Positions 1-64,000 of a DNA stretch of 64,000 bases are shown piece by piece (position 1 is the stretch's first letter; every line of letters starts with the position of its first letter). Position numbers and translations under genes: made by a program. Below the pieces are notes generated by a model. That model made no database searches. It saw only the letters and a list, made by a program, of their open reading frames with translations, and had not been told where the DNA came from. The stretch comes from an uncultured Bdellovibrionales bacterium (GTDB lineage Bacteria; Bdellovibrionota; Bdellovibrionia; Bdellovibrionales; Bdellovibrionaceae), in assembly GCA_903926205.1 (NCBI GenBank), contig CAIYID010000025.1, positions 1 through 64,000 on the forward strand, written 5' to 3'.

Positions 1-113
1 ACCAAACTTTGAAAAGCCGGCTTATTTACTGGCAATACTGCCCGATTAATAATTTTATAATTGTCAGCCTGACAGAGCGTTGTCATCATAAGAACGATTT
101 GCACTAAAATCAT
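1..113 (-). CDS. N-terminus of a secreted protein (cut by window edge)
   Basis: An open frame runs from an ATG at 113 off the left edge with no stop (37 codons visible). A run of six G lies about five bases before the ATG and can serve as ribosome binding site. The first residues are hydrophobic (MILVQIVLMMTTLCQA), which looks like a short signal peptide with cleavage after the Ala at about residue 16. Nothing after that (start DNYKIINRAVLP) is recognised. Function unknown. Confidence 0.55.
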   Translation of the reverse strand, partial: MILVQIVLMMTTLCQADNYKIINRAVLPVNKPAFQSL

Positions 114-274
114 TTTTCCCCCTATAGTTCACATATTTCAACTAGTTCGCAGCTAGGACCTATAGTGGGTTCATTGATTTTTTTCAAAATAAATCTCTTT
201 ATAGAGAAAGGCTAAAAAGAAATTTAGGAAATTTGTTCCAAATTTGAACAAAAAGGCGCCAAAACTTGCACCCA

Positions 275-300
275 AGGTCTCCACCTAACGATGGAGACCT
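275..300. terminator. 9-bp perfect hairpin downstream of the DUF3443 gene
   Basis: AGGTCTCCA at 275-283 pairs perfectly with TGGAGACCT at 292-300 across an eight-base loop. It lies about 50 bases past the stop of the minus-strand gene ending at 347, where a terminator would sit. No clear T-run follows on either strand, so an intrinsic terminator is only possible. A second, weaker 5-bp pair (GGTCT/AGACC type) lies closer to the stop codon. Confidence 0.35.
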
Positions 301-346
301 GTGTTATATTCGTTTTGGTGGTCTTTTAAAAAGGCTGACCAGGTGA

Positions 347-1696
347 TTAATAAGCCCAATAAGGACCAGTCAAGGATTGTGACCCAATAAGTGAGCTTGA
401 TTTTTCAATACCGACATAAACGCTGCGACCGGTGAAAAAGGGAAGACCCCAGATAAATCCAATGGATCCGGAAGGCATCGTCGAAGGAATTGATCCTGCA
501 AGATCACTGAAAGTATTATAAGACGCGGATAATGTATTTGCGCTCGCTACCGTGAAAGACACCGTCTGACTTTTCACTTGCGTTGAATCCATTATTATCG
601 CACTCAAATTTTGTGTTGAGCTTGGGCAATACCAACCAGAGGTGGTCGAACATTTTGGAATATTTGAATCAGGAAAATAGTAAGCATTCGAGCCACTGTC
701 GATGATCGCTTTATAACTCTTTCCATTATATGTGGTGTTTATGATGCCAGTACCAGGGTCAGCCTGAAAGACTGATGGGGATCCTATCTTATTGTTTGTC
801 TGTGTACCAATACCCAAGATCATTTGCCCAGAGACATTTGAAGCTCCCGCTAGTGGCACGGATGAAATTTGAATAATTAAACCATTATTATCAGCAGAAA
901 GTCCTGAAACTGGATTAATCAATTGATTATTTATGTCAATAACAGCACTTGTGCAAGAAGACCCAGAACAAGCAGAATAAATTCCATTACCAGCAGTGCT
1001 GACACAATAGTTACCACAATCTTCTTTCCAAAATTGCACTCCCAAAATTCCATTAAAGCCAGCCGCCATTGCATCTTGAACTCCTCCTGCTCCTGCGGAA
1101 CTTTTGCAACTGGCGCCCAGATCTCCAAAAGTAAAATCGATCACTTCAATCGGAATATTACTAGCAAGATTTTGTCCTAAATAAACGTCAGCTCTCTTGA
1201 TCGGCCCCCACTGATAAGAACCGTCCCCATAGACAGCACAGGTGCCATAAGGACGTCCCGAGGTGTCTTTTACTGAAGGAAAATTTGCGTTCAAGGACGG
1301 AGTGATTGCTCCTGAAAAAATCCTTAATCCCGCACTTCCCGTGTCCAACAATAAATTACTGATCGTCTGACATTGAGTGGTGCCCGGCACACAAATTTTA
1401 ACGGAAACACAAGGCTCATTGACGTAACCGCAGCCGACAGTGATTGCAACAATATTACCTCCACTGTTCCCGCCACTCGACGACCCACTGCTTGATGATC
1501 CACTTGACGAACTGCCACCTGAAGTGCCGCTCGATGAACCGCTACTTGAAGAACCACCACTGGATGAACTCGAGGTTAAAATATTTGAGCCCGCAGCCGC
1601 AGAAGAGCCCGAGGACTGAAAACCTGACTGGCTACAATTTGAATAAACTAAATTGAGAAAAGCAAAGCTGACAAATAAAACAATGTATTTCCTCAT
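347..1696 (-). CDS. DUF3443-family secreted protein with aspartic-protease-like motifs
   Basis: 449 residues: an N-terminal signal sequence (about 1-20), a Cys at 21 that could be a poor lipobox (YSNC), a serine/glycine linker (about 25-80), then a large globular domain. Two motifs stand out: LLLDTGSAGLRI early in the domain and AIIDSGSNAYYF late in it. They match the paired D-[TS]-G sites of pepsin-like folds and the DUF3443 family of unknown function. The domain also has several cysteines, probably in disulfides. It starts 15 bases after the stop of the DUF2844 gene, so the two form an operon. DUF2844 and DUF3443 proteins are known to be encoded side by side in Burkholderia-type genomes. 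Protease activity is inferred only from the motifs. Confidence 0.75.
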   Translation of the reverse strand: MRKYIVLFVSFAFLNLVYSNCSQSGFQSSGSSAAAGSNILTSSSSSGGSSSSGSSSGTSGGSSSSGSSSSGSSSGGNSGGNIVAITVGCGYVNEPCVSVKICVPGTTQCQTISNLLLDTGSAGLRIFSGAITPSLNANFPSVKDTSGRPYGTCAVYGDGSYQWGPIKRADVYLGQNLASNIPIEVIDFTFGDLGASCKSSAGAGGVQDAMAAGFNGILGVQFWKEDCGNYCVSTAGNGIYSACSGSSCTSAVIDINNQLINPVSGLSADNNGLIIQISSVPLAGASNVSGQMILGIGTQTNNKIGSPSVFQADPGTGIINTTYNGKSYKAIIDSGSNAYYFPDSNIPKCSTTSGWYCPSSTQNLSAIIMDSTQVKSQTVSFTVASANTLSASYNTFSDLAGSIPSTMPSGSIGFIWGLPFFTGRSVYVGIEKSSSLIGSQSLTGPYWAY

Positions 1697-1711
1697 CGCG
1701 AGCCTCTCTAT

Positions 1712-2158
1712 TTAGTTCAATGTTGCTAAGTCAAGACCAGCGGGAACCAAAGATGGAATATGAGCAAATCCATTGAGATTTCTCATATGTCCGCCGGAGT
1801 TCACCACTAGTGACCCCGTTCTTACACTCACAGAGCGAACGCCTTTCACTCGAACGATGTTTTCTCTTTCAACTTTATATTCCGTGTAATAAGAACCAAA
1901 AATCACCGACAAATCAGGCGTTTTCATCCCATTCCAGCTCACCGCAAAAACCACACCGTTGGCATCGGCGTACTCTTTCACGGTGGCACCATCGACCGTT
2001 AATTCATGAACGGTATAGGCACTGCTTGCCTGGGTTATTCTTTTGTTACTGACTTTGAGAAAACGACCTTCATTTTCGGTGATCTGAGACACATGCTCAC
2101 CTAAGGTGGCATAAGCAGAAGAAGAGAAAAACACGCATAATAAAAGAATCAGCTTCAT
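1712..2158 (-). CDS. DUF2844-family secreted protein
   Basis: 148 residues from the chosen ATG at 2158; an upstream in-frame ATG at 2176 has no ribosome binding site, while the 2158 start has a G-run just before it and begins a clean signal peptide (MKLILLLCVFFSSSAYA). The mature start ATLGEHV and the central block with EYADANGVVFAVSWNG and PDLSVIFGSYY are the hallmarks of DUF2844, a short secreted domain of unknown role. It is first gene of a two-gene operon with the DUF3443 protein. The conserved pairing suggests that the two act together, possibly as chaperone or substrate and enzyme, but that is conjecture. Confidence 0.75.
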   Translation of the reverse strand: MKLILLLCVFFSSSAYATLGEHVSQITENEGRFLKVSNKRITQASSAYTVHELTVDGATVKEYADANGVVFAVSWNGMKTPDLSVIFGSYYTEYKVERENIVRVKGVRSVSVRTGSLVVNSGGHMRNLNGFAHIPSLVPAGLDLATLN

Positions 2159-2432
2159 CCAGCCCCCCAGCTTCATTTCAGGATAATAGTCTAGTCGGCA
2201 AGAAATATATGTTTCTAAAGAAATTTGAGCCTTTTTATACGTGATTTTAGGCTGCCCAATTCTTTATGAGTCATTCTGAGACAAAGTGACCGTTGAAGGC
2301 CGCAATTTTTGCTCTGTGAAAAAAACCTAGACAGACGAGTTCGCCAGCCGGCCACTTATTTTCGATTTAATAACTAAAATTTGAATGAGAGAGTTGGCCT
2401 CACCCTTGCTCTTAGGTAAGTCACCCCCCCAT

Positions 2433-2475
2433 AGCGACCTGGTACCCCACCCCCCCGCCAGGTCGCTTTTTTTTT
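2433..2475 (+). terminator. strong intrinsic terminator without an upstream CDS
   Basis: AGCGACCTGG at 2433-2442 pairs perfectly with CCAGGTCGCT at 2458-2467; the loop is 15 bases and C-rich, and a run of nine T (2467-2475) follows. The T-run exists only on the plus strand. There is no plus-strand protein gene upstream within the window. Confidence 0.85.
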
Positions 2476-2532
2476 ATCTCAAGCCTTTTCATTTCAGAAA
2501 AAGAGTAAATTTCTGAGGAAAAGGATACACAC

Positions 2533-2569
2533 AAAGCCGGAGGACAAAAACTCCGGCTTTTCTATTTTT
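2533..2569 (+). terminator. second intrinsic terminator before the amidase gene
   Basis: AAAGCCGGAG at 2533-2542 pairs perfectly with CTCCGGCTTT at 2551-2560 over an eight-base loop, followed by TCTATTTTT. It reads as a plus-strand terminator, 60 bases after the first one and 80 bases before the amidase start. Confidence 0.8.
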
Positions 2570-2651
2570 CGTTAGTAGACCTTTTTCTAGGATTCCTGAA
2601 AACCAAAAGTTTGGACTCGTCGGGATTTTACTCAGCCTTTAAAATTAAACC

Positions 2652-3455
2652 ATGTTCTTGGATTTAAAATTTTCAATTTTTTTATTTCATGCTGTCTTGT
2701 TTTTTACTCTTGCTCTCGCGGTGACCGATACTCAGGCGGCGCCATTAAAAATTATGATTGATCCAGGACATGGGGGAGTTGACTCGGGTGCCGTGCACGG
2801 CAAGGCCAAGGAATCAGAGATCGCCTTAAAAGTCAGTCAGCTCTTGAAAGAAAAATTAAACCATAATTCAGAGTTTCTTGCAGATCTGACTCGCAACTCA
2901 GATCGAAATATTAGTCTACAAGATCGAGTTAAACTCGCCGAAAAAAATCACTCAGATCTTTTTCTCAGCATTCATCTTAACTCGAATCCTGACTTGAGAG
3001 CCAAAGGGGTGGAATTGTATTTCCAAAATCACCTTCCGCCGGATGAAGAAATTTTTTTCCTAGCGGCCAATGAAAATAAGTACGAAACTCAGACCGAAAT
3101 CAGCAGTGATGACGAGCCCACAAAAAAAAATGATATCGCGGCCATCATCGAAGACATCAGTCGCAGTCACCGAATGCTGACCAGCCACCGTTTAAGTGTC
3201 GATTTGAAAAAAGCCTGGGAGCTGCCTCATCAACAAAATGTCACGATTCGGCAAGCGCCGTTTTATGTGGTAGCGAAAGCCACCGTTCCTTCCGTCCTCG
3301 TCGAGTTAGGGTTTATTTCCAATCCTAAGGAGGCGGAAAAATTATCCAGTCCCGTCTATCAGGCAGAAATTGCTGAGAAAATCTATCACGGCCTCCTGCT
3401 CTACAAAGAGAACCTGAATCACGGAGTCGCAGTTCCCGTGAGCGAAAAAAACTGA
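2652..3455 (+). CDS. N-acetylmuramoyl-L-alanine amidase (Amidase_3)
   Basis: Periplasmic zinc amidase that cuts the bond between N-acetylmuramic acid and L-alanine in peptidoglycan. 267 residues: signal peptide about 1-29, then the Amidase_3 fold beginning KIMIDPGHGG. Likely zinc ligands are His40 (DPGHGG), Glu56 (KESEIA) and His108 (LSIHLNS); the catalytic Glu is Glu219 in VLVELGFISN. It lacks the N-terminal AMIN targeting domain of AmiC, and about 60 acidic, weakly conserved residues (about 125-185) are inserted before the second half, in the place where regulatory helices occur in AmiB/AmiC. It is the first of a plus-strand run and is 41 bases from rph. Confidence 0.9.
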   Translation: MFLDLKFSIFLFHAVLFFTLALAVTDTQAAPLKIMIDPGHGGVDSGAVHGKAKESEIALKVSQLLKEKLNHNSEFLADLTRNSDRNISLQDRVKLAEKNHSDLFLSIHLNSNPDLRAKGVELYFQNHLPPDEEIFFLAANENKYETQTEISSDDEPTKKNDIAAIIEDISRSHRMLTSHRLSVDLKKAWELPHQQNVTIRQAPFYVVAKATVPSVLVELGFISNPKEAEKLSSPVYQAEIAEKIYHGLLLYKENLNHGVAVPVSEKN

Positions 3456-3496
3456 AAACTCTAGACATTAGCGACTGTGCTCTCTAGATTGAGCCC

Positions 3497-4249
3497 ATGG
3501 AAAAATCGACACAAAAAATTGTTCGTTTTGATGGTCGCAAAAATACAGATTTGCGAAAAGTTATTATCACTCCCAATGTTTCTGACTATGCCGAAGGCAG
3601 CGTGATTGTGGAATTTGGAAAAACTAAAGTTCTCTGCACTGCGAGCTACGACGGCCCCGTCCCCCCCTGGCTTAAGGGGAGCGGCAAAGGCTGGGTCACC
3701 GCTGAGTACGGAATGCTTCCACGCTCAACTCACCAACGTATCAAGCGTGACAAAGCAGCTAATTCTGGCCGTTCACAAGAGATTTCCCGATTGATCGGTC
3801 GAAGTCTGCGCGCTGGAGTGGATTTGCGCAAACTTGGCGAAAAGCAAATCACCGTGGACTGTGATGTTTTACATGCCGATGGTGGAACACGAACTGCCGC
3901 CGTCACAGGTGGCTTTGTGGCCTTGGCCTTGGCTCTGAAAAAATTAATTGATGTGAGTGAAATCAAAGATCTTTCACTCAGCCATTATGTTTCGGCGATC
4001 AGCGTAGGACTTCAAGCTAATCTGCCCTTATTGGATCTCAATTATGATGAGGATTCTGGAATTGGCACTGATATGAATTTCGTGATGACCGACGAAGGTA
4101 AGTTCATTGAAATGCAAGGGACCGCAGAGCACACTCCTTTTGGAAAATCAGATCTTATGAATATGATCGAAGTCGCCGAAAGCGGCTGCAAAACTTTGTT
4201 CCAAATTCAATCGGAAATCATTGGCGGATTCTTTCCTTTAAAAAAGTAA
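3497..4249 (+). CDS. rph: ribonuclease PH
   Basis: Phosphate-dependent 3'-5' exoribonuclease that trims tRNA 3' ends. 250 residues against a usual 238-245. Family blocks are clear: RFDGRKNTDLRKV at the start, GKTKVLCTAS, GWVTAEYGMLPRSTHQR, RSQEISRLIGRSLRAG, the catalytic-core DCDVLHADGGTRTAAVTG and the late GTAEHTPFGKSDL. The C-terminus (IIGGFFPLKK) is short. It is followed after 21 bases by rdgB, the classic rph-rdgB neighbour, so the two are very likely cotranscribed. Confidence 0.97.
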   Translation: MEKSTQKIVRFDGRKNTDLRKVIITPNVSDYAEGSVIVEFGKTKVLCTASYDGPVPPWLKGSGKGWVTAEYGMLPRSTHQRIKRDKAANSGRSQEISRLIGRSLRAGVDLRKLGEKQITVDCDVLHADGGTRTAAVTGGFVALALALKKLIDVSEIKDLSLSHYVSAISVGLQANLPLLDLNYDEDSGIGTDMNFVMTDEGKFIEMQGTAEHTPFGKSDLMNMIEVAESGCKTLFQIQSEIIGGFFPLKK

Positions 4250-4270
4250 CCAGCTTCCAGCGAAAGGAAA

Positions 4271-4882
4271 ATGAGAATGGAAATTTGGATTGGCACTACA
4301 AATAAAGGGAAACTCGCAGAAATGCGCCCGTTGCTTGAAAAGGCATTTCCTGAGTTGGTGGTTCATTCAATTGAGGAACTTCCACATTATTCTCAGCCTC
4401 CTGAAGACGGAAAAACTTTTCTTGATAATGCTCGAATTAAGGCTCGCAGTGTAAAAGTAATGAAACCCGGCGTTTGGGTGCTTGCCGAGGATTCAGGCCT
4501 CGAGGTCGAAGGCTTGGGCGGCTTGCCGGGAATTCACTCCGCTCGCTATGCAGGTCCCCATGCGCGAGACTCAGAGAATGTTGCTAAGTTGTTGAAAATG
4601 TTACAAATTAGATCAGTCGCCAACCGCAATGCCCGATTTCTTTGCACCATGGTGGCCTTTGATCCTCAAGGAAATGAGCATATTTTTACCGGTGAACTCA
4701 AAGGTGTGATTGGCAAAAATCCTGTCGGTCAGATGGGATTTGGATATGATCCAGTATTTGTGCCACTTGGAGAAACAAAATCCATGGCAGAGCTCGGGCC
4801 TGCGTTCAAAAATAAGCACTCGCACCGTGCTCAGGCCACCTTGATATTAATAGATAAAATACTCAGTCAAAATAAGCTCTGA
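4271..4882 (+). CDS. rdgB: XTP/dITP pyrophosphatase (HAM1/RdgB)
   Basis: House-cleaning enzyme that hydrolyses XTP, ITP and dITP to monophosphates and keeps deaminated purines out of nucleic acid. 203 residues, typical length. Motifs: IGTTNKGKLAEM (substrate-binding N-terminus), DGKTFLDNARIKA, LAEDSGLEVEGL (catalytic Asp), LPGIHSARYAG, GFGYDPVFVP and the closing FKNKHSHRAQA. AAAGGA lies four bases before the chosen ATG; an internal ATG two codons on is a possible alternative. Second gene of the rph-rdgB pair; 97 bases separate its stop from the GTG of prs, and a weak CCTTTTAAAGG palindrome followed by seven T could end the transcript there. Confidence 0.95.
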   Translation: MRMEIWIGTTNKGKLAEMRPLLEKAFPELVVHSIEELPHYSQPPEDGKTFLDNARIKARSVKVMKPGVWVLAEDSGLEVEGLGGLPGIHSARYAGPHARDSENVAKLLKMLQIRSVANRNARFLCTMVAFDPQGNEHIFTGELKGVIGKNPVGQMGFGYDPVFVPLGETKSMAELGPAFKNKHSHRAQATLILIDKILSQNKL

Positions 4883-4991
4883 CAAAGAGCGAAAACTCCT
4901 TTTAAAGGGCCTGTTAATTTTTTTCATCAGACCTTGGCAAATTTAATAAAATCTTTGTCAAAATATTAAGCTTCGGTTAGTGTCCCGGACT

Positions 4992-5936
4992 ATGAATAGC
5001 TTGAAAATTTTCTCCGGTAATTCGAATCCTGCCCTGGCTCGAAAAATTGCAGAAGGCGTTGGCGTTGAGCTAGGTTATTGCCAATTAGGGACTTTTGCCG
5101 ACGGAGAAATCCAAGTCGAAATTCATGAGAGTGTCCGAGGTCAAGACGTCTTCATCATTCAAAGCACTTGTCCTCCTTCGAATCAAAATTACATGGAATT
5201 ATTCATTCTTATCGATGCACTGAAACGAGCCTCAGCACGCTCAATCAACGCTGTCATTCCCTACTTCGGTTATGCTCGTCAGGATCGAAAGGTCGCACCT
5301 CGGGCTCCTATTTCAGCCAAATTAATGGCAGACTTGGTGACCACGGCGGGAGCGACACGGGTCGTGTGCCTGGATTTACACGCGGCTCAAATTCAAGGTT
5401 TCTTTGATGTTCCTGTGGATCATCTGTTTGCCATCCCAACCTTGGCTCGCTCTTGGCGGGAAAAAGTGGGTTACGGTGCTGATTTTGTCGCCGTCAGCCC
5501 TGACGCAGGTGGCGTTGAACGAACTCGAGCCTTTGCCAAACGCATCGAAGCCCCCCTTGCTATTATCGATAAACGACGTTCCGGGCCAAATGAGGCCAAA
5601 GCCTACCATTTAATTGGGGATGTTCAGGGCAAAACGGCCATTATTGTGGATGATATGATCGATACTGCCGGAACTCTTACACAAGCAGTTGACAGCCTTT
5701 ATAAAAATGGTGCAAAACGTGTCTTCGCCGTTGCGACGCACCCGATCTTATCAGGTCCTGCCATCAGTCGTTTGATTGAAAGCAAGATTGAAAAAGTTTG
5801 GGTCACTGACACGATTCCCTTGTCAGCGGCCGCGTCCAATAGTGGAAAAATCGAAGTGGTTTCTGTTGCAAGCTTGCTTGCTGAAGCCATTAAGAGGATC
5901 CACGGCAATGATTCTGTTAGTTCTCTTTTCGATTAG
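4992..5936 (+). CDS. prs: ribose-phosphate pyrophosphokinase
   Basis: Makes 5-phosphoribosyl diphosphate from ribose 5-phosphate and ATP, feeding purine, pyrimidine, histidine and NAD synthesis. 314 residues from the ATG at 4992 (MNSLKIFSGNSNPALA); an in-frame GTG at 4980 adds four residues without family support. Motifs: FADGEIQVEIHESVRGQDVF, the flexible-loop FGYARQDRKVAPRAPISAK, the DLHAAQIQGFF metal site and the PRPP loop AIIVDDMIDTAGTL. It heads a group with rplY, pth and ychF in the order common in proteobacteria. No Shine-Dalgarno sequence is evident. Confidence 0.96.
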   Translation: MNSLKIFSGNSNPALARKIAEGVGVELGYCQLGTFADGEIQVEIHESVRGQDVFIIQSTCPPSNQNYMELFILIDALKRASARSINAVIPYFGYARQDRKVAPRAPISAKLMADLVTTAGATRVVCLDLHAAQIQGFFDVPVDHLFAIPTLARSWREKVGYGADFVAVSPDAGGVERTRAFAKRIEAPLAIIDKRRSGPNEAKAYHLIGDVQGKTAIIVDDMIDTAGTLTQAVDSLYKNGAKRVFAVATHPILSGPAISRLIESKIEKVWVTDTIPLSAAASNSGKIEVVSVASLLAEAIKRIHGNDSVSSLFD

Positions 5937-6015
5937 TCATGATCGTTAAGCACAGCAGTTGAAACCGCCTGCGAAAAAAATAATAGTTAAAGTTAAAAGA
6001 TTGAACGGAGAGATT

Positions 6016-6723
6016 ATGAAAAAATTTGATTTGAATGTTGAACCTCGCCAAACTGGTAAAGGCAACAGCCGCGCTTCTCGCGTGAATCACAAAATTCCTG
6101 CAGTTGTTTATGGCTCTGCAGACAACAAAAACGTTTTGGTTGATGAAAACACATTAGCTAAATTTAACACTCGCGCCTACGAGAACGCTCTTTACAATTT
6201 GAAAAGTGAAGATTCAAAATTGAATGGGGTGGTAGTTCTTTTGAAAGACATTCAAATCCATCCTGTGACTCGTCGTCCAATCCATGCTGATTTATTTGCT
6301 TTGGATTTGAAAAAACCAGTTCGTCTTTCTGTCGAAATTCGCTTCGAAGGAAAACCTATTGGTCTTTCAGAGGGCGGTCTTTTGAATATCGTAAACCGTC
6401 AAATCGAAATCGAATGTCTTCCAACTCAAATTCCAGATTCTTTCAGCCTCGATATTTCTGATTTGGGAGTCGGCGATACTCGTCACGTTTCTGATTTGAA
6501 ATTACCAGCTGGTCTGAAATTAATTTCGAGTCCAGACACAACACTTGCCGTTCTTAATATCTTTGTTGAAGAAGCTGCTGCAGCTCCAACAGCAGCGACC
6601 GAAGCGGCTCCTGCCGCTGGTGCGGCTCCTGCAGCTGGTGCGGCAGCGCCTGCAGCTGGCGCAGCTCCTGCGAAGGCAGCTCCTGCGAAAGATGCAAAAC
6701 CTGCAGTTCCTGCGAAGAAATAA
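6016..6723 (+). CDS. rplY: 50S ribosomal protein L25/Ctc with Ala-rich tail
   Basis: 5S rRNA-binding ribosomal protein of the long Ctc/TL5 type. The start is the ATG at 6016, preceded by GGAGAG; the open frame extends 19 codons upstream but without similarity. Residues 1-95 are the L25 domain (KKFDLNVEPRQTGKGNSRA, VVLLKDIQIHPVTRRPIHAD), 96-185 the TL5/Ctc C-terminal beta domain, and the last 45 or so residues are a low-complexity Ala/Pro/Lys tail that ends PAVPAKK. Such tails are found on Ctc proteins of several lineages and are probably flexible. A strong terminator follows 62 bases after the stop. Confidence 0.95.
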   Translation: MKKFDLNVEPRQTGKGNSRASRVNHKIPAVVYGSADNKNVLVDENTLAKFNTRAYENALYNLKSEDSKLNGVVVLLKDIQIHPVTRRPIHADLFALDLKKPVRLSVEIRFEGKPIGLSEGGLLNIVNRQIEIECLPTQIPDSFSLDISDLGVGDTRHVSDLKLPAGLKLISSPDTTLAVLNIFVEEAAAAPTAATEAAPAAGAAPAAGAAAPAAGAAPAKAAPAKDAKPAVPAKK

Positions 6724-6785
6724 TTCAAAGTTGAAATTAAAGATTTCAAATTAATAATGTCTATTAAATAATATGCATTAAACTA

Positions 6786-6817
6786 AAAGCAGCTGAAAAC
6801 CAGCTGCTTTGTTTTTT
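6786..6817 (+). terminator. intrinsic terminator between rplY and pth
   Basis: AAAGCAGCTG at 6786-6795 pairs perfectly with CAGCTGCTTT at 6801-6810 over the loop AAAAC, followed by G and six T. The T-run ends one base before the GAGGA ribosome binding site of pth (6818-6822), so termination and pth translation signals abut. Confidence 0.85.
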
Positions 6818-6829
6818 GAGGAACTTCAT

Positions 6830-7426
6830 ATGTGGCTGATTGTTGGCCTTGGTAATCCTGGACCAAAATATGCTCTCACCCGACACAATATCGGATTTTT
6901 GGCTGTTGACGTATTTGCGCAAAGTTTAGTGAGCGGAAATTCTGCTTCGGGCATGGCCGCTGGCCAACTCCCATGGAAAGAAGAGCACAAAGCTCATTGT
7001 TGCAAATTGAAAATCGAAGACACGCCAGTGATTTTAGCAAAACCGATGACCTTTATGAATAAGTCTGGAGAGTCTGTTCAGAGCTTACTCCAATTCTACA
7101 AAATTAATCGTGAAAATCTTTTGGTGGTTCAAGATGATATCGATCAAAGCTTTGGCAATATGCGCTTTCACAAAAATCGCGGTCACGGTGGTCATAACGG
7201 AATTCGTAGTATCTCAGAACTTCTCGGTACTCAGGATTACACTCGCTTAAAACTAGGAGTGGGCCGCCCCACTCACCCTGAGATGGAAGTCGCTGACTAC
7301 GTCCTAGGAAAGTTTAGCAGCGAAGAACAAGCTGAACTTGCGACCGTCTTAAACAAAGCCGGAGATGCGATAGAGTCTTTGGTTTTCGATGGGCTCAATA
7401 AAGCCTCGACAAAATTCAATTCCTAA
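6830..7426 (+). CDS. pth: peptidyl-tRNA hydrolase
   Basis: Releases tRNA from prematurely dropped peptidyl-tRNA. 198 residues from the ATG at 6830, which has GAGGA eight bases upstream. Motifs: [20 protein letters not shown] with the catalytic His of the RHN motif, [23 protein letters not shown] and the [12 protein letters not shown] block, where the Asp and His residues complete the active site. The gene lies between rplY and ychF as in many proteobacteria. Read-through of the terminator just upstream, or a promoter overlapping it, must drive it. Confidence 0.96.
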
Positions 7427-7482
7427 GGATAGATTGCACTCGATTAAAAGAACTCACAAAACTAAATTTTAAGGAGAGCTTT

Positions 7483-8583
7483 ATGGCCTTGCAAGTGGGA
7501 ATCGTCGGACTGCCAAATGTGGGGAAATCGACTTTATTCAACGCCCTCACCTCAGCAAAGGCCGAAGCTGCCAATTATCCTTTTTGTACCATTGATCCGA
7601 ACGTTGGTGTGGTGACTGTTCCTGATCAACGCCAAGACAAAATCACTCAATTTGTAAAACCTCAAAGCGTTGTTCCCACCACCATTGAGTTCGTCGATAT
7701 CGCGGGCCTTGTGAAGGGTGCCAGCCAAGGCGAGGGACTCGGCAATCAATTTTTAAGTCACATTCGCCAGACCGATGCCATTGTGCAAGTGGTGCGCTGC
7801 TTTGATGATCCTAATGTCATTCACGTCTCAGGCAGCGTTGATCCTCTTCGAGATATGGAAATTATTAATACCGAGCTGATGCTTGCTGATTTAGACTCGA
7901 TTGAAAAAAAATATAAAACGGTGGAAAAAACGGCCAAAAATACCACGGACAAAAAATTAAAAATGCAGGCCGAGGTTTTGAAAAAACTTTTAGATACTTT
8001 GGGTAAAGGCTTACCTGCTCGTGCTGTGCCTTTAGATGATAACGAAGAACCTTTTCGTCGAGAGATGCACTTGCTCACCGCTAAACCTGTTTTGTACGCT
8101 TGCAATGTTTCAGAGGCCGATTTTATCAAAGGCGGAAACGACTGGGTCGTCCAAGTAAAAAAACGCGCCGGCGAAGAGGGCAACGGTGTTGTTGTTATTT
8201 GCTCTTCGATGGAAGCGGAAATTGCGCAATTACCAAAAGCGGAACAAAAAGAATTTTTATCTTCACTTGGCACGGACGAATCCGGACTGAATCGCTTGAT
8301 TCATGAAGCTTACCAGCTGCTCGGGCTCTATACTTATTTCACGGCTGGCGTCAAAGAAGTGCGGGCGTGGACAATTCGTAAAGGAACAAAAGCCCCACAA
8401 GCCGCTGGAGTCATTCACACCGATTTCGAAAAAGGCTTTATCCGAGCCGAAACTTATCACTGCGAGGATCTCTTTAAATTGGGAAGCGAACAAGCCGTGA
8501 AAGATGCCGGAAAATACCGCCTCGAAGGAAAAGACTACATCGTTAAAGATGGTGACATTCTTTTCTTCCGCTTTAATGTTTAA
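7483..8583 (+). CDS. ychF: redox-regulated ATPase YchF (OLA1 family)
   Basis: Obg-related P-loop protein that prefers ATP and binds ribosomes. 366 residues (usual 363). G1 [14 protein letters not shown] near the N-terminus, G2/G3 region with [20 protein letters not shown], a coiled-coil insert (about 130-180) and the C-terminal TGS domain with [37 protein letters not shown] sits before the start. It follows pth and converges with the permease genes after 33 bases. Confidence 0.97.
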
Positions 8584-8616
8584 TTGGCAGGAGTGTAGAA
8601 TTTTTTCGCTAGATGA

Positions 8617-9462
8617 CTAATGATGAGTATCGATGGGTTCGAACTTTCGTAAAACTTTACGACGGAGTTGCTCAAAAATGACATTCAAGGAAAAAACCGT
8701 CAAAAATAAAATCAAAGAAGGAAAAAGTAAAACATGAGGGTAAGCGATCATGGACTTCCAACCCTCTTGCAACAGTAATCCCCAGCTAGATAAGGGTGGT
8801 TGAATTCCTAATCCGGTAAAACTCAGTAAACTTTCAAACAACAAAAAATTAGGAATCTGAAGACCAAACATGATCATCAAAGATGGCGCTAAATTCGGTC
8901 CAATTTCCCGCCAAAATATACGAAACGGTGTCGAGCCAACGGCGACAGCCGCCTCTACATAAAGAAGAGCTTTTTCTTTCAAAACAAGATTTCGTGTGAG
9001 CCTGGCAAAAGACATCCATGAACCTAATGAAATCGCGAAAGCTAATTTAAAAATTCCAGTAAGGCCAGAGACCCCGCCGCCGCGATTCGCAAGAAAAATC
9101 ACAAGAAGCCCTATGGTCACTAATTGAGGTAAGGACATCAAAACTTCCATCAATCGCATCATCACTTGATCCGTCAATTTTCCGAGCCAAGCTGAAATGC
9201 CACCATAAATTACCCCGATAAAAAAGGAAAACAAACTACAAACACAACCCATCATCAGAGTCATTTGTGCTCCGTGAACCGTGCGCAAAAAAAGATCTCT
9301 TCCTAAAGAGTCGGTCCCGAAAATATGGGCAAAGCTTGGACTTTGCATCGCTATTTGCACATTCGTCTGCCAATTAGATTCAGGGAACAAAAGCTGCACA
9401 AGTCCGATGGACAATCCTAAAGCTGTTAGAAAAATAACTGAAAAATAAAAAATACTTTTCAA
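8617..9462 (-). CDS. ABC transporter permease, OppC/DppC type
   Basis: Inner-membrane permease of the peptide/nickel transporter family (BPD_transp_1). 281 residues with one N-terminal membrane helix, the conserved FGTDSLGRDLFLRTVHGAQ segment and about five further helices. The EAA loop that docks the ATPase is at AAVAVGSTPFRIFWREIGPN, so it should pair with an ATP-binding subunit. It is 62 bases downstream of the OppB-type gene and is last in the slt operon. No substrate-binding protein or ATPase gene is present around it, so these must be supplied from elsewhere. Substrate unknown; peptides or muropeptides are most likely from context. Confidence 0.88.
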   Translation of the reverse strand: MKSIFYFSVIFLTALGLSIGLVQLLFPESNWQTNVQIAMQSPSFAHIFGTDSLGRDLFLRTVHGAQMTLMMGCVCSLFSFFIGVIYGGISAWLGKLTDQVMMRLMEVLMSLPQLVTIGLLVIFLANRGGGVSGLTGIFKLAFAISLGSWMSFARLTRNLVLKEKALLYVEAAVAVGSTPFRIFWREIGPNLAPSLMIMFGLQIPNFLLFESLLSFTGLGIQPPLSSWGLLLQEGWKSMIAYPHVLLFPSLILFLTVFSLNVIFEQLRRKVLRKFEPIDTHH

Positions 9463-9524
9463 TCGACTCCTTACTTTTTTTCTTGAGTAACAATAAATAA
9501 ACTAAAAAACATTTTTACCTGGTT

Positions 9525-10433
9525 CTAATTTTTTTCTATTCTGGCATCCAATGAATAAATAATAATATCAAACAACAAATTACTTATCACTAAAATCAAT
9601 CCATAAATGAGTGTCAGAGAAATGATCACCGCATAATCACGATTCACCAAAGATTCGATAAATTGCGAACCCAGCCCACCAATATTAAAAATAATTTCAA
9701 CTAAAAGTGATCCCGATAAAATTCCGGCCACTGATTGACCTAAGTAAGAAAGGACCGGAATCAGAGATTGTTTGAAGGCAAATTTCATCAAAATCTTTTC
9801 ATTCGAAAAACCATAAGCTTTCGCCGTAATAGCCCAAGGCTGAGCAAGAGACTCTTCCAGCCCACCGATCAAAAGGCGTGCTAAATTCGCTGCGGGACGA
9901 ATTGTTAAAACCATGAGGGGTAAGATATATGATGCCCACCGATCACTCACGGTGATCGGAAACCAATTGAGCCAAAGACCAAATACTAAAATCACCAAAG
10001 GGCCAAGAAATAAAGTCGGTGCCGACAAAAACATAAAATGTATGGCCCTCATAACAACCTGAGAACCTGTAATAAAAAATAAAAATCCACTGCTGATTCC
10101 AATCAATACACCGAAAAATAAAGCGCCAGCACCCAAGCCAAAACTCCGCGGAAGAGCATTCATAATCACAATAGAAACAGATTTTCCAGAATAAAGAATC
10201 GAATGACCTAAGTTAAACTCGGCTAAATTTTTCAAATAAAGAGTGTATTGAGTCAAGAGGGATTGATCCAATCCATATTGAATTTTAAGCGCTGCCAATA
10301 CTTGCGGCGCTAACTGAACTTCGTCATCAAAGGGCCCGCCTGGCAAACAGCGTAACAAGAAAAAAGTCGCCGTGATTAAACCAAAAATTGAAAAAAGAGA
10401 AAGAAAAATCCTCCGAACTAAATATCGTCCCAT
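9525..10433 (-). CDS. ABC transporter permease, OppB/DppB type
   Basis: 302 residues, inner membrane. The start GRYLVRRIFLSL and the LRCLPGGPFDDE segment in the first periplasmic loop are typical of OppB/DppB. The EAA loop is at ITAKAYGFSNEKILMKFAF. Its ATG lies inside the end of slt (16-base overlap), which implies translational coupling, and the OppC partner follows. Together they would form the membrane core of a peptide importer. The tie to a lytic transglycosylase suggests uptake of cell-wall fragments, but that is inference. Confidence 0.88.
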   Translation of the reverse strand: MGRYLVRRIFLSLFSIFGLITATFFLLRCLPGGPFDDEVQLAPQVLAALKIQYGLDQSLLTQYTLYLKNLAEFNLGHSILYSGKSVSIVIMNALPRSFGLGAGALFFGVLIGISSGFLFFITGSQVVMRAIHFMFLSAPTLFLGPLVILVFGLWLNWFPITVSDRWASYILPLMVLTIRPAANLARLLIGGLEESLAQPWAITAKAYGFSNEKILMKFAFKQSLIPVLSYLGQSVAGILSGSLLVEIIFNIGGLGSQFIESLVNRDYAVIISLTLIYGLILVISNLLFDIIIYSLDARIEKN

Positions 10434-12970
10434 GATTCCTTCATCGTCTCATGCGAATTTTCCTTGGAGGAAAGAATTGATTCGTTGAGCAATCCTCCCA
10501 ATGGTCCACTGAGCGTGATCATTCCCTCCTTTTTTCCATTGTAGAGTCGTGAGTAAATCAAAAAATGTGTCAGCACTTTCTTTACATAATTACGAGTTTC
10601 AACATACGGAATGTGCTCAACAAACTCATCTAAATCCAATTGACCAAAACTTGTTATCCATGAACGCACTCGATGAGGACCGGCATTATAACCGGCGGCA
10701 ACCAAGGCAAAGTTTCCGTCAAATTTCTTTATTAAACGCTGCAAATACTTAGCTCCGATTTTAACAGCCCCTTCGGGTTGCAATAATTTTTTTGAATCGA
10801 AGTTTTTTTCTCCGAGAAGGCCGGCAACTTTTTGAGCGGTGAAGGGCATGACTTGCATTAATCCTAAGGCCCCGACAGGCGATACCACATCACGCTTATA
10901 CTGACTTTCGGCTCTCATAATTCCCCAAATGAGTTCTGTCGGTACATTGAACTCCAGAGAATAGCGATTCACCACTCCGGAAAACGCGCGTGGATAAGTT
11001 TGTTCCCAGAGGGGTCGAATGCCCTCCAGTCCGTAGAAAGCCCTCTGACTGGCAAAAGTTACTTGACCAATATAACTCGAACGATTGTAACTTTCTGCCA
11101 ATTCATATTCTTGCATCAAGGTTTTCAGATATTCTCGATTACTCGTGCGTTTTTCGATATCAAAAAGGTCCCAACGCGACCACTCTTGAAGACCTAGGAT
11201 CATTAAATTGCGGGCACGTTCAAAACGCTTCAATAACACGGGCTTCGAAAAAACGATGGCGTTATCATCGCCTTCCACCGAAGAAGCTGTTTTTTCTTCA
11301 GTGACGTCATCTCCTCGATCAGGCCCTTCTTCTTTAACGAGCTCCGGTGCCGATTCTGCTTCTTCACCAATTTGCTTCAATGACGAGTCTTCGGTTCGAC
11401 TAAAATCGTTCAACTCTGACTGCTGAGCTGCAATTTCTCGAAACCAAGCTGGATCATCTGCCGGCATGAGGGCCTCAAGAGGGAAAGAACGGATAACTCG
11501 TCGATTTTCATCAGGAAGAATTCTTTGGGAAATCTTTGGCATGATTTCATCTAATTTTTTCAAGCGTGCAGCGGCCGCCCAAGAATAATATCCTAACAAC
11601 TTATCGTGAGACAAACTTTCAAAAATCACTCTCGATTCAGAATAGCGAGCCATTCTAAAAAGACACATTCCTAACCAATAATTCATTCGATCAGAAGAAA
11701 TTGAAGCGCTGGATTTTTTTACTTTTTTGGAATCTGTCCGAAGATCAGTCAATGATTTGTACGCCCCTTCATAATCTCCGCGCAAATAGCGAATCCAAGC
11801 CAAATACCATTTTGCATCTCTCGTGAGGGGCGAGCCCGCAAAGGCTTTCATAAACTCCTGAAATTTTCTCGAAGCACCATCGTAATCTTGAAATTGATAA
11901 CTCACGAATGCGGCTTGAAAAAGCGCTTGCTTTCCAAATTTTCCTCGTGAATTACGTCGGTAAGCGGCATAATAGGAGCCAATCGCAGCTTCGGAATCTC
12001 CTAATTTTGCTGCAGCATTAGCGATCAACATCAAAAAATTAGCGTCTACTTTCTTGGATTCATACATGGGCTTTAAGAGCTCCATCGCCGCTTCCACTTC
12101 ACCATCATGAAGAAGAAAAGTGATTTCTAAACTGACGGCTTCGACCTGATCTTCTTTCGATCCTTGCTTCAACTGAACAATTTCTTCACGAGCTTTTTTA
12201 TTCAAACCCGCCCACTGAAGATTTTTTATTCGCAAGTGCCGATCATCAGAGTTTGTGGAACATTTTGTAGCCAGTTGCTCAAAAGAATTTTCTGATAAAT
12301 TAAAACCCCAAGTTGAAACATGACTGTCATCGGGATAGTGGGCATAAAGCTTTTTGGCCCAACGACAAAATCCACTTTTATTGCCAACTCCTCGTTCTGC
12401 TCTTGCCAATTCGTAAATGAGTTCTGGATAAATTTCTTCATGACGATTTTTCTTTTCTAACTTGGCTAAAATGGTTCGAGCCTCTTTGAATTGTTTTTGA
12501 TCGTTCTGAATTTTCGAAAGCTGAAATTGAGAATCTCTTAACATTTTCATATTCGGAGATAATTTCAAGATGGCTTTGAACTCTTTCTGAGCCTCCAATG
12601 GTTGCCCCTTTTTAAGAGCTATTTGAGCCAACTGATAGTGGGCATATTCCATAAGATTTGTTTCTGATTCGAGAATATTTTTAAAAATAGATTCTGCTTT
12701 TTCAAGTTGGTTAAGATCCAACAACAATAGACCTTGCTCCATAGTCAAAAGCCGGATTTCGTCTTTAATAATCTCTGTCGTTGGCATCGACCTCAGAGTG
12801 CTGATTTGCTGGTTCACAACTAGTAAGGCTGGCTCTAATTTTCCTTCGGTTTTTAATGCTCTTATTTTTGCAAAAAATTCTGGCTGTGCCTGTACCTGCC
12901 CTGAATATAAAAAAAGGCTTAAACTCAAAAGAATAGTTAGTTGTGCGAACATACTTTCCATGATAGCCAT
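10418..12970 (-). CDS. slt: soluble lytic murein transglycosylase with long TPR region
   Basis: Periplasmic enzyme that cleaves peptidoglycan glycan strands and leaves 1,6-anhydro-muramyl ends. About 850 residues, larger than Slt70 (about 645). Signal peptide, then helical TPR-like repeats to about residue 540 (for example YEYAHYQLAQIALKKGQ-type units), an acidic spacer (about 545-590) and a C-terminal SLT domain with the catalytic Glu at about 688 in MRAESQYKRDVVSP, followed by GALGLMQVMPFTA and AAGYNAGPHRV. Start codon uncertain: ATGs at 12970, 12961 and 12952 and a GTG at 12979 are in frame, none with a strong ribosome binding site. It is head to head with radA (10 bases) and overlaps the OppB gene. 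Confidence 0.92.
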   Translation of the reverse strand: MAIMESMFAQLTILLSLSLFLYSGQVQAQPEFFAKIRALKTEGKLEPALLVVNQQISTLRSMPTTEIIKDEIRLLTMEQGLLLLDLNQLEKAESIFKNILESETNLMEYAHYQLAQIALKKGQPLEAQKEFKAILKLSPNMKMLRDSQFQLSKIQNDQKQFKEARTILAKLEKKNRHEEIYPELIYELARAERGVGNKSGFCRWAKKLYAHYPDDSHVSTWGFNLSENSFEQLATKCSTNSDDRHLRIKNLQWAGLNKKAREEIVQLKQGSKEDQVEAVSLEITFLLHDGEVEAAMELLKPMYESKKVDANFLMLIANAAAKLGDSEAAIGSYYAAYRRNSRGKFGKQALFQAAFVSYQFQDYDGASRKFQEFMKAFAGSPLTRDAKWYLAWIRYLRGDYEGAYKSLTDLRTDSKKVKKSSASISSDRMNYWLGMCLFRMARYSESRVIFESLSHDKLLGYYSWAAAARLKKLDEIMPKISQRILPDENRRVIRSFPLEALMPADDPAWFREIAAQQSELNDFSRTEDSSLKQIGEEAESAPELVKEEGPDRGDDVTEEKTASSVEGDDNAIVFSKPVLLKRFERARNLMILGLQEWSRWDLFDIEKRTSNREYLKTLMQEYELAESYNRSSYIGQVTFASQRAFYGLEGIRPLWEQTYPRAFSGVVNRYSLEFNVPTELIWGIMRAESQYKRDVVSPVGALGLMQVMPFTAQKVAGLLGEKNFDSKKLLQPEGAVKIGAKYLQRLIKKFDGNFALVAAGYNAGPHRVRSWITSFGQLDLDEFVEHIPYVETRNYVKKVLTHFLIYSRLYNGKKEGMITLSGPLGGLLNESILSSKENSHETMKESWDDI

Positions 12971-12980
12971 TTCTTTCACT

Positions 12981-14393
12981 ATGTCGAAACGGAAAACAAT
13001 TTTTACTTGTCAAAATTGCGGGGCGCAGCGATCACGCTGGGAAGGTCGCTGTTCTGATTGCGGCTCCTGGAATTCCTTTGTCGAAGAAACTTTTTCTGAT
13101 CCTGCTGCGGTCAAGGGCTGGTCTATCGGCAAGGCAGGCAAGGCGGAGAAATCTTCTGGCCGCAACATTGCAGCAAAGGCCGAGACGGTCACACTCGACC
13201 AAAGTGTTGAACATATTCAGTTTGAACGCATGAACACAGGATTTTCTGAACTCAATCGAGTTTTGGGTGGCGGTCTTGCTTGTGGATCTTTCGTTTTACT
13301 TGGCGGTGCCCCGGGCGTAGGAAAATCGACTTTGCTCTTACAAATGGCTGGCGGTTTAGCCCAAGAAGAATCCAAAGTTCTTTATGTTTCTGGGGAAGAA
13401 AGCATTGCACAGACAAGCTCTCGTGCTCATCGCTTGGGTATTCGCAACAAATCCGTCGAGCTTTCAGCCGAAAGTAATTTACAAAGTATTTTGGATTTGG
13501 CCCGCGCCAAAAAACCACAGGTACTGATTGTTGACTCAATTCAGACAATTTTTTTGCCGGAGTTGGAAGCGGCGCCAGGCTCAGTCTCACAAGTGAGAGA
13601 ATGCGCAGGTCACTTGATGGGGCTCGCGAAAAATGAGGGCATCACCGTTTTACTTATTGGCCACGTCACTAAAGAAGGTAACATCGCCGGCCCCAAAGTG
13701 CTCGAGCACATGGTCGATTGCGTCCTTAGCTTTGATGGTGACCTCTCAAGTAATTTTCGTTTACTTCGCTCGTTAAAAAATCGTTTTGGTCCTACTCACG
13801 AATTGGGCGTCTTCCGAATGATTGCGAGTGGCTTAGAAGAAGTTCTTAATCCTTCCGAATTATTTCTTGAAGAACGGGGCGACAGTCTTATAGGCTCCGC
13901 TGTTTTTGCCTCAATGGAAGGGAGTCGCCCCTTGCTCTGCGAAGTGCAAGCGCTGACGATTTCAACACCGATGGCCATGCCTCGTCGAACGGCCTTGGGA
14001 ATTGAAGTGAATCGCCTCCACATGGTGACGGCCGTGCTCGATCGTCATTTGGATTTGCGCTTGGCTCAACATGATATTTTTATCAATGTCGTTGGTGGAT
14101 TAAAATTAGTAGAGCCCAGCTCTGACTTAGCGGTTGCCGCCGCGATTCTTTCCACCGATGGTCGCAAAGAACTTGATGCGACATCTGTTTTTTTCGGAGA
14201 AATTGGCCTCACCGGCGAAGTTCGTGCGGTTTCTTTTGCGGAACAGCGCCTGCGAGAAGCCGCGAAGCTGGGTTTTAAAACTTTCGTCATTCCAGCCTCA
14301 AATAAAAGACATATCGAAGATTTTAAACCTGAGGCTGGCTCAAAAATAATCTGGATCAAAAACGTCAAAGAATTACAAAGACTCATTTATTGA
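12981..14393 (+). CDS. radA: DNA repair protein RadA/Sms
   Basis: RecA-like ATPase and helicase that promotes branch migration in recombination. 470 residues from the ATG at 12981. N-terminal zinc finger with Cys10, Cys13, Cys24 and Cys27; Walker A GGAPGVGKST with Lys115; the diagnostic KNRFG motif at about 266-270; and a C-terminal Lon-protease-like domain (AVAAAILSTDGRKELD) that forms the hexamer. The frame is open far upstream, over the start of slt, but only this start begins at the zinc finger. Its promoter must lie within the slt coding sequence. Confidence 0.97.
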   Translation: MSKRKTIFTCQNCGAQRSRWEGRCSDCGSWNSFVEETFSDPAAVKGWSIGKAGKAEKSSGRNIAAKAETVTLDQSVEHIQFERMNTGFSELNRVLGGGLACGSFVLLGGAPGVGKSTLLLQMAGGLAQEESKVLYVSGEESIAQTSSRAHRLGIRNKSVELSAESNLQSILDLARAKKPQVLIVDSIQTIFLPELEAAPGSVSQVRECAGHLMGLAKNEGITVLLIGHVTKEGNIAGPKVLEHMVDCVLSFDGDLSSNFRLLRSLKNRFGPTHELGVFRMIASGLEEVLNPSELFLEERGDSLIGSAVFASMEGSRPLLCEVQALTISTPMAMPRRTALGIEVNRLHMVTAVLDRHLDLRLAQHDIFINVVGGLKLVEPSSDLAVAAAILSTDGRKELDATSVFFGEIGLTGEVRAVSFAEQRLREAAKLGFKTFVIPASNKRHIEDFKPEAGSKIIWIKNVKELQRLIY

Positions 14394-14411
14394 AGTGAGA
14401 TTCAACTTCAC

Positions 14412-16562
14412 TCAGTCAAATAATTGTTGAAAAAAGTAAGTCATGATCAAGGCTTGATCACGAATTAGCTCTTGAAGATTTGCGGCGGCACCATGACCTC
14501 CATTTGTGTTTTCGTAGAACAAAATATCATGCCCCTGGGCCTCCATTTTTGCTGCCATTTTTCTGGCATGAGCTGGTGTGACTCGGTCATGCGTTGTCGC
14601 TGTACTAAAAAATACTTTGGGATATTTCTGATCTTTCTTCACATTTTGATAGGGTGAATATTGAAGAATTACTTGCTTCATGATCGGATCGGCAGGATCT
14701 CCGTACTCCCCTTCCCAACTAGTACCAGCTCCAAGTAGCGGAAAGCGAATCATATCCAGAAGGGGAACTTCGCAGGAAACGGCATTGAAAAGCTCTGGAT
14801 ATAAAACAAGGCTAGCTCCAACTAAAAGTCCTCCATTGCTACCACCCTTTATTCCTAGTCTTCGGGGTGACGTGATTTTCTTTGCAATGAGACTCTGGGC
14901 AACACTCGCAAAGTCCTCAAAAACTTTGTGACGATTTTCTTTTATAACGGTGTTATGCCATTTTGGTCCAAACTCACCACCGCCTCGAATATTAGCAAGC
15001 ACGTAGGCGCCGCCAGCTTCGAGCCAAACTTTTCCGACAGTTCCTGAATAATAGGGAGTCTCTGATACTTCAAAACCACCGTAAGCCGTCATGATCGTCG
15101 GATTCGAACCGTTCAGTGGCAAGTTTTTTTTGTGAACCAAATAATAAGGAATCTTTGTTCCATCAAGGCTTGTTGATTCAAATTGTTCAACAATCATTTC
15201 ATCAGAATTAAAACGAGTCTTTGCTTGTTTGATAATTTCTGGCTTCTTTAGAGGCTCAAGATCCGAATGTAAAAAATAACTCGCGGGCGTTAAAAAGCCC
15301 ACATAAGATGTTATAAATAAATGTTCAAAGCTGCCTCCTGTGACGAAATCAACAGCTCCAGCGGCAGGAAGAGGCAAGGCTGATAATTTCCAGCCTGAAT
15401 TTATTTTTTGTGCCTGGAAAATTTTTCCGTTCACATTTTCAAGCACGTGAATAAAAAGTTGATTAGCCGTTCTTGTCACATACTGAATTGAGGAATGAGA
15501 GTCCGGAGCCAATAGAACCTCAGGCTCTAGTTGTTTGAGGTTTTTCATTGGAATTGAAAGGAGTGTTCCAGCAGAAAAAAGTTTCCCATTCAAAGACCAA
15601 TCAGTGCGAAGTGAAATTAACAATTGTTTTTTAAATAGTCCCTGAAAAATCGCATCTTCTGGAATTGGTACTAGCTCGACTTTGTCATTTTGAATCCAGT
15701 AAAGTTTGTTGGTGAAAAAAGTGAGGCCTTCCATAATAAAGGTTTCATTTCCCTCAGGACAATGGATTGGACTGGGCGATGCGCTAATATCATTGACTGA
15801 GCCTTCAAACACTGTTTTTGCTTCTTTTAGCTCGGTGCCGCGATGCCATTTTTTTACTATTCGTGGATAGCTAGAGGTCGTGAGGGAACCCTCTCCCCAG
15901 TTTGTTCCAACAAGAAGCGTATTTTCATCTAGCCAAGCGGCATCAGTTTTTGCTTCGGGAATATTAAAGCCATCAGACACAAATGCTTTTTTTACTAAAT
16001 TAAATTCTCGGATAACCACAGCATCACCGCCACCCCGAGAAAGTGAAATCAAGCAATTTGTGTTTTTGGGAGCTAGGCAATCTGAGCTTTTATAAACCCA
16101 GTTTTCATTTTCTGCGAGAGCCAGCTTGTCGATATCCAAAAGTGTTTCCCAATATGGAGAATCCGTTTTGTAATTTTCTAACGAAGTTCTGCGCCAGAGA
16201 CCTCTGACATGATCCTTGTCTTGCCAAAAGTTATAAACCCAGTTTCCCATTATGGCACTCGGAGTGGGAATGCGATCTGGGGCAAGAATGATATTTTCAA
16301 TATTCTTTTTCACGGACTCAAATCGGTTATCTGAAGTGAGTTGATGCAAAGATCGAGAATTTTCGGATTTTACCCAATCCAAAGCTTGAGGTGAGGAAGT
16401 CGACTCTAACCATAAAAAGGAATCTTCTGTTGTTTCTTGCGCAAGAAGGCGAGAAGGGGCTATTTTATGATCGGTTATTTGAGCGGTACTACAACTCACA
16501 GTCAAAACAAGAGCAATAACTTGGGCTAATATAAATTGCGGGTTCTTAACTGACTTTCTCAT
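14412..16562 (-). CDS. prolyl oligopeptidase-family lipoprotein (S9A)
   Basis: Serine peptidase of the S9A family that cuts short proline-containing peptides. 716 residues from the ATG at 16562, which has AAGGAA at good spacing; the longer open frame has no support. The start MRKSVKN plus hydrophobic stretch and LTVSC (Cys24) suggest a lipoprotein, so the enzyme would be on the periplasmic or outer-membrane side, unlike cytosolic POP. A seven-bladed propeller covers about 90-430. The hydrolase domain has Ser in GGSNGG, Asp in THDRVTP and His in NGGHGAAAN. It converges with radA with 18 bases between. It could feed peptides into the cell for a scavenger or predator. Confidence 0.93.
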   Translation of the reverse strand: MRKSVKNPQFILAQVIALVLTVSCSTAQITDHKIAPSRLLAQETTEDSFLWLESTSSPQALDWVKSENSRSLHQLTSDNRFESVKKNIENIILAPDRIPTPSAIMGNWVYNFWQDKDHVRGLWRRTSLENYKTDSPYWETLLDIDKLALAENENWVYKSSDCLAPKNTNCLISLSRGGGDAVVIREFNLVKKAFVSDGFNIPEAKTDAAWLDENTLLVGTNWGEGSLTTSSYPRIVKKWHRGTELKEAKTVFEGSVNDISASPSPIHCPEGNETFIMEGLTFFTNKLYWIQNDKVELVPIPEDAIFQGLFKKQLLISLRTDWSLNGKLFSAGTLLSIPMKNLKQLEPEVLLAPDSHSSIQYVTRTANQLFIHVLENVNGKIFQAQKINSGWKLSALPLPAAGAVDFVTGGSFEHLFITSYVGFLTPASYFLHSDLEPLKKPEIIKQAKTRFNSDEMIVEQFESTSLDGTKIPYYLVHKKNLPLNGSNPTIMTAYGGFEVSETPYYSGTVGKVWLEAGGAYVLANIRGGGEFGPKWHNTVIKENRHKVFEDFASVAQSLIAKKITSPRRLGIKGGSNGGLLVGASLVLYPELFNAVSCEVPLLDMIRFPLLGAGTSWEGEYGDPADPIMKQVILQYSPYQNVKKDQKYPKVFFSTATTHDRVTPAHARKMAAKMEAQGHDILFYENTNGGHGAAANLQELIRDQALIMTYFFQQLFD

Positions 16563-16785
16563 AAAAGTTCCTTCATCATAGATGATTATTGAATTTATAT
16601 CGGATTTTATGGATGTTAAGTTGAGTAATTTAATCTGAAAATATGATAAAAACAAAAGTCTAGTTTCTAGACCACTTATGAAAATTATATCAATATTTTA
16701 TCCTGAGACTGAATTTCATACTTCATTATTGCGCTACGAATGGTCAGACTTTACAAGCCAGAGAGACTGGGTTATTCCGTAAAAC

Positions 16786-18749
16786 ATGAAAAAATCTGAC
16801 CGACTGACCCTTCATTTTTTGCTCTTATTTTTCATCTTAATATCCTCAAGCAATGCCTTTTCCTTAGTTGAAAGTTCTGTGAGCTTCACTCAAACTGGCG
16901 ATAAATTCAAAATTTCAGTTAAAATTCAATCTAGTGAAAAATCAAATCTGCTTTTTAAACTGACGCCCCTAGCGGTAATCAAAAATTCATCAGGACTCAA
17001 ACTGAGTAAAGAAGTTGATGGCAGCTATGATTTGACTTTCCATTCGCTCACGATGCCAATGTCACCAACTCAAATATAAATGTCGCTCAACTAGAATACG
17101 AGATTCCTTACTCTACTAAAACACAGACGAACTTTTACTTAACAAGTAACGACGCATGGACTCCGGTTTTACAAAACAAGGGCGAGGGTGCTGTTTCTCT
17201 TCTGCAAGATATCGAGCAACATTTTTCTACGTCTGCAACCTTACTCCCTGGTTACGAAATGATCGATACAGCCACAGGTAAAGCGGAAGAGGAACTCGAT
17301 TTCGTGATCTGCCAGTGCCACAAATACTCAAATCCAGATCATCGCCTGAACGTGTATTTACTCAATGATGAACCTGAATTGGCAAAAACGATTTTGAGTG
17401 CTCTACAAACCTATTTAGAAAAATTTGAAGCTGATTACGGTGTATATCCCTATGATCAATTTTCAGTCGTCGAATCCACTGAAGAAGTGGGCTTCGCTTT
17501 CCCCAAAATGACCTGGATTGGAAGTCAGCTCTTACATTTTCCTTTTATTCTGCAGACTTCACTTCCTCATGAGCTTTTACATTCCTGGTGGGGCAACGGA
17601 GTTTTTGTCGATTACACCAAAGGCAACTGGTGTGAGGGCTTTACCACTTTTGGCGCGGACTATGGTTTAATCTCAGACGCAGATAAAAAAATATATCGAC
17701 TGAAAGCGATCACGAGCTACTTAGATTACGCTCACACCGGCAAAGAAATTTCATTATCACAATTTATTTCCCGCGGTGAGGACCGCTCCTTGCAAGCCAT
17801 CGGATATGACAAATCAATGATGGTCTTAGTGATGGCAGAGCAAAGAGTTGGCGAAAAAATTTTCAAACTGGCGCTAAAAGAATTTTATGGAAAATTTCGA
17901 TACAGAAAAGCTGCTTACCAAGATTTTTTTTCTATCTTGAGTCTACTATCAGGAGTTGATTTTACGGCTTTTCAAAATTTCTGGCTGTATTCGGTAGGAA
18001 TTTTACCCAAAGATTTTGTTCAGCTCGATTGGCAAAACCAATCAAATCAGCTTGTTGCTACAGCAGAGAAAATGGCTCTTTCCAAAATTCCTGGGCAATA
18101 TCTGCCAATGCAATTGCAATTTACGGATCACTCTAGTCAAATACTTTATTTGAAAGTGAATGCTGAGGGTACGGATATTCAAATGAGCCCGCTCAAGCTG
18201 ACATCACAACCGGAATTTTATTTCTTTGACCAAGATTTTTTGCTTTTTCGGGACTTGAATGAAAACGAAAAGCCGGTGACTTTTTCCACTGCTTTTTCAG
18301 CGACAGAGTTAAAACTTTTTTCGAATGATTCAGAGTTATTAAAAGCGATGGAAATCGCTTTTCCATCGACAAAAATTTCTTTCACCGATGATACTTTTAA
18401 TTTAAAACCCGATTTTAGCATACGACAAATTATTTTGGTCGATTCCAATCATGCAAATCTTATTGCTGAAATTTCTACTTTTCTCAAAGAAAAGAATATC
18501 TTCATCTCAGACGATCATTTTTCATTGAGCGACAAAAACTTCAGCACCAAAGATCATTCATTTTTTACGAGTTTTAAAATTCAGCAAACAACGATCATTG
18601 TTTTTGGTCTTGGACTGACACAAACTCAATTGCGTTGGCTCCAGCGCTGGGGACACTACGGTGCTAAAAGCTATGTCGTTCTAAATTCCACTGGTGCAGA
18701 AGCTCAAGGACTTTGGCTTGAGGCTTATAAGCACTACTTCACTTTTTGA
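16786..18749 (+). pseudogene. frameshifted M1-family metallopeptidase
   Basis: Two frames together encode one secreted peptidase. The first (16786-17079) has a signal peptide (FLLLFFILISSSNAFS) and the start of the domain; the second is open from 17031, with no start codon, to 18749. They overlap between 17031 and 17076, where the reading must drop back one base (total length is not a multiple of three). Across the switch the text joins plausibly to FAHDANVTNS and LPGYEMIDTATGK. The active site is intact: HELLHSWWGN, then Glu in NWCEGFTT. Only 17 residues separate His and Glu, not 18 as in classical M1 enzymes; I recall this from a bacterial M1 side branch. It may be a recent mutation or a sequencing error. 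The 3' end overlaps glpK by 16 bases. Confidence 0.75.
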
Positions 18750-20218
18750 ACAGCTTCGTGCCAATGAGCCAATCGCTCTCCACGGGCTTTCGGCGCCATC
18801 GCTGGCGAAAATTCATGATCCACCTTCCAAATTTTTTGCAATTCCGCGGTGGAAGACCAAAAACCAACACCCAGACCTGCCAAATAGGCTGCACCTATGG
18901 CGGTGGTCTCAATCAAAGCAGGGCGGAGCACTTTGATATTCAAGTAATCGGATTGAATTTGCATGAGCAAATTATTAGCGGTCGCACCACCGTCCACTTT
19001 AAGACTCTTCAATTTTTTTCCCATATCCTGCTGCATAGCCGAAAGCACATCACAATTTTGCAAAGCCATGGCTTCCAGAGTTGCTCGCGCAATATGAGCT
19101 TTTGTGCTTCCACGAGTGAGCCCACTAATAGCACCTCTTGCCCCAGGCCACCAGTAAGGTGCGCCAAGCCCTGTGAGCGCAGGGACAAATTCCACGCCTT
19201 CACTCGATGTCACCGTTGCGGCCAGGGACTCAACTTCGTTGCTCGAGCTGATCAGTCCCAGCCCATCACGCAACCACTGCACGGCAGCCCCGCAGATGAA
19301 AGCACCGCCTTCTAAAGCATAATTCATTTTCTCACCTGGCAAGCGCCAAGCCACCGTCGTTAACATTTGATGCTTTGAAAGAGTGGGCTTTGCTCCCGTG
19401 TTAAGAAGTAAGAAACTTCCAGTACCGAACGTGCACTTGGCTTCGCCGGCTTTGAAGCAGGTTTGCCCAAAGAGCGCCGCCTGTTGATCACCCGCAATAC
19501 CTGCCACTGGAATTCCGTCTGGTAAAAATCCCAAACCTTTGGTTTCCCCAAAAATTCCGGAAGAATCTTCAATGGAAGGAAGAAGGGACACCGGCACTTC
19601 AAAAAGTTTCAGCAAATCTTGATCCCAGTCACCAGTGAAAATATTCATCAGCATCGTGCGACTCGCATTGCTAACATCGGTTTTATGAGCCGCTCCACCG
19701 GTTAAGCGCCAAAGTAAAAACGTATCAATATTACCAAGGGCGAGCTCTCCTTTTTTTGCTCGAGCAGAAACTCCATCTACATTTTTCAAGACCCAGCGAA
19801 TTTTTGAACCGGAAAAATAAGGATCGGTCACTAATCCAGTCTTTCTTCGAATCATTTTATGCTTGCCTGATTTTTTTAAACTCTCACAAAAGTCTTGAGT
19901 GCGGCGACACTGCCAAACAATGGCATTGTACACAGGTCGATGAGTTTTACGGTCCCAGAGGAGCACGGTCTCTCGCTGATTAGTAATCCCGATACCAGCA
20001 ATTTCCTGCGCGGAAATTTTTGCTTTAGACATTGCCCCTTTAACAGATTTTTCTACGGATTTCCAAATTTCTTCAGGGTTATGTTCCACCCAACCAGGTT
20101 TCGGAAAAATTTGTTGATATTCATTATTAACTTTCGCAACCAGACTTCCGCCCTGATCCAAAATCACGACCGTCGTGCCAGTTGTTCCTTGATCAATAGA
20201 CATGATAAATTTAGCCAT
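18734..20218 (-). CDS. glpK: glycerol kinase
   Basis: Phosphorylates glycerol to sn-glycerol 3-phosphate. 494 residues from the ATG at 20218 (E. coli about 502). FGGY-kinase blocks: MSIDQGTTGTTVVI at the N-terminus, FPKPGWVEHNPEEIW, GITNQRETVLLWD, DVSNASRTMLMNI, GDQQAALFGQTCF, ALEGGAFICGAAVQWLRDGL and KVDGGATANNLLMQ. There is no glpF or glpD beside it. Divergent from the acyltransferase at 20228 with only nine bases between, which suggests a functional tie: glycerol 3-phosphate is the precursor of the lipids that such acyltransferases make. Confidence 0.97.
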   Translation of the reverse strand: MAKFIMSIDQGTTGTTVVILDQGGSLVAKVNNEYQQIFPKPGWVEHNPEEIWKSVEKSVKGAMSKAKISAQEIAGIGITNQRETVLLWDRKTHRPVYNAIVWQCRRTQDFCESLKKSGKHKMIRRKTGLVTDPYFSGSKIRWVLKNVDGVSARAKKGELALGNIDTFLLWRLTGGAAHKTDVSNASRTMLMNIFTGDWDQDLLKLFEVPVSLLPSIEDSSGIFGETKGLGFLPDGIPVAGIAGDQQAALFGQTCFKAGEAKCTFGTGSFLLLNTGAKPTLSKHQMLTTVAWRLPGEKMNYALEGGAFICGAAVQWLRDGLGLISSSNEVESLAATVTSSEGVEFVPALTGLGAPYWWPGARGAISGLTRGSTKAHIARATLEAMALQNCDVLSAMQQDMGKKLKSLKVDGGATANNLLMQIQSDYLNIKVLRPALIETTAIGAAYLAGLGVGFWSSTAELQKIWKVDHEFSPAMAPKARGERLAHWHEAVQKVK

Positions 20219-20227
20219 GAGAACATC

Positions 20228-21001
20228 ATGATCAATTTTTTTCTGAAACCCAAACAAAAAATATTCGATCTAAAAAACTTAGATCATGAAAGCCTGCTCT
20301 ACAGAGTTCTTCCTCATCTCATGTTGGAAATCATGCGTAAATATTTTCGACTTGAGGTCGAAGGCCTAGAAAATATTCCACGCCGCGGTTCGGGAATCAT
20401 CGCTCCTAACCACTCTGGCTATTCTGGTTTTGATGCTTTGTTGATTGCTCATATTATTAATAAAGATGTTAAAAGAATTCCGCGAGTCCTTACCCATCAT
20501 TTTTGGTTCTTATCAAAAACAACGGCCATTCCCGCGCAAAAAATGGGTTTCACGGAAGCTACTTATGAAAACGGAGTCAGCGCTTTAAAGAAAAATAATT
20601 TAATTATGCTTTTTCCTGAGGGCGAATATGGAAACTTCAAACCCACATCAAAGCTTTATCAACTGCAAGAATTTAAACGAGGATTTGTGCGAATGGCTCT
20701 TGAAACACAAGCCCCCATTGTTCCGACCCTGGTGATTGGCGCTGAGGAAACTCACATCAATTTGAGCCAGTTGAAATTCACTAAATATTTGCGAGGCACC
20801 GTGATCCCCCTTCCCTTAAATGTCATCCCTCTTCCCGTGAAATGGAAAATAAAATTTTTACCACCAATTCACTTGCCTTACACAAAGGAAGCTCTGGATG
20901 ATCGCGAACTCGTGAATGACATTGCCCAGGAAATTCAAGAGCAAATGCAGGACGTCCTTTCCGAAGAAATTCTTCGTCGAGGTAAAGGAATTTTTAAATA
21001 A
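20228..21001 (+). CDS. lysophospholipid acyltransferase-family protein, MGAT-like type
   Basis: 257 residues from the ATG at 20228; the frame is open further upstream but overlies glpK. The motif NHSGYSGFDALL near residue 60 has six residues between His and Asp rather than four as in PlsC, a spacing seen in the MGAT-like branch of the LPLAT superfamily. The second block is LFPEGEYGNFKPTSKLY. No signal peptide; it probably acts on the cytoplasmic membrane face. The substrate is not clear from sequence (phospholipid, diacylglycerol or other alcohol). Confidence 0.8.
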   Translation: MINFFLKPKQKIFDLKNLDHESLLYRVLPHLMLEIMRKYFRLEVEGLENIPRRGSGIIAPNHSGYSGFDALLIAHIINKDVKRIPRVLTHHFWFLSKTTAIPAQKMGFTEATYENGVSALKKNNLIMLFPEGEYGNFKPTSKLYQLQEFKRGFVRMALETQAPIVPTLVIGAEETHINLSQLKFTKYLRGTVIPLPLNVIPLPVKWKIKFLPPIHLPYTKEALDDRELVNDIAQEIQEQMQDVLSEEILRRGKGIFK

Positions 21002-21004
21002 TCT

Positions 21005-21193
21005 CTAGCGATGATTGGGGTCGTCTGAGCCAATCGCTTGTTCCATGGAATCCCATTGCTTGATCACAGCACCTGAATCCGCGGAAGTTTCTCCGGTTTT
21101 AACAAGAGCCATTCGAATAGCAAAAGCAATAGCAATAGCAACGACGAGAAGGAGAACGTACTCCACTATCATCTGGCCATGCTGGCCTCGCAT
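21005..21193 (-). CDS. Flp/TadE-like prepilin
   Basis: A small protein with the class III (Flp) signature GQMIVEYVLLLVVAIAIAFA: cleavage by a prepilin peptidase after Gly would leave Glu at +5 and Tyr at +6, exactly the Flp rule. The hydrophobic helix and a short polar tail follow. Start uncertain: the ATG at 21193 gives 62 residues with a six-residue leader (MRGQHG); the frame stays open to 21295 inside the neighbouring gene. The leader region consists of 21-bp tandem DNA repeats. No other tad genes are in the window. It follows the 137-residue gene by about 40 bases and is probably cotranscribed. Confidence 0.7.
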   Translation of the reverse strand: MRGQHGQMIVEYVLLLVVAIAIAFAIRMALVKTGETSADSGAVIKQWDSMEQAIGSDDPNHR

Positions 21194-21226
21194 CTGGCCA
21201 TGCTGGCTTAGGATCTGGCCATGCTG
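21171..21226. repeat. 21-bp tandem repeat in the pilin leader
   Basis: ATCTGGCCATGCTG occurs at 21171, 21192 and 21213, a period of exactly 21 bp (2.7 copies). Read on the minus strand each copy encodes QHGQ plus three residues (QHGQILS, QHGQMRG, QHGQM), ending at the prepilin cleavage site. Confidence 0.95.
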
Positions 21227-21230
21227 ATTA

Positions 21231-21644
21231 TTAAAGGTTGGCTTCTTCCACGGCTGGTCTGAAATTCCAGCTTGAGATCGCATCAGAAATCGCATTGATC
21301 ACCTCAGGAAGTTGCTCGTCTTCAAATGGCCCATTGATACCAATCAAATTATCGTCGTCCAAACGTTCTTTCACAAGCAATGTTTGCTTTCCTTCGAAGG
21401 ACATCTGAAAACTCACTTTGGTGGGATACAACATGACCAAAATATTTCGACTCGTTTGTTTATGAATCATCTTGGCCTGAGCCATTTGCGAGGCTAACTC
21501 TTGCTGCAGTGTAAAGTACACTTTCAAAGCCAGGGCCTCATGAAACTGCGAAAAATAAATTCTAATAGGCCCATCAAAGATCGCGGAATTAAAGGCTGGA
21601 TTAAAATACTTGGATTGAAGAAGAGTTGAGTACATTGATTTCAT
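21231..21644 (-). CDS. hypothetical protein upstream of the pilin
   Basis: 137 residues, no signal peptide or membrane segment. TAAGGA lies about ten bases before the ATG. The text has amphipathic helices in the middle (LALKVYFTLQQELASQMAQA) and an alternating strand-like part (ILVMLYPTKVSFQMSFEGKQTLLVKERL), so it is probably a small mixed alpha/beta domain. I do not recognise a family. Position directly upstream of the Flp-like gene on the same strand suggests a shared transcript. Confidence 0.7.
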   Translation of the reverse strand: MKSMYSTLLQSKYFNPAFNSAIFDGPIRIYFSQFHEALALKVYFTLQQELASQMAQAKMIHKQTSRNILVMLYPTKVSFQMSFEGKQTLLVKERLDDDNLIGINGPFEDEQLPEVINAISDAISSWNFRPAVEEANL

Positions 21645-21788
21645 TTTATCATCATCCTTAGTTGCATAAGCCCAATGGGTCTAAGTCCAGACTAGAAATG
21701 AGAGCAGGCTAATTGCAAGTAACAATTGTAAGAAAAAACAAAAATCTTAAATTTACAACGCGTTACACAAAATATTAACGAAAACTGT

Positions 21789-23024
21789 CTATTCTGAAAT
21801 CTGTTGGCCAGAGAAGTAGACTGAAGAAGCCTGGCTTACGCCGATGGAGTAAAAAAGCTCCTGCCAGTTTCCCTTAATGCCCATAAAATCAGCACTCTTA
21901 CCAACCTCTAGACTGCCGATTTCGTTCTCTAATCCTAGGGCGCATGCAGCGTTGAAAGTGTAAGCTGCAATCACCTCAGGGAGAGTCATTTTCATTTTTA
22001 TTCGGGCCAGCAAACCCACTAAATTTAAATCCTGTGTCGGAGAGCTTCCTGGATTAAAGTCAGTTGCTAAGGCCACGCGCGCGCCAGCCTCAAGTAACTT
22101 TCGTGCGGGCGGATAAGCGCAGTCCATATATAGATCTGCCGCGGGTAAGAGCACACAAGTGGTTTTTGATTTTGCTAGTTTTTTTATTTCTGAATCTTGA
22201 ATCTGAATCAAATGATCTGCGGAAAGCGCTTGTAGTTCTGTCGCAACATCAGCGCCACCACTCAAACTCAGTTGATCCGCATGAATCACAATATCAAAAC
22301 CCAAATCTTTCACAGTGGATAAATATTTCTTAGCCAACGTCGCATCAAAAAAAGATTTTTCAATAAAGATATCGACTCTCTTTGCTAATTTTTTCTTTTT
22401 TATTTCTGGTAAAACTTTTTTCAGAATAAAATCCAGATACCCTTGAGTGGATTTAAATTCTGGAGGAAGAGCATGAGCTCCTAAATAAGTGGGAACTATT
22501 CGGATCGGGCCTAAAGTTTTCATCACTTTCAAACACTTCAATTCGTGTTCAAAATCTAAAGCGTAGCCCGTTTTCATTTCAAGAGTTGTTACCCCTTGCC
22601 GCAAAAAACGGTTCACTCGAGCTTGCGACAAGTTTTGCAATTCTCTGGCAGAAGATTCACGAGTGTTCTTCATCGTGCTTAAAATCCCACCTCCCCGTGC
22701 CGCAATTTCTTGGTAACTCACCCCTTGATTGCGCAATTCAAATTCTTCTGCGCGACTTCCAGAAAAAACGGTGTGCGTATGACACTCGACAAAGCCAGGA
22801 AGGAGAGTTTGCTTTTTTAGGTCGATAATTTTTTTGATTTTCAAATAAGTCTTTGGCAAAGACTTGCGCGGTCCAATCCAAGAAATGATTCCATCTTCCG
22901 CGACCAAGGCCGCATTTTGAATGATCCCTAAATCCTCTTCAGTCACGTGACGCCCACCCTTTTTACGAACGCCTGAAAGGGTCAAAATCATTCGGATATT
23001 TTTAAACAAAACTGTTTTTTTCAT
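21789..23024 (-). CDS. hutI: imidazolonepropionase
   Basis: Third enzyme of histidine breakdown: opens 4-imidazolone-5-propanoate to N-formimino-L-glutamate. Zinc amidohydrolase of 411 residues. Motifs: PGFVECHTHTVFSGSRAEEF with two metal-binding His, the ARGGGILSTMKNTR block, LEMKTGYALDFEHELKCL, IVIHADQLS and the late ALATDFNPGSSPTQDL with the metal-site Asp. It ends an apparent minus-strand operon gpmA - 109-residue protein - hutI. hutU and hutH are elsewhere in the window on the same strand. Confidence 0.97.
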   Translation of the reverse strand: MKKTVLFKNIRMILTLSGVRKKGGRHVTEEDLGIIQNAALVAEDGIISWIGPRKSLPKTYLKIKKIIDLKKQTLLPGFVECHTHTVFSGSRAEEFELRNQGVSYQEIAARGGGILSTMKNTRESSARELQNLSQARVNRFLRQGVTTLEMKTGYALDFEHELKCLKVMKTLGPIRIVPTYLGAHALPPEFKSTQGYLDFILKKVLPEIKKKKLAKRVDIFIEKSFFDATLAKKYLSTVKDLGFDIVIHADQLSLSGGADVATELQALSADHLIQIQDSEIKKLAKSKTTCVLLPAADLYMDCAYPPARKLLEAGARVALATDFNPGSSPTQDLNLVGLLARIKMKMTLPEVIAAYTFNAACALGLENEIGSLEVGKSADFMGIKGNWQELFYSIGVSQASSVYFSGQQISE

Positions 23025-23069
23025 TTTTTACCTAACAAGTTCTTGAAAAAATATTTTCAAAGGACAAAT

Positions 23070-23399
23070 TCAAAAATCGTAACAAAGACTCACTGAGCCG
23101 GGACCAAAACTCACATGGTTCCCCATCTGCCCTTGGCATTTTTTTTGAGCATAAACTGCCCCAGCAAAACCGCCCGCCAAACTTCCAACGGCCACTGAAG
23201 TAAAAAATGTAATTCCATTTGGCTGAGAAACATTAGGAGTCACTATTTCGTACACTAACGCCGCTCCAATAATTGTTCCCACAATGACAATGGGCGTGCG
23301 CGAAGGACAATCCAACTCAGGATAAAGTTCCTCCGCCTGGGCCTGCCTCACGGCAAAAAATAAAAAACTAGTAACAAGTACATATAAAAATGGCTTCAT
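23070..23399 (-). CDS. small secreted protein with glycine-rich hydrophobic segments
   Basis: 109 residues: signal peptide to about 22 (MKPFLYVLVTSFLFFAVRQAQA), then two hydrophobic glycine-rich stretches (IVIVGTIIGAALVYEIV and VAVGSLAGGFAGAVYAQ) like glycine-zipper segments, and three Cys in the mature part. The ATG follows the gpmA stop codon directly (TAAATG), so translation is probably coupled. Not recognised beyond this; perhaps membrane-associated in the periplasm. Confidence 0.7.
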   Translation of the reverse strand: MKPFLYVLVTSFLFFAVRQAQAEELYPELDCPSRTPIVIVGTIIGAALVYEIVTPNVSQPNGITFFTSVAVGSLAGGFAGAVYAQKKCQGQMGNHVSFGPGSVSLCYDF

Positions 23400-24149
23400 T
23401 TATTTTTTTGCTTTTCCTTGAGCCGCGACTGAGGCCATCGCTGCTTTGACTGTTTCTGGGTCTCCCAAATATTCTTTTTTTACAACTTTAAGATTTTGAT
23501 CCAATTCATAAAGCAAGGGAACTCCCGTTGGAACATTCACTTCCATAATTTCTGCCGGAGTCATTCCTTCTAAATGCTGAATAAGAGCTCGCAAAGAATT
23601 ACCATGGGCCGCGATGAGAATTTTTCTTCCTTGCTTAATTTTTGGAGCAATCTCTCCGAGCCAGAGAGGGAGAAAACGTGCCACGGTGTCTTTCAAAGAC
23701 TCACCACTGGGCAAAAGTTGTGGATTAACATTTTTGTATTTTCTGTCATTACTCGGATGTCGCGGATCAGTTTTTTCCATCATCGGAGGTGGAGTGTCGT
23801 AACTCCGTCGCCAGATTTTAACTTGCTCCTCACCGTGCCGCGCTGCGGTTTCTGCTTTGTCTAGTCCAGTGAGACCACCGTAGTGTCTCTCGTTCAAACG
23901 CCAGTCCTTTGTCACAGGAAGCCAAAGCAAATCCATCTCTTCCTGAATAATCCAAAGCGTTCGAATCGCGCGTTTCAAAACGGATGTATAGGTTTCATCA
24001 AATTCAAAACCCATTTCTTTTAAAGTCTTTGCGGAGCGAAGAGCTTCGTCTCGACCTTTTTCTGATAAATCGACATCTTGCCATCCGGTGAAACGATTTT
24101 CTTGATTCCAAAGACTTTCGCCGTGTCGAACAAGCACGAGTTTATACAT
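23400..24149 (-). CDS. gpmA: 2,3-bisphosphoglycerate-dependent phosphoglycerate mutase
   Basis: Interconverts 2- and 3-phosphoglycerate in glycolysis and gluconeogenesis. 249 residues, typical for GpmA. Catalytic phospho-His in [20 protein letters not shown], the proton-donor Glu in [16 protein letters not shown], and the second His in [17 protein letters not shown]. First gene of a minus-strand operon with a small secreted protein and hutI. It diverges from sucA with about 90 bases between. Confidence 0.97.
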
Positions 24150-24237
24150 GACCTTTTCCTTCTGTTATGATTCTCTTGAACTGTACAAAATTGGTATCAT
24201 AAAGCGTTGAATTTGCAACTGTATTGTGAGGACAAAC

Positions 24238-26973
24238 ATGAGCTCAGATATGTCCAGTTTTACGACCCGCGAAAATTTAGATTATATTGAAAATCTTTAT
24301 CAGCAGTTCAAAGCTAATCCGAATTCAGTGACAACAGAGTGGCAAAATTTTTTTAAAGGTGTTGAATTTGCCTCGGAAGGCTCTTTTGGCCTCTCAGAAA
24401 AAGAGCTTGATGTTTATCATCTCATTTCTGCTTACAGAAACTATGGTCACTTTGAAGCCAATCTTAATCCTTTAACCAATGCTCCGGCACCGTCAGATCA
24501 GTTAACACTCTCCCGCTTTAATTTGTCCGATAAAGATTTAGATTCAAAATTTCAAATTGGCTCGATCATTAGCAAGCCAAATTCCACCCTTCGCGAAATC
24601 ATCGCACATCTTCGCAATTGCTACTGCGGAAAGCTGACCGTTCAGTGCGCGGAAGCACTCCCTGAGGTGCGAAGTTGGTTTATCCAGGAATTTGAACAAA
24701 ATAAAACTCCGTTCTCTCTCTCTGCGGCTGAGAAAAAAGAAGTGTACCATTCTTTGACTCGCACAGAGAGCTTAGAAAAATTCATTCACACTCGCTACGT
24801 CGGTGCAAAACGCTTTTCTATCGAGGGCGGAGATTCCCTTTTACCGATGATGGAAACTTTAGCTAGTCGCTCCTTGAAATTCGGCAATGAAGAGCTCGTC
24901 ATAGCCATGGCCCATCGAGGACGAGTCAATATGTTAGCCAATTTCATGGGAAAAGCCTTAGAAAATATTTTCTGTGACTTCAACGGGCCAACAGAATTAG
25001 CCGCCCCTATTGACGATTTTGATGGAGATGTGAAATATCACTTAGGATATTCTTCTGAAAAGCAAACTTCGAATGGCCTTTGTCACGTCACTTTGGCATT
25101 CAACCCTTCGCACTTAGAAGCCGTGAATCCCGTGGTCTTGGGAATGGCAAGGGCCGCGCAACGTCGTCGCGAGGACACTGAGAAAAGAAAAAAAGTTATT
25201 CCAATTTTAATTCACGGGGACGCAGCCTTTGCTGGCCAAGGAGTCGTTCTTGAAACTTTTCAAATGGCCTATGTCAAAGGCTACACTGTCGGCGGAACAA
25301 TTCACATAGCCATCGACAATCAAATCGGCTTCACCACTAATCCGGAGAACAGTCGTTCTTCTCATTACTGCTCTGATCCAGCGAAAGTTTTGGCAACTCC
25401 AGTTCTTCATGTCAACGGAGATGATGTGGAATCATGTGTGCGTGCTGCCGACATCGCCGTCCGTTTCCGCCAAGAGCGAGGCTGTGATATTGTCATCAAT
25501 ATGGTTTGCTATCGACGCTATGGCCATAATGAAGGTGACGAGCCCGCTTACACTCAGCCTTTGATGTATGAACTTATCAAGAAACATCCCACCACTCGCG
25601 AAATATACAGCAAACAATTATTGCGCGAAGGTGTGGTCGATCAAAACTACCTTGATTCTCTCATGAATGAAAAAATGGAAAATCTGCAAAAAATTTATGA
25701 AAACACAAAAGCCCATCCTCCAAAGGTGGCGCCAGTAAAATTCGAAGGGCCCTGGTCAGGACTCCGCAAAGCCAAAGCAGAAGATTTTGAAAAAACTTGG
25801 AACACGACAATTGACATTAATGTCTTAAAAAAAATTGGTAAAATGCTAGGCGAGGTTCCGGCTGAATTTACTCCGCATCCGAAGTTAATTAAATTGCTGG
25901 ATGCGCGACGAAACATGACCGAAGGTAAAGAACTCATCGACTGGGGTACGGCCGAACTATTGGCTTACGGCTCTTTGATTGCTGAAGGGAACTCTGTTCG
26001 AATTTCAGGGCAAGATGTCGTGCGAGGCACCTTCACTCACCGACACGCCGGTTTGTATGATTGCAAAACAGGTGAGCCCTATTTTGCACTCAAAAATATC
26101 AATCCGAAATTTGAATTTTGTGCCTATGATTCGGTTCTTTCGGAATACGGAGTGCTTGGTTTTGAATACGGCAACGCGATTTGCGACCCAAATTTTCTAA
26201 CCATTTGGGAGGCACAATTTGGCGATTTTGCCAACGGCGCTCAAATTATCATCGATCAATTTTTGATCAGTGGCGAGGCCAAGTGGCAACAGATGTCTGG
26301 TTTGGTATTGCTTTTACCCCATGGCTATGAAGGCCAAGGGCCTGAGCATAGCTCTGCTCGCTTAGAAAGATTTTTACAAATGTGCGCACAGTACAATGTG
26401 CAAGTGATGAACTTGACCACTCCCGCACAGATTTATCATTCTATGCGGCGACAGATCAAAAGACCATTCCGTAAGCCCATGATTGTGATGTCACCAAAAT
26501 CTTTACTTCGCCATCCCAAAGCGGTGTCTTCGATTGAAGAGCTGGCTAAAGGGAGTTTTCAAGAGGTCATTCCAGATAACCTGCTTAAAGAACCTAAAAA
26601 AGTGGAAACCCTGATTCTTTCGACTGGAAAAATTTACTACGATCTGCTCGAAGAACGAACTCAAAATAAAAGTGAACGCACGGCTTTAGTGCGCGTGGAG
26701 CAAATCTATCCAACGCCCATGAAGCAAATCACGGCTGCGATCAGATCTTATCCAAATTTGAAAAATGTTTTATGGGTTCAGGAAGAACCAAAAAACATGG
26801 GTGCTTATCAACATATTTACTTTCGACTTTCAGAGATTTTTATGAAGGAAGGTTTTACAAAAATTGGCCTGCACTACGTCGGCCGAGGAGAACGCAGCTC
26901 TCCGGCCACGGGCTCGCTCTACAAGCATAAAGCGGAGCAATCCGAATTAGTGAAAAATGCATTCTCGATTTAA
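24238..26973 (+). CDS. sucA: 2-oxoglutarate dehydrogenase E1 component
   Basis: Thiamine-diphosphate enzyme that decarboxylates 2-oxoglutarate and passes the succinyl group to the E2 lipoyl arm. 911 residues from the ATG at 24238, with GAGGA seven bases before; an upstream GTG in frame is less likely. N-terminal E2-binding segment (ENLDYIENLYQQFKANP), AMAHRGRVNMLANFMGK, the ThDP site from HGDAAFAGQGV to AIDNQIGFTT, RYGHNEGDEP, and in the C-terminal half RHAGLYD and EAQFGDFANGAQ. First gene of a complete operon with sucB and lpdA. Confidence 0.97.
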   Translation: MSSDMSSFTTRENLDYIENLYQQFKANPNSVTTEWQNFFKGVEFASEGSFGLSEKELDVYHLISAYRNYGHFEANLNPLTNAPAPSDQLTLSRFNLSDKDLDSKFQIGSIISKPNSTLREIIAHLRNCYCGKLTVQCAEALPEVRSWFIQEFEQNKTPFSLSAAEKKEVYHSLTRTESLEKFIHTRYVGAKRFSIEGGDSLLPMMETLASRSLKFGNEELVIAMAHRGRVNMLANFMGKALENIFCDFNGPTELAAPIDDFDGDVKYHLGYSSEKQTSNGLCHVTLAFNPSHLEAVNPVVLGMARAAQRRREDTEKRKKVIPILIHGDAAFAGQGVVLETFQMAYVKGYTVGGTIHIAIDNQIGFTTNPENSRSSHYCSDPAKVLATPVLHVNGDDVESCVRAADIAVRFRQERGCDIVINMVCYRRYGHNEGDEPAYTQPLMYELIKKHPTTREIYSKQLLREGVVDQNYLDSLMNEKMENLQKIYENTKAHPPKVAPVKFEGPWSGLRKAKAEDFEKTWNTTIDINVLKKIGKMLGEVPAEFTPHPKLIKLLDARRNMTEGKELIDWGTAELLAYGSLIAEGNSVRISGQDVVRGTFTHRHAGLYDCKTGEPYFALKNINPKFEFCAYDSVLSEYGVLGFEYGNAICDPNFLTIWEAQFGDFANGAQIIIDQFLISGEAKWQQMSGLVLLLPHGYEGQGPEHSSARLERFLQMCAQYNVQVMNLTTPAQIYHSMRRQIKRPFRKPMIVMSPKSLLRHPKAVSSIEELAKGSFQEVIPDNLLKEPKKVETLILSTGKIYYDLLEERTQNKSERTALVRVEQIYPTPMKQITAAIRSYPNLKNVLWVQEEPKNMGAYQHIYFRLSEIFMKEGFTKIGLHYVGRGERSSPATGSLYKHKAEQSELVKNAFSI

Positions 26974-27047
26974 GGACCAATTTGATTGTTCGATTTGAAT
27001 AGCCAAAACGGCTGTAAAAAAAGTTTTTTGAAAAAGGAAATTTGAGT

Positions 27048-28331
27048 ATGAAGTACGATGTAAAAGTTCCAGCAGTTGGAGAATCCATCACGGAAGCAAC
27101 AATTGGCAGCTGGATGAAAAAAAATGGTGAGGCTGTTAAGCGAAATGATGTTTTAATGAGTCTTGAAACTGACAAGGCCACTGTGGAAGTTGTGGCTGAG
27201 TATGATGGAGTTCTTTTTATTTCAGCAGAAGCAGGAAAAATTGTACCTATCGGTTCTGTCGTAGCTCAGATAGACTCGGAAGCAAAAGCGACCACCACGT
27301 CGACACCTGCCGCCTCAACGACGCCAACGACCAGCACGGTGTCGGCGCCCACCTCTAAGTCGGCCTCTGCTACCAAAGAAATCCATTCAGATTTAAAAAA
27401 TCATTTAAGCCCTGCCGTTCAGCGTATTGCAAGCGAACGAGGCCTTGATGCAAGTAGCCTGAGTGGCTCAGGTCGCGATGGGCGCCTCACCAAATCTGAC
27501 GTGATGAATGTTGTCGCGCAAACTGCGGCTCCGTCGCCAACGACACCTGCGCCAACCACTTCTCCTGCTGGAAAAAAAGAATCTTCTGTTCCTCCGACTG
27601 TTGACATGACCCTTCGTGGTCTTTCTAAGCAAGGTGATCAAAAACGAGTACCTATGACAACGATTCGCAAACGTATTGCGGAGCGCTTGCTGCAAAGCCA
27701 ACAGACAACAGCAACACTCACTACTTTCAATGAAATTGATATGAGCAAAATCACAGAGCTTCGCAATAAATACAAAGATAAGTTTAAAGAAAAATACGGC
27801 GTGTCTTTGGGCTTTATGGGAATCTTTGTAAAAGCCACTGTTGAAGCGCTGCAAGCAAGTCCTGCTGTAAATGCTTTCCTAGAAGGCAGCGAAATTGTAT
27901 ACAATAATTATTACAACATCGGGGTGGCCGTCAGCACGGAAAAGGGACTCATTGTTCCAGTCATTCGTGATGCCGATCTGATGACGGTGGCGCAAATTGA
28001 AGCGGCTATTCGAACTTTTGCACTTAAAGCTCGCGATGGAAAAATCAGTATCGATGATTTATCAGGCGGTACCTTTACTATTTCGAATGGCGGAGTCTTT
28101 GGCTCCCTGATGTCGACGCCTATTCTGAATCCTCCGCAATCTGGCATTTTGGGAATGCACAAAGTCGAAGACCGTCCCGTGGCCGTGAATGGAAAAGTAG
28201 AAATTCGCCCAATGATGTATGCGGCACTTTCTTATGATCACCGAATGATTGACGGCAAAGAAGCCGTGAGTTTCCTCGTTAAAATTAAAGAAGGCGTCGA
28301 AGATCCAGAGCGTTTACTTTTAGGAATTTGA
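27048..28331 (+). CDS. sucB: dihydrolipoyllysine succinyltransferase (E2 of OGDH)
   Basis: Core of the 2-oxoglutarate dehydrogenase complex; transfers succinyl from lipoyl-Lys to CoA. 427 residues from ATG 27048 (AAGGA upstream). A single lipoyl domain with Lys43 in [10 protein letters not shown], an Ala/Ser/Thr/Pro linker, a peripheral-subunit-binding domain ([15 protein letters not shown] to GRLTKSDV), a second Pro/Thr linker and the catalytic domain with [13 protein letters not shown] near the end. It lies 74 bases after sucA and 53 before lpdA. Confidence 0.96.
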
Positions 28332-28384
28332 ATTGTTAGATTGGGATTTAGTTTTTGTCTTATTTTTTAAACTGGAGTTAAATC

Positions 28385-29788
28385 GTGGCAAAATTTGATG
28401 TGATCTTCATTGGTTCGGGCCCCGGGGGTTATGTCGGTGCTATTCGGTGTGCTCAACTGGGATTAAAAACAGCCGTGATCGAAAAAGACGAAACTTTTGG
28501 CGGCACTTGTTTGAATGTGGGCTGCATTCCCTCTAAAGCCTTACTTGAAAGTTCCGAATTCTACCATCTTGCGGGACATGACGCCGCAGCTCATGGCGTG
28601 AAAATTTCCAAATTAGAATTTGATTTAACAAGCATGCTTTCTCGAAAAGAAAAAATCGTGAAGGATTTTACAAATGGAATTTCCTTTTTGTTTAAAAAAA
28701 ATAAGATTGAAAGCTATAAAGGGACGGGAAAAATATTAAATCCAGGTCTCGTTCAAGTCACCGCTGCGAATGGAACTAAAACTGAACTCGAAGCCACGAG
28801 TATTATTTGCGCCACTGGAAGTGTTCCGATACAACTTCCCTTTTTAAAATTTGACGAGAAACAAATTGTCTCTTCAACAGGGGCCTTGGCCTTAACAAAA
28901 GTTCCCAACGAACTCATCGTTGTCGGCGGCGGAGTGATTGGTCTTGAACTGGGCTCTGTCTGGCAACGTTTGGGAGCGAAAGTCACCGTGTTGGAATATG
29001 CCGATCGAATTTGTCCAATGATGGATTATCAAACTATCAATATCCTAAAAAAATCTCTCGAAAAACAAGGAATGAAATTCATCACTAAAGCGAAAGTGAC
29101 GGGCTCAGAAATAAAGGCTCCAAAAGTCGAACTGACTTATGAAGACCTCGAATCTCAGACTATAAAAAAATTGAGTGGAGATGTTGTTCTCGTTTCTACT
29201 GGACGGAAACCTTTTTCTGATAATTTGGGATTAGAAGAACTCGGAGTTAAAAAAGATCCTCGCGGGGTTGTTCTGGTTGATCAACACTTTCAAACAAATA
29301 TCCCTGGCATTTATGCCATCGGTGATTTAATTCCCGGTCCGATGCTAGCACACAAAGCTGAAGAGGAAGGAGTGGCTCTTGCTGAGCAATTAGCCGGACA
29401 AGCCGGACACATCAATTATGCAACTGTGCCTTCTGTGATTTACACTTTTCCAGAAGTTGCTTCGGTGGGACTTAGTGAAGAACAAGCCAAAGAAAAAGAA
29501 ATTCCTTTTGCCGTCGGGACTTTCCCATTTATAGCCAACGGACGCGCCAAAGCTTTAGGCACGACCGAAGGTCAAGTGAAGATCATCACTGATACTCGCT
29601 CTGATAAAATCATTGGCGGGCATATCGTTGGCCCTAGAGCCAGCGAATTACTAGGAGAAATTGTGATCGCCATGGAGTTTGGAGGCAGCAGCGAAGACCT
29701 TGCTCGTAGCTTCCATGCTCATCCAACGCTCAATGAAGTGGTGAGAGAAGCCGCGCTTGCGGTCGACAAGCGCGCACGACAAATGTGA
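28385..29788 (+). CDS. lpdA: dihydrolipoyl dehydrogenase (E3)
   Basis: Flavoprotein that reoxidises the lipoyl group with NAD. 467 residues. The start is a GTG at 28385 with CTGGAG upstream; no ATG precedes the FAD motif. FAD-binding IGSGPGGYVGAI, redox disulfide GGTCLNVGCIPSKALL, NAD-binding VVGGGVIGLELGSVW, second FAD motif GIYAIGDLIPG, and the dimer-interface catalytic pair in HAHPTLNEVVREAA. Last gene of the sucA-sucB-lpdA operon; it may also serve pyruvate dehydrogenase. Confidence 0.97.
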   Translation: MAKFDVIFIGSGPGGYVGAIRCAQLGLKTAVIEKDETFGGTCLNVGCIPSKALLESSEFYHLAGHDAAAHGVKISKLEFDLTSMLSRKEKIVKDFTNGISFLFKKNKIESYKGTGKILNPGLVQVTAANGTKTELEATSIICATGSVPIQLPFLKFDEKQIVSSTGALALTKVPNELIVVGGGVIGLELGSVWQRLGAKVTVLEYADRICPMMDYQTINILKKSLEKQGMKFITKAKVTGSEIKAPKVELTYEDLESQTIKKLSGDVVLVSTGRKPFSDNLGLEELGVKKDPRGVVLVDQHFQTNIPGIYAIGDLIPGPMLAHKAEEEGVALAEQLAGQAGHINYATVPSVIYTFPEVASVGLSEEQAKEKEIPFAVGTFPFIANGRAKALGTTEGQVKIITDTRSDKIIGGHIVGPRASELLGEIVIAMEFGGSSEDLARSFHAHPTLNEVVREAALAVDKRARQM

Positions 29789-29803
29789 TTCTTCGTCTAA
29801 ATG

Positions 29804-30337
29804 CTATCTTTTCAAATCAACTTCACATTTATCGATGTATTGTTCCAATTGATCTTGGCGCGAGTACAAAGTTCTTTTGTACTCTTTGAATCGCTCCAGA
29901 CGTTTTTGTAAATCTTCTTCCAAATAACCGATCAATTTTTTTGTTTGAGAATCACGAGCCACTTTCATTTGATCTTCATCAACAACAGGAGATTTGTCGG
30001 GAATAAAAGAAAGCTCCCCGGTTTTTAAGGCTTTGTTTTTTCGGCACGCCAAGGCTTTGCCATAAATTCCTTTGGAATCGTAATCGGGGCTTCCGTAAAC
30101 CTTATCTTGAAGACCATAAACTTCATCTTCGATTTTTACGAGTTCATTCACCAAATCATATTTGCGTTGAAAAACGGCCTGATCTTCGCCTCGGGTTCCG
30201 ATACTTTCATTCGGGCTAATAACTTGTTGATCGTTCAGTTTGGTATCAACAGATTCAATTTTTTTCTCTTTAGAAGAACAAGCTGAAATTTCAAATACAA
30301 AAACCAATAATAAGAAAGATTTAAAAATATTTTTCAT
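29804..30337 (-). CDS. lipoprotein of a local paralogous family (copy A)
   Basis: 177 residues from the ATG at 30337, which has GAGGA nine bases upstream; an ATG 15 bases earlier overlaps that site. Lipobox ISAC (Cys20) after a hydrophobic helix. The mature part shares with the two neighbouring lipoproteins: the ESVDTKL motif after the lipid Cys, SIGTR, a coiled-coil block ending VYGSPDY and G-Y-GKALACR, and a C-terminal block EEDLQKRLERFKEYK ending with a second Cys (DKCEVDL). Two conserved Cys suggest a disulfide. No known domain. It follows copy B on the same strand after 21 bases. Confidence 0.85.
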   Translation of the reverse strand: MKNIFKSFLLLVFVFEISACSSKEKKIESVDTKLNDQQVISPNESIGTRGEDQAVFQRKYDLVNELVKIEDEVYGLQDKVYGSPDYDSKGIYGKALACRKNKALKTGELSFIPDKSPVVDEDQMKVARDSQTKKLIGYLEEDLQKRLERFKEYKRTLYSRQDQLEQYIDKCEVDLKR

Positions 30338-30358
30338 TATATAAGTCCTCATTAGTAA

Positions 30359-31015
30359 TTAATTTTGATCGCCATCTGTTTTAGCCGGAACAGATTCCGC
30401 CTTTTTGCCAGCCTGAGCCGCGTAAGCCTCTTTTTTATCTTTCAGATCGGTTTGACACTTCCGTACTTCTTCATCAAACCAAACTTGTCGTTCTTGATAA
30501 GAGGATTTATAACCTTCAAATCTTTTGATGCGATCAGAAAGATACTCTTCACTCACCCCGACTAATTGTTTATTTTCATTTTTACCCATTTTCCCTGGAG
30601 TCACTTTTTCAATGATCGCTGAAATGGAGAGGTCCTCTCCTTTAGTCTTGATATCTTTAGCTGGAGGGGGCGTCACTTTGGAATCACCACCATATTTTTT
30701 CGATCGTGATTCATCCTTGCAGTCGCGAAGGACTCCATAAAGTCCACTGCGCCCAACGCTTTGATCTCCATAAATTTGAGCTTCCAAGGTATAAACTTCT
30801 GTTTGCAAATCTTTCAGATAGGTGGCCAAGCGCACTTTATTTTGCACGACCATTTCGCCCTTATCATTTAGGCCAAGCGATTGCCCCCCGCCGACGTCTT
30901 CTTTGTTGCTTAGTTTTGTTTCAACACTTTCAGCTTTGTTTGGATTTGTTGAACAAGCACTCAAACTCAATAAAAGAATAAGATTACAAAATACAACACT
31001 CGTTTTTTTCATCAT
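30359..31015 (-). CDS. lipoprotein of a local paralogous family (copy B)
   Basis: 218 residues; GAGG lies before a double ATG. Lipobox LSAC (Cys21). Shared family blocks: NKAESVETKLS after the lipid Cys, SLGLNDKGE, a helix ending QIYGDQS then GLYGVLRDCKDE, and EEYLSDRIKRFEGYK with KCQTDLKD. It differs from copy A by a Pro/Lys/Gly-rich middle (about 110-150) and a longer lysine/alanine tail. First gene of the A-B pair; it diverges from copy C. The A and B transcript leaves the 166-base divergent region at 31016-31181. Confidence 0.85.
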   Translation of the reverse strand: MMKKTSVVFCNLILLLSLSACSTNPNKAESVETKLSNKEDVGGGQSLGLNDKGEMVVQNKVRLATYLKDLQTEVYTLEAQIYGDQSVGRSGLYGVLRDCKDESRSKKYGGDSKVTPPPAKDIKTKGEDLSISAIIEKVTPGKMGKNENKQLVGVSEEYLSDRIKRFEGYKSSYQERQVWFDEEVRKCQTDLKDKKEAYAAQAGKKAESVPAKTDGDQN

Positions 31016-31181
31016 TAGCTACCTCACTGTGGTTAATGATAGTCTGCCAGTATGTACCGAGTCCACCCAAGCAAAGAATTTATCTTAAACACCTCGGCAA
31101 AGTGTCTTTTCAGCAACACCGAACTGCGGCTTGAATTTAAACCCTAAAAAGATTCAGAATATCGAATCGGGGGACCTTCCA

Positions 31182-31748
31182 ATGAAAACGAATCTATCGC
31201 TAACAGTTTTGATTATTCTCTTCACTCAAGCTGGACTTTTGGCCACGGGTTGCGCCAATCGCAATAAAGCCGACGTGATTGACACTGGCATGCAAAACTC
31301 TTCAAAAGTAAGTGAAAACTCCGGCGAGGCCATCGGTGTTCGCAACAAAGAATTTGTCTTACAAAAAAAGAAAAACCTGGCGGAGGAATTGCGCACGCTC
31401 GAAGAAAAGGTGCGTGAATTGGATGACCGTGTTTTTGGCTCCCGCGACTATGAGACTTATGGTCTCTGGGGACAACTTCGAGATTGTCGCAATAAATTGA
31501 AAGAAAAAAACTCCAGTTTAGAGGCAGGCTCTTTAGAACGAATGTCCGATGGCGATTATTTGCTTAATTGGAAGGCCAATGGCGATGCAAAAGCCGGTAT
31601 TGAAAAAACAACCGACAAGCTGGTTGCTCTTTCAGAGGAAGATTTAGACGATCACATTAAGAAACTGAATAAAGCTAAAGTTAAACTTCAAGACAAAGAG
31701 GATGAACTTCGCGAAAAGCTTTCTCAATGTAAGACCGCAACGAAGTAA
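31182..31748 (+). CDS. lipoprotein of a local paralogous family (copy C)
   Basis: 188 residues from the ATG at 31182, with GGGGGA just upstream; the longer frame from 31131 has no lipobox geometry. Signal with ATGC (Cys25). Mature blocks match copies A and B: NKADVIDTGM, AIGVRNKEFVLQKKKNLAEEL, VFGSRDYETYGLWGQLRDCRNK and EEDLDDHIKKLNKAK ending SQCKTATK. Mostly charged and coiled-coil-like. It is on the opposite strand from A and B and ends in a clear terminator. Likely an outer-membrane-attached periplasmic rod; function unknown. Confidence 0.85.
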   Translation: MKTNLSLTVLIILFTQAGLLATGCANRNKADVIDTGMQNSSKVSENSGEAIGVRNKEFVLQKKKNLAEELRTLEEKVRELDDRVFGSRDYETYGLWGQLRDCRNKLKEKNSSLEAGSLERMSDGDYLLNWKANGDAKAGIEKTTDKLVALSEEDLDDHIKKLNKAKVKLQDKEDELREKLSQCKTATK

Positions 31749-31784
31749 TTGCAGCTGAGAGTAAAACTCTGCTCAAACTAACTC

Positions 31785-31815
31785 CAAAACTCACTTCACG
31801 TGAGTTTTGTTTTTT
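31785..31815 (+). terminator. intrinsic terminator of lipoprotein C, inside the end of the FecR gene
   Basis: CAAAACTCAC at 31785-31794 pairs perfectly with GTGAGTTTTG at 31800-31809 over the loop TTCAC, then six T. The right arm and loop encode the last codons (THVK and stop) of the opposing FecR-domain gene. Confidence 0.8.
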
Positions 31816-32567
31816 GCAGCCGAATCAGCTTTTGAACTGTCTTTTATTTTCGAATCCGGTGCTCCCTCTTTTTTTCCATCTTTGGATTGAGCAGAGGACT
31901 CTTTGTTAGAATCACTCTCTTTTTGAGCAGATTCAATTGTGCCAAAAACATTCGCTTGCGTTTTTAAAGTCTGCAACTGCTCTTCTGAAAGAATCATTGG
32001 AGATTTCCCTTGATAAGTTCCAGAGCTACCTGTGAATTGAAAGCCCTTTTCGATAATCACAGAATCAGTAATTTTTCTTCCCACCATCTTTTCGCCAACT
32101 TCCACAACTCCTTCAAAAGTAGTGACTTGCATTTTATTCTCCCGATGCACCGTCAAAAATTCAGTTCCACGAATTCCAGCAACACCCGAGGGCGTAACAA
32201 GACGAAAATTTGGCTTATCATCTTTGTATTTATTTTTGATATTCGAAAGCAACTTTCCATCAAGAAGCAAAGTCGTATGTCCTGGCGGTGTTTTTGAAAC
32301 GTATTCTTTCAAATCCAGTTTCGAATTTTCACTCAGAATAAAAATATTTTGATCTTTCATAATGAGTTTAGCTGAAGCTTTGGCTTTTGCCTCTATCCGG
32401 TCACCCTCTTCAAGTTCCAGGCCGCGTGAAACTTTAAGCTCCACCTTGTTTCGAAGAATCAATAGGTCACCTTTAAAATCATCGACCTTACCAATGACTT
32501 CACCACCTAAAGCCATGGCGTTAAAAAATAATAATCCTATAAATAATACAGACTCAACTAACTTCAT
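31791..32567 (-). CDS. FecR-domain secreted protein
   Basis: 258 residues with a GGAGGA ribosome binding site. Signal peptide about 1-21 ending LGGE. A FecR-like beta domain covers about 25-190: VEGDRIEAKAKASAKLIMKDQN-type strands, the FecR signature around VTPSGVAGIRGTEFLT, and TFEGVVEVGEKMVG. The last 60 residues are a Lys/Ser/Asp-rich disordered tail. There is no anti-sigma transmembrane region, so it belongs with secreted structural FecR proteins rather than with sigma regulators. It is the third gene of a minus-strand group with two small secreted proteins. Confidence 0.85.
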   Translation of the reverse strand: MKLVESVLFIGLLFFNAMALGGEVIGKVDDFKGDLLILRNKVELKVSRGLELEEGDRIEAKAKASAKLIMKDQNIFILSENSKLDLKEYVSKTPPGHTTLLLDGKLLSNIKNKYKDDKPNFRLVTPSGVAGIRGTEFLTVHRENKMQVTTFEGVVEVGEKMVGRKITDSVIIEKGFQFTGSSGTYQGKSPMILSEEQLQTLKTQANVFGTIESAQKESDSNKESSAQSKDGKKEGAPDSKIKDSSKADSAAKNKTHVK

Positions 32568-32645
32568 ATTAATCCTCCGCTCACAGATTCTGTCATTTTT
32601 TAAGGATTTTGGTCAATCTCGAAGTATCGCTCAGAAATGAGCTAA

Positions 32646-33089
32646 TTATTCAATAGAACAAAGACCTTCAAGAATATTAAGTGTTCTTTTAAGTACGGGA
32701 GCCTCCGCTTCAAGCGGAGGTCGGCGATCCCATCGATGAATTAATTTTCGTTCATAGTCAGGACAGGACTCTTTTTTGAATTCTGAAAACATTGGAAAAT
32801 CGGTCACTGATGAAACCAAATTATCCAAATAGATTTGATCGTCAGTCAGCAGTCGAGGACTTTTTTTACGCACTGTTTTTATAACAAATAAAGTTTTTTC
32901 TAGTTGCAAGAATTTTTCTTTTAAACTTTTATGCTGGAGAAGATTTCGTGATAAATTCATCATTTCCGAATCCACCTCCTGACGAATTGTCAGTCCAGGA
33001 CTAGGTGTTTCTTTCTGCCCACGCAAAACCATCGGTGTTCCCACCAAAATCACAAAAGTTAAAGCGCTAAGTACGGTTCTGTTACACAT
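32646..33089 (-). CDS. small secreted protein of unknown family
   Basis: 147 residues; GGAGGG precedes the ATG. Signal peptide to about residue 24 (ALTFVILVGTPMVLRG). The mature part is mostly helical and basic, with two Cys (ESCPDYERK and the final GLCSIE). It overlaps the previous gene by 31 bases, which points to coupled translation, and precedes the FecR-domain gene by 78 bases. Not recognised. Confidence 0.75.
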   Translation of the reverse strand: MCNRTVLSALTFVILVGTPMVLRGQKETPSPGLTIRQEVDSEMMNLSRNLLQHKSLKEKFLQLEKTLFVIKTVRKKSPRLLTDDQIYLDNLVSSVTDFPMFSEFKKESCPDYERKLIHRWDRRPPLEAEAPVLKRTLNILEGLCSIE

Positions 33090-33406
33090 GCGCCCTCCTT
33101 ATGTTTTCTATTGAGTTCGTCTGCAGATTCCGCCATTTGGAGCAAATAATTTGTATCTCTTCCCGTTTTTTTGGAATAAATATAAAAATGGTGTGAAGGA
33201 CAAGACCGATTGGCCTCAAGGCTGTAGTTTTCAGTTGATGGAGGTTTTGTAGAAGCGAATTCCATTGAACCCGCTTCACCGACTAGATTTTCTCTGACTT
33301 CTTGGGAAGACTGGCCCGCCTGAGTTGACCATCGAAAAAAAATCACTGCCGTTAACATCGACAAAGCAACGAAACCGACAATAAGCAATCCTGAGCGATA
33401 ATACAA
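33059..33406 (-). CDS. small membrane-anchored protein of unknown family
   Basis: 115 residues from a TTG at 33406, chosen because a full AGGAGG lies five bases before it; the next ATG would cut into the hydrophobic helix. One N-terminal membrane helix (GLLIVGFVALSMLTAVIFF), then a periplasmic part with CPSHHFYIYSKKTGRDT and a second Cys near the end (GACVTEP). First gene of the group that ends with the FecR-domain protein. Function unknown. Confidence 0.7.
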   Translation of the reverse strand: MYYRSGLLIVGFVALSMLTAVIFFRWSTQAGQSSQEVRENLVGEAGSMEFASTKPPSTENYSLEANRSCPSHHFYIYSKKTGRDTNYLLQMAESADELNRKHKEGACVTEPYLAL

Positions 33407-33441
33407 AAAAGCCTCCTCAGCATTTTCCTTTCGGCTTTTTT
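33404..33441 (-). terminator. possible weak hairpin in the leader of the 115-residue gene
   Basis: AAAAAAGCC at 33405-33413 pairs with GGCTTTTTT at 33433-33441. On the minus strand it lies after hutU and encloses the AGGAGG and the start of the next gene. It could act as terminator for hutU or limit access to the ribosome binding site. The stem has only three G-C pairs, so this is uncertain. Confidence 0.3.
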
Positions 33442-33557
33442 GTTTAATTTCTGAATCTGACTTTAGCAGAGTCTGATTTTAGCATCGCATCGAAAAGTAT
33501 AACCTGAACTTTCCCAGACGAAAATCGAGCAAGCTTCCTGGCCGTAACTGTCAAATA

Positions 33558-35207
33558 TTATATCCAGAGCGAATGAACTCCGCGCTCTTTGGCTACAACT
33601 TTTGCTTCATCATAGCCCGCATCTAAATGTCGAAAAATTCCCATCGCCGGATCTGCCGTAAGAACGCGTTCAAGACGTTGGGCCGCTTCAGCCGTTCCGT
33701 CAGCCACAATCACCTGCCCCGCATGCTGACTGTATCCCATCCCAACTCCCCCGCCGTGATGGAAACTTACCCAGGTGGCACCACAAGCAATATTTGAAGC
33801 GAAGTTGAGTAAAGGCCAATCGCTGACAGCATCAGAACCATCTTTCATTGCCTCGGTCTCTCGGTTGGGCGAAGCCACAGATCCGCAATCCAAATGATCA
33901 CGACCGATAACAATTGGAGCGCTTACTTTGCCAGTGCGAACAAGCTCATTAAACATAAGCCCCGCTTTGGCGCGTTCACCGTATTCCAGCCAACAAATTC
34001 GTGCCGGCAAGCCTTGAAAGGCGATTCTTTTTTCCGCCATATCAAGCCAGCGTAATAAATCTTTTTTGTGAGAAAATATTTCGCGCATGGCTTGGTCAGT
34101 CACTTTAATATCGTTCGGATCACCGGAAAGTGCCACCCAACGGAACGGGCCACTTCCCTTGCAAAATAAAGGACGAATATAGGCTGGCACAAAACCTGGA
34201 AAAGAAAAGGCCTCTTTCACACCGTGGTCAAAAGCCACCGCTCTGATATTATTACCATAATCAAAAGTGATAGCGCCACGCTTTTTCATCTCGAGCATTC
34301 CTTGCACATGCTTGACGATGCTGGAGTAAACTTGCTCCAAATATTTTTTCTGGCTTGTCTTTCTTTCCTCAGCGGCTTGCTGAAGCGTCAAACCCTCAGG
34401 AATATAGCCAACGAGTGGATCGTGGGCTGAGGTTTGGTCCGTCAATAAATCAGGAATGAAGTTTTTATCGAGACATTGATGAATGACGGTGGCCATATTT
34501 CCTTCAAGAGCAATCGACTTCGCCTCACCATTCGCTGCATACTTTCGAGCCCGCGCTATTGCCTCATCTAAACTCGTGGCCACCTCATCAACATACTTTG
34601 TTTCTCGACGTTTTTCAATTCGGGTTGGATCGACATCCACCGCGAGCACGACCGCACCAGCAAAAACTCCCGCAAGAGGCTGTGCTCCACCCATTCCACC
34701 AAGTCCAGCAGTTAAAATTATTTTTCCTTTGAGACTTCCACCAAAATGCTGTCGGCCTGCTTCTGCAAAAGTTTCATAGGTTCCTTGAATAATTCCCTGC
34801 GTACCAATGTAAATCCAAGAGCCCGCCGTCATTTGTCCATACATCATAAGACCTTTTTTATCGAGCTCATGAAAATGATCCCAGGTCGCCCACTTTGGTA
34901 CTAAATTTGAATTGGCAATCAAAACCCGAGGGGCATCTTTATGTGTGCGAATAATTCCGATGGGTTTTCCACTCTGAACAAGAAGTGTTTCATCATTTTC
35001 CAAAACTTTAAGAGTCTCCAAAATTTTATCAAAGCATTCCCAATTACGTGCGGCTTTTCCAATCCCACCATAGACGACCAAATCTTCTGGGCGCTCTGCG
35101 ACCTGTGGATCTAAATTATTCTGAATCATGCGATAAGCCGCTTCTTGAAGCCAACCTTTGCAATTTAATTTGGTACCAGTAGGAGCACGAACCACTCGAG
35201 CAGACAT
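33558..35207 (-). CDS. hutU: urocanate hydratase
   Basis: Second enzyme of histidine breakdown: converts urocanate to 4-imidazolone-5-propanoate with tightly bound NAD. 549 residues, typical length. Motifs: [18 protein letters not shown] at the N-terminus, [31 protein letters not shown]-binding [17 protein letters not shown], and the late [20 protein letters not shown] and [16 protein letters not shown] with the conserved active Cys. A lone gene between unrelated genes; hutH and hutI are 6 and 11 kb away. Confidence 0.98.
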
Positions 35208-35295
35208 AAAAGCCTCCGTTTGTTATGACATTGGAATGCCATAGTTCCGGCAGAGTATAAACAGAAGCCGAGCTTAGGAGCGCGGCATTATTCTT

Positions 35296-36024
35296 TTAAA
35301 CGCTGAATGGAGTCTCACACCAAGCTTTGGATCGTGCCAAATCCTGCATCACATCTTGCACATAGAAGGATTCACCGAATTCGATTTGAGCTTGTATTGA
35401 AGGCTCCTTAAAAAGATCCATAACATGAGTCGGGAAAAAATCATTGTCAATGTAGGCCACTGGACGTTCCGGAGAATATTTCACTCTGAACAACTGAACT
35501 TTAATTTTTCCTTGATGCGCAATTTCAAAAGCCCCTTTTTTCCACTTTGCAGAAGGTCCCAAGGTGGTTGTTCCACTTGGAAAAATCACCAATTTTTTAT
35601 TTTCATTTTTTAAAGCCTCAATAATTTGTCCTCGCACGTTTTTTCGAGACTTATAGCTTTCACGTTGAACAAAAATCGTTTCACATTTCACAGCACCTTT
35701 GCCGATAACTGGCCAGTATTTGACCTCTTGCTTGCTGACAAAGCAGCAGCTCGGCTCTGTGTTCATCACTAAAGGAATATCCAAATAACTGGTATGATTA
35801 CCGACTAAAATTATAGATTCTGATGGTGTCTGCATTCGCTTTAGCTTTTGAACAGATTCAAAATCAAAAATTTGGCCCGAAGCTTTTACTTCGACCTTCA
35901 TCAATTGAAAAATTTGCTGAGTCCAACTTGCCTTTAAGGCGCGGACATCAGCGCCTTTTTGTTGAGACAACTTTAAGTGAACCCAGCTGATTTTAAAAAT
36001 TGTGAGAAATTTAAAAAAATCCAA
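35296..36024 (-). CDS. 1-acyl-glycerol-phosphate-type acyltransferase (OlsA-like)
   Basis: 242 residues from a TTG at 36024 (AGGAG 12 bases before, just ahead of the stop of the upstream gene); the frame runs back to 36057 but then overlaps that gene. Motif I NHTSYLDIPLV (His-x4-Asp) and motif III in FPSGTTTLG, where the usual Glu of EGTR is replaced by Ser, give the PlsC fold. It sits directly after an OlsB-like gene. In ornithine lipid synthesis OlsB adds a hydroxyacyl group to ornithine and OlsA adds the second acyl chain, so the pair points to that pathway; plain lysophosphatidate acyl transfer is the alternative. Confidence 0.75.
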   Translation of the reverse strand: MDFFKFLTIFKISWVHLKLSQQKGADVRALKASWTQQIFQLMKVEVKASGQIFDFESVQKLKRMQTPSESIILVGNHTSYLDIPLVMNTEPSCCFVSKQEVKYWPVIGKGAVKCETIFVQRESYKSRKNVRGQIIEALKNENKKLVIFPSGTTTLGPSAKWKKGAFEIAHQGKIKVQLFRVKYSPERPVAYIDNDFFPTHVMDLFKEPSIQAQIEFGESFYVQDVMQDLARSKAWCETPFSV

Positions 36025-36032
36025 AGTAATAA

Positions 36033-36860
36033 TTAAACTCCTCCGACGCGCTTCCAAAGATGCTTACGCACATCACTTTTTTGCAGGATGGTTAAAAAGT
36101 CAATGCACTTATAATCCTTGTCATAGGCCGGTTCCCCGCCGATAAAGGCTCCCAGGTTCAAATAAGAACGACACAATCCAGGAATAAGTAACTCAGCCTC
36201 AGCTCTTTCTGCAAGAGACAAAGGATTCTGAAAACTTGGAATCCAAAAATTCAAATTTGGCATCGTGTATTCCAATGTGGGTGGCGCAAAAAACTGAGGA
36301 GCAATTCTATTTTCTTCAAGAAAATATCTATAGAGCAAGGCCGCTTCCCTCGGATTTTCAGTTTTCACGGTGGCACAGCCAAAAAGAACTTCTGCATTGG
36401 TCGCCATCATATAATCGGCGATGCCTTTCCAGAGTAAAGAAATCAACATTCCTCGTCGATAATCTTTGTGAATGCAGGCTCGACCGAGTTCTAATTTCAC
36501 ACCTGGTTGCGCCATTATTCTTGCCATCATAAATTCATTTTGAGAATAAAAACGATCAGAAAAAAGCGAACAATTCAATCGATACGTACCAACCACTAGA
36601 TTCTTTTTAGTATCTATAATAATTAAGTGGTCGCAGGAAGCATCAAACTCATCAACGTCGAGCCCATAGGATTTCGTTTTATGTAGCATTTCTCGATGAA
36701 AAATCTCGTAGCGCAGCTCTAGTGCGGCTCGTAACTCCGCTGTGTCACTCACAGTCTTATAGACGAAATTCCCAACTTTATTTTCAATTTTTATTTTGGG
36801 TTTAAATTTGGATACCTTGTTAACACGCATATGGTACATTGATGTTAAAGTCGCTAACAT
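36033..36860 (-). CDS. GNAT-family N-acyltransferase (OlsB-like)
   Basis: 275 residues from the ATG at 36860 with AAGGGGG upstream. The text RAALELRYEIFHREM, DEFDASCDHLIIID, GTYRLNCS and LGRACIHKDYRRGMLISLLWKG matches the hemolysin/OlsB branch of GNAT enzymes (Acetyltransf_5), which use acyl-ACP to acylate the amino group of ornithine or related amino acids. The C-terminal 60 residues carry extra conserved text (LCRSYLNLGAFIGGEPAYD). It is immediately followed by an acyltransferase, the olsB-olsA order. Substrate is inferred. Confidence 0.75.
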   Translation of the reverse strand: MLATLTSMYHMRVNKVSKFKPKIKIENKVGNFVYKTVSDTAELRAALELRYEIFHREMLHKTKSYGLDVDEFDASCDHLIIIDTKKNLVVGTYRLNCSLFSDRFYSQNEFMMARIMAQPGVKLELGRACIHKDYRRGMLISLLWKGIADYMMATNAEVLFGCATVKTENPREAALLYRYFLEENRIAPQFFAPPTLEYTMPNLNFWIPSFQNPLSLAERAEAELLIPGLCRSYLNLGAFIGGEPAYDKDYKCIDFLTILQKSDVRKHLWKRVGGV

Positions 36861-36980
36861 AATCCCCCTTTTTCTTTTGATCAAAGTGTAAAGGATTTTG
36901 TGTTAGCGTACTGTCAGAACATCGCAAGAGTATGGTCAAGGGCCGCGATCAATGATTAAATTCAAAGGATGTCGTCTATT

Positions 36981-38006
36981 ATGTACCCTCACAAGCTTTA
37001 CGAGATTGACCAGCTTTTGGCAAGAGCCCAAGAACTCGGAAGCCTGGCAAGGCTCGAAACTCTGGCTACAGTGAAAGACACAAAAGGCGAGGAATTTCCG
37101 ATCCACAAGCTCACCCTTGGTAGTGAAGATCCCGCCGCACCGGTTTTAGGTTTTATCGGCGGAGTTCATGGATTGGAAAGAATAGGCTCACAAGTTTGCA
37201 TTGCTTATTTGAATTCCATCGCAAAAACTTTACTCTGGGATGAAATCACTCAACAGGCACTCAAAAAAATTAGGATTTTTTTTATTCCGATGGTGAATCC
37301 CACTGGAGTGGTTCACCTAACCAGATCAAATGCTCAGGGTGTTGACCTGATGAGAAACTCCCCGACAGAAGGAACCAATACAAACTTTCTTTTGGGCGGC
37401 CATCGAATTTCACCAAGACTTCCTTGGTACCGCGGACCAAATATTGGAGAAATGGAAATCGAATCAAAAGCACTGGTTGAAAGTGTTTTAAAAGAGCTCG
37501 AACGGAGTGTTTGTGCCGTCACTATTGATGTGCACTCAGGCTTCGGGATGCAAGATCAACTTTGGTTGCCTTACGCTAAAACAAAACGACCCTTCCCGCA
37601 CTTGGCAAAAGCCCATGCTCTTTTTGATTTATTTGATCACACTTATCCTTATCATTTTTATAAAATTGAACCCCAAGCGACCAATTACACTACTCACGGT
37701 GATCTTTGGGATTATATCTATGATGAATCCATGGCAAGACGAAATGATTTTACTTATTTACCCTTAGCCCTTGAAATGGGCTCCTGGAATTGGATCAAAA
37801 AAAATCCACTGCAATTATTCAGCTCAACGGGTCCCTTTAATCCAATTAAAAAACACCGTGAACGACGAATTTTAAGAAGACACAATACTTTTTTTGAATT
37901 TCTTATTAAAGCTATGAGCTCTTCTTCAGTTTGGGATAATTTGAATGAGGATCAGATCAATAAACATGAATTGCGAGCCAAAGAAAGGTGGTATCAAAAT
38001 GACTAA
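36981..38006 (+). CDS. zinc carboxypeptidase-like protein (M14 fold)
   Basis: 341 residues from the ATG at 36981, chosen over the ATG at 36969 which overlaps the AAAGGA site. Zinc ligands appear in GGVHGLERIG (His and Glu) and in TIDVHSGFG (His), and a late Glu in LALEMGSWNW is the expected catalytic base, all in the order of M14 enzymes. No signal peptide, so it acts in the cytoplasm; perhaps a murein-peptide or amino-acid amidase. It overlaps the next gene by eight bases. Confidence 0.8.
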   Translation: MYPHKLYEIDQLLARAQELGSLARLETLATVKDTKGEEFPIHKLTLGSEDPAAPVLGFIGGVHGLERIGSQVCIAYLNSIAKTLLWDEITQQALKKIRIFFIPMVNPTGVVHLTRSNAQGVDLMRNSPTEGTNTNFLLGGHRISPRLPWYRGPNIGEMEIESKALVESVLKELERSVCAVTIDVHSGFGMQDQLWLPYAKTKRPFPHLAKAHALFDLFDHTYPYHFYKIEPQATNYTTHGDLWDYIYDESMARRNDFTYLPLALEMGSWNWIKKNPLQLFSSTGPFNPIKKHRERRILRRHNTFFEFLIKAMSSSSVWDNLNEDQINKHELRAKERWYQND

Positions 38007-38748
38007 AAAAACCTCTTGGCTTTTTCTTCGTGGTCTCACACGGGGGATAAAATATTGGGCGGACTTTCCAGATTATTTTCAAAAGTTAGTTCCTGATGAT
38101 CAAATCCTTTTTGCGGAGCTTCCTGGTAATGGCGAGGCTTTTCGCGCAACAAGCCCACTGCACATCGGTGCCTACACTGACTTCGTTCGCTCGGAAATTT
38201 TAGGCACTTTTAAAAAAGTCCAACCTGACCAGCTCAAAGTGATCGCTATTTCTATGGGAGCCATGATCACGATTGACTGGATGAATCGTTTTCCAAATGA
38301 AATTCAGCAAGCTTTTTTAATTAACACCAGCGCCGGAAATTTTTCGCAGCCACTGGAGCGATTTCAAATTAAAAACGTTTTACAAACTATGTACAAAAGC
38401 GAGTTTAAGGACCAAAGTTCTAAATCTCTTGAGCTTCTTGCTAACAACGCAGAACGCGTTCGAATTTTTCAACCCATTTTCAAGGATTATTTCGAGACCC
38501 ATCCAGTTTCACGAGCCAATTTTTTTCGCCAAATTTTTGCTGCTGGAATATTTTCTTTTCCGGCTCAAGCGCCAGGAAATATTTCATTACTGGCGAGTGA
38601 AAATGACCGTCTAGTGAAAGTTTCTTGTTCAAAAAAAATCGCAAGCAAATGGAATTTGCCTCTAGGAATTCACCCAACCGCTGGCCATGATTTGCCCTTG
38701 GATGATCCCCAATGGCTCAGTGAAAAAATCCTTGCTGCTGTAAGTTAA
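37999..38748 (+). CDS. alpha/beta hydrolase
   Basis: 249 residues from the ATG at 37999, with AAAGG before it; it begins in the last codons of the M14-like gene. A lid-type hydrolase: FLRGLTRGIKYWADFP at the oxyanion region, nucleophile Ser in AISMGAMIT, Asp in LASENDRLV and His in AGHDLPLDDP. It looks like the small esterase/lipase-type fold, with no signal peptide. The overlap with the M14 gene suggests a joint catabolic task. Substrate unknown. Confidence 0.8.
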   Translation: MTKKTSWLFLRGLTRGIKYWADFPDYFQKLVPDDQILFAELPGNGEAFRATSPLHIGAYTDFVRSEILGTFKKVQPDQLKVIAISMGAMITIDWMNRFPNEIQQAFLINTSAGNFSQPLERFQIKNVLQTMYKSEFKDQSSKSLELLANNAERVRIFQPIFKDYFETHPVSRANFFRQIFAAGIFSFPAQAPGNISLLASENDRLVKVSCSKKIASKWNLPLGIHPTAGHDLPLDDPQWLSEKILAAVS

Positions 38749-38881
38749 CATTTTCTTGAAAAATTATTAGTTTTAAATTTTAACATTTGTCGATCTTCGA
38801 TTCCTACGGCTTGGCTTCGTCTTATAGACTAGACTCAGCTCGAGAATCTTTCTCAAAAAAGTGAAGAGTAATAGCTAAAAT

Positions 38882-38895
38882 CGTCCTGATAAAAA
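38882..38895 (+). repeat. 14-bp motif shared with the topoisomerase VI flank
   Basis: CGTCCTGATAAAAA occurs here and, on the opposite strand, at 54193-54206. Both copies lie next to a T/C-rich stretch and near a CGGCCATC or CCATGG box. A single 14-bp identity can arise by chance in 64 kb, so this alone is weak; the shared setting makes it worth testing as part of a dispersed repeat. Confidence 0.35.
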
Positions 38896-38989
38896 GAGCT
38901 TTGCTATTTAAAACTCATTTCGGTCGGCCATCGTGGTCGCCCGATCACTGCGCGAGCCTCCCTTCTTCGCCTTTTAAATAATAAATCGA

Positions 38990-39559
38990 CTAAGTCCAGA
39001 GAATAGTCCAATCACCACTCGAAAGACCTCTTAAACGATTTTTTTGATAAGAAATTTTACCTAAGGATTCTTTTTCGTTCAATTTTATGTAATCTCTCAC
39101 GATCTCGTAAGCACGATAACCCTTAACTACCCTTGAAAAAGGCCGGTATTTCCAAAGACTCTTCTTCCCTTCAGGGCTCTCAGAGGTACCGGTCACCTCT
39201 TGCAGTTGTTGGGAAATTTGTCCTGCGAGCACTCGAAAAAAATGATGAATTTGACATCGACGAGGAGCCCGAAGGAGCAAGTGAAAATGATCGTTCTGAA
39301 TCGAAACCTGCTCCATTTTGACAAAAAAGAGGAGGGAATACTTTTTGAGGATTCGATGAACCAGCGCAAAGCACTTTGGTGAACAAAGACTTTTCGTTAA
39401 ATAATGATTCTTATTGATTTTAAAAACGACATGAATCGGATCGCTGGTGGAAAGCGGTCTTTGCCCCCTCCCGAGTCTTTTGTTCCGTAATATTCCGCCG
39501 TAGGAATAGCGATGTTCCGATTTGATTTTGAAAAAGTTTTTTTGGCGACCGATACCCAT
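38990..39559 (-). CDS. REP-associated tyrosine transposase-like protein (Y1/HUH superfamily)
   Basis: 189 residues from the ATG at 39559; the frame runs to 39577 with no support. Motif NDHFHLLLRAP is the HxH metal site of IS200-like Y1 transposases, and the Tyr of VRDYIKLNEKE is the expected nucleophile. A distinctive N-terminus YSYGGILRNKRLGRGQRPLS and the tail LRGLSSGDW match a group I recall as common in Bdellovibrio. No flanking transposon ends are evident, as for domesticated RAYTs that move REP hairpins. A 102-base remnant of a related gene lies at 61224. Confidence 0.85.
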   Translation of the reverse strand: MGIGRQKNFFKIKSEHRYSYGGILRNKRLGRGQRPLSTSDPIHVVFKINKNHYLTKSLCSPKCFALVHRILKKYSLLFFVKMEQVSIQNDHFHLLLRAPRRCQIHHFFRVLAGQISQQLQEVTGTSESPEGKKSLWKYRPFSRVVKGYRAYEIVRDYIKLNEKESLGKISYQKNRLRGLSSGDWTILWT

Positions 39560-39577
39560 AGTGAGTGACGCTTGCAA

Positions 39578-39926
39578 AGAGTGGGCGACGGCAAGATAAC
39601 GAAATATTCAATTTGAACCACAAAGTGATTCGGGGCTCGGACTTGTGTTAGAGAGGATCACCTCTAAATTCAACCACTTGCACTTCTTTGAGATAGAGAC
39701 TCAGTTATCTAGAGACTCAACTATCTAGAGACTCAACTATCTCGTGACTCAACTCGAAGTAAAAAAAGTTCTTTCATGACTCTTGTATAGTAGTTAAAGA
39801 CTTCATTTTTTCAAAACAAATATAATAAATGAGACATTAGCACAGGAATCGCACTAAACCATTCCTAATGAGTTGATCTATTACTGACGAGAAAGATAGC
39901 TCAAAAAACTTCAGCATGGAGAACAA
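39578..39926. other. 349-base gap with a tandem repeat
   Basis: No gene seen. Holds the 16-bp repeat at 39695-39742 and an exact TATAAT at 39821-39826, which could be a -10 element for the broken peptidase gene 100 bases downstream; no matching -35 is apparent. Confidence 0.5.
39695..39742. repeat. 16-bp tandem repeat, three units
   Basis: AGAGACTCAACTATCT occurs at 39711 and 39727, with AGAGACTCAGTTATCT at 39695 (two mismatches) and a decayed fourth unit (CGTGACTCAACTCGAA) from 39743. Not in a coding region. Confidence 0.95.
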
Positions 39927-40862
39927 ATGAAGAATTTATTTTTTATGATTTTGATGATTACCTTTTCATTTGGTTCTAAGGTTTCTGCTTATACTACAAT
40001 AACGAGCACAATCGAAGTATCCAACGAAAATTCAAATTTAATTAATGATTCTCTCGTTACCAATCTGCTTTGTGATCAGCTGACCGAGGAGAATGTTCTG
40101 ACTTTCGTCAACCGCGCTGAGGCCTTTAAACTGACACGTCAAATTCCAATAAATAATTATAATGAAGGTATTAATAACAGCTGCTGGGCTTTTTCACTTG
40201 CTCAACGACCTATGTTCTACTGACTACGATTTGGCGTTGCAGATGCTCTTAATAAGCCATCCGATGAAACGATGAGCAAAGTTTTGGATTTAATAGGAAA
40301 TCGAAATCATGATATTTTACCGATTCAAATTTCTGACAAATCATTTTTTAATAGAGAGAGTGAGCTTAATAAATTAAAAATAAATAATTTTTTTGAATCA
40401 ATAACCGCTTTTGAGTCCGTTGATCGTTCTTTTAAAAGCGAAATTATACATCGTCAAAATAAAAGATTTTTTTCGCCATTCAACATTAGTTTGGTCACAG
40501 GATACAGAAATCGATCTGAAGGGGCGAATACTGACACGATGAAAAAAATATTAAAAAGCAGGACTCGCGGGCGAATGCTCATTTTAATCATTCGCATGGC
40601 AAGGGCGACACAATATGCGATTTTAGTCAAAGACGTCAAAAAACTAGATGATAATAAATATCAATTATCAATTTACGACTCAGATTTTCCAATTTGGGAT
40701 GAAAAAATCATTTTTGATAAGAATGCCTTTTACGCAAAAGACGTGGACTTCGATCATCTAAATGACCCAGTGGGAGTTTTCATCAGAGATGAAGATGATA
40801 TGGATGCTATTCAAAAAGCGAATTTCGAATACTATTCAAAGTTATGCAAAAAGAAACATTGA
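39927..40862 (+). pseudogene. papain-like secreted protein broken by an in-frame TGA
   Basis: Reading frame one runs from an ATG with a signal peptide (MKNLFFMILMITFSFGSKVSA) to a TGA at 40221 and continues in the same frame, without other stops, to 40862. The stop falls ten residues after NNSCWAFSLAQ, the papain-family active-site motif. The part beyond reads YQLSIYDSDFPIWDE and similar. Where papain-like enzymes have the catalytic His the text is TQYAILVKDV, with Tyr instead; a short stretch before it (about 40570-40600) reads AHFNHSHGKG in another frame, hinting at compensating indels. So the gene is probably inactive. Confidence 0.7.
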
Positions 40863-40891
40863 TGAAAGAAAAGTATCCTATAATTTGTGGG

Positions 40892-42469
40892 TCAAAACTC
40901 CAAAGGCCCTGTGACTTTTTCATAGGCCGAGGTCAATGAGCCCTCTTTGATCATTTGGCGTATCACAGCCACATCAGCAGAAAAAACTCTATCTTTGTCT
41001 GCAAATGGAACTTTCTCACGGATTTTTTGGTGAACCGCCAAGACGGCTCCTGCTGGAGTCAATGGCCTTAGTAAATCCAACGCCTGTGCCGCAGACAGAA
41101 ACTCCATCGCCACGATATTTTCTGCATTTTGCAAAATCTGATTAAATTTCCGAGCGGCAATCGTACCCATGCTCACATGATCTTCTTTGTCCGCGCTCGT
41201 AGGAATGCTATCAACGCTTGCAGGGTGAGCCAAAATTTTATTTTCGCTCACTAAACTTGCCGCTGCGACTTGCACAATCATATGCCCTGAATTCAATCCA
41301 CCATCGGGAGCTAAAAATGCGGGCAAATCACTCATCGCTGGGTTGACTAATTTTTGAATGCGACACTCACTCATATTCACTAGAGCACTGATGGCAATGG
41401 CCGCAAAATCCATGGCAAAAGCGACAGGTTCTCCATGGAAATTTCCGCAGGACAAAACCTTGTTATCTTGCGAAAAAACCAAAGGATTATCGGTGCTGGA
41501 ATTGGCTTCGGTCTCGAGTGTCTTCCAAATGTACCCTAAAGCATCTTTTGCAGCTCCGTGAACTGCTGGGATGCAACGCAAAGAATATGCGTCTTGCACT
41601 TTACCACAGCCGGCGTGACTTTCCGCAATCGGAGAAGTTTTGCCCAAAATTTTATTCATATTTCGTGCCGTTTTTGCTTCGCCAGGATGAGGACGAGTCG
41701 CCGAAATCAAAGGATCAAAAGCAGTCCTTGTTCCACGCATTGCTTCAAGAGTCATCGCACCAGACACGTCTGTGAGACCTAAAAGTCTTTTCGCATCAGC
41801 GGCGGCTAACATCCCCACGGCCGTCATGACTTGACATCCGTTGATCATCGACAAGCCTTCTTTGGCCTTTAAAGTCAGGGGCTCGATTTGTTTTTCTTTC
41901 AAGACGTCTTTGACGGAAACAGCTACGCTTGCGTTGGAAACAGCTACGTTCGACCAGACTTGTCCTTCGCCAATGATGGCCAAAGCCAAATGCGAAAGCG
42001 GAGCCAAATCTCCACTTGCGCCCACACTCCCCTGCTGGGGAATGACAGGAATCACGTCAGCGTTCAAAAACTCTAAAATCTTTTCCACCACGAAAGGACG
42101 AATTCCGCTATGACCACGAGCCAAAGCATTGGCCCGCAAAAACATGATTGCCCGAGTTTGCTCTGGCGTGAAAGGATCACCCACTCCCATCGAGTGGGAG
42201 CGAATTAGATTTTTTTGCAATTCTTCCAGTTGCGAATCATTGATTCGCACCGAACTAAAGGCGCCAAATCCGGTATTAATCCCGTACATGACTTCACCGC
42301 TGCCAATGCGCTTATCAATGTAAGCTCGAGATTCTTGCATTTTTGCGCGAGCTGATTCCGCAAGTTTCACAATCACTTTTTTTCCAGACGCCACCGAGCG
42401 TGCCACTAGGCAGACCTGTTCGATGGTCACATTTTCGCCCGTCAATTCAATCGTCTTTACTTCACTCAT
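40892..42469 (-). CDS. hutH: histidine ammonia-lyase
   Basis: First enzyme of histidine breakdown, giving urocanate and ammonia. 525 residues. The catalytic MIO ring forms from Ala151-Ser152-Gly153 in QQGSVGASGDLAPLSH; other blocks are YGINTGFGAFSSV, FLRANALARGHSGIRP, NGCQVMT and DNPLVFSQ with the Ser/Thr-rich second helix set. Its ATG overlaps the rpe stop (TAATG), so it is coupled to the lptG-def-fmt-rpe operon, an unusual place for a catabolic gene. Confidence 0.98.
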   Translation of the reverse strand: MSEVKTIELTGENVTIEQVCLVARSVASGKKVIVKLAESARAKMQESRAYIDKRIGSGEVMYGINTGFGAFSSVRINDSQLEELQKNLIRSHSMGVGDPFTPEQTRAIMFLRANALARGHSGIRPFVVEKILEFLNADVIPVIPQQGSVGASGDLAPLSHLALAIIGEGQVWSNVAVSNASVAVSVKDVLKEKQIEPLTLKAKEGLSMINGCQVMTAVGMLAAADAKRLLGLTDVSGAMTLEAMRGTRTAFDPLISATRPHPGEAKTARNMNKILGKTSPIAESHAGCGKVQDAYSLRCIPAVHGAAKDALGYIWKTLETEANSSTDNPLVFSQDNKVLSCGNFHGEPVAFAMDFAAIAISALVNMSECRIQKLVNPAMSDLPAFLAPDGGLNSGHMIVQVAAASLVSENKILAHPASVDSIPTSADKEDHVSMGTIAARKFNQILQNAENIVAMEFLSAAQALDLLRPLTPAGAVLAVHQKIREKVPFADKDRVFSADVAVIRQMIKEGSLTSAYEKVTGPLEF

Positions 42470-43146
42470 TAGGATTCCTTTAATTTGCGGATGGCTTTGG
42501 TGTAATCGTTTTTAAAAACATAATTTCCCGCTACGAGCACATCGGCATCGTGGCACTCACCAATGGTGGATTCATTCACTCCGCCATCGACTTCAATCAA
42601 ATAATTCATTTTTTTTTCTTCGCGCAAACGTTTTAGTTCAGAAATTTTTGAGACTTGATCTTTCATAAAATTCTGGCCGCCAAAGCCTGGTTCCACAGTC
42701 ATGACCAGCACTAAATCCAACTCGCTGAGAAAAGGAGTGATCGCTGACAAAGGCGTCCCAGGTCGCAAACTAATTCCAGCTTTTGCTCCCAATTCCCGAA
42801 TTCTTTTTAGAACGCGAAGGGGATCATTGGTGGCTTCCACATGAATCGTCAGATAATCAGAACCAGCTTTGATAAACTGCTCGATGTATTTTTCTGGATT
42901 TTCGATCATCAAATGCACATCGAGAGGAAGTTTCGTCACTTTTTTTATTGAGGCCACCACCGGCACTCCGATAGTGAGATTCGGCACGAAATGTCCATCC
43001 ATCACATCCACATGCACCCAATCAGCTCCTGCCTCCGCGATGGCCCCGAGCTCAGTCTGAAGATTAGCAAAGTCCGCCGACAAAATACTTGGAGCGACCA
43101 TTTTTTGCGAGTGTTTGCGTGGCGAGGAAGGCGATGGTTTAGACAA
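42469..43146 (-). CDS. rpe: ribulose-phosphate 3-epimerase
   Basis: Interconverts ribulose 5-phosphate and xylulose 5-phosphate in the pentose phosphate pathway. 225 residues from a TTG at 43146 that overlaps fmt by eight bases and has AAGGGGA at good spacing; the internal ATG 15 codons on has no ribosome binding site. TIM-barrel motifs: VAPSILSADFANL, HVDVMDGHFVPNLTIG, DVHLMIENPEKYIE, GTPLSAI, VMTVEPGFGGQ and the phosphate site EVDGGVNESTI. Middle of the lptG-def-fmt-rpe-hutH operon. Confidence 0.96.
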   Translation of the reverse strand: MSKPSPSSPRKHSQKMVAPSILSADFANLQTELGAIAEAGADWVHVDVMDGHFVPNLTIGVPVVASIKKVTKLPLDVHLMIENPEKYIEQFIKAGSDYLTIHVEATNDPLRVLKRIRELGAKAGISLRPGTPLSAITPFLSELDLVLVMTVEPGFGGQNFMKDQVSKISELKRLREEKKMNYLIEVDGGVNESTIGECHDADVLVAGNYVFKNDYTKAIRKLKES

Positions 43147-44083
43147 GCAAATCCCCTTTTTTGAGATTATGGCCTTTTAAAAAATCCATCACCGACATGC
43201 GATTGCGTGATTCGGGTTGCACTTCAAATATTTTTAAAGAGCCCGCACCCGTTGCTACAGTTAAAAAATCAGCACCCAATTCGACGATTTCTCCTGGCGC
43301 GTGAGTGGAGGTTGAAAGGCTCGCAATTTCTGTACGATGAATTTTTAGTTTCTTCCCTTGAAAGGGAACCCAAGTTCCTGGCCCCATCACAAAAGCGCGA
43401 ATGCGGTTGTGCAAATGTTTGGCCGAATCCGTCCACTTAATTTCAGCTTCTGTTTTTTCAATTTTCTTTGCATAAGTGATATGATTTTTGTCCTGCGCAG
43501 ATGGAGCCAAATTCCCTCGCACATAATCCATTAATTCAATTTTTAGTAAGTCAGTACCTAAAATAGCTAACTGATCGTGCAACTCTTGCGCGTTCATATT
43601 CGAAGTGACTGGAATCTGGCGCAGCCCTAAAACATCACCCGCATCCAGCTCTTTCACCATTTTTTGGAGTGCAACGCCAGTGAGTTCATCTCCGGCCTCA
43701 ATCGCCCTCTGAATGGGAGCCGCTCCCCGCCAACGAGGTAACAACGAAGCATGGACATTCACGCAACCAAACTGAAAGGAGTCTAAAAATTTTTGTGAAA
43801 CTATCTGCCCAAAAGCAACGACAATGGCAACTTCCGCGCTCCATTTTTGCACTTCCTGCAAAATCACTTCTTTATTCACTGACTCTGGTGAAATCACTCG
43901 TAATTCACGAGCTTGCGCAAAAGATTTCACGGGCGAAGGTGTTAACAACATCTTTCTTCCCGATGGTCGATCTGGTTGCGTGACGACGCCCACCACTTCA
44001 AAGTGATCATCATCCAAAACTCCGCGCAAGCAGTTCACGGCAAAGTCAGGAGTTCCTAGAAAGACAACTCGTACGCGACTCAC
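43139..44083 (-). CDS. fmt: methionyl-tRNA formyltransferase
   Basis: Formylates initiator Met-tRNA. 314 residues from a GTG that overlaps the def stop codon (GTGA). VVFLGTPDFAVNCL at the N-terminus, VTQPDRPSGRKM, catalytic Asn-His pair region VNVHASLLPRWRGAAPIQ, DAGDVLG and a C-terminal domain with GPGTWVPFQGKKLKI. The def-fmt pair is the usual formylation/deformylation unit. Confidence 0.97.
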   Translation of the reverse strand: MSRVRVVFLGTPDFAVNCLRGVLDDDHFEVVGVVTQPDRPSGRKMLLTPSPVKSFAQARELRVISPESVNKEVILQEVQKWSAEVAIVVAFGQIVSQKFLDSFQFGCVNVHASLLPRWRGAAPIQRAIEAGDELTGVALQKMVKELDAGDVLGLRQIPVTSNMNAQELHDQLAILGTDLLKIELMDYVRGNLAPSAQDKNHITYAKKIEKTEAEIKWTDSAKHLHNRIRAFVMGPGTWVPFQGKKLKIHRTEIASLSTSTHAPGEIVELGADFLTVATGAGSLKIFEVQPESRNRMSVMDFLKGHNLKKGDLLV

Positions 44084-44700
44084 AGTTCCCGCTCTTCATC
44101 ATGGTCAGATCCGTCCTCGTCTTCGCCTTCTTTTTTCTTTGGTGGATAACCATGTTTCTTGATTTGATTTTTGATCTTGTTTGATTTCACTAAACTCAAA
44201 TGATCGATAAATAAAGTTCCTTCTAAATGGTCCATCTCATGTTGAACCACAATCGCTAAAAGTCCATCGGTCTTCAAAATTTGTTTTTCACCTTGAAGAT
44301 CTTGATATTGCACTTCAACGTACTGGCTTCTTTCCACAGTTTCAAAAAACATTGGGACGCTCAAACAGCCTTCATCGAAAGTTGTTTTTCCTTCGGCTTT
44401 CAGAATCACTGGGTTTAGAATCACCAAAGGCTGAGTCGCCGACTTTTCCATCTCAGTTAAATCTTCAACTGTGTAGCGACCCTTGGTATCACGTGGACGA
44501 GCATCGATGACGACCATTCTGATAAGCTCTCCCACTTGGGGAGCCGCAAGACCAATGCCGTTTTCTGCATACATTGTTTCAAACATATCCTCAGATAATT
44601 TCTTCAAACGCGACTTGGTCTTTTGATCAAATTTTTCAATGGCATCTGAGACCTCTCGAAGCCTTTTGTCAGGAAATTTTAAAACTTCTAAAATGGCCAT
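44080..44700 (-). CDS. def: peptide deformylase
   Basis: Fe/Zn enzyme that removes the formyl group from nascent proteins. 206 residues against a usual 165-180; the extra is an acidic and basic tail (last 25 residues with KKKEGEDEDGSDHDEE). Motifs: GIGLAAPQVGELIRM, EGCLSVPMFFE with the metal Cys, and VVQHEMDHLEGTLFID with the two metal His and catalytic Glu. Four-base overlap with fmt; 28 bases after lptG. Confidence 0.96.
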   Translation of the reverse strand: MAILEVLKFPDKRLREVSDAIEKFDQKTKSRLKKLSEDMFETMYAENGIGLAAPQVGELIRMVVIDARPRDTKGRYTVEDLTEMEKSATQPLVILNPVILKAEGKTTFDEGCLSVPMFFETVERSQYVEVQYQDLQGEKQILKTDGLLAIVVQHEMDHLEGTLFIDHLSLVKSNKIKNQIKKHGYPPKKKEGEDEDGSDHDEEREL

Positions 44701-44728
44701 GGTTTATGCTCCTTCGGATTACTAACGA

Positions 44729-45808
44729 TCACAGTCGAACTCTTCGAATGAAAAAATAAGCCAGCGAGGACATTATCACAATTGGAGCCCAGGCCGCAAT
44801 CATCGGCGAAAGATGGCCATAGTTTCCAAGAGTTATTGAGGACGTATAAAAGATATAAAAAGTGAAGATGAGCGCCAAGCAAAGACCAATATTTCTCATC
44901 GCGCCACCAGATCGAGAGCGTCCAACGCTAAAGGGAATCCCCAAAAGGGCCATAACCAAAGCTGATAAAGAATAACTGTATTTTGACTGTAAATCGACTT
45001 CATAGCGGATGGTATCTAGACCCGCTTCTTTATTTTTTTTAATGAACTTCGAAAGTTCATCCAAAGATAAAACTTCCGAGGTGTTTCCAGTGGCGCCCAA
45101 ATCCTTTGAGTCCTCGCCCATCACCACCGTTTTTTGCTTGAACTGGCTGGTGAGAGGAAAACTTGATTCTTCCGTGAAAAGCGTTACCGAGCCATCGTAC
45201 AGCTGCCATTTGGCTCCAAGTAAATCCACCTCTTTTGCGGTGATCATCTGAATCAAATCCCAATTTTCGTTAAAATAATAAAGCGTCAAGCCTTGAGCTT
45301 TGTTGGCCTTTTCATTGAGTGTTTTAATATTAAAAATCGTGTCGTGTGACCGATACCAGATTCGTTCATTCTTCACCATCGAGTATAGGGACGGATTTTT
45401 CTTGATATCATGATAAAAAACAAAGTTTTTAAGTTTCGCAAAATTAGGAAGTACTCGATCGCCGATCGCTAATTCCACTCCGCAAAGCACCAGCACCCAG
45501 ACGAGCATGGGAGTGCAGATCCTCACCAAACTCATACCGATGCTATAGAGAGCCACTAACTCATTGGCTTTGCCAAGACTTGAAAGCGTAAAAACGATGG
45601 ATAACACGCAAGCGACTGGCACCATGCGATAGATAACATCCGGAACCATATAGCCATAGTAACTGAGCCAAGCTGACAGGCTAACTGCTTTGTACTCTAC
45701 CATCAATCCAAGGGCGTCCATAGAGACATAAATTGTCGCAAACACCAACAATCCACCCAAAAAATACATCCAAAAGAGTCCCGAAAGATAACGATCAATT
45801 TTATTCAT
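44729..45808 (-). CDS. lptG: LPS export permease, YjgP/YjgQ (LptG-like)
   Basis: Inner-membrane subunit of the Lpt system that extracts lipopolysaccharide for transport to the outer membrane. 359 residues: membrane helices at the N-terminus (about 10-35, 55-75, 95-115), a periplasmic beta-jellyroll (about 130-260) and three C-terminal helices (about 270-355). The opening NKIDRYLSGLFWMYF resembles LptG more than LptF, but the split is uncertain. No LptF partner is adjacent. Heads the operon lptG-def-fmt-rpe-hutH. Confidence 0.85.
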   Translation of the reverse strand: MNKIDRYLSGLFWMYFLGGLLVFATIYVSMDALGLMVEYKAVSLSAWLSYYGYMVPDVIYRMVPVACVLSIVFTLSSLGKANELVALYSIGMSLVRICTPMLVWVLVLCGVELAIGDRVLPNFAKLKNFVFYHDIKKNPSLYSMVKNERIWYRSHDTIFNIKTLNEKANKAQGLTLYYFNENWDLIQMITAKEVDLLGAKWQLYDGSVTLFTEESSFPLTSQFKQKTVVMGEDSKDLGATGNTSEVLSLDELSKFIKKNKEAGLDTIRYEVDLQSKYSYSLSALVMALLGIPFSVGRSRSGGAMRNIGLCLALIFTFYIFYTSSITLGNYGHLSPMIAAWAPIVIMSSLAYFFIRRVRL

Positions 45809-45863
45809 TACTTTATGCAGCTTACCCTTGACTGAGCAGAAGGAAAAAAGGTTTACTTAGATC

Positions 45864-46895
45864 ATGGCTTTACGCGTCTTATTGGCTGACGAAAGTACCT
45901 CTATTAAAAAAGTGATGCAACTGGCTTTGCAAGATTTTGGCGTTGAAGTCAAAGCCGTGCCTCTAGGCATCGATGTTTTACCTGTAGCCAAGTCTTGGAA
46001 TCCCGATATTGTTTTTGTGGATGTGCTCCTCGCAAAAAGATCGGGCTATGAAGTTTGCGCTGAACTCAAAAATGATCCTCTATTGTCGAAAATTCCGACT
46101 GTTCTTATTTGGAGCAGCTTCATGGACATCGATGAGAAAAAAGCTTCCAGCTGTGGAGCGGCCCGCAGATTGGAAAAGCCCTTTGATGCTGAGACCTTAC
46201 GTGGAATTATCAAGGACCTTGTTCCTTCCACTTCGAGTAATACAATTTCTAGCTATTTAAGCTTTCCAAACTTACCTGATTTTGTGGAAAAACCGAAACC
46301 TCCACCTTTGAAACCTCCTACCGTCAATCCTTCAGCAAATCAGACAACCGATTATTCAGCCAATCGTTCCATAGGCGAAGTCACTGATCGTTCTATAGAT
46401 CTTGGCGATATTGATGAGCCTGAAGATTTTCGACAAGTCCCTTTACCAAGAGTCTCTCCTGAACTTTCAACTTCAGCTAAATTTCCACCAGGACATAACT
46501 CACCCTCAAGGACTGCGTCATTTTCTGGAGGGGGCGTGGATCGATTTAAAATCAATATCCCCACTGAAGATTATAGCAACCTGGAAGAAGAATTTGCTGA
46601 CGTTGATGACGCTCACATTGCCTTGGCAGGAGCAGGTAAAAATAGAAATGAAGTTCAACTGGCTGACCTTGATAATGATTCATCACCTCCTGTTGGCTTT
46701 TCAAGTTCTCCAGGATTTTCTGGTTCTTCAAACGGCCCTGGCGCGTTAGACCCCACTGTTGTCGAACAAGTCTTGCGAGAGCAGGTGCGCGCTGTTTTGC
46801 AGGACATTGCATGGAAAATAATTCCTGACATCGCGGAGAGAATCGTGAGAGAAGAAATTCAGAAACTTCTCAAAGATGCTGAAAAACTCTCATGA
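45864..46895 (+). CDS. response regulator with disordered linker and C-terminal helix
   Basis: 343 residues. Receiver domain 1-120: acidic pair Asp9-Glu10, phosphorylation Asp53 in FVDVLLAKRSGYE, and Lys105 in RLEKPFDAETL. Then a long Pro/Ser/Asp-rich low-complexity linker (about 125-300) and a C-terminal amphipathic helix with VVEQVLREQVRAVLQDIAW and IPDIAERIVREEIQKLLKD. That end resembles the tail of several delta-proteobacterial output-less regulators (FrzS-like) and probably docks a partner. It overlaps nadC by four bases. No DNA-binding domain. Confidence 0.85.
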   Translation: MALRVLLADESTSIKKVMQLALQDFGVEVKAVPLGIDVLPVAKSWNPDIVFVDVLLAKRSGYEVCAELKNDPLLSKIPTVLIWSSFMDIDEKKASSCGAARRLEKPFDAETLRGIIKDLVPSTSSNTISSYLSFPNLPDFVEKPKPPPLKPPTVNPSANQTTDYSANRSIGEVTDRSIDLGDIDEPEDFRQVPLPRVSPELSTSAKFPPGHNSPSRTASFSGGGVDRFKINIPTEDYSNLEEEFADVDDAHIALAGAGKNRNEVQLADLDNDSSPPVGFSSSPGFSGSSNGPGALDPTVVEQVLREQVRAVLQDIAWKIIPDIAERIVREEIQKLLKDAEKLS

Positions 46896-47722
46896 CCTTA
46901 CTTGATCTCATCAAAGCCGCTCTCAAAGAAGATATGCCCTCTGGCGATCTGACGACGGAAAGCTTAGCCCTCACACCAAAATTTGGACGAGCCCGCCTTA
47001 TTGCTAAACAAGATTTAGTTTTATCAGGAGCCATCCCCTTCGAAAATTCCATGGTGACGCTGGATCAAGGCGCACGCCTCAAGTGGCATTTTGAAGAAGG
47101 CGATACTGTTTTAAATAAACAAATTATTTGCACCATCCAAGGTGATCTCGTGCAAATTCTTAAAGCCGAGCGGGTTTCTCTCAATTTTCTTATGCACTTG
47201 AGTGGCATCGCCACGCTCACACAGCAATTTGTAAAACAACTCACAGGTACTTCTTGTCGAATTTTAGACACTCGAAAAACTTTACCTGGATATCGTGAAT
47301 TAGAAAAGCGAGCGGTTGTTCATGGTGGTGGCTTGAATCATCGCCTCAATTTAAGCAGCGCGATTTTAATCAAAGACAATCACATCTCGGTGATGGGCGG
47401 AATCACTGCCGCTGTCACACGCATTCGTGCGAGCTCACCCCTCAGCCCCATTGAAGTGGAAGCCAAAAATCTTGAAGAAGTGAATGAGTGCGTGAGCCTC
47501 CATGTGCAAAGAATTTTACTCGACAACATGAAAAACGAAATGATCACAGAGGCTCGTCAATTAGTGCCCAAGGAAATCGAGCTTGAGGCTTCCGGAAATA
47601 TGACTTTGGAACGCATCAGTTCCGTTTCCAAATTAGGCGTCGATTTTATTAGCGTCGGCGCGCTCACTCACTCAGCACCTTCAGCTGATGTTTCACTGAT
47701 GTTCGATTGGGAGAACTCTTAA
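46892..47722 (+). CDS. nadC: nicotinate-nucleotide pyrophosphorylase (carboxylating)
   Basis: Converts quinolinate and PRPP to nicotinate mononucleotide in NAD synthesis. 276 residues. Motifs: DLIKAALKEDMPSGDLTTES, RVSLNFLMHLSGIAT, LDTRKTLPGYRELEKRAV, GGGLNHRLNLSSAILIKDNH, EVEAKNLEEVNE, LLDNMK, ELEASGNMTLERI. ATGA overlap with the response regulator and direct contact with birA at the stop codon. Confidence 0.96.
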   Translation: MTLLDLIKAALKEDMPSGDLTTESLALTPKFGRARLIAKQDLVLSGAIPFENSMVTLDQGARLKWHFEEGDTVLNKQIICTIQGDLVQILKAERVSLNFLMHLSGIATLTQQFVKQLTGTSCRILDTRKTLPGYRELEKRAVVHGGGLNHRLNLSSAILIKDNHISVMGGITAAVTRIRASSPLSPIEVEAKNLEEVNECVSLHVQRILLDNMKNEMITEARQLVPKEIELEASGNMTLERISSVSKLGVDFISVGALTHSAPSADVSLMFDWENS

Positions 47723-48451
47723 ATGTTTTCCGTTGGCGACAGTTCCGCAACCTGGGCTCGCCAATCTAAACTCAATGTTTTTTTTCAAACTTCCGTAGTT
47801 AGCACAAATGATTGGGCCAAAGAAAAAGCCTTTGGAAGCGAACTCGCAACTTCTCCGATTTCCCTCTTTCTGACTGAAGAACAAACTCATGGACGCGGGC
47901 GAGGAAATCATTCGTGGTCTCAAAATTCACCGAGCTCCGCTCTTTTGTCTTCTTGGGTTTTCGAATTACCACGCCCACCTCGGTCCGTTGTGACCTGCCG
48001 GATTGGTTTAGCCGTGGAAAAAGCCCTCACCGCCACTTGGCCTTGGCTGCATTTTTCTCTGAAAGCGCCCAATGATATCTATATCGGCAAAAAAAAACTC
48101 GGTGGAATTTTGGTTGAGAATCTCCAACAAGGAAAAGCCAATTGCTTGATCATTGGTCTCGGCTTGAACGTTTTTGAAAGTCCTGATTTACCCTTGGCCA
48201 CTTCTTTGTTTGAAAATTTAAAGGATGAAAGATTTTTGTCAGCCATTGATTGGGAAGCTTTTCTTGATCGTCTTTTTTTAGAGTTATCCCTCGCGGTTTC
48301 CCTGAGTGCCGAAGCACTTTCCTCCAGCGAACAAATGGCGCTCCTTTCAGCCCTTAATAAAAAAGTGGATCTACCAGAAAAATTTATTTCCGTGGAAGCA
48401 GATGGAACCCTGATCACAGCACAGAATCGCATTCACTGGTCAGAACTTTAG
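47723..48451 (+). CDS. birA: biotin-protein ligase, class I (no DNA-binding domain)
   Basis: Attaches biotin to carboxylase subunits. 242 residues. It has the catalytic domain only: SVVSTNDWAKEKA, TEEQTHGRGRGNHSWSQ (biotinyl-AMP loop), KAPNDIYIGKKKLGGILVE with the catalytic Lys, and a short C-terminal SH3-like part. With no helix-turn-helix it cannot repress biotin genes as BirA does in E. coli. The ATG follows the nadC stop directly. Confidence 0.9.
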   Translation: MFSVGDSSATWARQSKLNVFFQTSVVSTNDWAKEKAFGSELATSPISLFLTEEQTHGRGRGNHSWSQNSPSSALLSSWVFELPRPPRSVVTCRIGLAVEKALTATWPWLHFSLKAPNDIYIGKKKLGGILVENLQQGKANCLIIGLGLNVFESPDLPLATSLFENLKDERFLSAIDWEAFLDRLFLELSLAVSLSAEALSSSEQMALLSALNKKVDLPEKFISVEADGTLITAQNRIHWSEL

Positions 48452-48459
48452 GAGCACGA

Positions 48460-49011
48460 ATGGCACTGATGCACACCCCACCTTTAGAACTTGGAAAATC
48501 CCCTTCGCCCTTTGAACTCCTGGGCGTTGATGGCCAGAAACATTCTTTGCAGGAATTCACCAGCGGCAAGGCCCTGGTCCTCATGTTCATCTGCAATCAC
48601 TGCCCCTATGTGAAAGCCATTGAAGATCGACTGATCCAACTTGGTCATGATTGTAAACAAATTGATGTTTCTGTCGTGGCTATTTGCTCAAATGATCCAG
48701 AAAATTATTCAGAAGATAGCTTTGAAAAATTACAAGAGCGCTGGAGAGAAAAAAAATATCCATTCCCTTATCTTCATGACCCAGATCAAAAAGTCGCAAA
48801 AGAATATGGTGCCGTTTGCACTCCTGATTTTTTCGTCTATGACAGTCAAATGAAACTCGCCTATCGCGGACGATTGGATGACTCTTGGAAAGATGAGACT
48901 CAAGTAAAAAAGCGGGAGCTTTTCACGGCGGTCCAAGAATTGGCGAATGGAAAACAAATCTCTTCAGCACAAACACCCAGCATGGGATGTAGTATTAAAT
49001 GGAGTAAATAA
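48460..49011 (+). CDS. thioredoxin-like protein of the AhpC/TSA-Redoxin type
   Basis: 183 residues, no signal peptide. N-terminal LELGKSPSPFELLGVDGQKHSLQEF, then the redox site FICNHCPYVKAIEDRL (CxxC) and the conserved SNDPENYSEDSFEKLQE, PFPYLHDPDQKVAKEYGAVCTPDFFV (a third Cys in a TPDFF strand) and RGRLDDS. This text matches the bacterial thioredoxin-family proteins with an unusual CxHC motif. It probably reduces disulfides or peroxides in the cytoplasm. It overlaps the next gene by one base (TAATG). Confidence 0.85.
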   Translation: MALMHTPPLELGKSPSPFELLGVDGQKHSLQEFTSGKALVLMFICNHCPYVKAIEDRLIQLGHDCKQIDVSVVAICSNDPENYSEDSFEKLQERWREKKYPFPYLHDPDQKVAKEYGAVCTPDFFVYDSQMKLAYRGRLDDSWKDETQVKKRELFTAVQELANGKQISSAQTPSMGCSIKWSK

Positions 49012-49592
49012 TGCTTAAATGGATTCTTGGAACAATTTTAGGAGTCGTGCTCGGTCTTTTAGTTTATTTTTCCTGGTACCTGGGAGTTTTCAAACCAGTG
49101 AACTTGGTGGAAAAACAAGTAGGCCCCCTGCATCTGCTCTACAAAAACCATGTAGGTGCTTATCACAAAATAGTACCGGTTTTGAACGAAGTGGAAAAAT
49201 GGGCAAAAGAAAATCATATTTCTTGCGAGCGCACCTTCGGTGAATACTTGGACAATCCTAATACTGTTGAAGAAGGCCGGCTGCGTGCCAATGCCGGCTG
49301 TGTGATCGCGGAAAGCAGCCCTGTGGCCTCTTCGGCAGCGGTAGCCGCCCCATTGTTGACTCAGCTTCCTGCTCAGCTGCCAGAGGGCTATTTCACTCGT
49401 GAGGTTCCCGCAAAAAAATATGTGACCGTGGTCTTTGAGGGCTCTCCAGGGATTGGACCGATGGTTGTCTACCCAAAAGTCACGGACTACTTTGATGCAA
49501 AACGGGCCACGATTGCGGGGCCCGTTTTTGAACTCTATAAAATTACTTCTGAAAAATCCATGTCTACGACTTATCTCTTCCCCATGGAGTGA
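49011..49592 (+). CDS. membrane-anchored GyrI-like domain protein
   Basis: 193 residues: one N-terminal membrane helix (ILGTILGVVLGLLVYFSWY), then a periplasmic or cytoplasmic GyrI/SOUL-like small-molecule-binding fold: HLLYKNHVGAYHKIVPVLNEVEKWAKEN, FGEYLDNPN, RANAGCVI, YFTREVPAKKYVTVVFEG and GPVFELYKITSEK. The arrangement of one anchoring helix followed by a GyrI-like domain resembles TEX264. Last gene of the response regulator-nadC-birA operon; converges with aconitase. Confidence 0.75.
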   Translation: MLKWILGTILGVVLGLLVYFSWYLGVFKPVNLVEKQVGPLHLLYKNHVGAYHKIVPVLNEVEKWAKENHISCERTFGEYLDNPNTVEEGRLRANAGCVIAESSPVASSAAVAAPLLTQLPAQLPEGYFTREVPAKKYVTVVFEGSPGIGPMVVYPKVTDYFDAKRATIAGPVFELYKITSEKSMSTTYLFPME

Positions 49593-49734
49593 GAAGCTTC
49601 ATAAACTGGCCGCCGTTCGTGGTGATAATTGCCATCCTTCGTGCCAACTTGACTAATGATGAGTTTCATAAGTCGAGAAGCCATCTTGTGATTTACCGCC
49701 ATTCACTGGCTCAACAAGAGCCTCGGCGAAGCAA

Positions 49735-51999
49735 TTAATGGCCAGCACGAATCAAATTCAAAGCACTTCCTGCTTTGAACCATTTGAGCTGCTCAAGATT
49801 GTAAGAATGTTTCAAACTGACTTCTTCTTTTGAACCATTCTTATGTTCAAGAATCATTTTTACATTTTTTCCAGGAGCAAGTTCTGACAAACTCACCAAT
49901 GAAATTTTGTCGTCTTCTTGAACTTTTTCATAGTCTTTCGCATCTGCAAAAGTGAGCGCCAAGATTCCTTGTTTTTTCAAATTCGTTTCATGAATTCGCG
50001 CAAAGGATTTTGTGATCACAGCCGAACAACCTAAGAAGCGAGGACTCATCGCTGCGTGCTCGCGCGAGGAACCTTCTCCGTAGTTTTCATCACCGATAAT
50101 CACCCAGCCTTTGCCCGCTTTTTGGTACTCACGAGCAATCTTCGCAAATTCAATGCCCGTTGCTTGAGTCAATTGATTACGACCTTTTCCAATTTCTGCT
50201 GTGAAAGCATTGTCTGCTCCCAAAAGCATATTGTCGGAAATGTGATCCAAGTGACCACGATAGTTCAGCCATTTTCCACCGGGACTAATATGATCAGTGG
50301 TGCATTTTCCTTTCGCTTTCGCGAGCACTAACTGACCGACAAAATCTTTTCCATCCCAAGTTTTAAACGGTGCTAGTAATTGCAAACGCTCTGACGTGGG
50401 AGCCACAGATACTTTTGCATTTTTTCCCGCAGGAGCTTGATAGCCGTCAGGATCCGCCGCGAAGCCTTTTGCTGGAAGTTCGGCGGCCTCCGGTGCTTTC
50501 AATTTTATTTTTCCTTGTGGCGTATTCAACTCATCAGTCATCGGATTGAAATCCAAACGACCAGCAAGACCTAATGCCATCACTAATTCTGGAGAACCAA
50601 TGAACGCCAGCGTTTCGTTGTTCGCATCATTTCGACCGCGGAAATTACGATTGAAAGTCGTAACAATCGTGTTTTTCTCTCCCGGCTTGATGTCGTCGCG
50701 TTTCCATTGACCAATGCAAGGACCGCACGCATTCGCCAAAACGGTCGCACCCACGCTATTCAAAACGGCCATATAGCCATCACGTTCGATAGTATTTTGA
50801 ACTTGAGTGGAACCTGGGCTCACCAAAAAGGGTTGATTCATTTTCGCACCGGAACTGGTGGCTTGTTTAGCCACAAAGGCCGCGCGACCAATATCTTCAT
50901 AGGAAGAATTCGTGCAAGAGCCAATCAAAGCTGAAGACAAATTCGTTGGCCAACCTTTTTCTTTCGCCTCTTTGGCGATCGCAGAAATTGGTCGAGCAAT
51001 GTCCGGAGAATGCGGACCCACTAAATGGGGTTCAAGAGTTGACAAATCAATCTCATAAACTTCGTCGTAATATTTTTTCGGATCTTTCGCAACTTCAGGA
51101 TCAGCCGACAAAAGATCCATATTTTTATCAGCGATATCCGCCAAGGAGGCCCGATGAGTTGCTTTCAAATAAGCCGCAATTTTTTGATCGTAAGGAAATA
51201 CGGAGCAAGTCGCTCCCAGCTCAGCTCCCATATTGGTGATGGTCGCTTTTCCTGTTGCAGAGATATTGGCACATCCTTCGCCGAAGTACTCAACAATTTT
51301 ATCAGTTCCACCTTTGACCGTCAGCATTCCGCAAAGTTTTAAAATCACATCTTTCGCAGAAGCCCAACCTTGCAATTTTCCTTTCAAATGAATACCGATC
51401 AACTTCGGATTTTTTACTTCCCAAGCCAAACCAACCATCACGTCTGATGCATCCGAACCACCAACTCCGACGGCACACATTCCTAAGCCACCGGCATTTG
51501 GAGTGTGAGAATCAGTTCCAATCATCAAACCACCTGGATAGGCATAATTCTCTAAAATCACTTGATGAATGATTCCCGCGCCAGGTTTCCAAAAACCGAT
51601 ATTGTACCGAGAGGTCGCCGTCGCCAAAAATTCAAAAACTTCTTTATTGGCGTTGTTGGACGCAGGCATGTCGATGTCTTTACCTTTGTAAGCTTGAATC
51701 AAATGATCGCAGTGAACTGTCGCTGGCACGGCGGCTTCATCTTTTTCCGCTAACATGAATTGCAAAAGCGCCATTTGCGCCGTGGCATCTTGCATAGCCA
51801 CTCGATCTGGTCGTAAAAGTAAAAAACTTTTCCCGCGCTCCAACTCTTGGTTTTGCGGATCATCCAAATGACCATAAATAATTTTTTCCGCCAAGGTGAG
51901 GGGACGATTCAATCGTTTTCGTACGATCGCCAAACGGCGATTTGATTCACTGTAAGTCTTTTGAACAAGCTCCGGAGTTGTTTCAATTTTTGCTGCCAT
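49735..51999 (-). CDS. aconitate hydratase, mitochondrial-type
   Basis: Fe-S enzyme of the TCA cycle (citrate to isocitrate). 754 residues, nearer to mitochondrial ACO2 (about 780) than to bacterial AcnA/AcnB (about 890 and 865). Text: HCDHLIQAYKGKDIDMPASN, GFWKPGAGIIHQVILENYA, GTDSHTPNAGGLGMCAVGVGG, GSCTNSSYEDIGRAA, ANACGPCIGQWKRDD, and the swivel domain with GEGSSREHAAMSPRFLG. The three cluster Cys are visible. Single gene, no neighbours of the same pathway. Mitochondrial-type aconitases occur in several bacteria, including Bacteroidetes and deltaproteobacteria. Confidence 0.95.
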   Translation of the reverse strand: MAAKIETTPELVQKTYSESNRRLAIVRKRLNRPLTLAEKIIYGHLDDPQNQELERGKSFLLLRPDRVAMQDATAQMALLQFMLAEKDEAAVPATVHCDHLIQAYKGKDIDMPASNNANKEVFEFLATATSRYNIGFWKPGAGIIHQVILENYAYPGGLMIGTDSHTPNAGGLGMCAVGVGGSDASDVMVGLAWEVKNPKLIGIHLKGKLQGWASAKDVILKLCGMLTVKGGTDKIVEYFGEGCANISATGKATITNMGAELGATCSVFPYDQKIAAYLKATHRASLADIADKNMDLLSADPEVAKDPKKYYDEVYEIDLSTLEPHLVGPHSPDIARPISAIAKEAKEKGWPTNLSSALIGSCTNSSYEDIGRAAFVAKQATSSGAKMNQPFLVSPGSTQVQNTIERDGYMAVLNSVGATVLANACGPCIGQWKRDDIKPGEKNTIVTTFNRNFRGRNDANNETLAFIGSPELVMALGLAGRLDFNPMTDELNTPQGKIKLKAPEAAELPAKGFAADPDGYQAPAGKNAKVSVAPTSERLQLLAPFKTWDGKDFVGQLVLAKAKGKCTTDHISPGGKWLNYRGHLDHISDNMLLGADNAFTAEIGKGRNQLTQATGIEFAKIAREYQKAGKGWVIIGDENYGEGSSREHAAMSPRFLGCSAVITKSFARIHETNLKKQGILALTFADAKDYEKVQEDDKISLVSLSELAPGKNVKMILEHKNGSKEEVSLKHSYNLEQLKWFKAGSALNLIRAGH

Positions 52000-52134
52000 A
52001 AATTCACCTTATCCTATTGTTTTTATTTTGATTTTACAGACGCTCGACAGTGTAACCGAGAGCGCTCTTTTCGCCAACCTAAGTAAGATTGCGTCAACCA
52101 GACATTTTTCAAGTGAGTTTTATGAACTTTTCAT

Positions 52135-52162
52135 GCATTTAGTGCATATTTAAATGCTTTTT
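52135..52162 (+). other. AT-rich inverted repeat before the 192-residue gene
   Basis: GCATTTA at 52135-52141 pairs with TAAATGC at 52151-52157, followed by five T. It lies in the 206-base divergent region between the aconitase start and the next plus-strand gene. It could be an operator or a weak terminator; stem is A-T rich. Confidence 0.3.
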
Positions 52163-52205
52163 AGACATTTAATATTTAAATCCCTCTGGGCTAAGTTCCG
52201 CAACC

Positions 52206-52784
52206 ATGAATAAATTCAATTTTTCTGCTCCCAATAATTTCTTTTGTTCTTTATTTTTTGCCTTTGGACTGGTGATTCATTTTTCCTCTGCCGAAAGTCT
52301 AGCTCAATCAATGGAAGCTATGACAACGGCCAATAGCAGCAGCTTTGATTCATTGATTTTAGAGGCCGTAAAAACTTGCAAAAATCTTCGCTGTGAGGAT
52401 TCTTCTGTTCGCGCAAAAATTCTTTCAAAAAGTGAGCTCGGAGAATTGAGTGCCGACAATCTAAAAAAAATCACGCTAGCCTGCCAAGAAATTGCAGAAA
52501 TTGAGTGGCCAGAAACAATTCTTGACGGCCCCTATGTCGCCAGCTTCAAGATCCAAATTTCGCGAGTGGAAGCTCTGATTCATTTAAATAAAAGGATTGG
52601 TTTTCGAGTGACTTATGTTGATCAAGCTTGGGAAACAGAAAACTGCAAGTACAACCCTGAAAAACCAAACACCCTTTCAGAATGCAAACCCGGCCTTTTT
52701 GTTGAGTCAGCTTTTATTTCTGCAAGTACCGGTGAGGCCTTTCGCGATCCAAACTCTGTGGTCGAATTTATTCCTAAAAAATAA
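52206..52784 (+). CDS. secreted protein of unknown family
   Basis: 192 residues with a signal peptide (about 1-30, ending SSAESLAQS). The mature part has four Cys (EAVKTCKNLRCEDSS early; ETENCKYNP and SECKPGL late), likely two disulfides, and a beta-rich second half (GPYVASFKIQISRVEALIHLNKRIGFRVTYV-like strands shown in part). No known domain recognised. Converges with the minus-strand gene at 52839; a hairpin lies between. Confidence 0.7.
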   Translation: MNKFNFSAPNNFFCSLFFAFGLVIHFSSAESLAQSMEAMTTANSSSFDSLILEAVKTCKNLRCEDSSVRAKILSKSELGELSADNLKKITLACQEIAEIEWPETILDGPYVASFKIQISRVEALIHLNKRIGFRVTYVDQAWETENCKYNPEKPNTLSECKPGLFVESAFISASTGEAFRDPNSVVEFIPKK

Positions 52785-52801
52785 CTTTTTGAAGATGTTG
52801 C

Positions 52802-52827
52802 TCACGGATTTTCGCGAGCTTCCGTGA
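52802..52827. other. 7-bp inverted repeat at the convergent junction
   Basis: TCACGGA at 52802-52808 pairs perfectly with TCCGTGA at 52821-52827 with CGCG in the loop. No T-run on either strand. It lies between the two converging stop codons (52784 and 52839) and may help transcription end in both directions. Confidence 0.35.
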
Positions 52828-52838
52828 TTGAATGAGAG

Positions 52839-53696
52839 TCAGTCCTGGCTTGTATTGTGAGCCATTCTTGCCGCAAATTTTCTGTGTCTATGTTTTATTG
52901 GCTTAGGCTCGTCTTCTGATTCAACTTCTGATGCAACTTCTGATGCGACGATGGCTTTAGTTGTAGATTGATTCATCGGCGGCACCATAATACCGATTAA
53001 CACGTAATCATTTCCTTTAGAATGGCAGTCTCCAGTAATGGGTCCGTTTCCTCGAAAGTCGCTAACAAATTTTTGATTTTCCTTCTTGTCAGTGATCTTC
53101 ACCTCGACATGACCGCAAGGTATTTTCCCGCAATGACGAGAGTGACCACCTTTATACACTAGAACCGCGCCATCAGGCGCCTTACAGGGGTCTTTCATTT
53201 TAGACATAAGCCCTTCTGGCTCAATCAAATTAATAAATCCACTATTCTTTAAATCTTTAACGGCAACGCGCGCTGGCCTTGACGTCAAATCCGCACTAGA
53301 AAATCCTGCTTTATTCAATATATCTTTCACAGAGTGCCAACAAAGCCCTTGTGATTCTGTTTGCCAAATTTTATTTGCCTGTTTGGCGATCCTCGCAAGC
53401 AAAGGGCTGTTTGAAGCAAATGTTTGCAATTTGATCTCTGGACTCATATCAACAACTTTTTTTAATTCCGAAGTGTTTTTGGCGGATTCGCAATCGGTGC
53501 AATCACCACTCTTCGATTCCGTCCTGTCAGTTATGAAACCCACACCAAATGGAAGCGCTGATGGACTCTTAGAGAACGGGTTTCCTTTTTGACCAATGAA
53601 ATTCTTGCCCTTTAGCTCATCAAAGGCGAACACCCAACTGGGCGCCATTGTTCCAAGCAGTACTAACAGCAATAGTTGTCTCAATATGAGATTCAT
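52839..53696 (-). CDS. secreted cysteine-peptidase-like protein (NlpC/CHAP-like)
   Basis: 285 residues from the ATG at 53696, placed eight bases after GAGGTG; GTG and ATG codons just upstream overlap that site. Signal peptide about 1-24. The catalytic region has the Cys in GLCWHSVKDILNKAGF and a His in CGHVEVKITDKK about 90 residues on, with APDGAVLVYKGG before it, the order seen in NlpC/P60 and CHAP hydrolases. A Lys/Arg-rich tail follows. It may cut peptidoglycan peptides. Upstream gap of about 500 bases has no gene. Confidence 0.7.
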   Translation of the reverse strand: MNLILRQLLLLVLLGTMAPSWVFAFDELKGKNFIGQKGNPFSKSPSALPFGVGFITDRTESKSGDCTDCESAKNTSELKKVVDMSPEIKLQTFASNSPLLARIAKQANKIWQTESQGLCWHSVKDILNKAGFSSADLTSRPARVAVKDLKNSGFINLIEPEGLMSKMKDPCKAPDGAVLVYKGGHSRHCGKIPCGHVEVKITDKKENQKFVSDFRGNGPITGDCHSKGNDYVLIGIMVPPMNQSTTKAIVASEVASEVESEDEPKPIKHRHRKFAARMAHNTSQD

Positions 53697-53950
53697 GGTC
53701 ATCACCTCTTCATGATCAGGTATTGCAGGGGGTGTACCATTCTCAGATTGAGAACACGGGACTCTGAGGCCAACTCAATGAAAATATTTTTGACACTGAA
53801 TAAGATCCTAGACAGTGGGTCGGATCCGGGATTTTTCGTCTTAAAATGAGATTTTAAGCTGGAAGCGGGATTCCAAGGATTAACGCCGCACTCAAATATC
53901 CGAGTATTGACACATGGAAATTTCATCAGAAGAAGCCGCATAAGAAAACA

Positions 53951-53984
53951 GATATCCACAGATCCACAGATCCACAGATCCACA
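53951..53984. repeat. 8-bp tandem repeat
   Basis: GATCCACA is repeated exactly at 53961, 53969 and 53977, preceded by GATATCCACA and followed by GATCT. Confidence 0.95.
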
Positions 53985-54021
53985 GATCTAAGAAAGGGAC
54001 TTCTTTGCCTTTTGCTCAAAG

Positions 54022-54077
54022 CTTTTCCGAAAACTTGTCCGTAGGGTCAGCGCAGGATGCGCTGATTTTCGGAAAAG
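54022..54077. repeat. REP-like two-stem palindrome
   Basis: An outer pair CTTTTCCGAAAA (54022-54033) and TTTTCGGAAAAG (54066-54077) is perfect over 12 bp. Inside it, TCAGCGCA (54047-54054) and TGCGCTGA (54058-54065) form a perfect 8-bp stem with a GGA loop, flush against the right outer arm; 13 unpaired bases remain on the left. No T-run, so not a standard terminator. Confidence 0.9.
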
Positions 54078-54129
54078 GCTGCCATGGACGGCGAAACGGA
54101 CTCGAGATGAGCTTTGCACTATCTCAAGC

Positions 54130-54170
54130 CTGGATTTTTCAAGCGCCGAAGGCAGCTTATGAAAATCCAG
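54130..54170. repeat. second REP-like two-stem palindrome
   Basis: CTGGATTTTTCA (54130-54141) pairs with TGAAAATCCAG (54160-54170) with one bulged T, and AAGC/GCTT with a CC-GAA-GG tip lies inside. Same plan as the element at 54022: long outer stem, small inner stem with a G-A loop. Confidence 0.85.
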
Positions 54171-54227
54171 GGGGTTTAAAAGGCTAAAACCATTTTTATC
54201 AGGACGGTTTAAACGACAATTCAAAGA

Positions 54228-55394
54228 TTAAATGTAGCTTCCACTTTTAATTTTTTCGAGAATGATTTTCTCGGTTTTAATAGGATCATCGGGATCAACA
54301 GAGAAAAAGGATTGTTGCTCACAACGAACTTTTTCTTTGATCAACCAACGAAGAATATCAGCAAGTCCTTTGTTCTTTTTATCCAAAAAGAAGGGATCAT
54401 TTTCCAAGGCATCTTTCGCTTTTTTCAAAGCGCGCGCTTCCACAGGATCGGATTCTTTTACTCTGTAGGTATTCAAATCATATTTCTTTACGTCTTCAGG
54501 GAGCACTCCCAAAAAGCGCACTTGAGGAGCGGAAAAATCAGCATTTCGAATCAAAGACGCCGCCGAGCCTGCCTTCAAAGTTCTAAAAATGTTTTGTAGA
54601 GTGTAGGCGTCCAAATCTCCAAAGAAATACATTGGAACACTGAGCTCTTCTTCGATCAGTTTTGCCCAACCACGAACCGCATTGGACGGCACCCCTTGGG
54701 CACCCATCAAGATACAATTATTTCTTTTAGTAAAACCCATTCCTTGCAGCGTGTTCGCGGTACCTTCTGATTCCACGATCAGACAAAAATCAATTTTTTT
54801 GCGTGCTCTTAACTTCAAAGCTTGAGGACGATTTTTCGGCTGGTAAGGAGCCGTTCCCAAAGATGATAAATCGATAGTGGCTTTGTCTCCGTCAGGCATG
54901 GTTTCAGTCACCACCAACTGCTGAGAATAAGTTTGCCCCCCACGATCATTGGCAAAGCAATTGAGTTCCTCGCGATACACGCGAAGCATGTCACCAATAA
55001 AATCAATGATTGAATCCGACTCTGTTTGATCTTCAAAGTCTAAAGGCCTCAGTCGTGAATTTCCTTTTTTGATCACACCTTTACACATGTAATAGAGCTC
55101 ACGCTTGGTGTTGATCGCTCCGGTTTCCAAATTTTTCAATAGAAGCTCTAACATAAAAAGAACGCGCGCTAATTTCTGCACCGACGAAACATTAAGTTCC
55201 GTACGAACCATTTTATCACCCGGTGTCAGGTATCCCACTTTAGCATTATAAAAAGAGTTGTCGAGCGAGGTTTTCACGGCTTCCAACACTGGTCGTTTAG
55301 ACTTTTCCAAATCTGTTAGCATCATTTCGGCTAGTCGTTTGGCCTCTTTAGGGATGTCTAAATTGAGTTCACGAATTTTCAATAATTTTGCCAT
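54228..55394 (-). CDS. DNA topoisomerase VI subunit A (Spo11-like)
   Basis: 388 residues. The DNA-cutting subunit of a type IIB topoisomerase. The winged-helix catalytic Tyr is Tyr102 in NTKRELYYMCK, and the Toprim metal site is Glu208/Glu210 in LIVESEG and Asp260-Leu-Asp262 in YFFGDLDAYTL. Here Ala and Thr replace the usual Pro and Gly after the second Asp, so the sequence is diverged but the metal residues remain. It starts 11 bases after the B subunit stop. Archaea and plants carry this enzyme as their main type II decatenase; bacterial copies are rare. Confidence 0.9.
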   Translation of the reverse strand: MAKLLKIRELNLDIPKEAKRLAEMMLTDLEKSKRPVLEAVKTSLDNSFYNAKVGYLTPGDKMVRTELNVSSVQKLARVLFMLELLLKNLETGAINTKRELYYMCKGVIKKGNSRLRPLDFEDQTESDSIIDFIGDMLRVYREELNCFANDRGGQTYSQQLVVTETMPDGDKATIDLSSLGTAPYQPKNRPQALKLRARKKIDFCLIVESEGTANTLQGMGFTKRNNCILMGAQGVPSNAVRGWAKLIEEELSVPMYFFGDLDAYTLQNIFRTLKAGSAASLIRNADFSAPQVRFLGVLPEDVKKYDLNTYRVKESDPVEARALKKAKDALENDPFFLDKKNKGLADILRWLIKEKVRCEQQSFFSVDPDDPIKTEKIILEKIKSGSYI

Positions 55395-55405
55395 AGTTCA
55401 AAACC

Positions 55406-57208
55406 TTACTTTTTCTTCTTTGTCGAAGTGGGTTTTTTTGATTTCGCGGCTTTTGAATTTTCTTTGACCGTTTCCTCAAGACTATCCTCGGAAACAGTTT
55501 CCTCTTCTGAAATTTCCGTCGCAACTCCCGAAGAATCAGTTCCTAATTTTTTATCCTGTCGCGCCTTTAATTGTGAAAGTCGCGAAGACGCTTCTTCTAG
55601 TTCTTCCACTGCATCTTTGGAGTCTCTACCTAAAAGTTTTTTCAAACCCTCTTCTGCTCTTTTTTTGCGGGCGTCATTGGATTTTGTGATACGTACCAAA
55701 GAATCAACCAGAATCGGTCCGAATTGCTCGATATGAGATAATTTTCTCTCTAAATCAGCTTCGCGGAATTCCATCTTAATATGACGAGATAATTTTTGAC
55801 CGGCTTGCATAAGAGCTCGTCGAATTTCTTCGACCAATTCCTCAGAAGCATCAATGGTTTCCTTCGAAGCATTTTTAAATTTAATGAACGGCGAAACGAC
55901 GGAAACCGCGAAAATATACTGACCGATCGGCAAAGAGCCTTTGGGCTGAGCCAATCCGTAATTTTTCCAATTCACGGACTCAATGGCCCAAGTAATGGCA
56001 CAGCCCGATTTATCAAATTGCAAAGGCACACGATTCGCAAAACGCAATAATTGCACCGGTTCATCAGCTTCCAAATTACGATTTTTAAATCGCGCCAGAG
56101 CGACTTCGACCGACACAGGCTTAAAATCGCAAATGGTGGGTTTCCTCGCTACGACAGAGAAGAAATCAATTTCCCCTAAACGAGTGATGGATTTTGAAAG
56201 AGACTCTTCACCCACAGTTAAAACGGATTTTGTTGAAGGAGCCATCAATTCGGTGTTTTGAACGGCATTGAAAACTTTTTTAAAATCATCTTCTTTGAGA
56301 ACAGAAACCGATTTATCTAATAAGTTTTTTGGCAAACCTTTGGCCACAAAATCTTTGATGGATTGATCAGATATTCGCGAAAAGCCAGTTTTTAAAAATT
56401 TATCGAGCGAAGTTTTTCCAAATAAAGTGGCATGAGTGATAAACTCGCCCAATTTGAAAGTGTGCGGGTGAGGCAAAGTTGCGCCAGGAATTTCGGGGCT
56501 TTGATTGCTCACACGCTCGATATGAATCCAGTCGTTATCAAGCAGTTGATAATGTAAAGTTAAATGAGGGTTAACAAGAACCGTGCCCTCCATATAAGTG
56601 ATAAGTCCACCATCACCATTCATCTGAATACGTCCATCAAAGATGAACTCGACGCGCACTCCGCTCACTTTCTTATCCCAATCAACGGTTTCTTTATTTC
56701 GAACCACACCCGTGTTCGATTTAATATCAACATCTATGCGAGCTTCCAGCGCCTTACGCATGCTCGCTGTTTTTGTACGAACAAAAGCGCCCTTTGCATT
56801 GGTCAACTGCGCCCAAGTGGTCGCCGCAGAAATACCAATTCCCTGTTGTCCACGAGAACATTGTCCGCGACCAAATTTTGAAGAGGCTAAATACTCACCA
56901 AAAACTTTTGCTAAATCATCAGGATCGATTCCGGGTCCATTGTCTTCAACGACAATTTTCACCAATTCGGAGTTTTTACTGGAACCCGCACCCATTCGTT
57001 TCACTTCAACACTGATTTCAGGAAGAATATTCGCCATCTCGCAAGCATCAAGGGAGTTGTCTACTGCCTCTTTTAAGGTCGTTAGAACAGCCTTCAGCGG
57101 AGAAGAAAATCCAACTTGTTGCAAATTCTTTGCAAAATATTCTGCTGTACTGCTTTTTGTGATTTTATTTGTCACAACGCCATGCCCTGTTAAAAAATTA
57201 AGATTCAA
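55406..57208 (-). CDS. DNA topoisomerase VI subunit B (GHKL ATPase)
   Basis: 600 residues. ATP-driven clamp of topoisomerase VI. GHKL motifs: KEAVDNSLDACE with catalytic Glu47 and Asn51, VVEDNGPGIDPDDL, and SRGQQGIGISAATTWAQL. The H2TH region and the transducer domain follow (about 270-480), and a charged Lys/Glu tail with coiled-coil character (about 520-600) is extra compared with archaeal forms (about 530). First gene of the B-A operon; an HNH nuclease gene lies 192 bases upstream on the same strand. Confidence 0.92.
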   Translation of the reverse strand: MNLNFLTGHGVVTNKITKSSTAEYFAKNLQQVGFSSPLKAVLTTLKEAVDNSLDACEMANILPEISVEVKRMGAGSSKNSELVKIVVEDNGPGIDPDDLAKVFGEYLASSKFGRGQCSRGQQGIGISAATTWAQLTNAKGAFVRTKTASMRKALEARIDVDIKSNTGVVRNKETVDWDKKVSGVRVEFIFDGRIQMNGDGGLITYMEGTVLVNPHLTLHYQLLDNDWIHIERVSNQSPEIPGATLPHPHTFKLGEFITHATLFGKTSLDKFLKTGFSRISDQSIKDFVAKGLPKNLLDKSVSVLKEDDFKKVFNAVQNTELMAPSTKSVLTVGEESLSKSITRLGEIDFFSVVARKPTICDFKPVSVEVALARFKNRNLEADEPVQLLRFANRVPLQFDKSGCAITWAIESVNWKNYGLAQPKGSLPIGQYIFAVSVVSPFIKFKNASKETIDASEELVEEIRRALMQAGQKLSRHIKMEFREADLERKLSHIEQFGPILVDSLVRITKSNDARKKRAEEGLKKLLGRDSKDAVEELEEASSRLSQLKARQDKKLGTDSSGVATEISEEETVSEDSLEETVKENSKAAKSKKPTSTKKKK

Positions 57209-57400
57209 TCACTAAAGAAAGGGTAGAACGGGGCATAAAGGCAAATGTTTTTGTGAGAAATTAAATTTTGACACAAATTTTATGTGCTGAGTTAATTAGC
57301 ATCAGCTTGTTTTATTCTCACGAAAGGAAGGGGTTTTCTCTTTCAAAGATCCTTAGAATTCTCGCAGAATTTCATTCTTAAGCTCTCAATTATTTTCGTC

Positions 57401-57718
57401 TTATTTTTCTTCGTCAGGATCAGAGAGTGTTTTTTTTTCTAACTCTTCCATCGCCATTTCAGCTCGGGTTTTATAGCCTTTTTTTGAATTGCATTCTTTG
57501 CAGGATGGCACACAATTTTTTCGATCTGATTTCCCGCCCCGAGCAATGGGAATCAAATGATCCATGGTAAGTTCACTGGGGTGAAAACGCTCATTGCAGT
57601 GATAACAAAGGCCTTTCGCCAATTGCCCCTTCCACCACTGGCTGATGCGTAACTCCCGCGCCTTGGCTTTCTCTTTTTTCTGGTGTTCCGACGATGCGGG
57701 GACAAAGTATTGATTCAT
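57401..57718 (-). CDS. HNH endonuclease
   Basis: 105 residues. Two zinc-knuckle Cys pairs (CYHCNERF and CKECNSKKG) frame the HNH core LTMDHLIPIARGGKS-DRKNCVP. Basic N-terminal region (EHQKKEKAKARELR). No mobile-element signs. It lies on the same strand as and upstream of the topoisomerase VI genes but 192 bases away, so a link in function is not established. Confidence 0.85.
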   Translation of the reverse strand: MNQYFVPASSEHQKKEKAKARELRISQWWKGQLAKGLCYHCNERFHPSELTMDHLIPIARGGKSDRKNCVPSCKECNSKKGYKTRAEMAMEELEKKTLSDPDEEK

Positions 57719-57829
57719 CGAGTGTTTTCTTACCTGATAAGATTCATCCGAACAAGCCTATTTGAAAAATCTCCTCCCCCAGTATGATACGCTAGACAGA
57801 AGCCATTTTTGCCGCTAAGTTGATGGGAA

Positions 57830-58066
57830 ATGAAACCAGAAATAATTAAAAAACGCCTTATTGAAGCTTATCCTGAAGGAACTGTTGAAGTGGTCGATTT
57901 GACCGGCACGGAGGATCATTACGAAGTCCTTATTGAGTCTTCAACTTTCGCGGGATTGACTCGAATACAACAACATCAAAATGTGATGGCCATCTTTGCT
58001 CCAGAGTTAAAGACTGGTGAAGTGCACGCTCTTTCAATAAAAACTAAGGTGAAATTACAGCTCTAA
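57830..58066 (+). CDS. BolA-family protein
   Basis: 78 residues, the short YrbA/BolA2-like form: IIKKRLIEAYPEGTVEVVDLTGTEDHYEVLIESSTFAGLTRIQQHQNV in outline, then IFAPELKTGEVHALSIKTK with the conserved His. BolA proteins form [2Fe-2S] complexes with monothiol glutaredoxins. It is followed after 56 bases by just such a glutaredoxin. Confidence 0.92.
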   Translation: MKPEIIKKRLIEAYPEGTVEVVDLTGTEDHYEVLIESSTFAGLTRIQQHQNVMAIFAPELKTGEVHALSIKTKVKLQL

Positions 58067-58122
58067 ATATTTTTTAAATAATATCTAGAACTCTTTAAAC
58101 AAAGACTCAGAGGTCAGACAAA

Positions 58123-58428
58123 ATGGAAACAAAAACTCGCATCGAAGAAATTCTCAAACAAAACAAAATCGTTCTTTTTATGAAAGGCACTCCGAATTTT
58201 CCAATGTGCGGATTTTCGGCTCGCGCGACTTCTATTTTACAAGACATCGGAACGGAGTTTCACGCTGTGAATGTTTTGGATGATCAAGAAATTCGCGAAG
58301 GCATCAAAACTTACGGCAACTGGCCGACCATCCCACAATTGTATATCAATCATCAATTAGTCGGTGGCTCTGACATCATGACTGAAATGTACCAATCAGG
58401 AGAACTTCAAACTTTACTTAAAGCATAG
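58123..58428 (+). CDS. grxD: monothiol glutaredoxin (Grx4 type)
   Basis: 101 residues. CGFS active site at Cys29 in GTPNFPMCGFSARA, the glutathione site WPTIPQLYI and GGSDIMTEMYQSGEL. Such proteins carry and transfer [2Fe-2S] clusters together with BolA partners. It converges with the next gene with an 11-base overlap. Confidence 0.96.
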   Translation: METKTRIEEILKQNKIVLFMKGTPNFPMCGFSARATSILQDIGTEFHAVNVLDDQEIREGIKTYGNWPTIPQLYINHQLVGGSDIMTEMYQSGELQTLLKA

Positions 58429-59407
58429 AAGGTAAGCTCTTCACAGCCTCTTCATATTCCTGAACCAATTTTTTTACGATGTCTTCACAACTTAAAATTT
58501 CATTGATGAGCCCAACACTTTGGCCGGCACTCCACACAGTTTTCCATGTCGCGGTCATGGCTGCCTTTTCCATCATCTGCATTCCCGACCAATGCATAAA
58601 AGGAACAACATATTTTTTTGTGGTTTTATTCTTCTTCAAAGCTTGAAGATACCAGGGAATATCTAAACCCATTTTTTCTATATAAGGAGTTTTAATAACT
58701 GCCGCAGGAGTGCCTGACACTCGCGTGGTCAAAACAATATCTTCCGGTGTGCTATCAATAACGGCTTGCTTATAGGAGGCTTCAATTTTGGCTTCTTTAC
58801 ATGCTATAAAGCGAGTGCCTACACTGACCGCATCGGCGCCTAAAGCTAAACACGCAGCCATTTGCGAGCCATGAGAAATTCCCCCGGCCGCTATGATCGG
58901 AATCTGCAATTTAGTTTTCAACCAAGGGATCAACACCAACGGAGAGATTGGACCTGCATGTCCGCCCGCTCCAGCGCCAACCGCAATGACTGCATCAGCA
59001 CCCAAATCTTGAACTTTTTCTCCGTAGGAAAGATTGGTCACATCACAAATAACTTTTGCACCATTTTTATGCGCCTCTTCGATGACCTTTTTCGGGCTTC
59101 CAAGTGAAGTGATAAAAAGCTCCACACCCGCGTCTAATGCGATTTTAACATCTTCTTTTTGCCGAGTATTACTTTTGTTCACGATAATATTCACACCAAT
59201 TGGTTTTTTTGTGCGCGCTTTGATCTCTTGTAAAGCTTTTCGATATTCATCAATAGGACGATAATTCAATGCGGGAAAAGTGCCAAGGCCGCCCGCCTCT
59301 GAAATATTAACAACCATATCGACATTGGAAACTAAAAACATCGGCGCACCAATGATCGGATATTGAATTCTCATTAACTCTGTGAATGCGGTTTTAATTT
59401 TTGCCAT
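58418..59407 (-). CDS. nitronate monooxygenase-like FMN protein
   Basis: 329 residues from the ATG at 59407; an in-frame GTG five codons earlier is less likely. Text IQYPIIGAPMFLVSN, GLGTFPALNYR, GAKVICDVTN, ADAVIAVGAGAGGHAG and PIIAAGGISHGSQMAACLALGADAVSVGTRFIACKEA matches NMO/2-nitropropane dioxygenases, which oxidise nitronates or act as enoyl-ACP reductases. The usual catalytic His is in GAGGHAG. Substrate unknown. Confidence 0.9.
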   Translation of the reverse strand: MAKIKTAFTELMRIQYPIIGAPMFLVSNVDMVVNISEAGGLGTFPALNYRPIDEYRKALQEIKARTKKPIGVNIIVNKSNTRQKEDVKIALDAGVELFITSLGSPKKVIEEAHKNGAKVICDVTNLSYGEKVQDLGADAVIAVGAGAGGHAGPISPLVLIPWLKTKLQIPIIAAGGISHGSQMAACLALGADAVSVGTRFIACKEAKIEASYKQAVIDSTPEDIVLTTRVSGTPAAVIKTPYIEKMGLDIPWYLQALKKNKTTKKYVVPFMHWSGMQMMEKAAMTATWKTVWSAGQSVGLINEILSCEDIVKKLVQEYEEAVKSLPSML

Positions 59408-59523
59408 GGCCTTATGAGTCACCTTTCGCGATTATTCATTTAGTTTGGCAGAAGAGACCGACCCACGCCAAGCCTTTATGTGAGAAGCTTGCCTCTTCTA
59501 GATGAAGGAGGTAATTTAAATCC

Positions 59524-59733
59524 ATGAAAATCAATTTGGCCCTTTGGGATCGAATTTTACGTTTTATTTTGGGAGTGCTTTTTACTGGCTGGGCCATCGC
59601 GGGTGGACCGTGGTGGGCTTACGTCGGGGTTTATTTTATACTCACGAGTGGATGGGGTCTTGATCCTCTTTACTCAATTTTTCGAATTCGAACTGCTCAA
59701 TTGGAAGATCGCAACCTGATTCCTCCAGAGTGA
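59524..59733 (+). CDS. DUF2892 small membrane protein
   Basis: 69 residues; AAGGAGG lies about 14 bases before the ATG. LWDRILRFILGVLFTGWAIAGG and WAYVGVYFILTSGWGLDPLYSIF are two membrane segments typical of DUF2892, which also forms the tail of YgaP-type rhodaneses. Stands alone between a nitronate monooxygenase-like gene and an FAD oxidase. Confidence 0.8.
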   Translation: MKINLALWDRILRFILGVLFTGWAIAGGPWWAYVGVYFILTSGWGLDPLYSIFRIRTAQLEDRNLIPPE

Positions 59734-59784
59734 ACGCAGAGGAAAAACACTCAGAATTAATTTCAAGAACGAAGAGGTCTAAAA

Positions 59785-61167
59785 ATGTTGAGTGAATTGC
59801 AAAGTATTTTTTCATCTGAACGTGTTTTGACTTCTGATAGTGATTTAAAAAAATATGGAAAAGATTGGACGAGCTATTTCGATATCAAGGCAAGTTATGT
59901 TGTTTTTCCTGCGTCTGCAGAGGAAATCCAAAAATTAGTCCTATTTGCTCGCTCAAAAAAAATAGCTTTAATTCCTTCTGGAGGTCGCACAGGCCTTAGT
60001 GGCGGAGCCTGCGCCCTCAATGGCGAAGTTGTGGTCTCTTTCGAACGCATGAATAAAATTTTGGAGTTTGATTCCATCGATCAAACGGTACGCATTCAAA
60101 GCGGAGTTCTCACTGAAGAACTCCAAGACTTCGCAAAGAAAAAAGACCTCTTTTATCCTGTGGATTTCGCTGCTCGCGGCTCCAGTCAAATGGGTGGAAA
60201 TGTGGCTACAAATGCCGGTGGGATTAAAGTGACAAGGTACGGGCTGACTCGCGACTGGGTCGTTGGACTTCAAGTCGTTACGGGAAGTGGTGAATTACTT
60301 AATCTCAATCAATCACTTGTAAAAAATGCCACTGGCTATGATTTTCGTCATCTTTTTATTGGAAGCGAAGGCACCTTGGGATTTGTGACAGAAGTCACTT
60401 TAAGGCTGGCGCCGCCGCCTTCTAAAACAAAAGTTCTTTTTTTGGGCTCTGATTCTTTAGAGAAAGTGATGCAAACCTACAGTTTATTCAAGAGGCAAAA
60501 CATTCTTGTCGCCTTTGAAATGTTCTCTGATAAAGCCTTAAAGTTAGTTGAGCAAAGCACAGGATTAAAATCCCCGCTCTCTTCACGCTGCAATTATTAT
60601 ATCGTGACAGAGATCGAATGCCCTGGCGAGCCGACGGACGGACCTGAACAAAAAATCATGAGTTCTCTCGAGCAAGCACTCAGCGAGGAGCTCATCACCG
60701 ACGGTGCGATCAACCAAAATGAAGCGCAAGCCAAAATATTTTGGAGATTTCGCGAGGATATTTCCGAATCTCTTTCGAAGTTTTCACCGTACAAGAATGA
60801 TATCGCTGTGCGAATTTCGAAAATTCCGACTTTAGTCAAAGAATTAGACCCTCTTCTTGCAAAAAATTACCCCACTTGGGAAGTGATTTGGTTCGGTCAT
60901 ATTGGTGATGGGAATTTACACATCAATATTTTACGTCCTGCGGACTTAAGCAAAGAAGATTTCGTCAAGGAATGTCAAAAGGTCGACAACTTGGTTTTCC
61001 AAGCCGTAAAAAATCACCAAGGAAGTATTTCTGCCGAGCACGGAGTGGGACTGACCAAGAAAGCCTATTTGTCGTTCACACGATCACCGGCTGAAATTGA
61101 ACTGATGAGAAATATAAAACAGGTTTTCGACCCTGACGGAATCATCAACCCGGGTAAAATGCTTTAG
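59785..61167 (+). CDS. FAD-linked oxidase (GlcD/D-2-hydroxyacid dehydrogenase family)
   Basis: 460 residues. FAD-binding-4 domain with PSGGRTGLSGGAC, FAARGSSQMGGNVATNAGG, KNATGYDFRHLFIGSEGTLGF and VTRYGLTRDWVVG; the FAD-oxidase C-terminal domain has HIGDGNLHINIL and AEHGVGLTKKAYL, ending NPGKML. Oxidises D-2-hydroxy acids such as glycolate, D-lactate or D-2-hydroxyglutarate. No GlcE/F partners nearby, so a single-subunit D-lactate or D-2-hydroxyglutarate dehydrogenase is more likely. GAGG precedes the start. Confidence 0.9.
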   Translation: MLSELQSIFSSERVLTSDSDLKKYGKDWTSYFDIKASYVVFPASAEEIQKLVLFARSKKIALIPSGGRTGLSGGACALNGEVVVSFERMNKILEFDSIDQTVRIQSGVLTEELQDFAKKKDLFYPVDFAARGSSQMGGNVATNAGGIKVTRYGLTRDWVVGLQVVTGSGELLNLNQSLVKNATGYDFRHLFIGSEGTLGFVTEVTLRLAPPPSKTKVLFLGSDSLEKVMQTYSLFKRQNILVAFEMFSDKALKLVEQSTGLKSPLSSRCNYYIVTEIECPGEPTDGPEQKIMSSLEQALSEELITDGAINQNEAQAKIFWRFREDISESLSKFSPYKNDIAVRISKIPTLVKELDPLLAKNYPTWEVIWFGHIGDGNLHINILRPADLSKEDFVKECQKVDNLVFQAVKNHQGSISAEHGVGLTKKAYLSFTRSPAEIELMRNIKQVFDPDGIINPGKML

Positions 61168-61223
61168 CTTCTTCCAAACGCATCTTGAAAGCCCTCGTCA
61201 TCGATTTTTATGGGAAGCATTGC

Positions 61224-61325
61224 CTTATTAACTTTGAATACAACTTGAATAGGATCTCGCATGAAGAGTTGCCTTTGACCTCTACCGATTCTTTTGTTCC
61301 GTAAAACTCCGCCATAGGAATAGCG
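61224..61325 (-). pseudogene. remnant of a tyrosine transposase gene
   Basis: 34 codons read YSYGGVLRNKRIGRGQRQLF and DPIQVVFKVNK, nearly the N-terminal text of the transposase at 38990 (YSYGGILRNKRLGRGQRPLS and DPIHVVFKINK). The rest, including the HFH motif and the Tyr site, is gone. The fragment lies between the FAD oxidase stop and the lipoprotein gene. Confidence 0.85.
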
Positions 61326-61425
61326 AAGTCGTAATAGCATAAAGCAGACCAAAAATTACGGGAGGAATTGAATCATTGATCATCGTACCAAGAGAGGCCC
61401 TTGACTTATACGTCTAGCCACCGAA

Positions 61426-62520
61426 TTAATTCGCGCTAATTCGTAAACTTTCTGGAATGGGATCATGAGTGACCGTGTTGCAAATTTTCTCAAAGGCCTC
61501 TTGCGCTTGTCCAGCATTTGCAAATGGCATTCTAAATTGTCCATCAACAATTTTACTCAGCACCGGGGCTTCCGCCAAAACTTTTCCATTGAAAGAAAGC
61601 ACCAAGGAACTTCGGTGTTTTAAGCCGTCCTCTGTGAATTTAAGAAGTTTATTGCTAGAGAAAGTTTTTAAACTAAACCATATTTCATATTGATCCGGCC
61701 CCAAACTTTCTAGAGAGGCTTCAAGCATATCCTCTGCCATCAACATTGGATTTTTTCCTAAAAAATAATCCTTCCCATAGATAGAAACTTTCTTGGCATG
61801 CTTTGGGTCTTTTTTTAGAAGAGCATCAACGAACTGGGTCCCTAGCTTAAAGGCATTATCACGACAACGTGGGCGTTCGTAAAACCGCGCCAAATCTCGA
61901 TAAGCGGATTGGCACATCATGTCCGTTCGATCCGCATCGATGCAATTTTTGTAAGCAACCATCACATCTAAGATACTATCCACATTTGTTGGAGTCGAAA
62001 TGGCCTTCATGTACCAAGCCGTCGCCGTCGTTTCAGACTTTGCTTTCAGGCGTTCTATTGTGGCCTCCAAAGTCTTTTGTACATCCACCTCTAAGCTCGC
62101 GTAAATCGAATTTGGATTCACTAATTCCCGGTATGCCGTTTCCAAAATATCTCTTTCCGTTTTGGCTGCAAGAATTTTTAGAAAAGATTTTCTGACTTTT
62201 GATTGGCCGAGTAAGGCTTGCGCTTTTTGCTCCGTACTCAAACGACTATAGACCGGAGTTTTTTCTGAAATCGCGAACAAAATTTGATAACCGTCAGAAA
62301 GGTCCCTTGCAATTTCATTGTCGGGCGCGCGACATTCAGTCGCGCACTTTTTCAGCCAAGCCAATACTTCTTTCGGATTCGTTGCTTTTTGCCGCAAAAT
62401 ATCTTCTAGAACAGTGCCTTCGGGCTTTTCTATTTTTTTTGAGGGCTGCCCACAAGCTGACGGAAGCAACAGTGTTGATAAAAGAATTGAAAACAACAGT
62501 GGAAAAATACTCTTTTTCAT
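61426..62520 (-). CDS. lipoprotein with a SecD-like C-terminal segment
   Basis: 364 residues. Signal with lipobox PSAC (Cys24). Middle: mostly helical with six Cys. C-terminal 90 residues read ASLESLGPDQYEIWFSLKTFSS, LVLSFNGKVLAEAPVLSKIVDGQFRMPF and AQEAFEKIC, which resembles the periplasmic head of SecD (the part that ends with LAIVLDG and APVI). No other SecD feature, such as membrane helices, is present. Its ATG overlaps the serA stop (TAATG). Function unknown. Confidence 0.75.
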   Translation of the reverse strand: MKKSIFPLLFSILLSTLLLPSACGQPSKKIEKPEGTVLEDILRQKATNPKEVLAWLKKCATECRAPDNEIARDLSDGYQILFAISEKTPVYSRLSTEQKAQALLGQSKVRKSFLKILAAKTERDILETAYRELVNPNSIYASLEVDVQKTLEATIERLKAKSETTATAWYMKAISTPTNVDSILDVMVAYKNCIDADRTDMMCQSAYRDLARFYERPRCRDNAFKLGTQFVDALLKKDPKHAKKVSIYGKDYFLGKNPMLMAEDMLEASLESLGPDQYEIWFSLKTFSSNKLLKFTEDGLKHRSSLVLSFNGKVLAEAPVLSKIVDGQFRMPFANAGQAQEAFEKICNTVTHDPIPESLRISAN

Positions 62521-63725
62521 TAGTACACGACCCTTGTTTTAATACTCCGTGAGAGTTGACTGATTTCTTTTGACAAAGAACTCGCCTCGGCTTTTTCAAC
62601 GTCCATCACTAAATAACCAATGCGATTATCCGTTGATAAAAATTGTCCTTGAATATTAGCGCCGAATTTTGAGACCACTCCGTTAATTTCTCCCAAGACT
62701 CCGGGCTCATTTTTATGGACGTTAATGATTCGATGAGCCCCCGCAATCACGGGTAAATCCACTTGCGGAAAATTCACCGCTCCAGAGGTAGAGCCCACCT
62801 TTAAAAATCTTCGAAAACTTTCGGCCACTTCAAGCCCGATCGCATACTGAGCTTCTTCCGTACTTCCTCCAATATGGGGAGTTAAAAATACGTTCGGGAT
62901 CCCCTGAAGCAGACTTGAGAACTTTTCTTTGTTCGAGGAAGGTTCCTCAGGAAACACATCCACCGCCGCACCAGCAATGTGTTTTTCCTTGAGAGCTTTA
63001 ACGAGATCTTCGATGACCACCACTGTGCCGCGAGAAGCATTGATTAAATATGCGCCTTGTTTCATTTTTCGCAATTCCGACGCACCCATCATGTCTTTTG
63101 TTTGCGGAGTTTCTGGAACATGCAAAGTCACAAAATCAGAGAGCCCTAACAATTCAGAAAAAGTCGAGCAAACTTGGGCGTTGCCCAATGGCAATCTTTT
63201 TACGATGTCATAGTAGACAACTTTCAAGCCCATGGACTCTGCCAAAACACTCACTTGAGAACCAATATGACCATAACCTACAATTCCCAAGGTCTTGCCA
63301 CGGATTTCCCGTGAACCATCGGCTGACTTCATCCAGCCGCCTGAATGTGCCAGCGTATTACGATCACCAAGCTGTCGCGCGAGAATCACTAACTCTGCAA
63401 TCACCATTTCTGCAACGGAACGCGTGTTACTGTAAGGCGCATTAAAAACGGGAACTCCGAGTTGATTAGCAGCAACCAATTCCACTTGATTCGTGCCTAT
63501 ACAAAAGGCTCCAACCGCATAAAGATGAGAGTGACTCGCAAGAATTTTTTTTGTGACCAGCGTTTTAGAGCGAATGCCCAGTGCATGAAAATTTTTTACT
63601 AACTCGGTGAGTTCGTCTTCATCGGGAGAGTAATTTTTGAGCTCGACCTCAAAGCCTTCTTCTTCCAATTTTTCTTTAGCCACTGGGTGAATACTTTCAA
63701 CAAGGAGAATCTTAATTTTTTCCAT
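62520..63725 (-). CDS. serA: D-3-phosphoglycerate dehydrogenase
   Basis: First step of serine synthesis from 3-phosphoglycerate. 401 residues, the E. coli-type length. NAD-binding IRGKTLGIVGYGHIGSQV, substrate loop VGAFCIGTNQVELVAANQLGVPVFNAP, NASRGTVV, catalytic His in TPHIGGSTEEAQ and a C-terminal ACT domain (VHKNEPGVLGEINGVV, about 325-401) that usually mediates serine feedback. Overlaps the lipoprotein gene by one base. Confidence 0.96.
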   Translation of the reverse strand: MEKIKILLVESIHPVAKEKLEEEGFEVELKNYSPDEDELTELVKNFHALGIRSKTLVTKKILASHSHLYAVGAFCIGTNQVELVAANQLGVPVFNAPYSNTRSVAEMVIAELVILARQLGDRNTLAHSGGWMKSADGSREIRGKTLGIVGYGHIGSQVSVLAESMGLKVVYYDIVKRLPLGNAQVCSTFSELLGLSDFVTLHVPETPQTKDMMGASELRKMKQGAYLINASRGTVVVIEDLVKALKEKHIAGAAVDVFPEEPSSNKEKFSSLLQGIPNVFLTPHIGGSTEEAQYAIGLEVAESFRRFLKVGSTSGAVNFPQVDLPVIAGAHRIINVHKNEPGVLGEINGVVSKFGANIQGQFLSTDNRIGYLVMDVEKAEASSLSKEISQLSRSIKTRVVY

Positions 63726-63815
63726 CTGGACATAATGACAAAATCATCGAATCTTGTCGATAACATCACGCAAAAACACTCGCTTCTGACTCGCCGGCCT
63801 GAGAGACTATGGAGC

Positions 63816-64000
63816 ATGAACTCGAATAAATCTTTTCATCTATTGGTCATCGATGATGACGCGACAATTATCGACGCCTTGAAACTCATTCTTCCCAGTC
63901 AGTGGAAAATGACTTCCAGCTCACAAGCCATATTGCCGCCTTCTGCTGGAAATGCTCATGCGGCTTTTATTGATATGCATTTGAAGGGCAATACTCAAAC
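63816..64000 (+). CDS. response regulator receiver domain (cut by window edge)
   Basis: 62 codons remain open to the edge from an ATG at 63816. LLVIDDDATIIDAL carries the acidic pair and AAFIDMHLKGN has the phosphorylation Asp, so this is a receiver domain. GAGAG lies ten bases upstream. The output domain is outside the window. It diverges from serA with 90 bases between. Confidence 0.85.
   Translation, partial: MNSNKSFHLLVIDDDATIIDALKLILPSQWKMTSSSQAILPPSAGNAHAAFIDMHLKGNTQ

What the first reader, a model, noticed from the sequence alone, without database searches (positions are those of the whole stretch)
29804..31748. Cluster of three paralogous lipoproteins with two conserved cysteines
Copies A, B and C share a post-lipid motif, a coiled-coil centre with G-[LI]-[YW]-G and a Cys, and a C-terminal Cys block, although they differ in the middle. 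A and B are on one strand, C on the other. They sit next to a FecR-domain protein and two small secreted proteins, so this 3.6 kb could be an undescribed envelope module.
Basis: seen in the sequence. Interest (0 to 1): 0.55.

Follow-up and report, generated by a model that had tools for sequence, protein, structure and literature searches.

The report
Two-cysteine lipoprotein trio in Bdellovibrio relatives
Three neighbouring genes encode related membrane-anchored proteins of a family that the searched databases do not describe but that is common in Bdellovibrio relatives; the family looks real and unstudied, while the proposed larger gene module around the three genes does not hold up.

Summary
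A (29804-30352 -), B (30359-31015 -) and C (31182-31748 +) are paralogous lipoproteins, 28-29% identical (BLASTP E 1e-18 to 3e-24). No curated Pfam or NCBIfam model, nor any PDB sequence, recognises them. The family occurs in 45 of 58 relatives and 114 of 367 other genomes of the phylum, mostly as one copy. The lipid cysteine and two more are present in 99 of 99 members compared; 90 members have two non-lipid cysteines, nine have four, none an odd number, as disulfides would require. B belongs to a subclade in which 8 of 11 copies adjoin another family gene, tandem (like A) or divergent (like C).
The "3.6 kb envelope module" is not supported: no FecR gene was found near the family in relatives, and the 147-aa gene belongs to an lpd-hutU backbone which, in the ten loci read, lacks A-B-C and FecR.
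Best mechanism: outer-membrane-anchored, disulfide-locked helical scaffold lipoproteins, B working with an adjacent partner. The anatomy is shown; function and complex are inferred.

The parts
29804..30352 (-). Lipoprotein A, 177-182 aa; lipobox Cys codon 30280-30278, conserved Cys codons 30046-30044 and 29827-29825
   Evidence: ORF; paralogue of B and C; 6 bp downstream of B on the same strand
30359..31015 (-). Lipoprotein B, 218 aa; lipobox Cys codon 30955-30953, conserved Cys codons 30721-30719 and 30457-30455; member of the B-type subclade
   Evidence: ORF; subclade support 97/88 in the careful tree
31182..31748 (+). Lipoprotein C, 188 aa from ATG 31182; lipobox Cys codon 31251-31253, conserved Cys codons 31485-31487 and 31728-31730; divergent from B
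   Evidence: ORF listed from TTG 31131; signal peptide and homology begin at the ATG
31016..31181 (.). Divergent intergenic region between B and C; one weak sigma-70-like match on B's strand at 31065-31036
   Evidence: 10 promoter-like matches in the scanned region against 6.6 expected, sd 3.1, so weak
31785..31809 (.). Terminator-like stem (10 pairs), listed on both strands, between the convergent ends of C and FecR
   Evidence: terminator-like sites 8 found, 4.1 expected, sd 2.0
31791..32567 (-). FecR-domain protein, neighbour; not part of a conserved module
   Evidence: PF04773 E 9.2e-12; not found near the family elsewhere
32646..33089 (-). 147-aa secreted protein, neighbour; belongs to the lpd-hutU backbone of some relatives

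Best explanation
A, B and C are members of an undescribed lipoprotein family of the Bdellovibrionota. SHOWN by sequence or model: lipobox, a low-confidence (flexible-looking) N-terminal tether of about 20-30 residues, a mostly helical core ending in a long C-terminal helix, and an invariant cysteine pair; most genomes that have the family have one copy, and every adjacent pair found includes a B-type copy. INFERRED: the two cysteines form a disulfide that pins the helix after the G-[LI]-[YW]-G turn to the C-terminal helix; the protein is anchored in the outer membrane facing the periplasm and acts as a small structural scaffold or adaptor rather than as an enzyme; in B-type lineages a once self-sufficient protein works together with a diverged neighbour, and this genome carries a neighbour at both positions (tandem A and divergent C).
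For: Three Cys columns 99 of 99; no other column is invariant, the next best is a Gly in 98 of 99. Cys count from the lipobox on is 3 in 90 and 5 in 9 of 99; the nine are long forms whose extra C-terminal domain brings two more. Residue +2 is Ser 49, Ala 32, Lys 14, Thr 2, Arg 1, Gly 1, never Asp, of 99. AlphaFold2: tether pLDDT below 50, ten-residue helix blocks up to 88 and 93. Adjacent family genes occur in 8 loci, and all 8 include a B-type copy: tandem in the window, G018, G021, G195, G205, G206, divergent in the window, G008, G009; G007, G033, G036 have a B-type copy alone. All 16 genomes with two or more matches were fetched. In 11 of 11 genomes with a B-type copy no family match was found elsewhere. 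No enzyme family matches.
Against: No experimental data. Both AlphaFold2 models are modest (mean pLDDT 64.8 and 69.7, pTM 0.55 and 0.62), rest on four sequences, and differ after the tether (strands in one, helix in the other). Foldseek finds nothing at E up to 0.001. The outer-membrane sorting rule is recalled from E. coli. Three genomes manage with a single B-type gene. The tandem partners of G018, G021, G195, G205 and G206 group as sister to the B-type copies (15 rows, 96/93), but A does not fall among them: the tree joins A to C by long branches (86/62), while A+tandem (p 0.335), C+divergent (0.638) and A+divergent (0.594) are all not rejected. So the neighbours may come from separate duplications.
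Confidence: 0.4

Rival explanations
1. Plain local duplication: A, B and C are redundant or diverging homomeric lipoproteins that happen to have stayed together; there is no heteromer, and A and C evolve fast because they are relaxed.
For: A and C have very long end branches (2.56 and 2.44 against a median of 0.25) and no shown orthology with the partners in other genomes; G007, G033 and G036 have a B-type copy alone; tandem partners look like duplicates of B-type copies.
Against: Adjacency is confined to loci with a B-type copy, 8 of 11 of which have it; both Cys are kept in all nine neighbours, so they are not decaying.
Confidence: 0.38
2. The first reader's module: A-B-C, FecR and the two small proteins form one envelope system.
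For: They are adjacent in this window; FecR-domain proteins and lipoproteins are both exported.
Against: No FecR found near a family gene in relatives (nearest on a shared contig about 41 kb; on different contigs of fragmented genomes the distance is unknown); ten lpd or 147-aa loci hold neither A-B-C nor FecR; C and FecR are convergent with a terminator-like stem between them.
Confidence: 0.04
3. Surface-exposed or predation-related lipoproteins (adhesion to or protection from prey).
For: The phylum is rich in predators (recalled); rapid divergence of A and C.
Against: The core is well conserved in the single-copy form, and nothing in sequence or neighbours points to the surface. Lifestyle of the genomes was not examined.
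Confidence: 0.1
4. Periplasmic chaperone with long helices, working like prefoldin or Skp.
For: Model of B has strands and a long C-terminal helix; prefoldin chains appear among the weak Foldseek rows.
Against: Those rows have E 8.3 and 6.7, i.e. chance; many other coiled coils score the same or better.
Confidence: 0.06

Closest known systems
Generic bacterial lipoproteins (Lgt/LspA lipobox proteins)
   Same: Signal peptide, lipobox Cys (L, V, I, F or M at -3 in 83 of 99, G, A or S at -1 in 90 of 99), flexible-looking tether behind it
   Different: No curated lipoprotein family matches; NCBIfam hits of A, B and C mostly cover the N-terminal part and all lie far below cut-off
YkyA (PF10368), cell-wall-binding lipoprotein
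   Same: Weak match of C's last helix (E 0.023)
   Different: 14.9 bits against a cut-off of 28.8, 36 residues only: probably a coiled-coil chance match
Prefoldin / Skp-like chaperones
   Same: Long helices and strands in one model
   Different: No significant structural match; lipid anchor and invariant Cys pair
FecR-domain proteins (PF04773), the neighbour
   Same: Adjacent in this window
   Different: Not a family member and not a conserved neighbour

Membership tests
Bacterial lipoproteins | Signal peptide ending in a lipobox Cys | tested here: met
   Cys column 99 of 99 with G, A or S before it in 90 of 99
Bacterial lipoproteins | Actual lipid modification and membrane location | not testable with these tools
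   Needs labelling or fractionation
Any Pfam or NCBIfam family | Score above the curated cut-off | tested here: not met
   A, B and C: every listed match below cut-off. 56 aligned members: NCBIfam none at E up to 0.01; Pfam three families matched by 6, 1 and 1 members, best E 5.7e-4 to TSNAXIP1_N, cut-offs not shown there
Family with a solved structure | Sequence or fold match in the PDB | tested here: not met
   hmmsearch of A2: 0 at E up to 1; Foldseek: 0 at E up to 0.001, on modest models
Prefoldin/Skp-like chaperone | Fold match | tested here: inconclusive
   No significant match, but model confidence is modest
Anti-phage defence protein | PADLOC model | tested here: not met
   0 families for A, B, C at E up to 0.01
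B-type subclade (named here) | Groups with the G007/G033/G036 and G008/G009/G018/G021/G195/G205/G206 copies | tested here: met
   B: 11 rows in the quick tree, SH-aLRT 91; 10 rows in the careful tree, 97/88. A and C fall outside it; their placement is unresolved

The most novel reading that the evidence does not exclude
A Bdellovibrionota outer-membrane scaffold in which a single-copy, disulfide-locked lipoprotein split, in one lineage, into an obligate B plus partner heteromer, with this genome carrying a three-part version (tandem A and divergent C).
Probability: 0.24. Interest if true: 0.5.

Novelty: new member of a known kind. Interest (0 to 1): 0.3.

Why it matters
It adds a widespread, well-conserved and uncurated lipoprotein family to the envelope inventory of Bdellovibrionota, with a cheap handle (two invariant cysteines; a single copy upstream of an S1-domain gene in G036, a genome of the size recalled for B. 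bacteriovorus HD100) for a gene-removal test in a laboratory strain.

Tried and rejected
Module with FecR and small proteins: tested by searches and gene order, rejected. Known family: none found. Mobile origin: tblastn of C against plasmids gave no match; the viral-contig search could not run. Internal duplication (strand-helix-Cys twice): the in-register profile alignment of the two halves scores 15.1, E 0.013, but 1 of 20 column shuffles scores higher (16.1), so not shown. Orthology of A and C with the partners in other genomes: unresolved (the C+tandem test did not finish). Literature: six searches, of which I saw titles and starts of abstracts of the rows listed (15 of 162, 15 of 16, 12 of 13, all in the others); none names such a family; one search was swamped by a drug name, and the HD100 locus tag was not established. 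Neighbours of the single-copy form (an Hsp33-cluster gene in 11 loci, a 318-365-aa protein directly downstream in 7 loci) follow taxonomy and gave no function.

Full report
WHAT IS THERE. C is better started at ATG 31182. BLASTP pairs A-C, A-B and B-C at 28-29% identity with E 7e-23, 3e-24 and 1e-18. Searching the window's own genome (99.96% complete, 94 contigs) with C returns just these three places. The paralogues are too diverged to be an assembly duplication.

THE FAMILY. A profile of the three finds matches in 46 of 59 genomes including the window's own, so in 45 of 58 relatives; a 56-member profile finds 115 of 368 genomes of the phylum including the own, so 114 of 367. Of those 115, 99 have one match and 16 have two or more. 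Adjacent copies occur in eight (G000, G008, G009, G018, G021, G195, G205, G206), and three adjacent copies only in G000. One relative is a named Bdellovibrionaceae MAG (L034; its contig length equals that of G034:C14). G036 has 3,782,950 bases, which I recall as the length of B. bacteriovorus HD100; that identification rests on recall. Every Pfam and NCBIfam match of A, B and C is below its cut-off. Of 56 members, none matches NCBIfam at E up to 0.01; in Pfam 6, 1 and 1 members match three coiled-coil or unrelated families, best E 5.7e-4. No PDB chain matches at E up to 1. Whether the family reaches other phyla was not tested beyond the pattern scan, which returned one locus, and tblastn of C against plasmids, which returned none.

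CYSTEINES. I read 99 members (of the 133 matches). Three columns are Cys in every row: the lipobox, the one after G-[LI]-[YW]-G, and the one near the end of the C-terminal helix. No other column is invariant (a Gly in 98). From the lipobox on, proteins have three Cys in 90 cases and five in nine, so two or four beyond the lipid one. The nine are long forms (286-315 residues) whose extra C-terminal domain carries two Cys; they fall both in the B-type subclade (L077, L084, L085) and in a family-f4 group (L062, L105, L107, L109, L116, and L083, which has a suspiciously long branch). The even number of non-lipid Cys is the best sign of disulfides; no direct test was possible.

STRUCTURE. AlphaFold2 on B with three other sequences gives mean pLDDT 64.8, pTM 0.55, and on the single-copy type L034 69.7 and 0.62. 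Both have a low-confidence tether (residues 1-23 or 1-30) and a long C-terminal helix (136-187 or 124-163); they differ in the segment after the tether. Foldseek against the PDB returns nothing at E up to 0.001 for either. No Asp is seen at +2 in 99 members, which by the E. coli rule (recalled) would send them to the outer membrane.

ADJACENT PAIRS. In the quick tree of 99 rows B sits in an 11-row group (SH-aLRT 91); in the careful tree of 72 rows the same group, one HD100-like row having been left out, has support 97/88. Eight of the 11 adjoin another family gene: downstream on the same strand in the window (A), G018, G021, G195, G205, G206, and divergent in the window (C), G008, G009; G007, G033 and G036 have none. 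The tandem gaps are -43 to +27 bases between the ORFs as listed. Put the other way, all eight loci with adjacent copies include a B-type copy; the remaining 79 rows (99 less 11 B-type and 9 neighbours) have no family neighbour in the DNA fetched, which for some ends at a contig end. In the 11 genomes no match elsewhere was found, although G009 is only 72% complete. This suggests, but does not show, that B and its neighbour share one task. Against a common origin of the neighbours: the five tandem partners of other genomes form a sister group of the B-type copies (15 rows, 96/93), the two divergent partners fall with the single-copy types, and A and C join each other by long branches. Holding A with the tandem partners (p 0.335), C with the divergent ones (0.638) or A with the divergent ones (0.594) is not rejected either, so their origin is open.

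THE MODULE. FecR homologues occur in 42 of 58 relatives. On shared contigs the nearest to a family gene is about 41 kb away (G052:C3; next 58 kb in G050:C24); in many fragmented genomes the two lie on different contigs. In the 49 neighbourhoods read, most of 16 kb, no ORF clustered with the window's FecR protein. The 147-aa protein is in 14 of 58. Ten lpd or 147-aa loci of relatives were read (L125-L134): none holds a match to A, B, C or FecR at E up to 1e-4. In six of the ten (G012, G015, G019, G036, G195, G206) the 147-aa gene lies within about 3 kb of lpd; in G015 it directly adjoins lpd; in G015 and G019 hutU follows as in the window. In four (G008, G013, G018, G205) no 147-aa match was seen. 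The window thus has A-B-C-FecR in a gap of an lpd to hutU backbone that some relatives share. G001, the only other member of the genus, has a FecR homologue (39% over 181 aa in L124) but no family gene or other tested window gene in that stretch; at 54% completeness this says little. C and FecR are convergent with a terminator-like stem between them. GC over the cluster (0.39-0.42) is near that of its surroundings (0.38-0.48). No Rfam match in 24000-38000 at gathering scores.

LITERATURE. Six searches of the held library: listings only, apart from passages found by word in PMC12546842 and PMC12228718. Nothing that I saw describes this family. The HD100 gene's locus tag was not established, so published expression data could not be read for it.

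VERDICT. A real, uncurated lipoprotein family, widespread in its phylum, with a striking cysteine rule, locally expanded here. The gene module is not supported. The heteromer reading is a testable inference, not a result.

Noticed in passing
window 33059-33406 (-): The 115-aa protein weakly resembles the first and last parts of a 454-aa protein that precedes the 147-aa gene in G015 (L134): 53% over 19 residues (E 0.002) and 48% over 29 (E 7e-4); the 413-aa counterpart in G019 (L133) matches at E 0.007. It may be a shortened remnant.
   Followed up: partly
L062, L105, L107, L109, L116, L077, L084, L085: Long forms of the family carry an extra C-terminal domain of roughly 115-130 residues with two Cys of its own, in two separate parts of the tree.
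   Followed up: partly
L035, L036, L037, L046, L050, L064, L071: A 318-365-aa protein lies directly downstream of the single-copy lipoprotein (gap -1 to 92 bases) in families f6 and f10; the one member scanned has no Pfam match at E up to 0.001.
   Followed up: partly
L072, L073, L051, L052: A small protein, weakly like DUF4156 (below cut-off in the two scanned), adjoins the family gene.
   Followed up: partly
L077:4939-6006 (-): A TIR-domain protein (PF13676, E 1.7e-16) follows 4 bases after the tandem pair in G021.
   Followed up: no
L039, L040, L043, L044, L047, L053, L054, L056, L059, L061, L067: A gene of one cluster, Hsp33 in the member scanned (L039), lies near the single-copy lipoprotein in 11 loci and is the next ORF in 8 of them.
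   Followed up: partly
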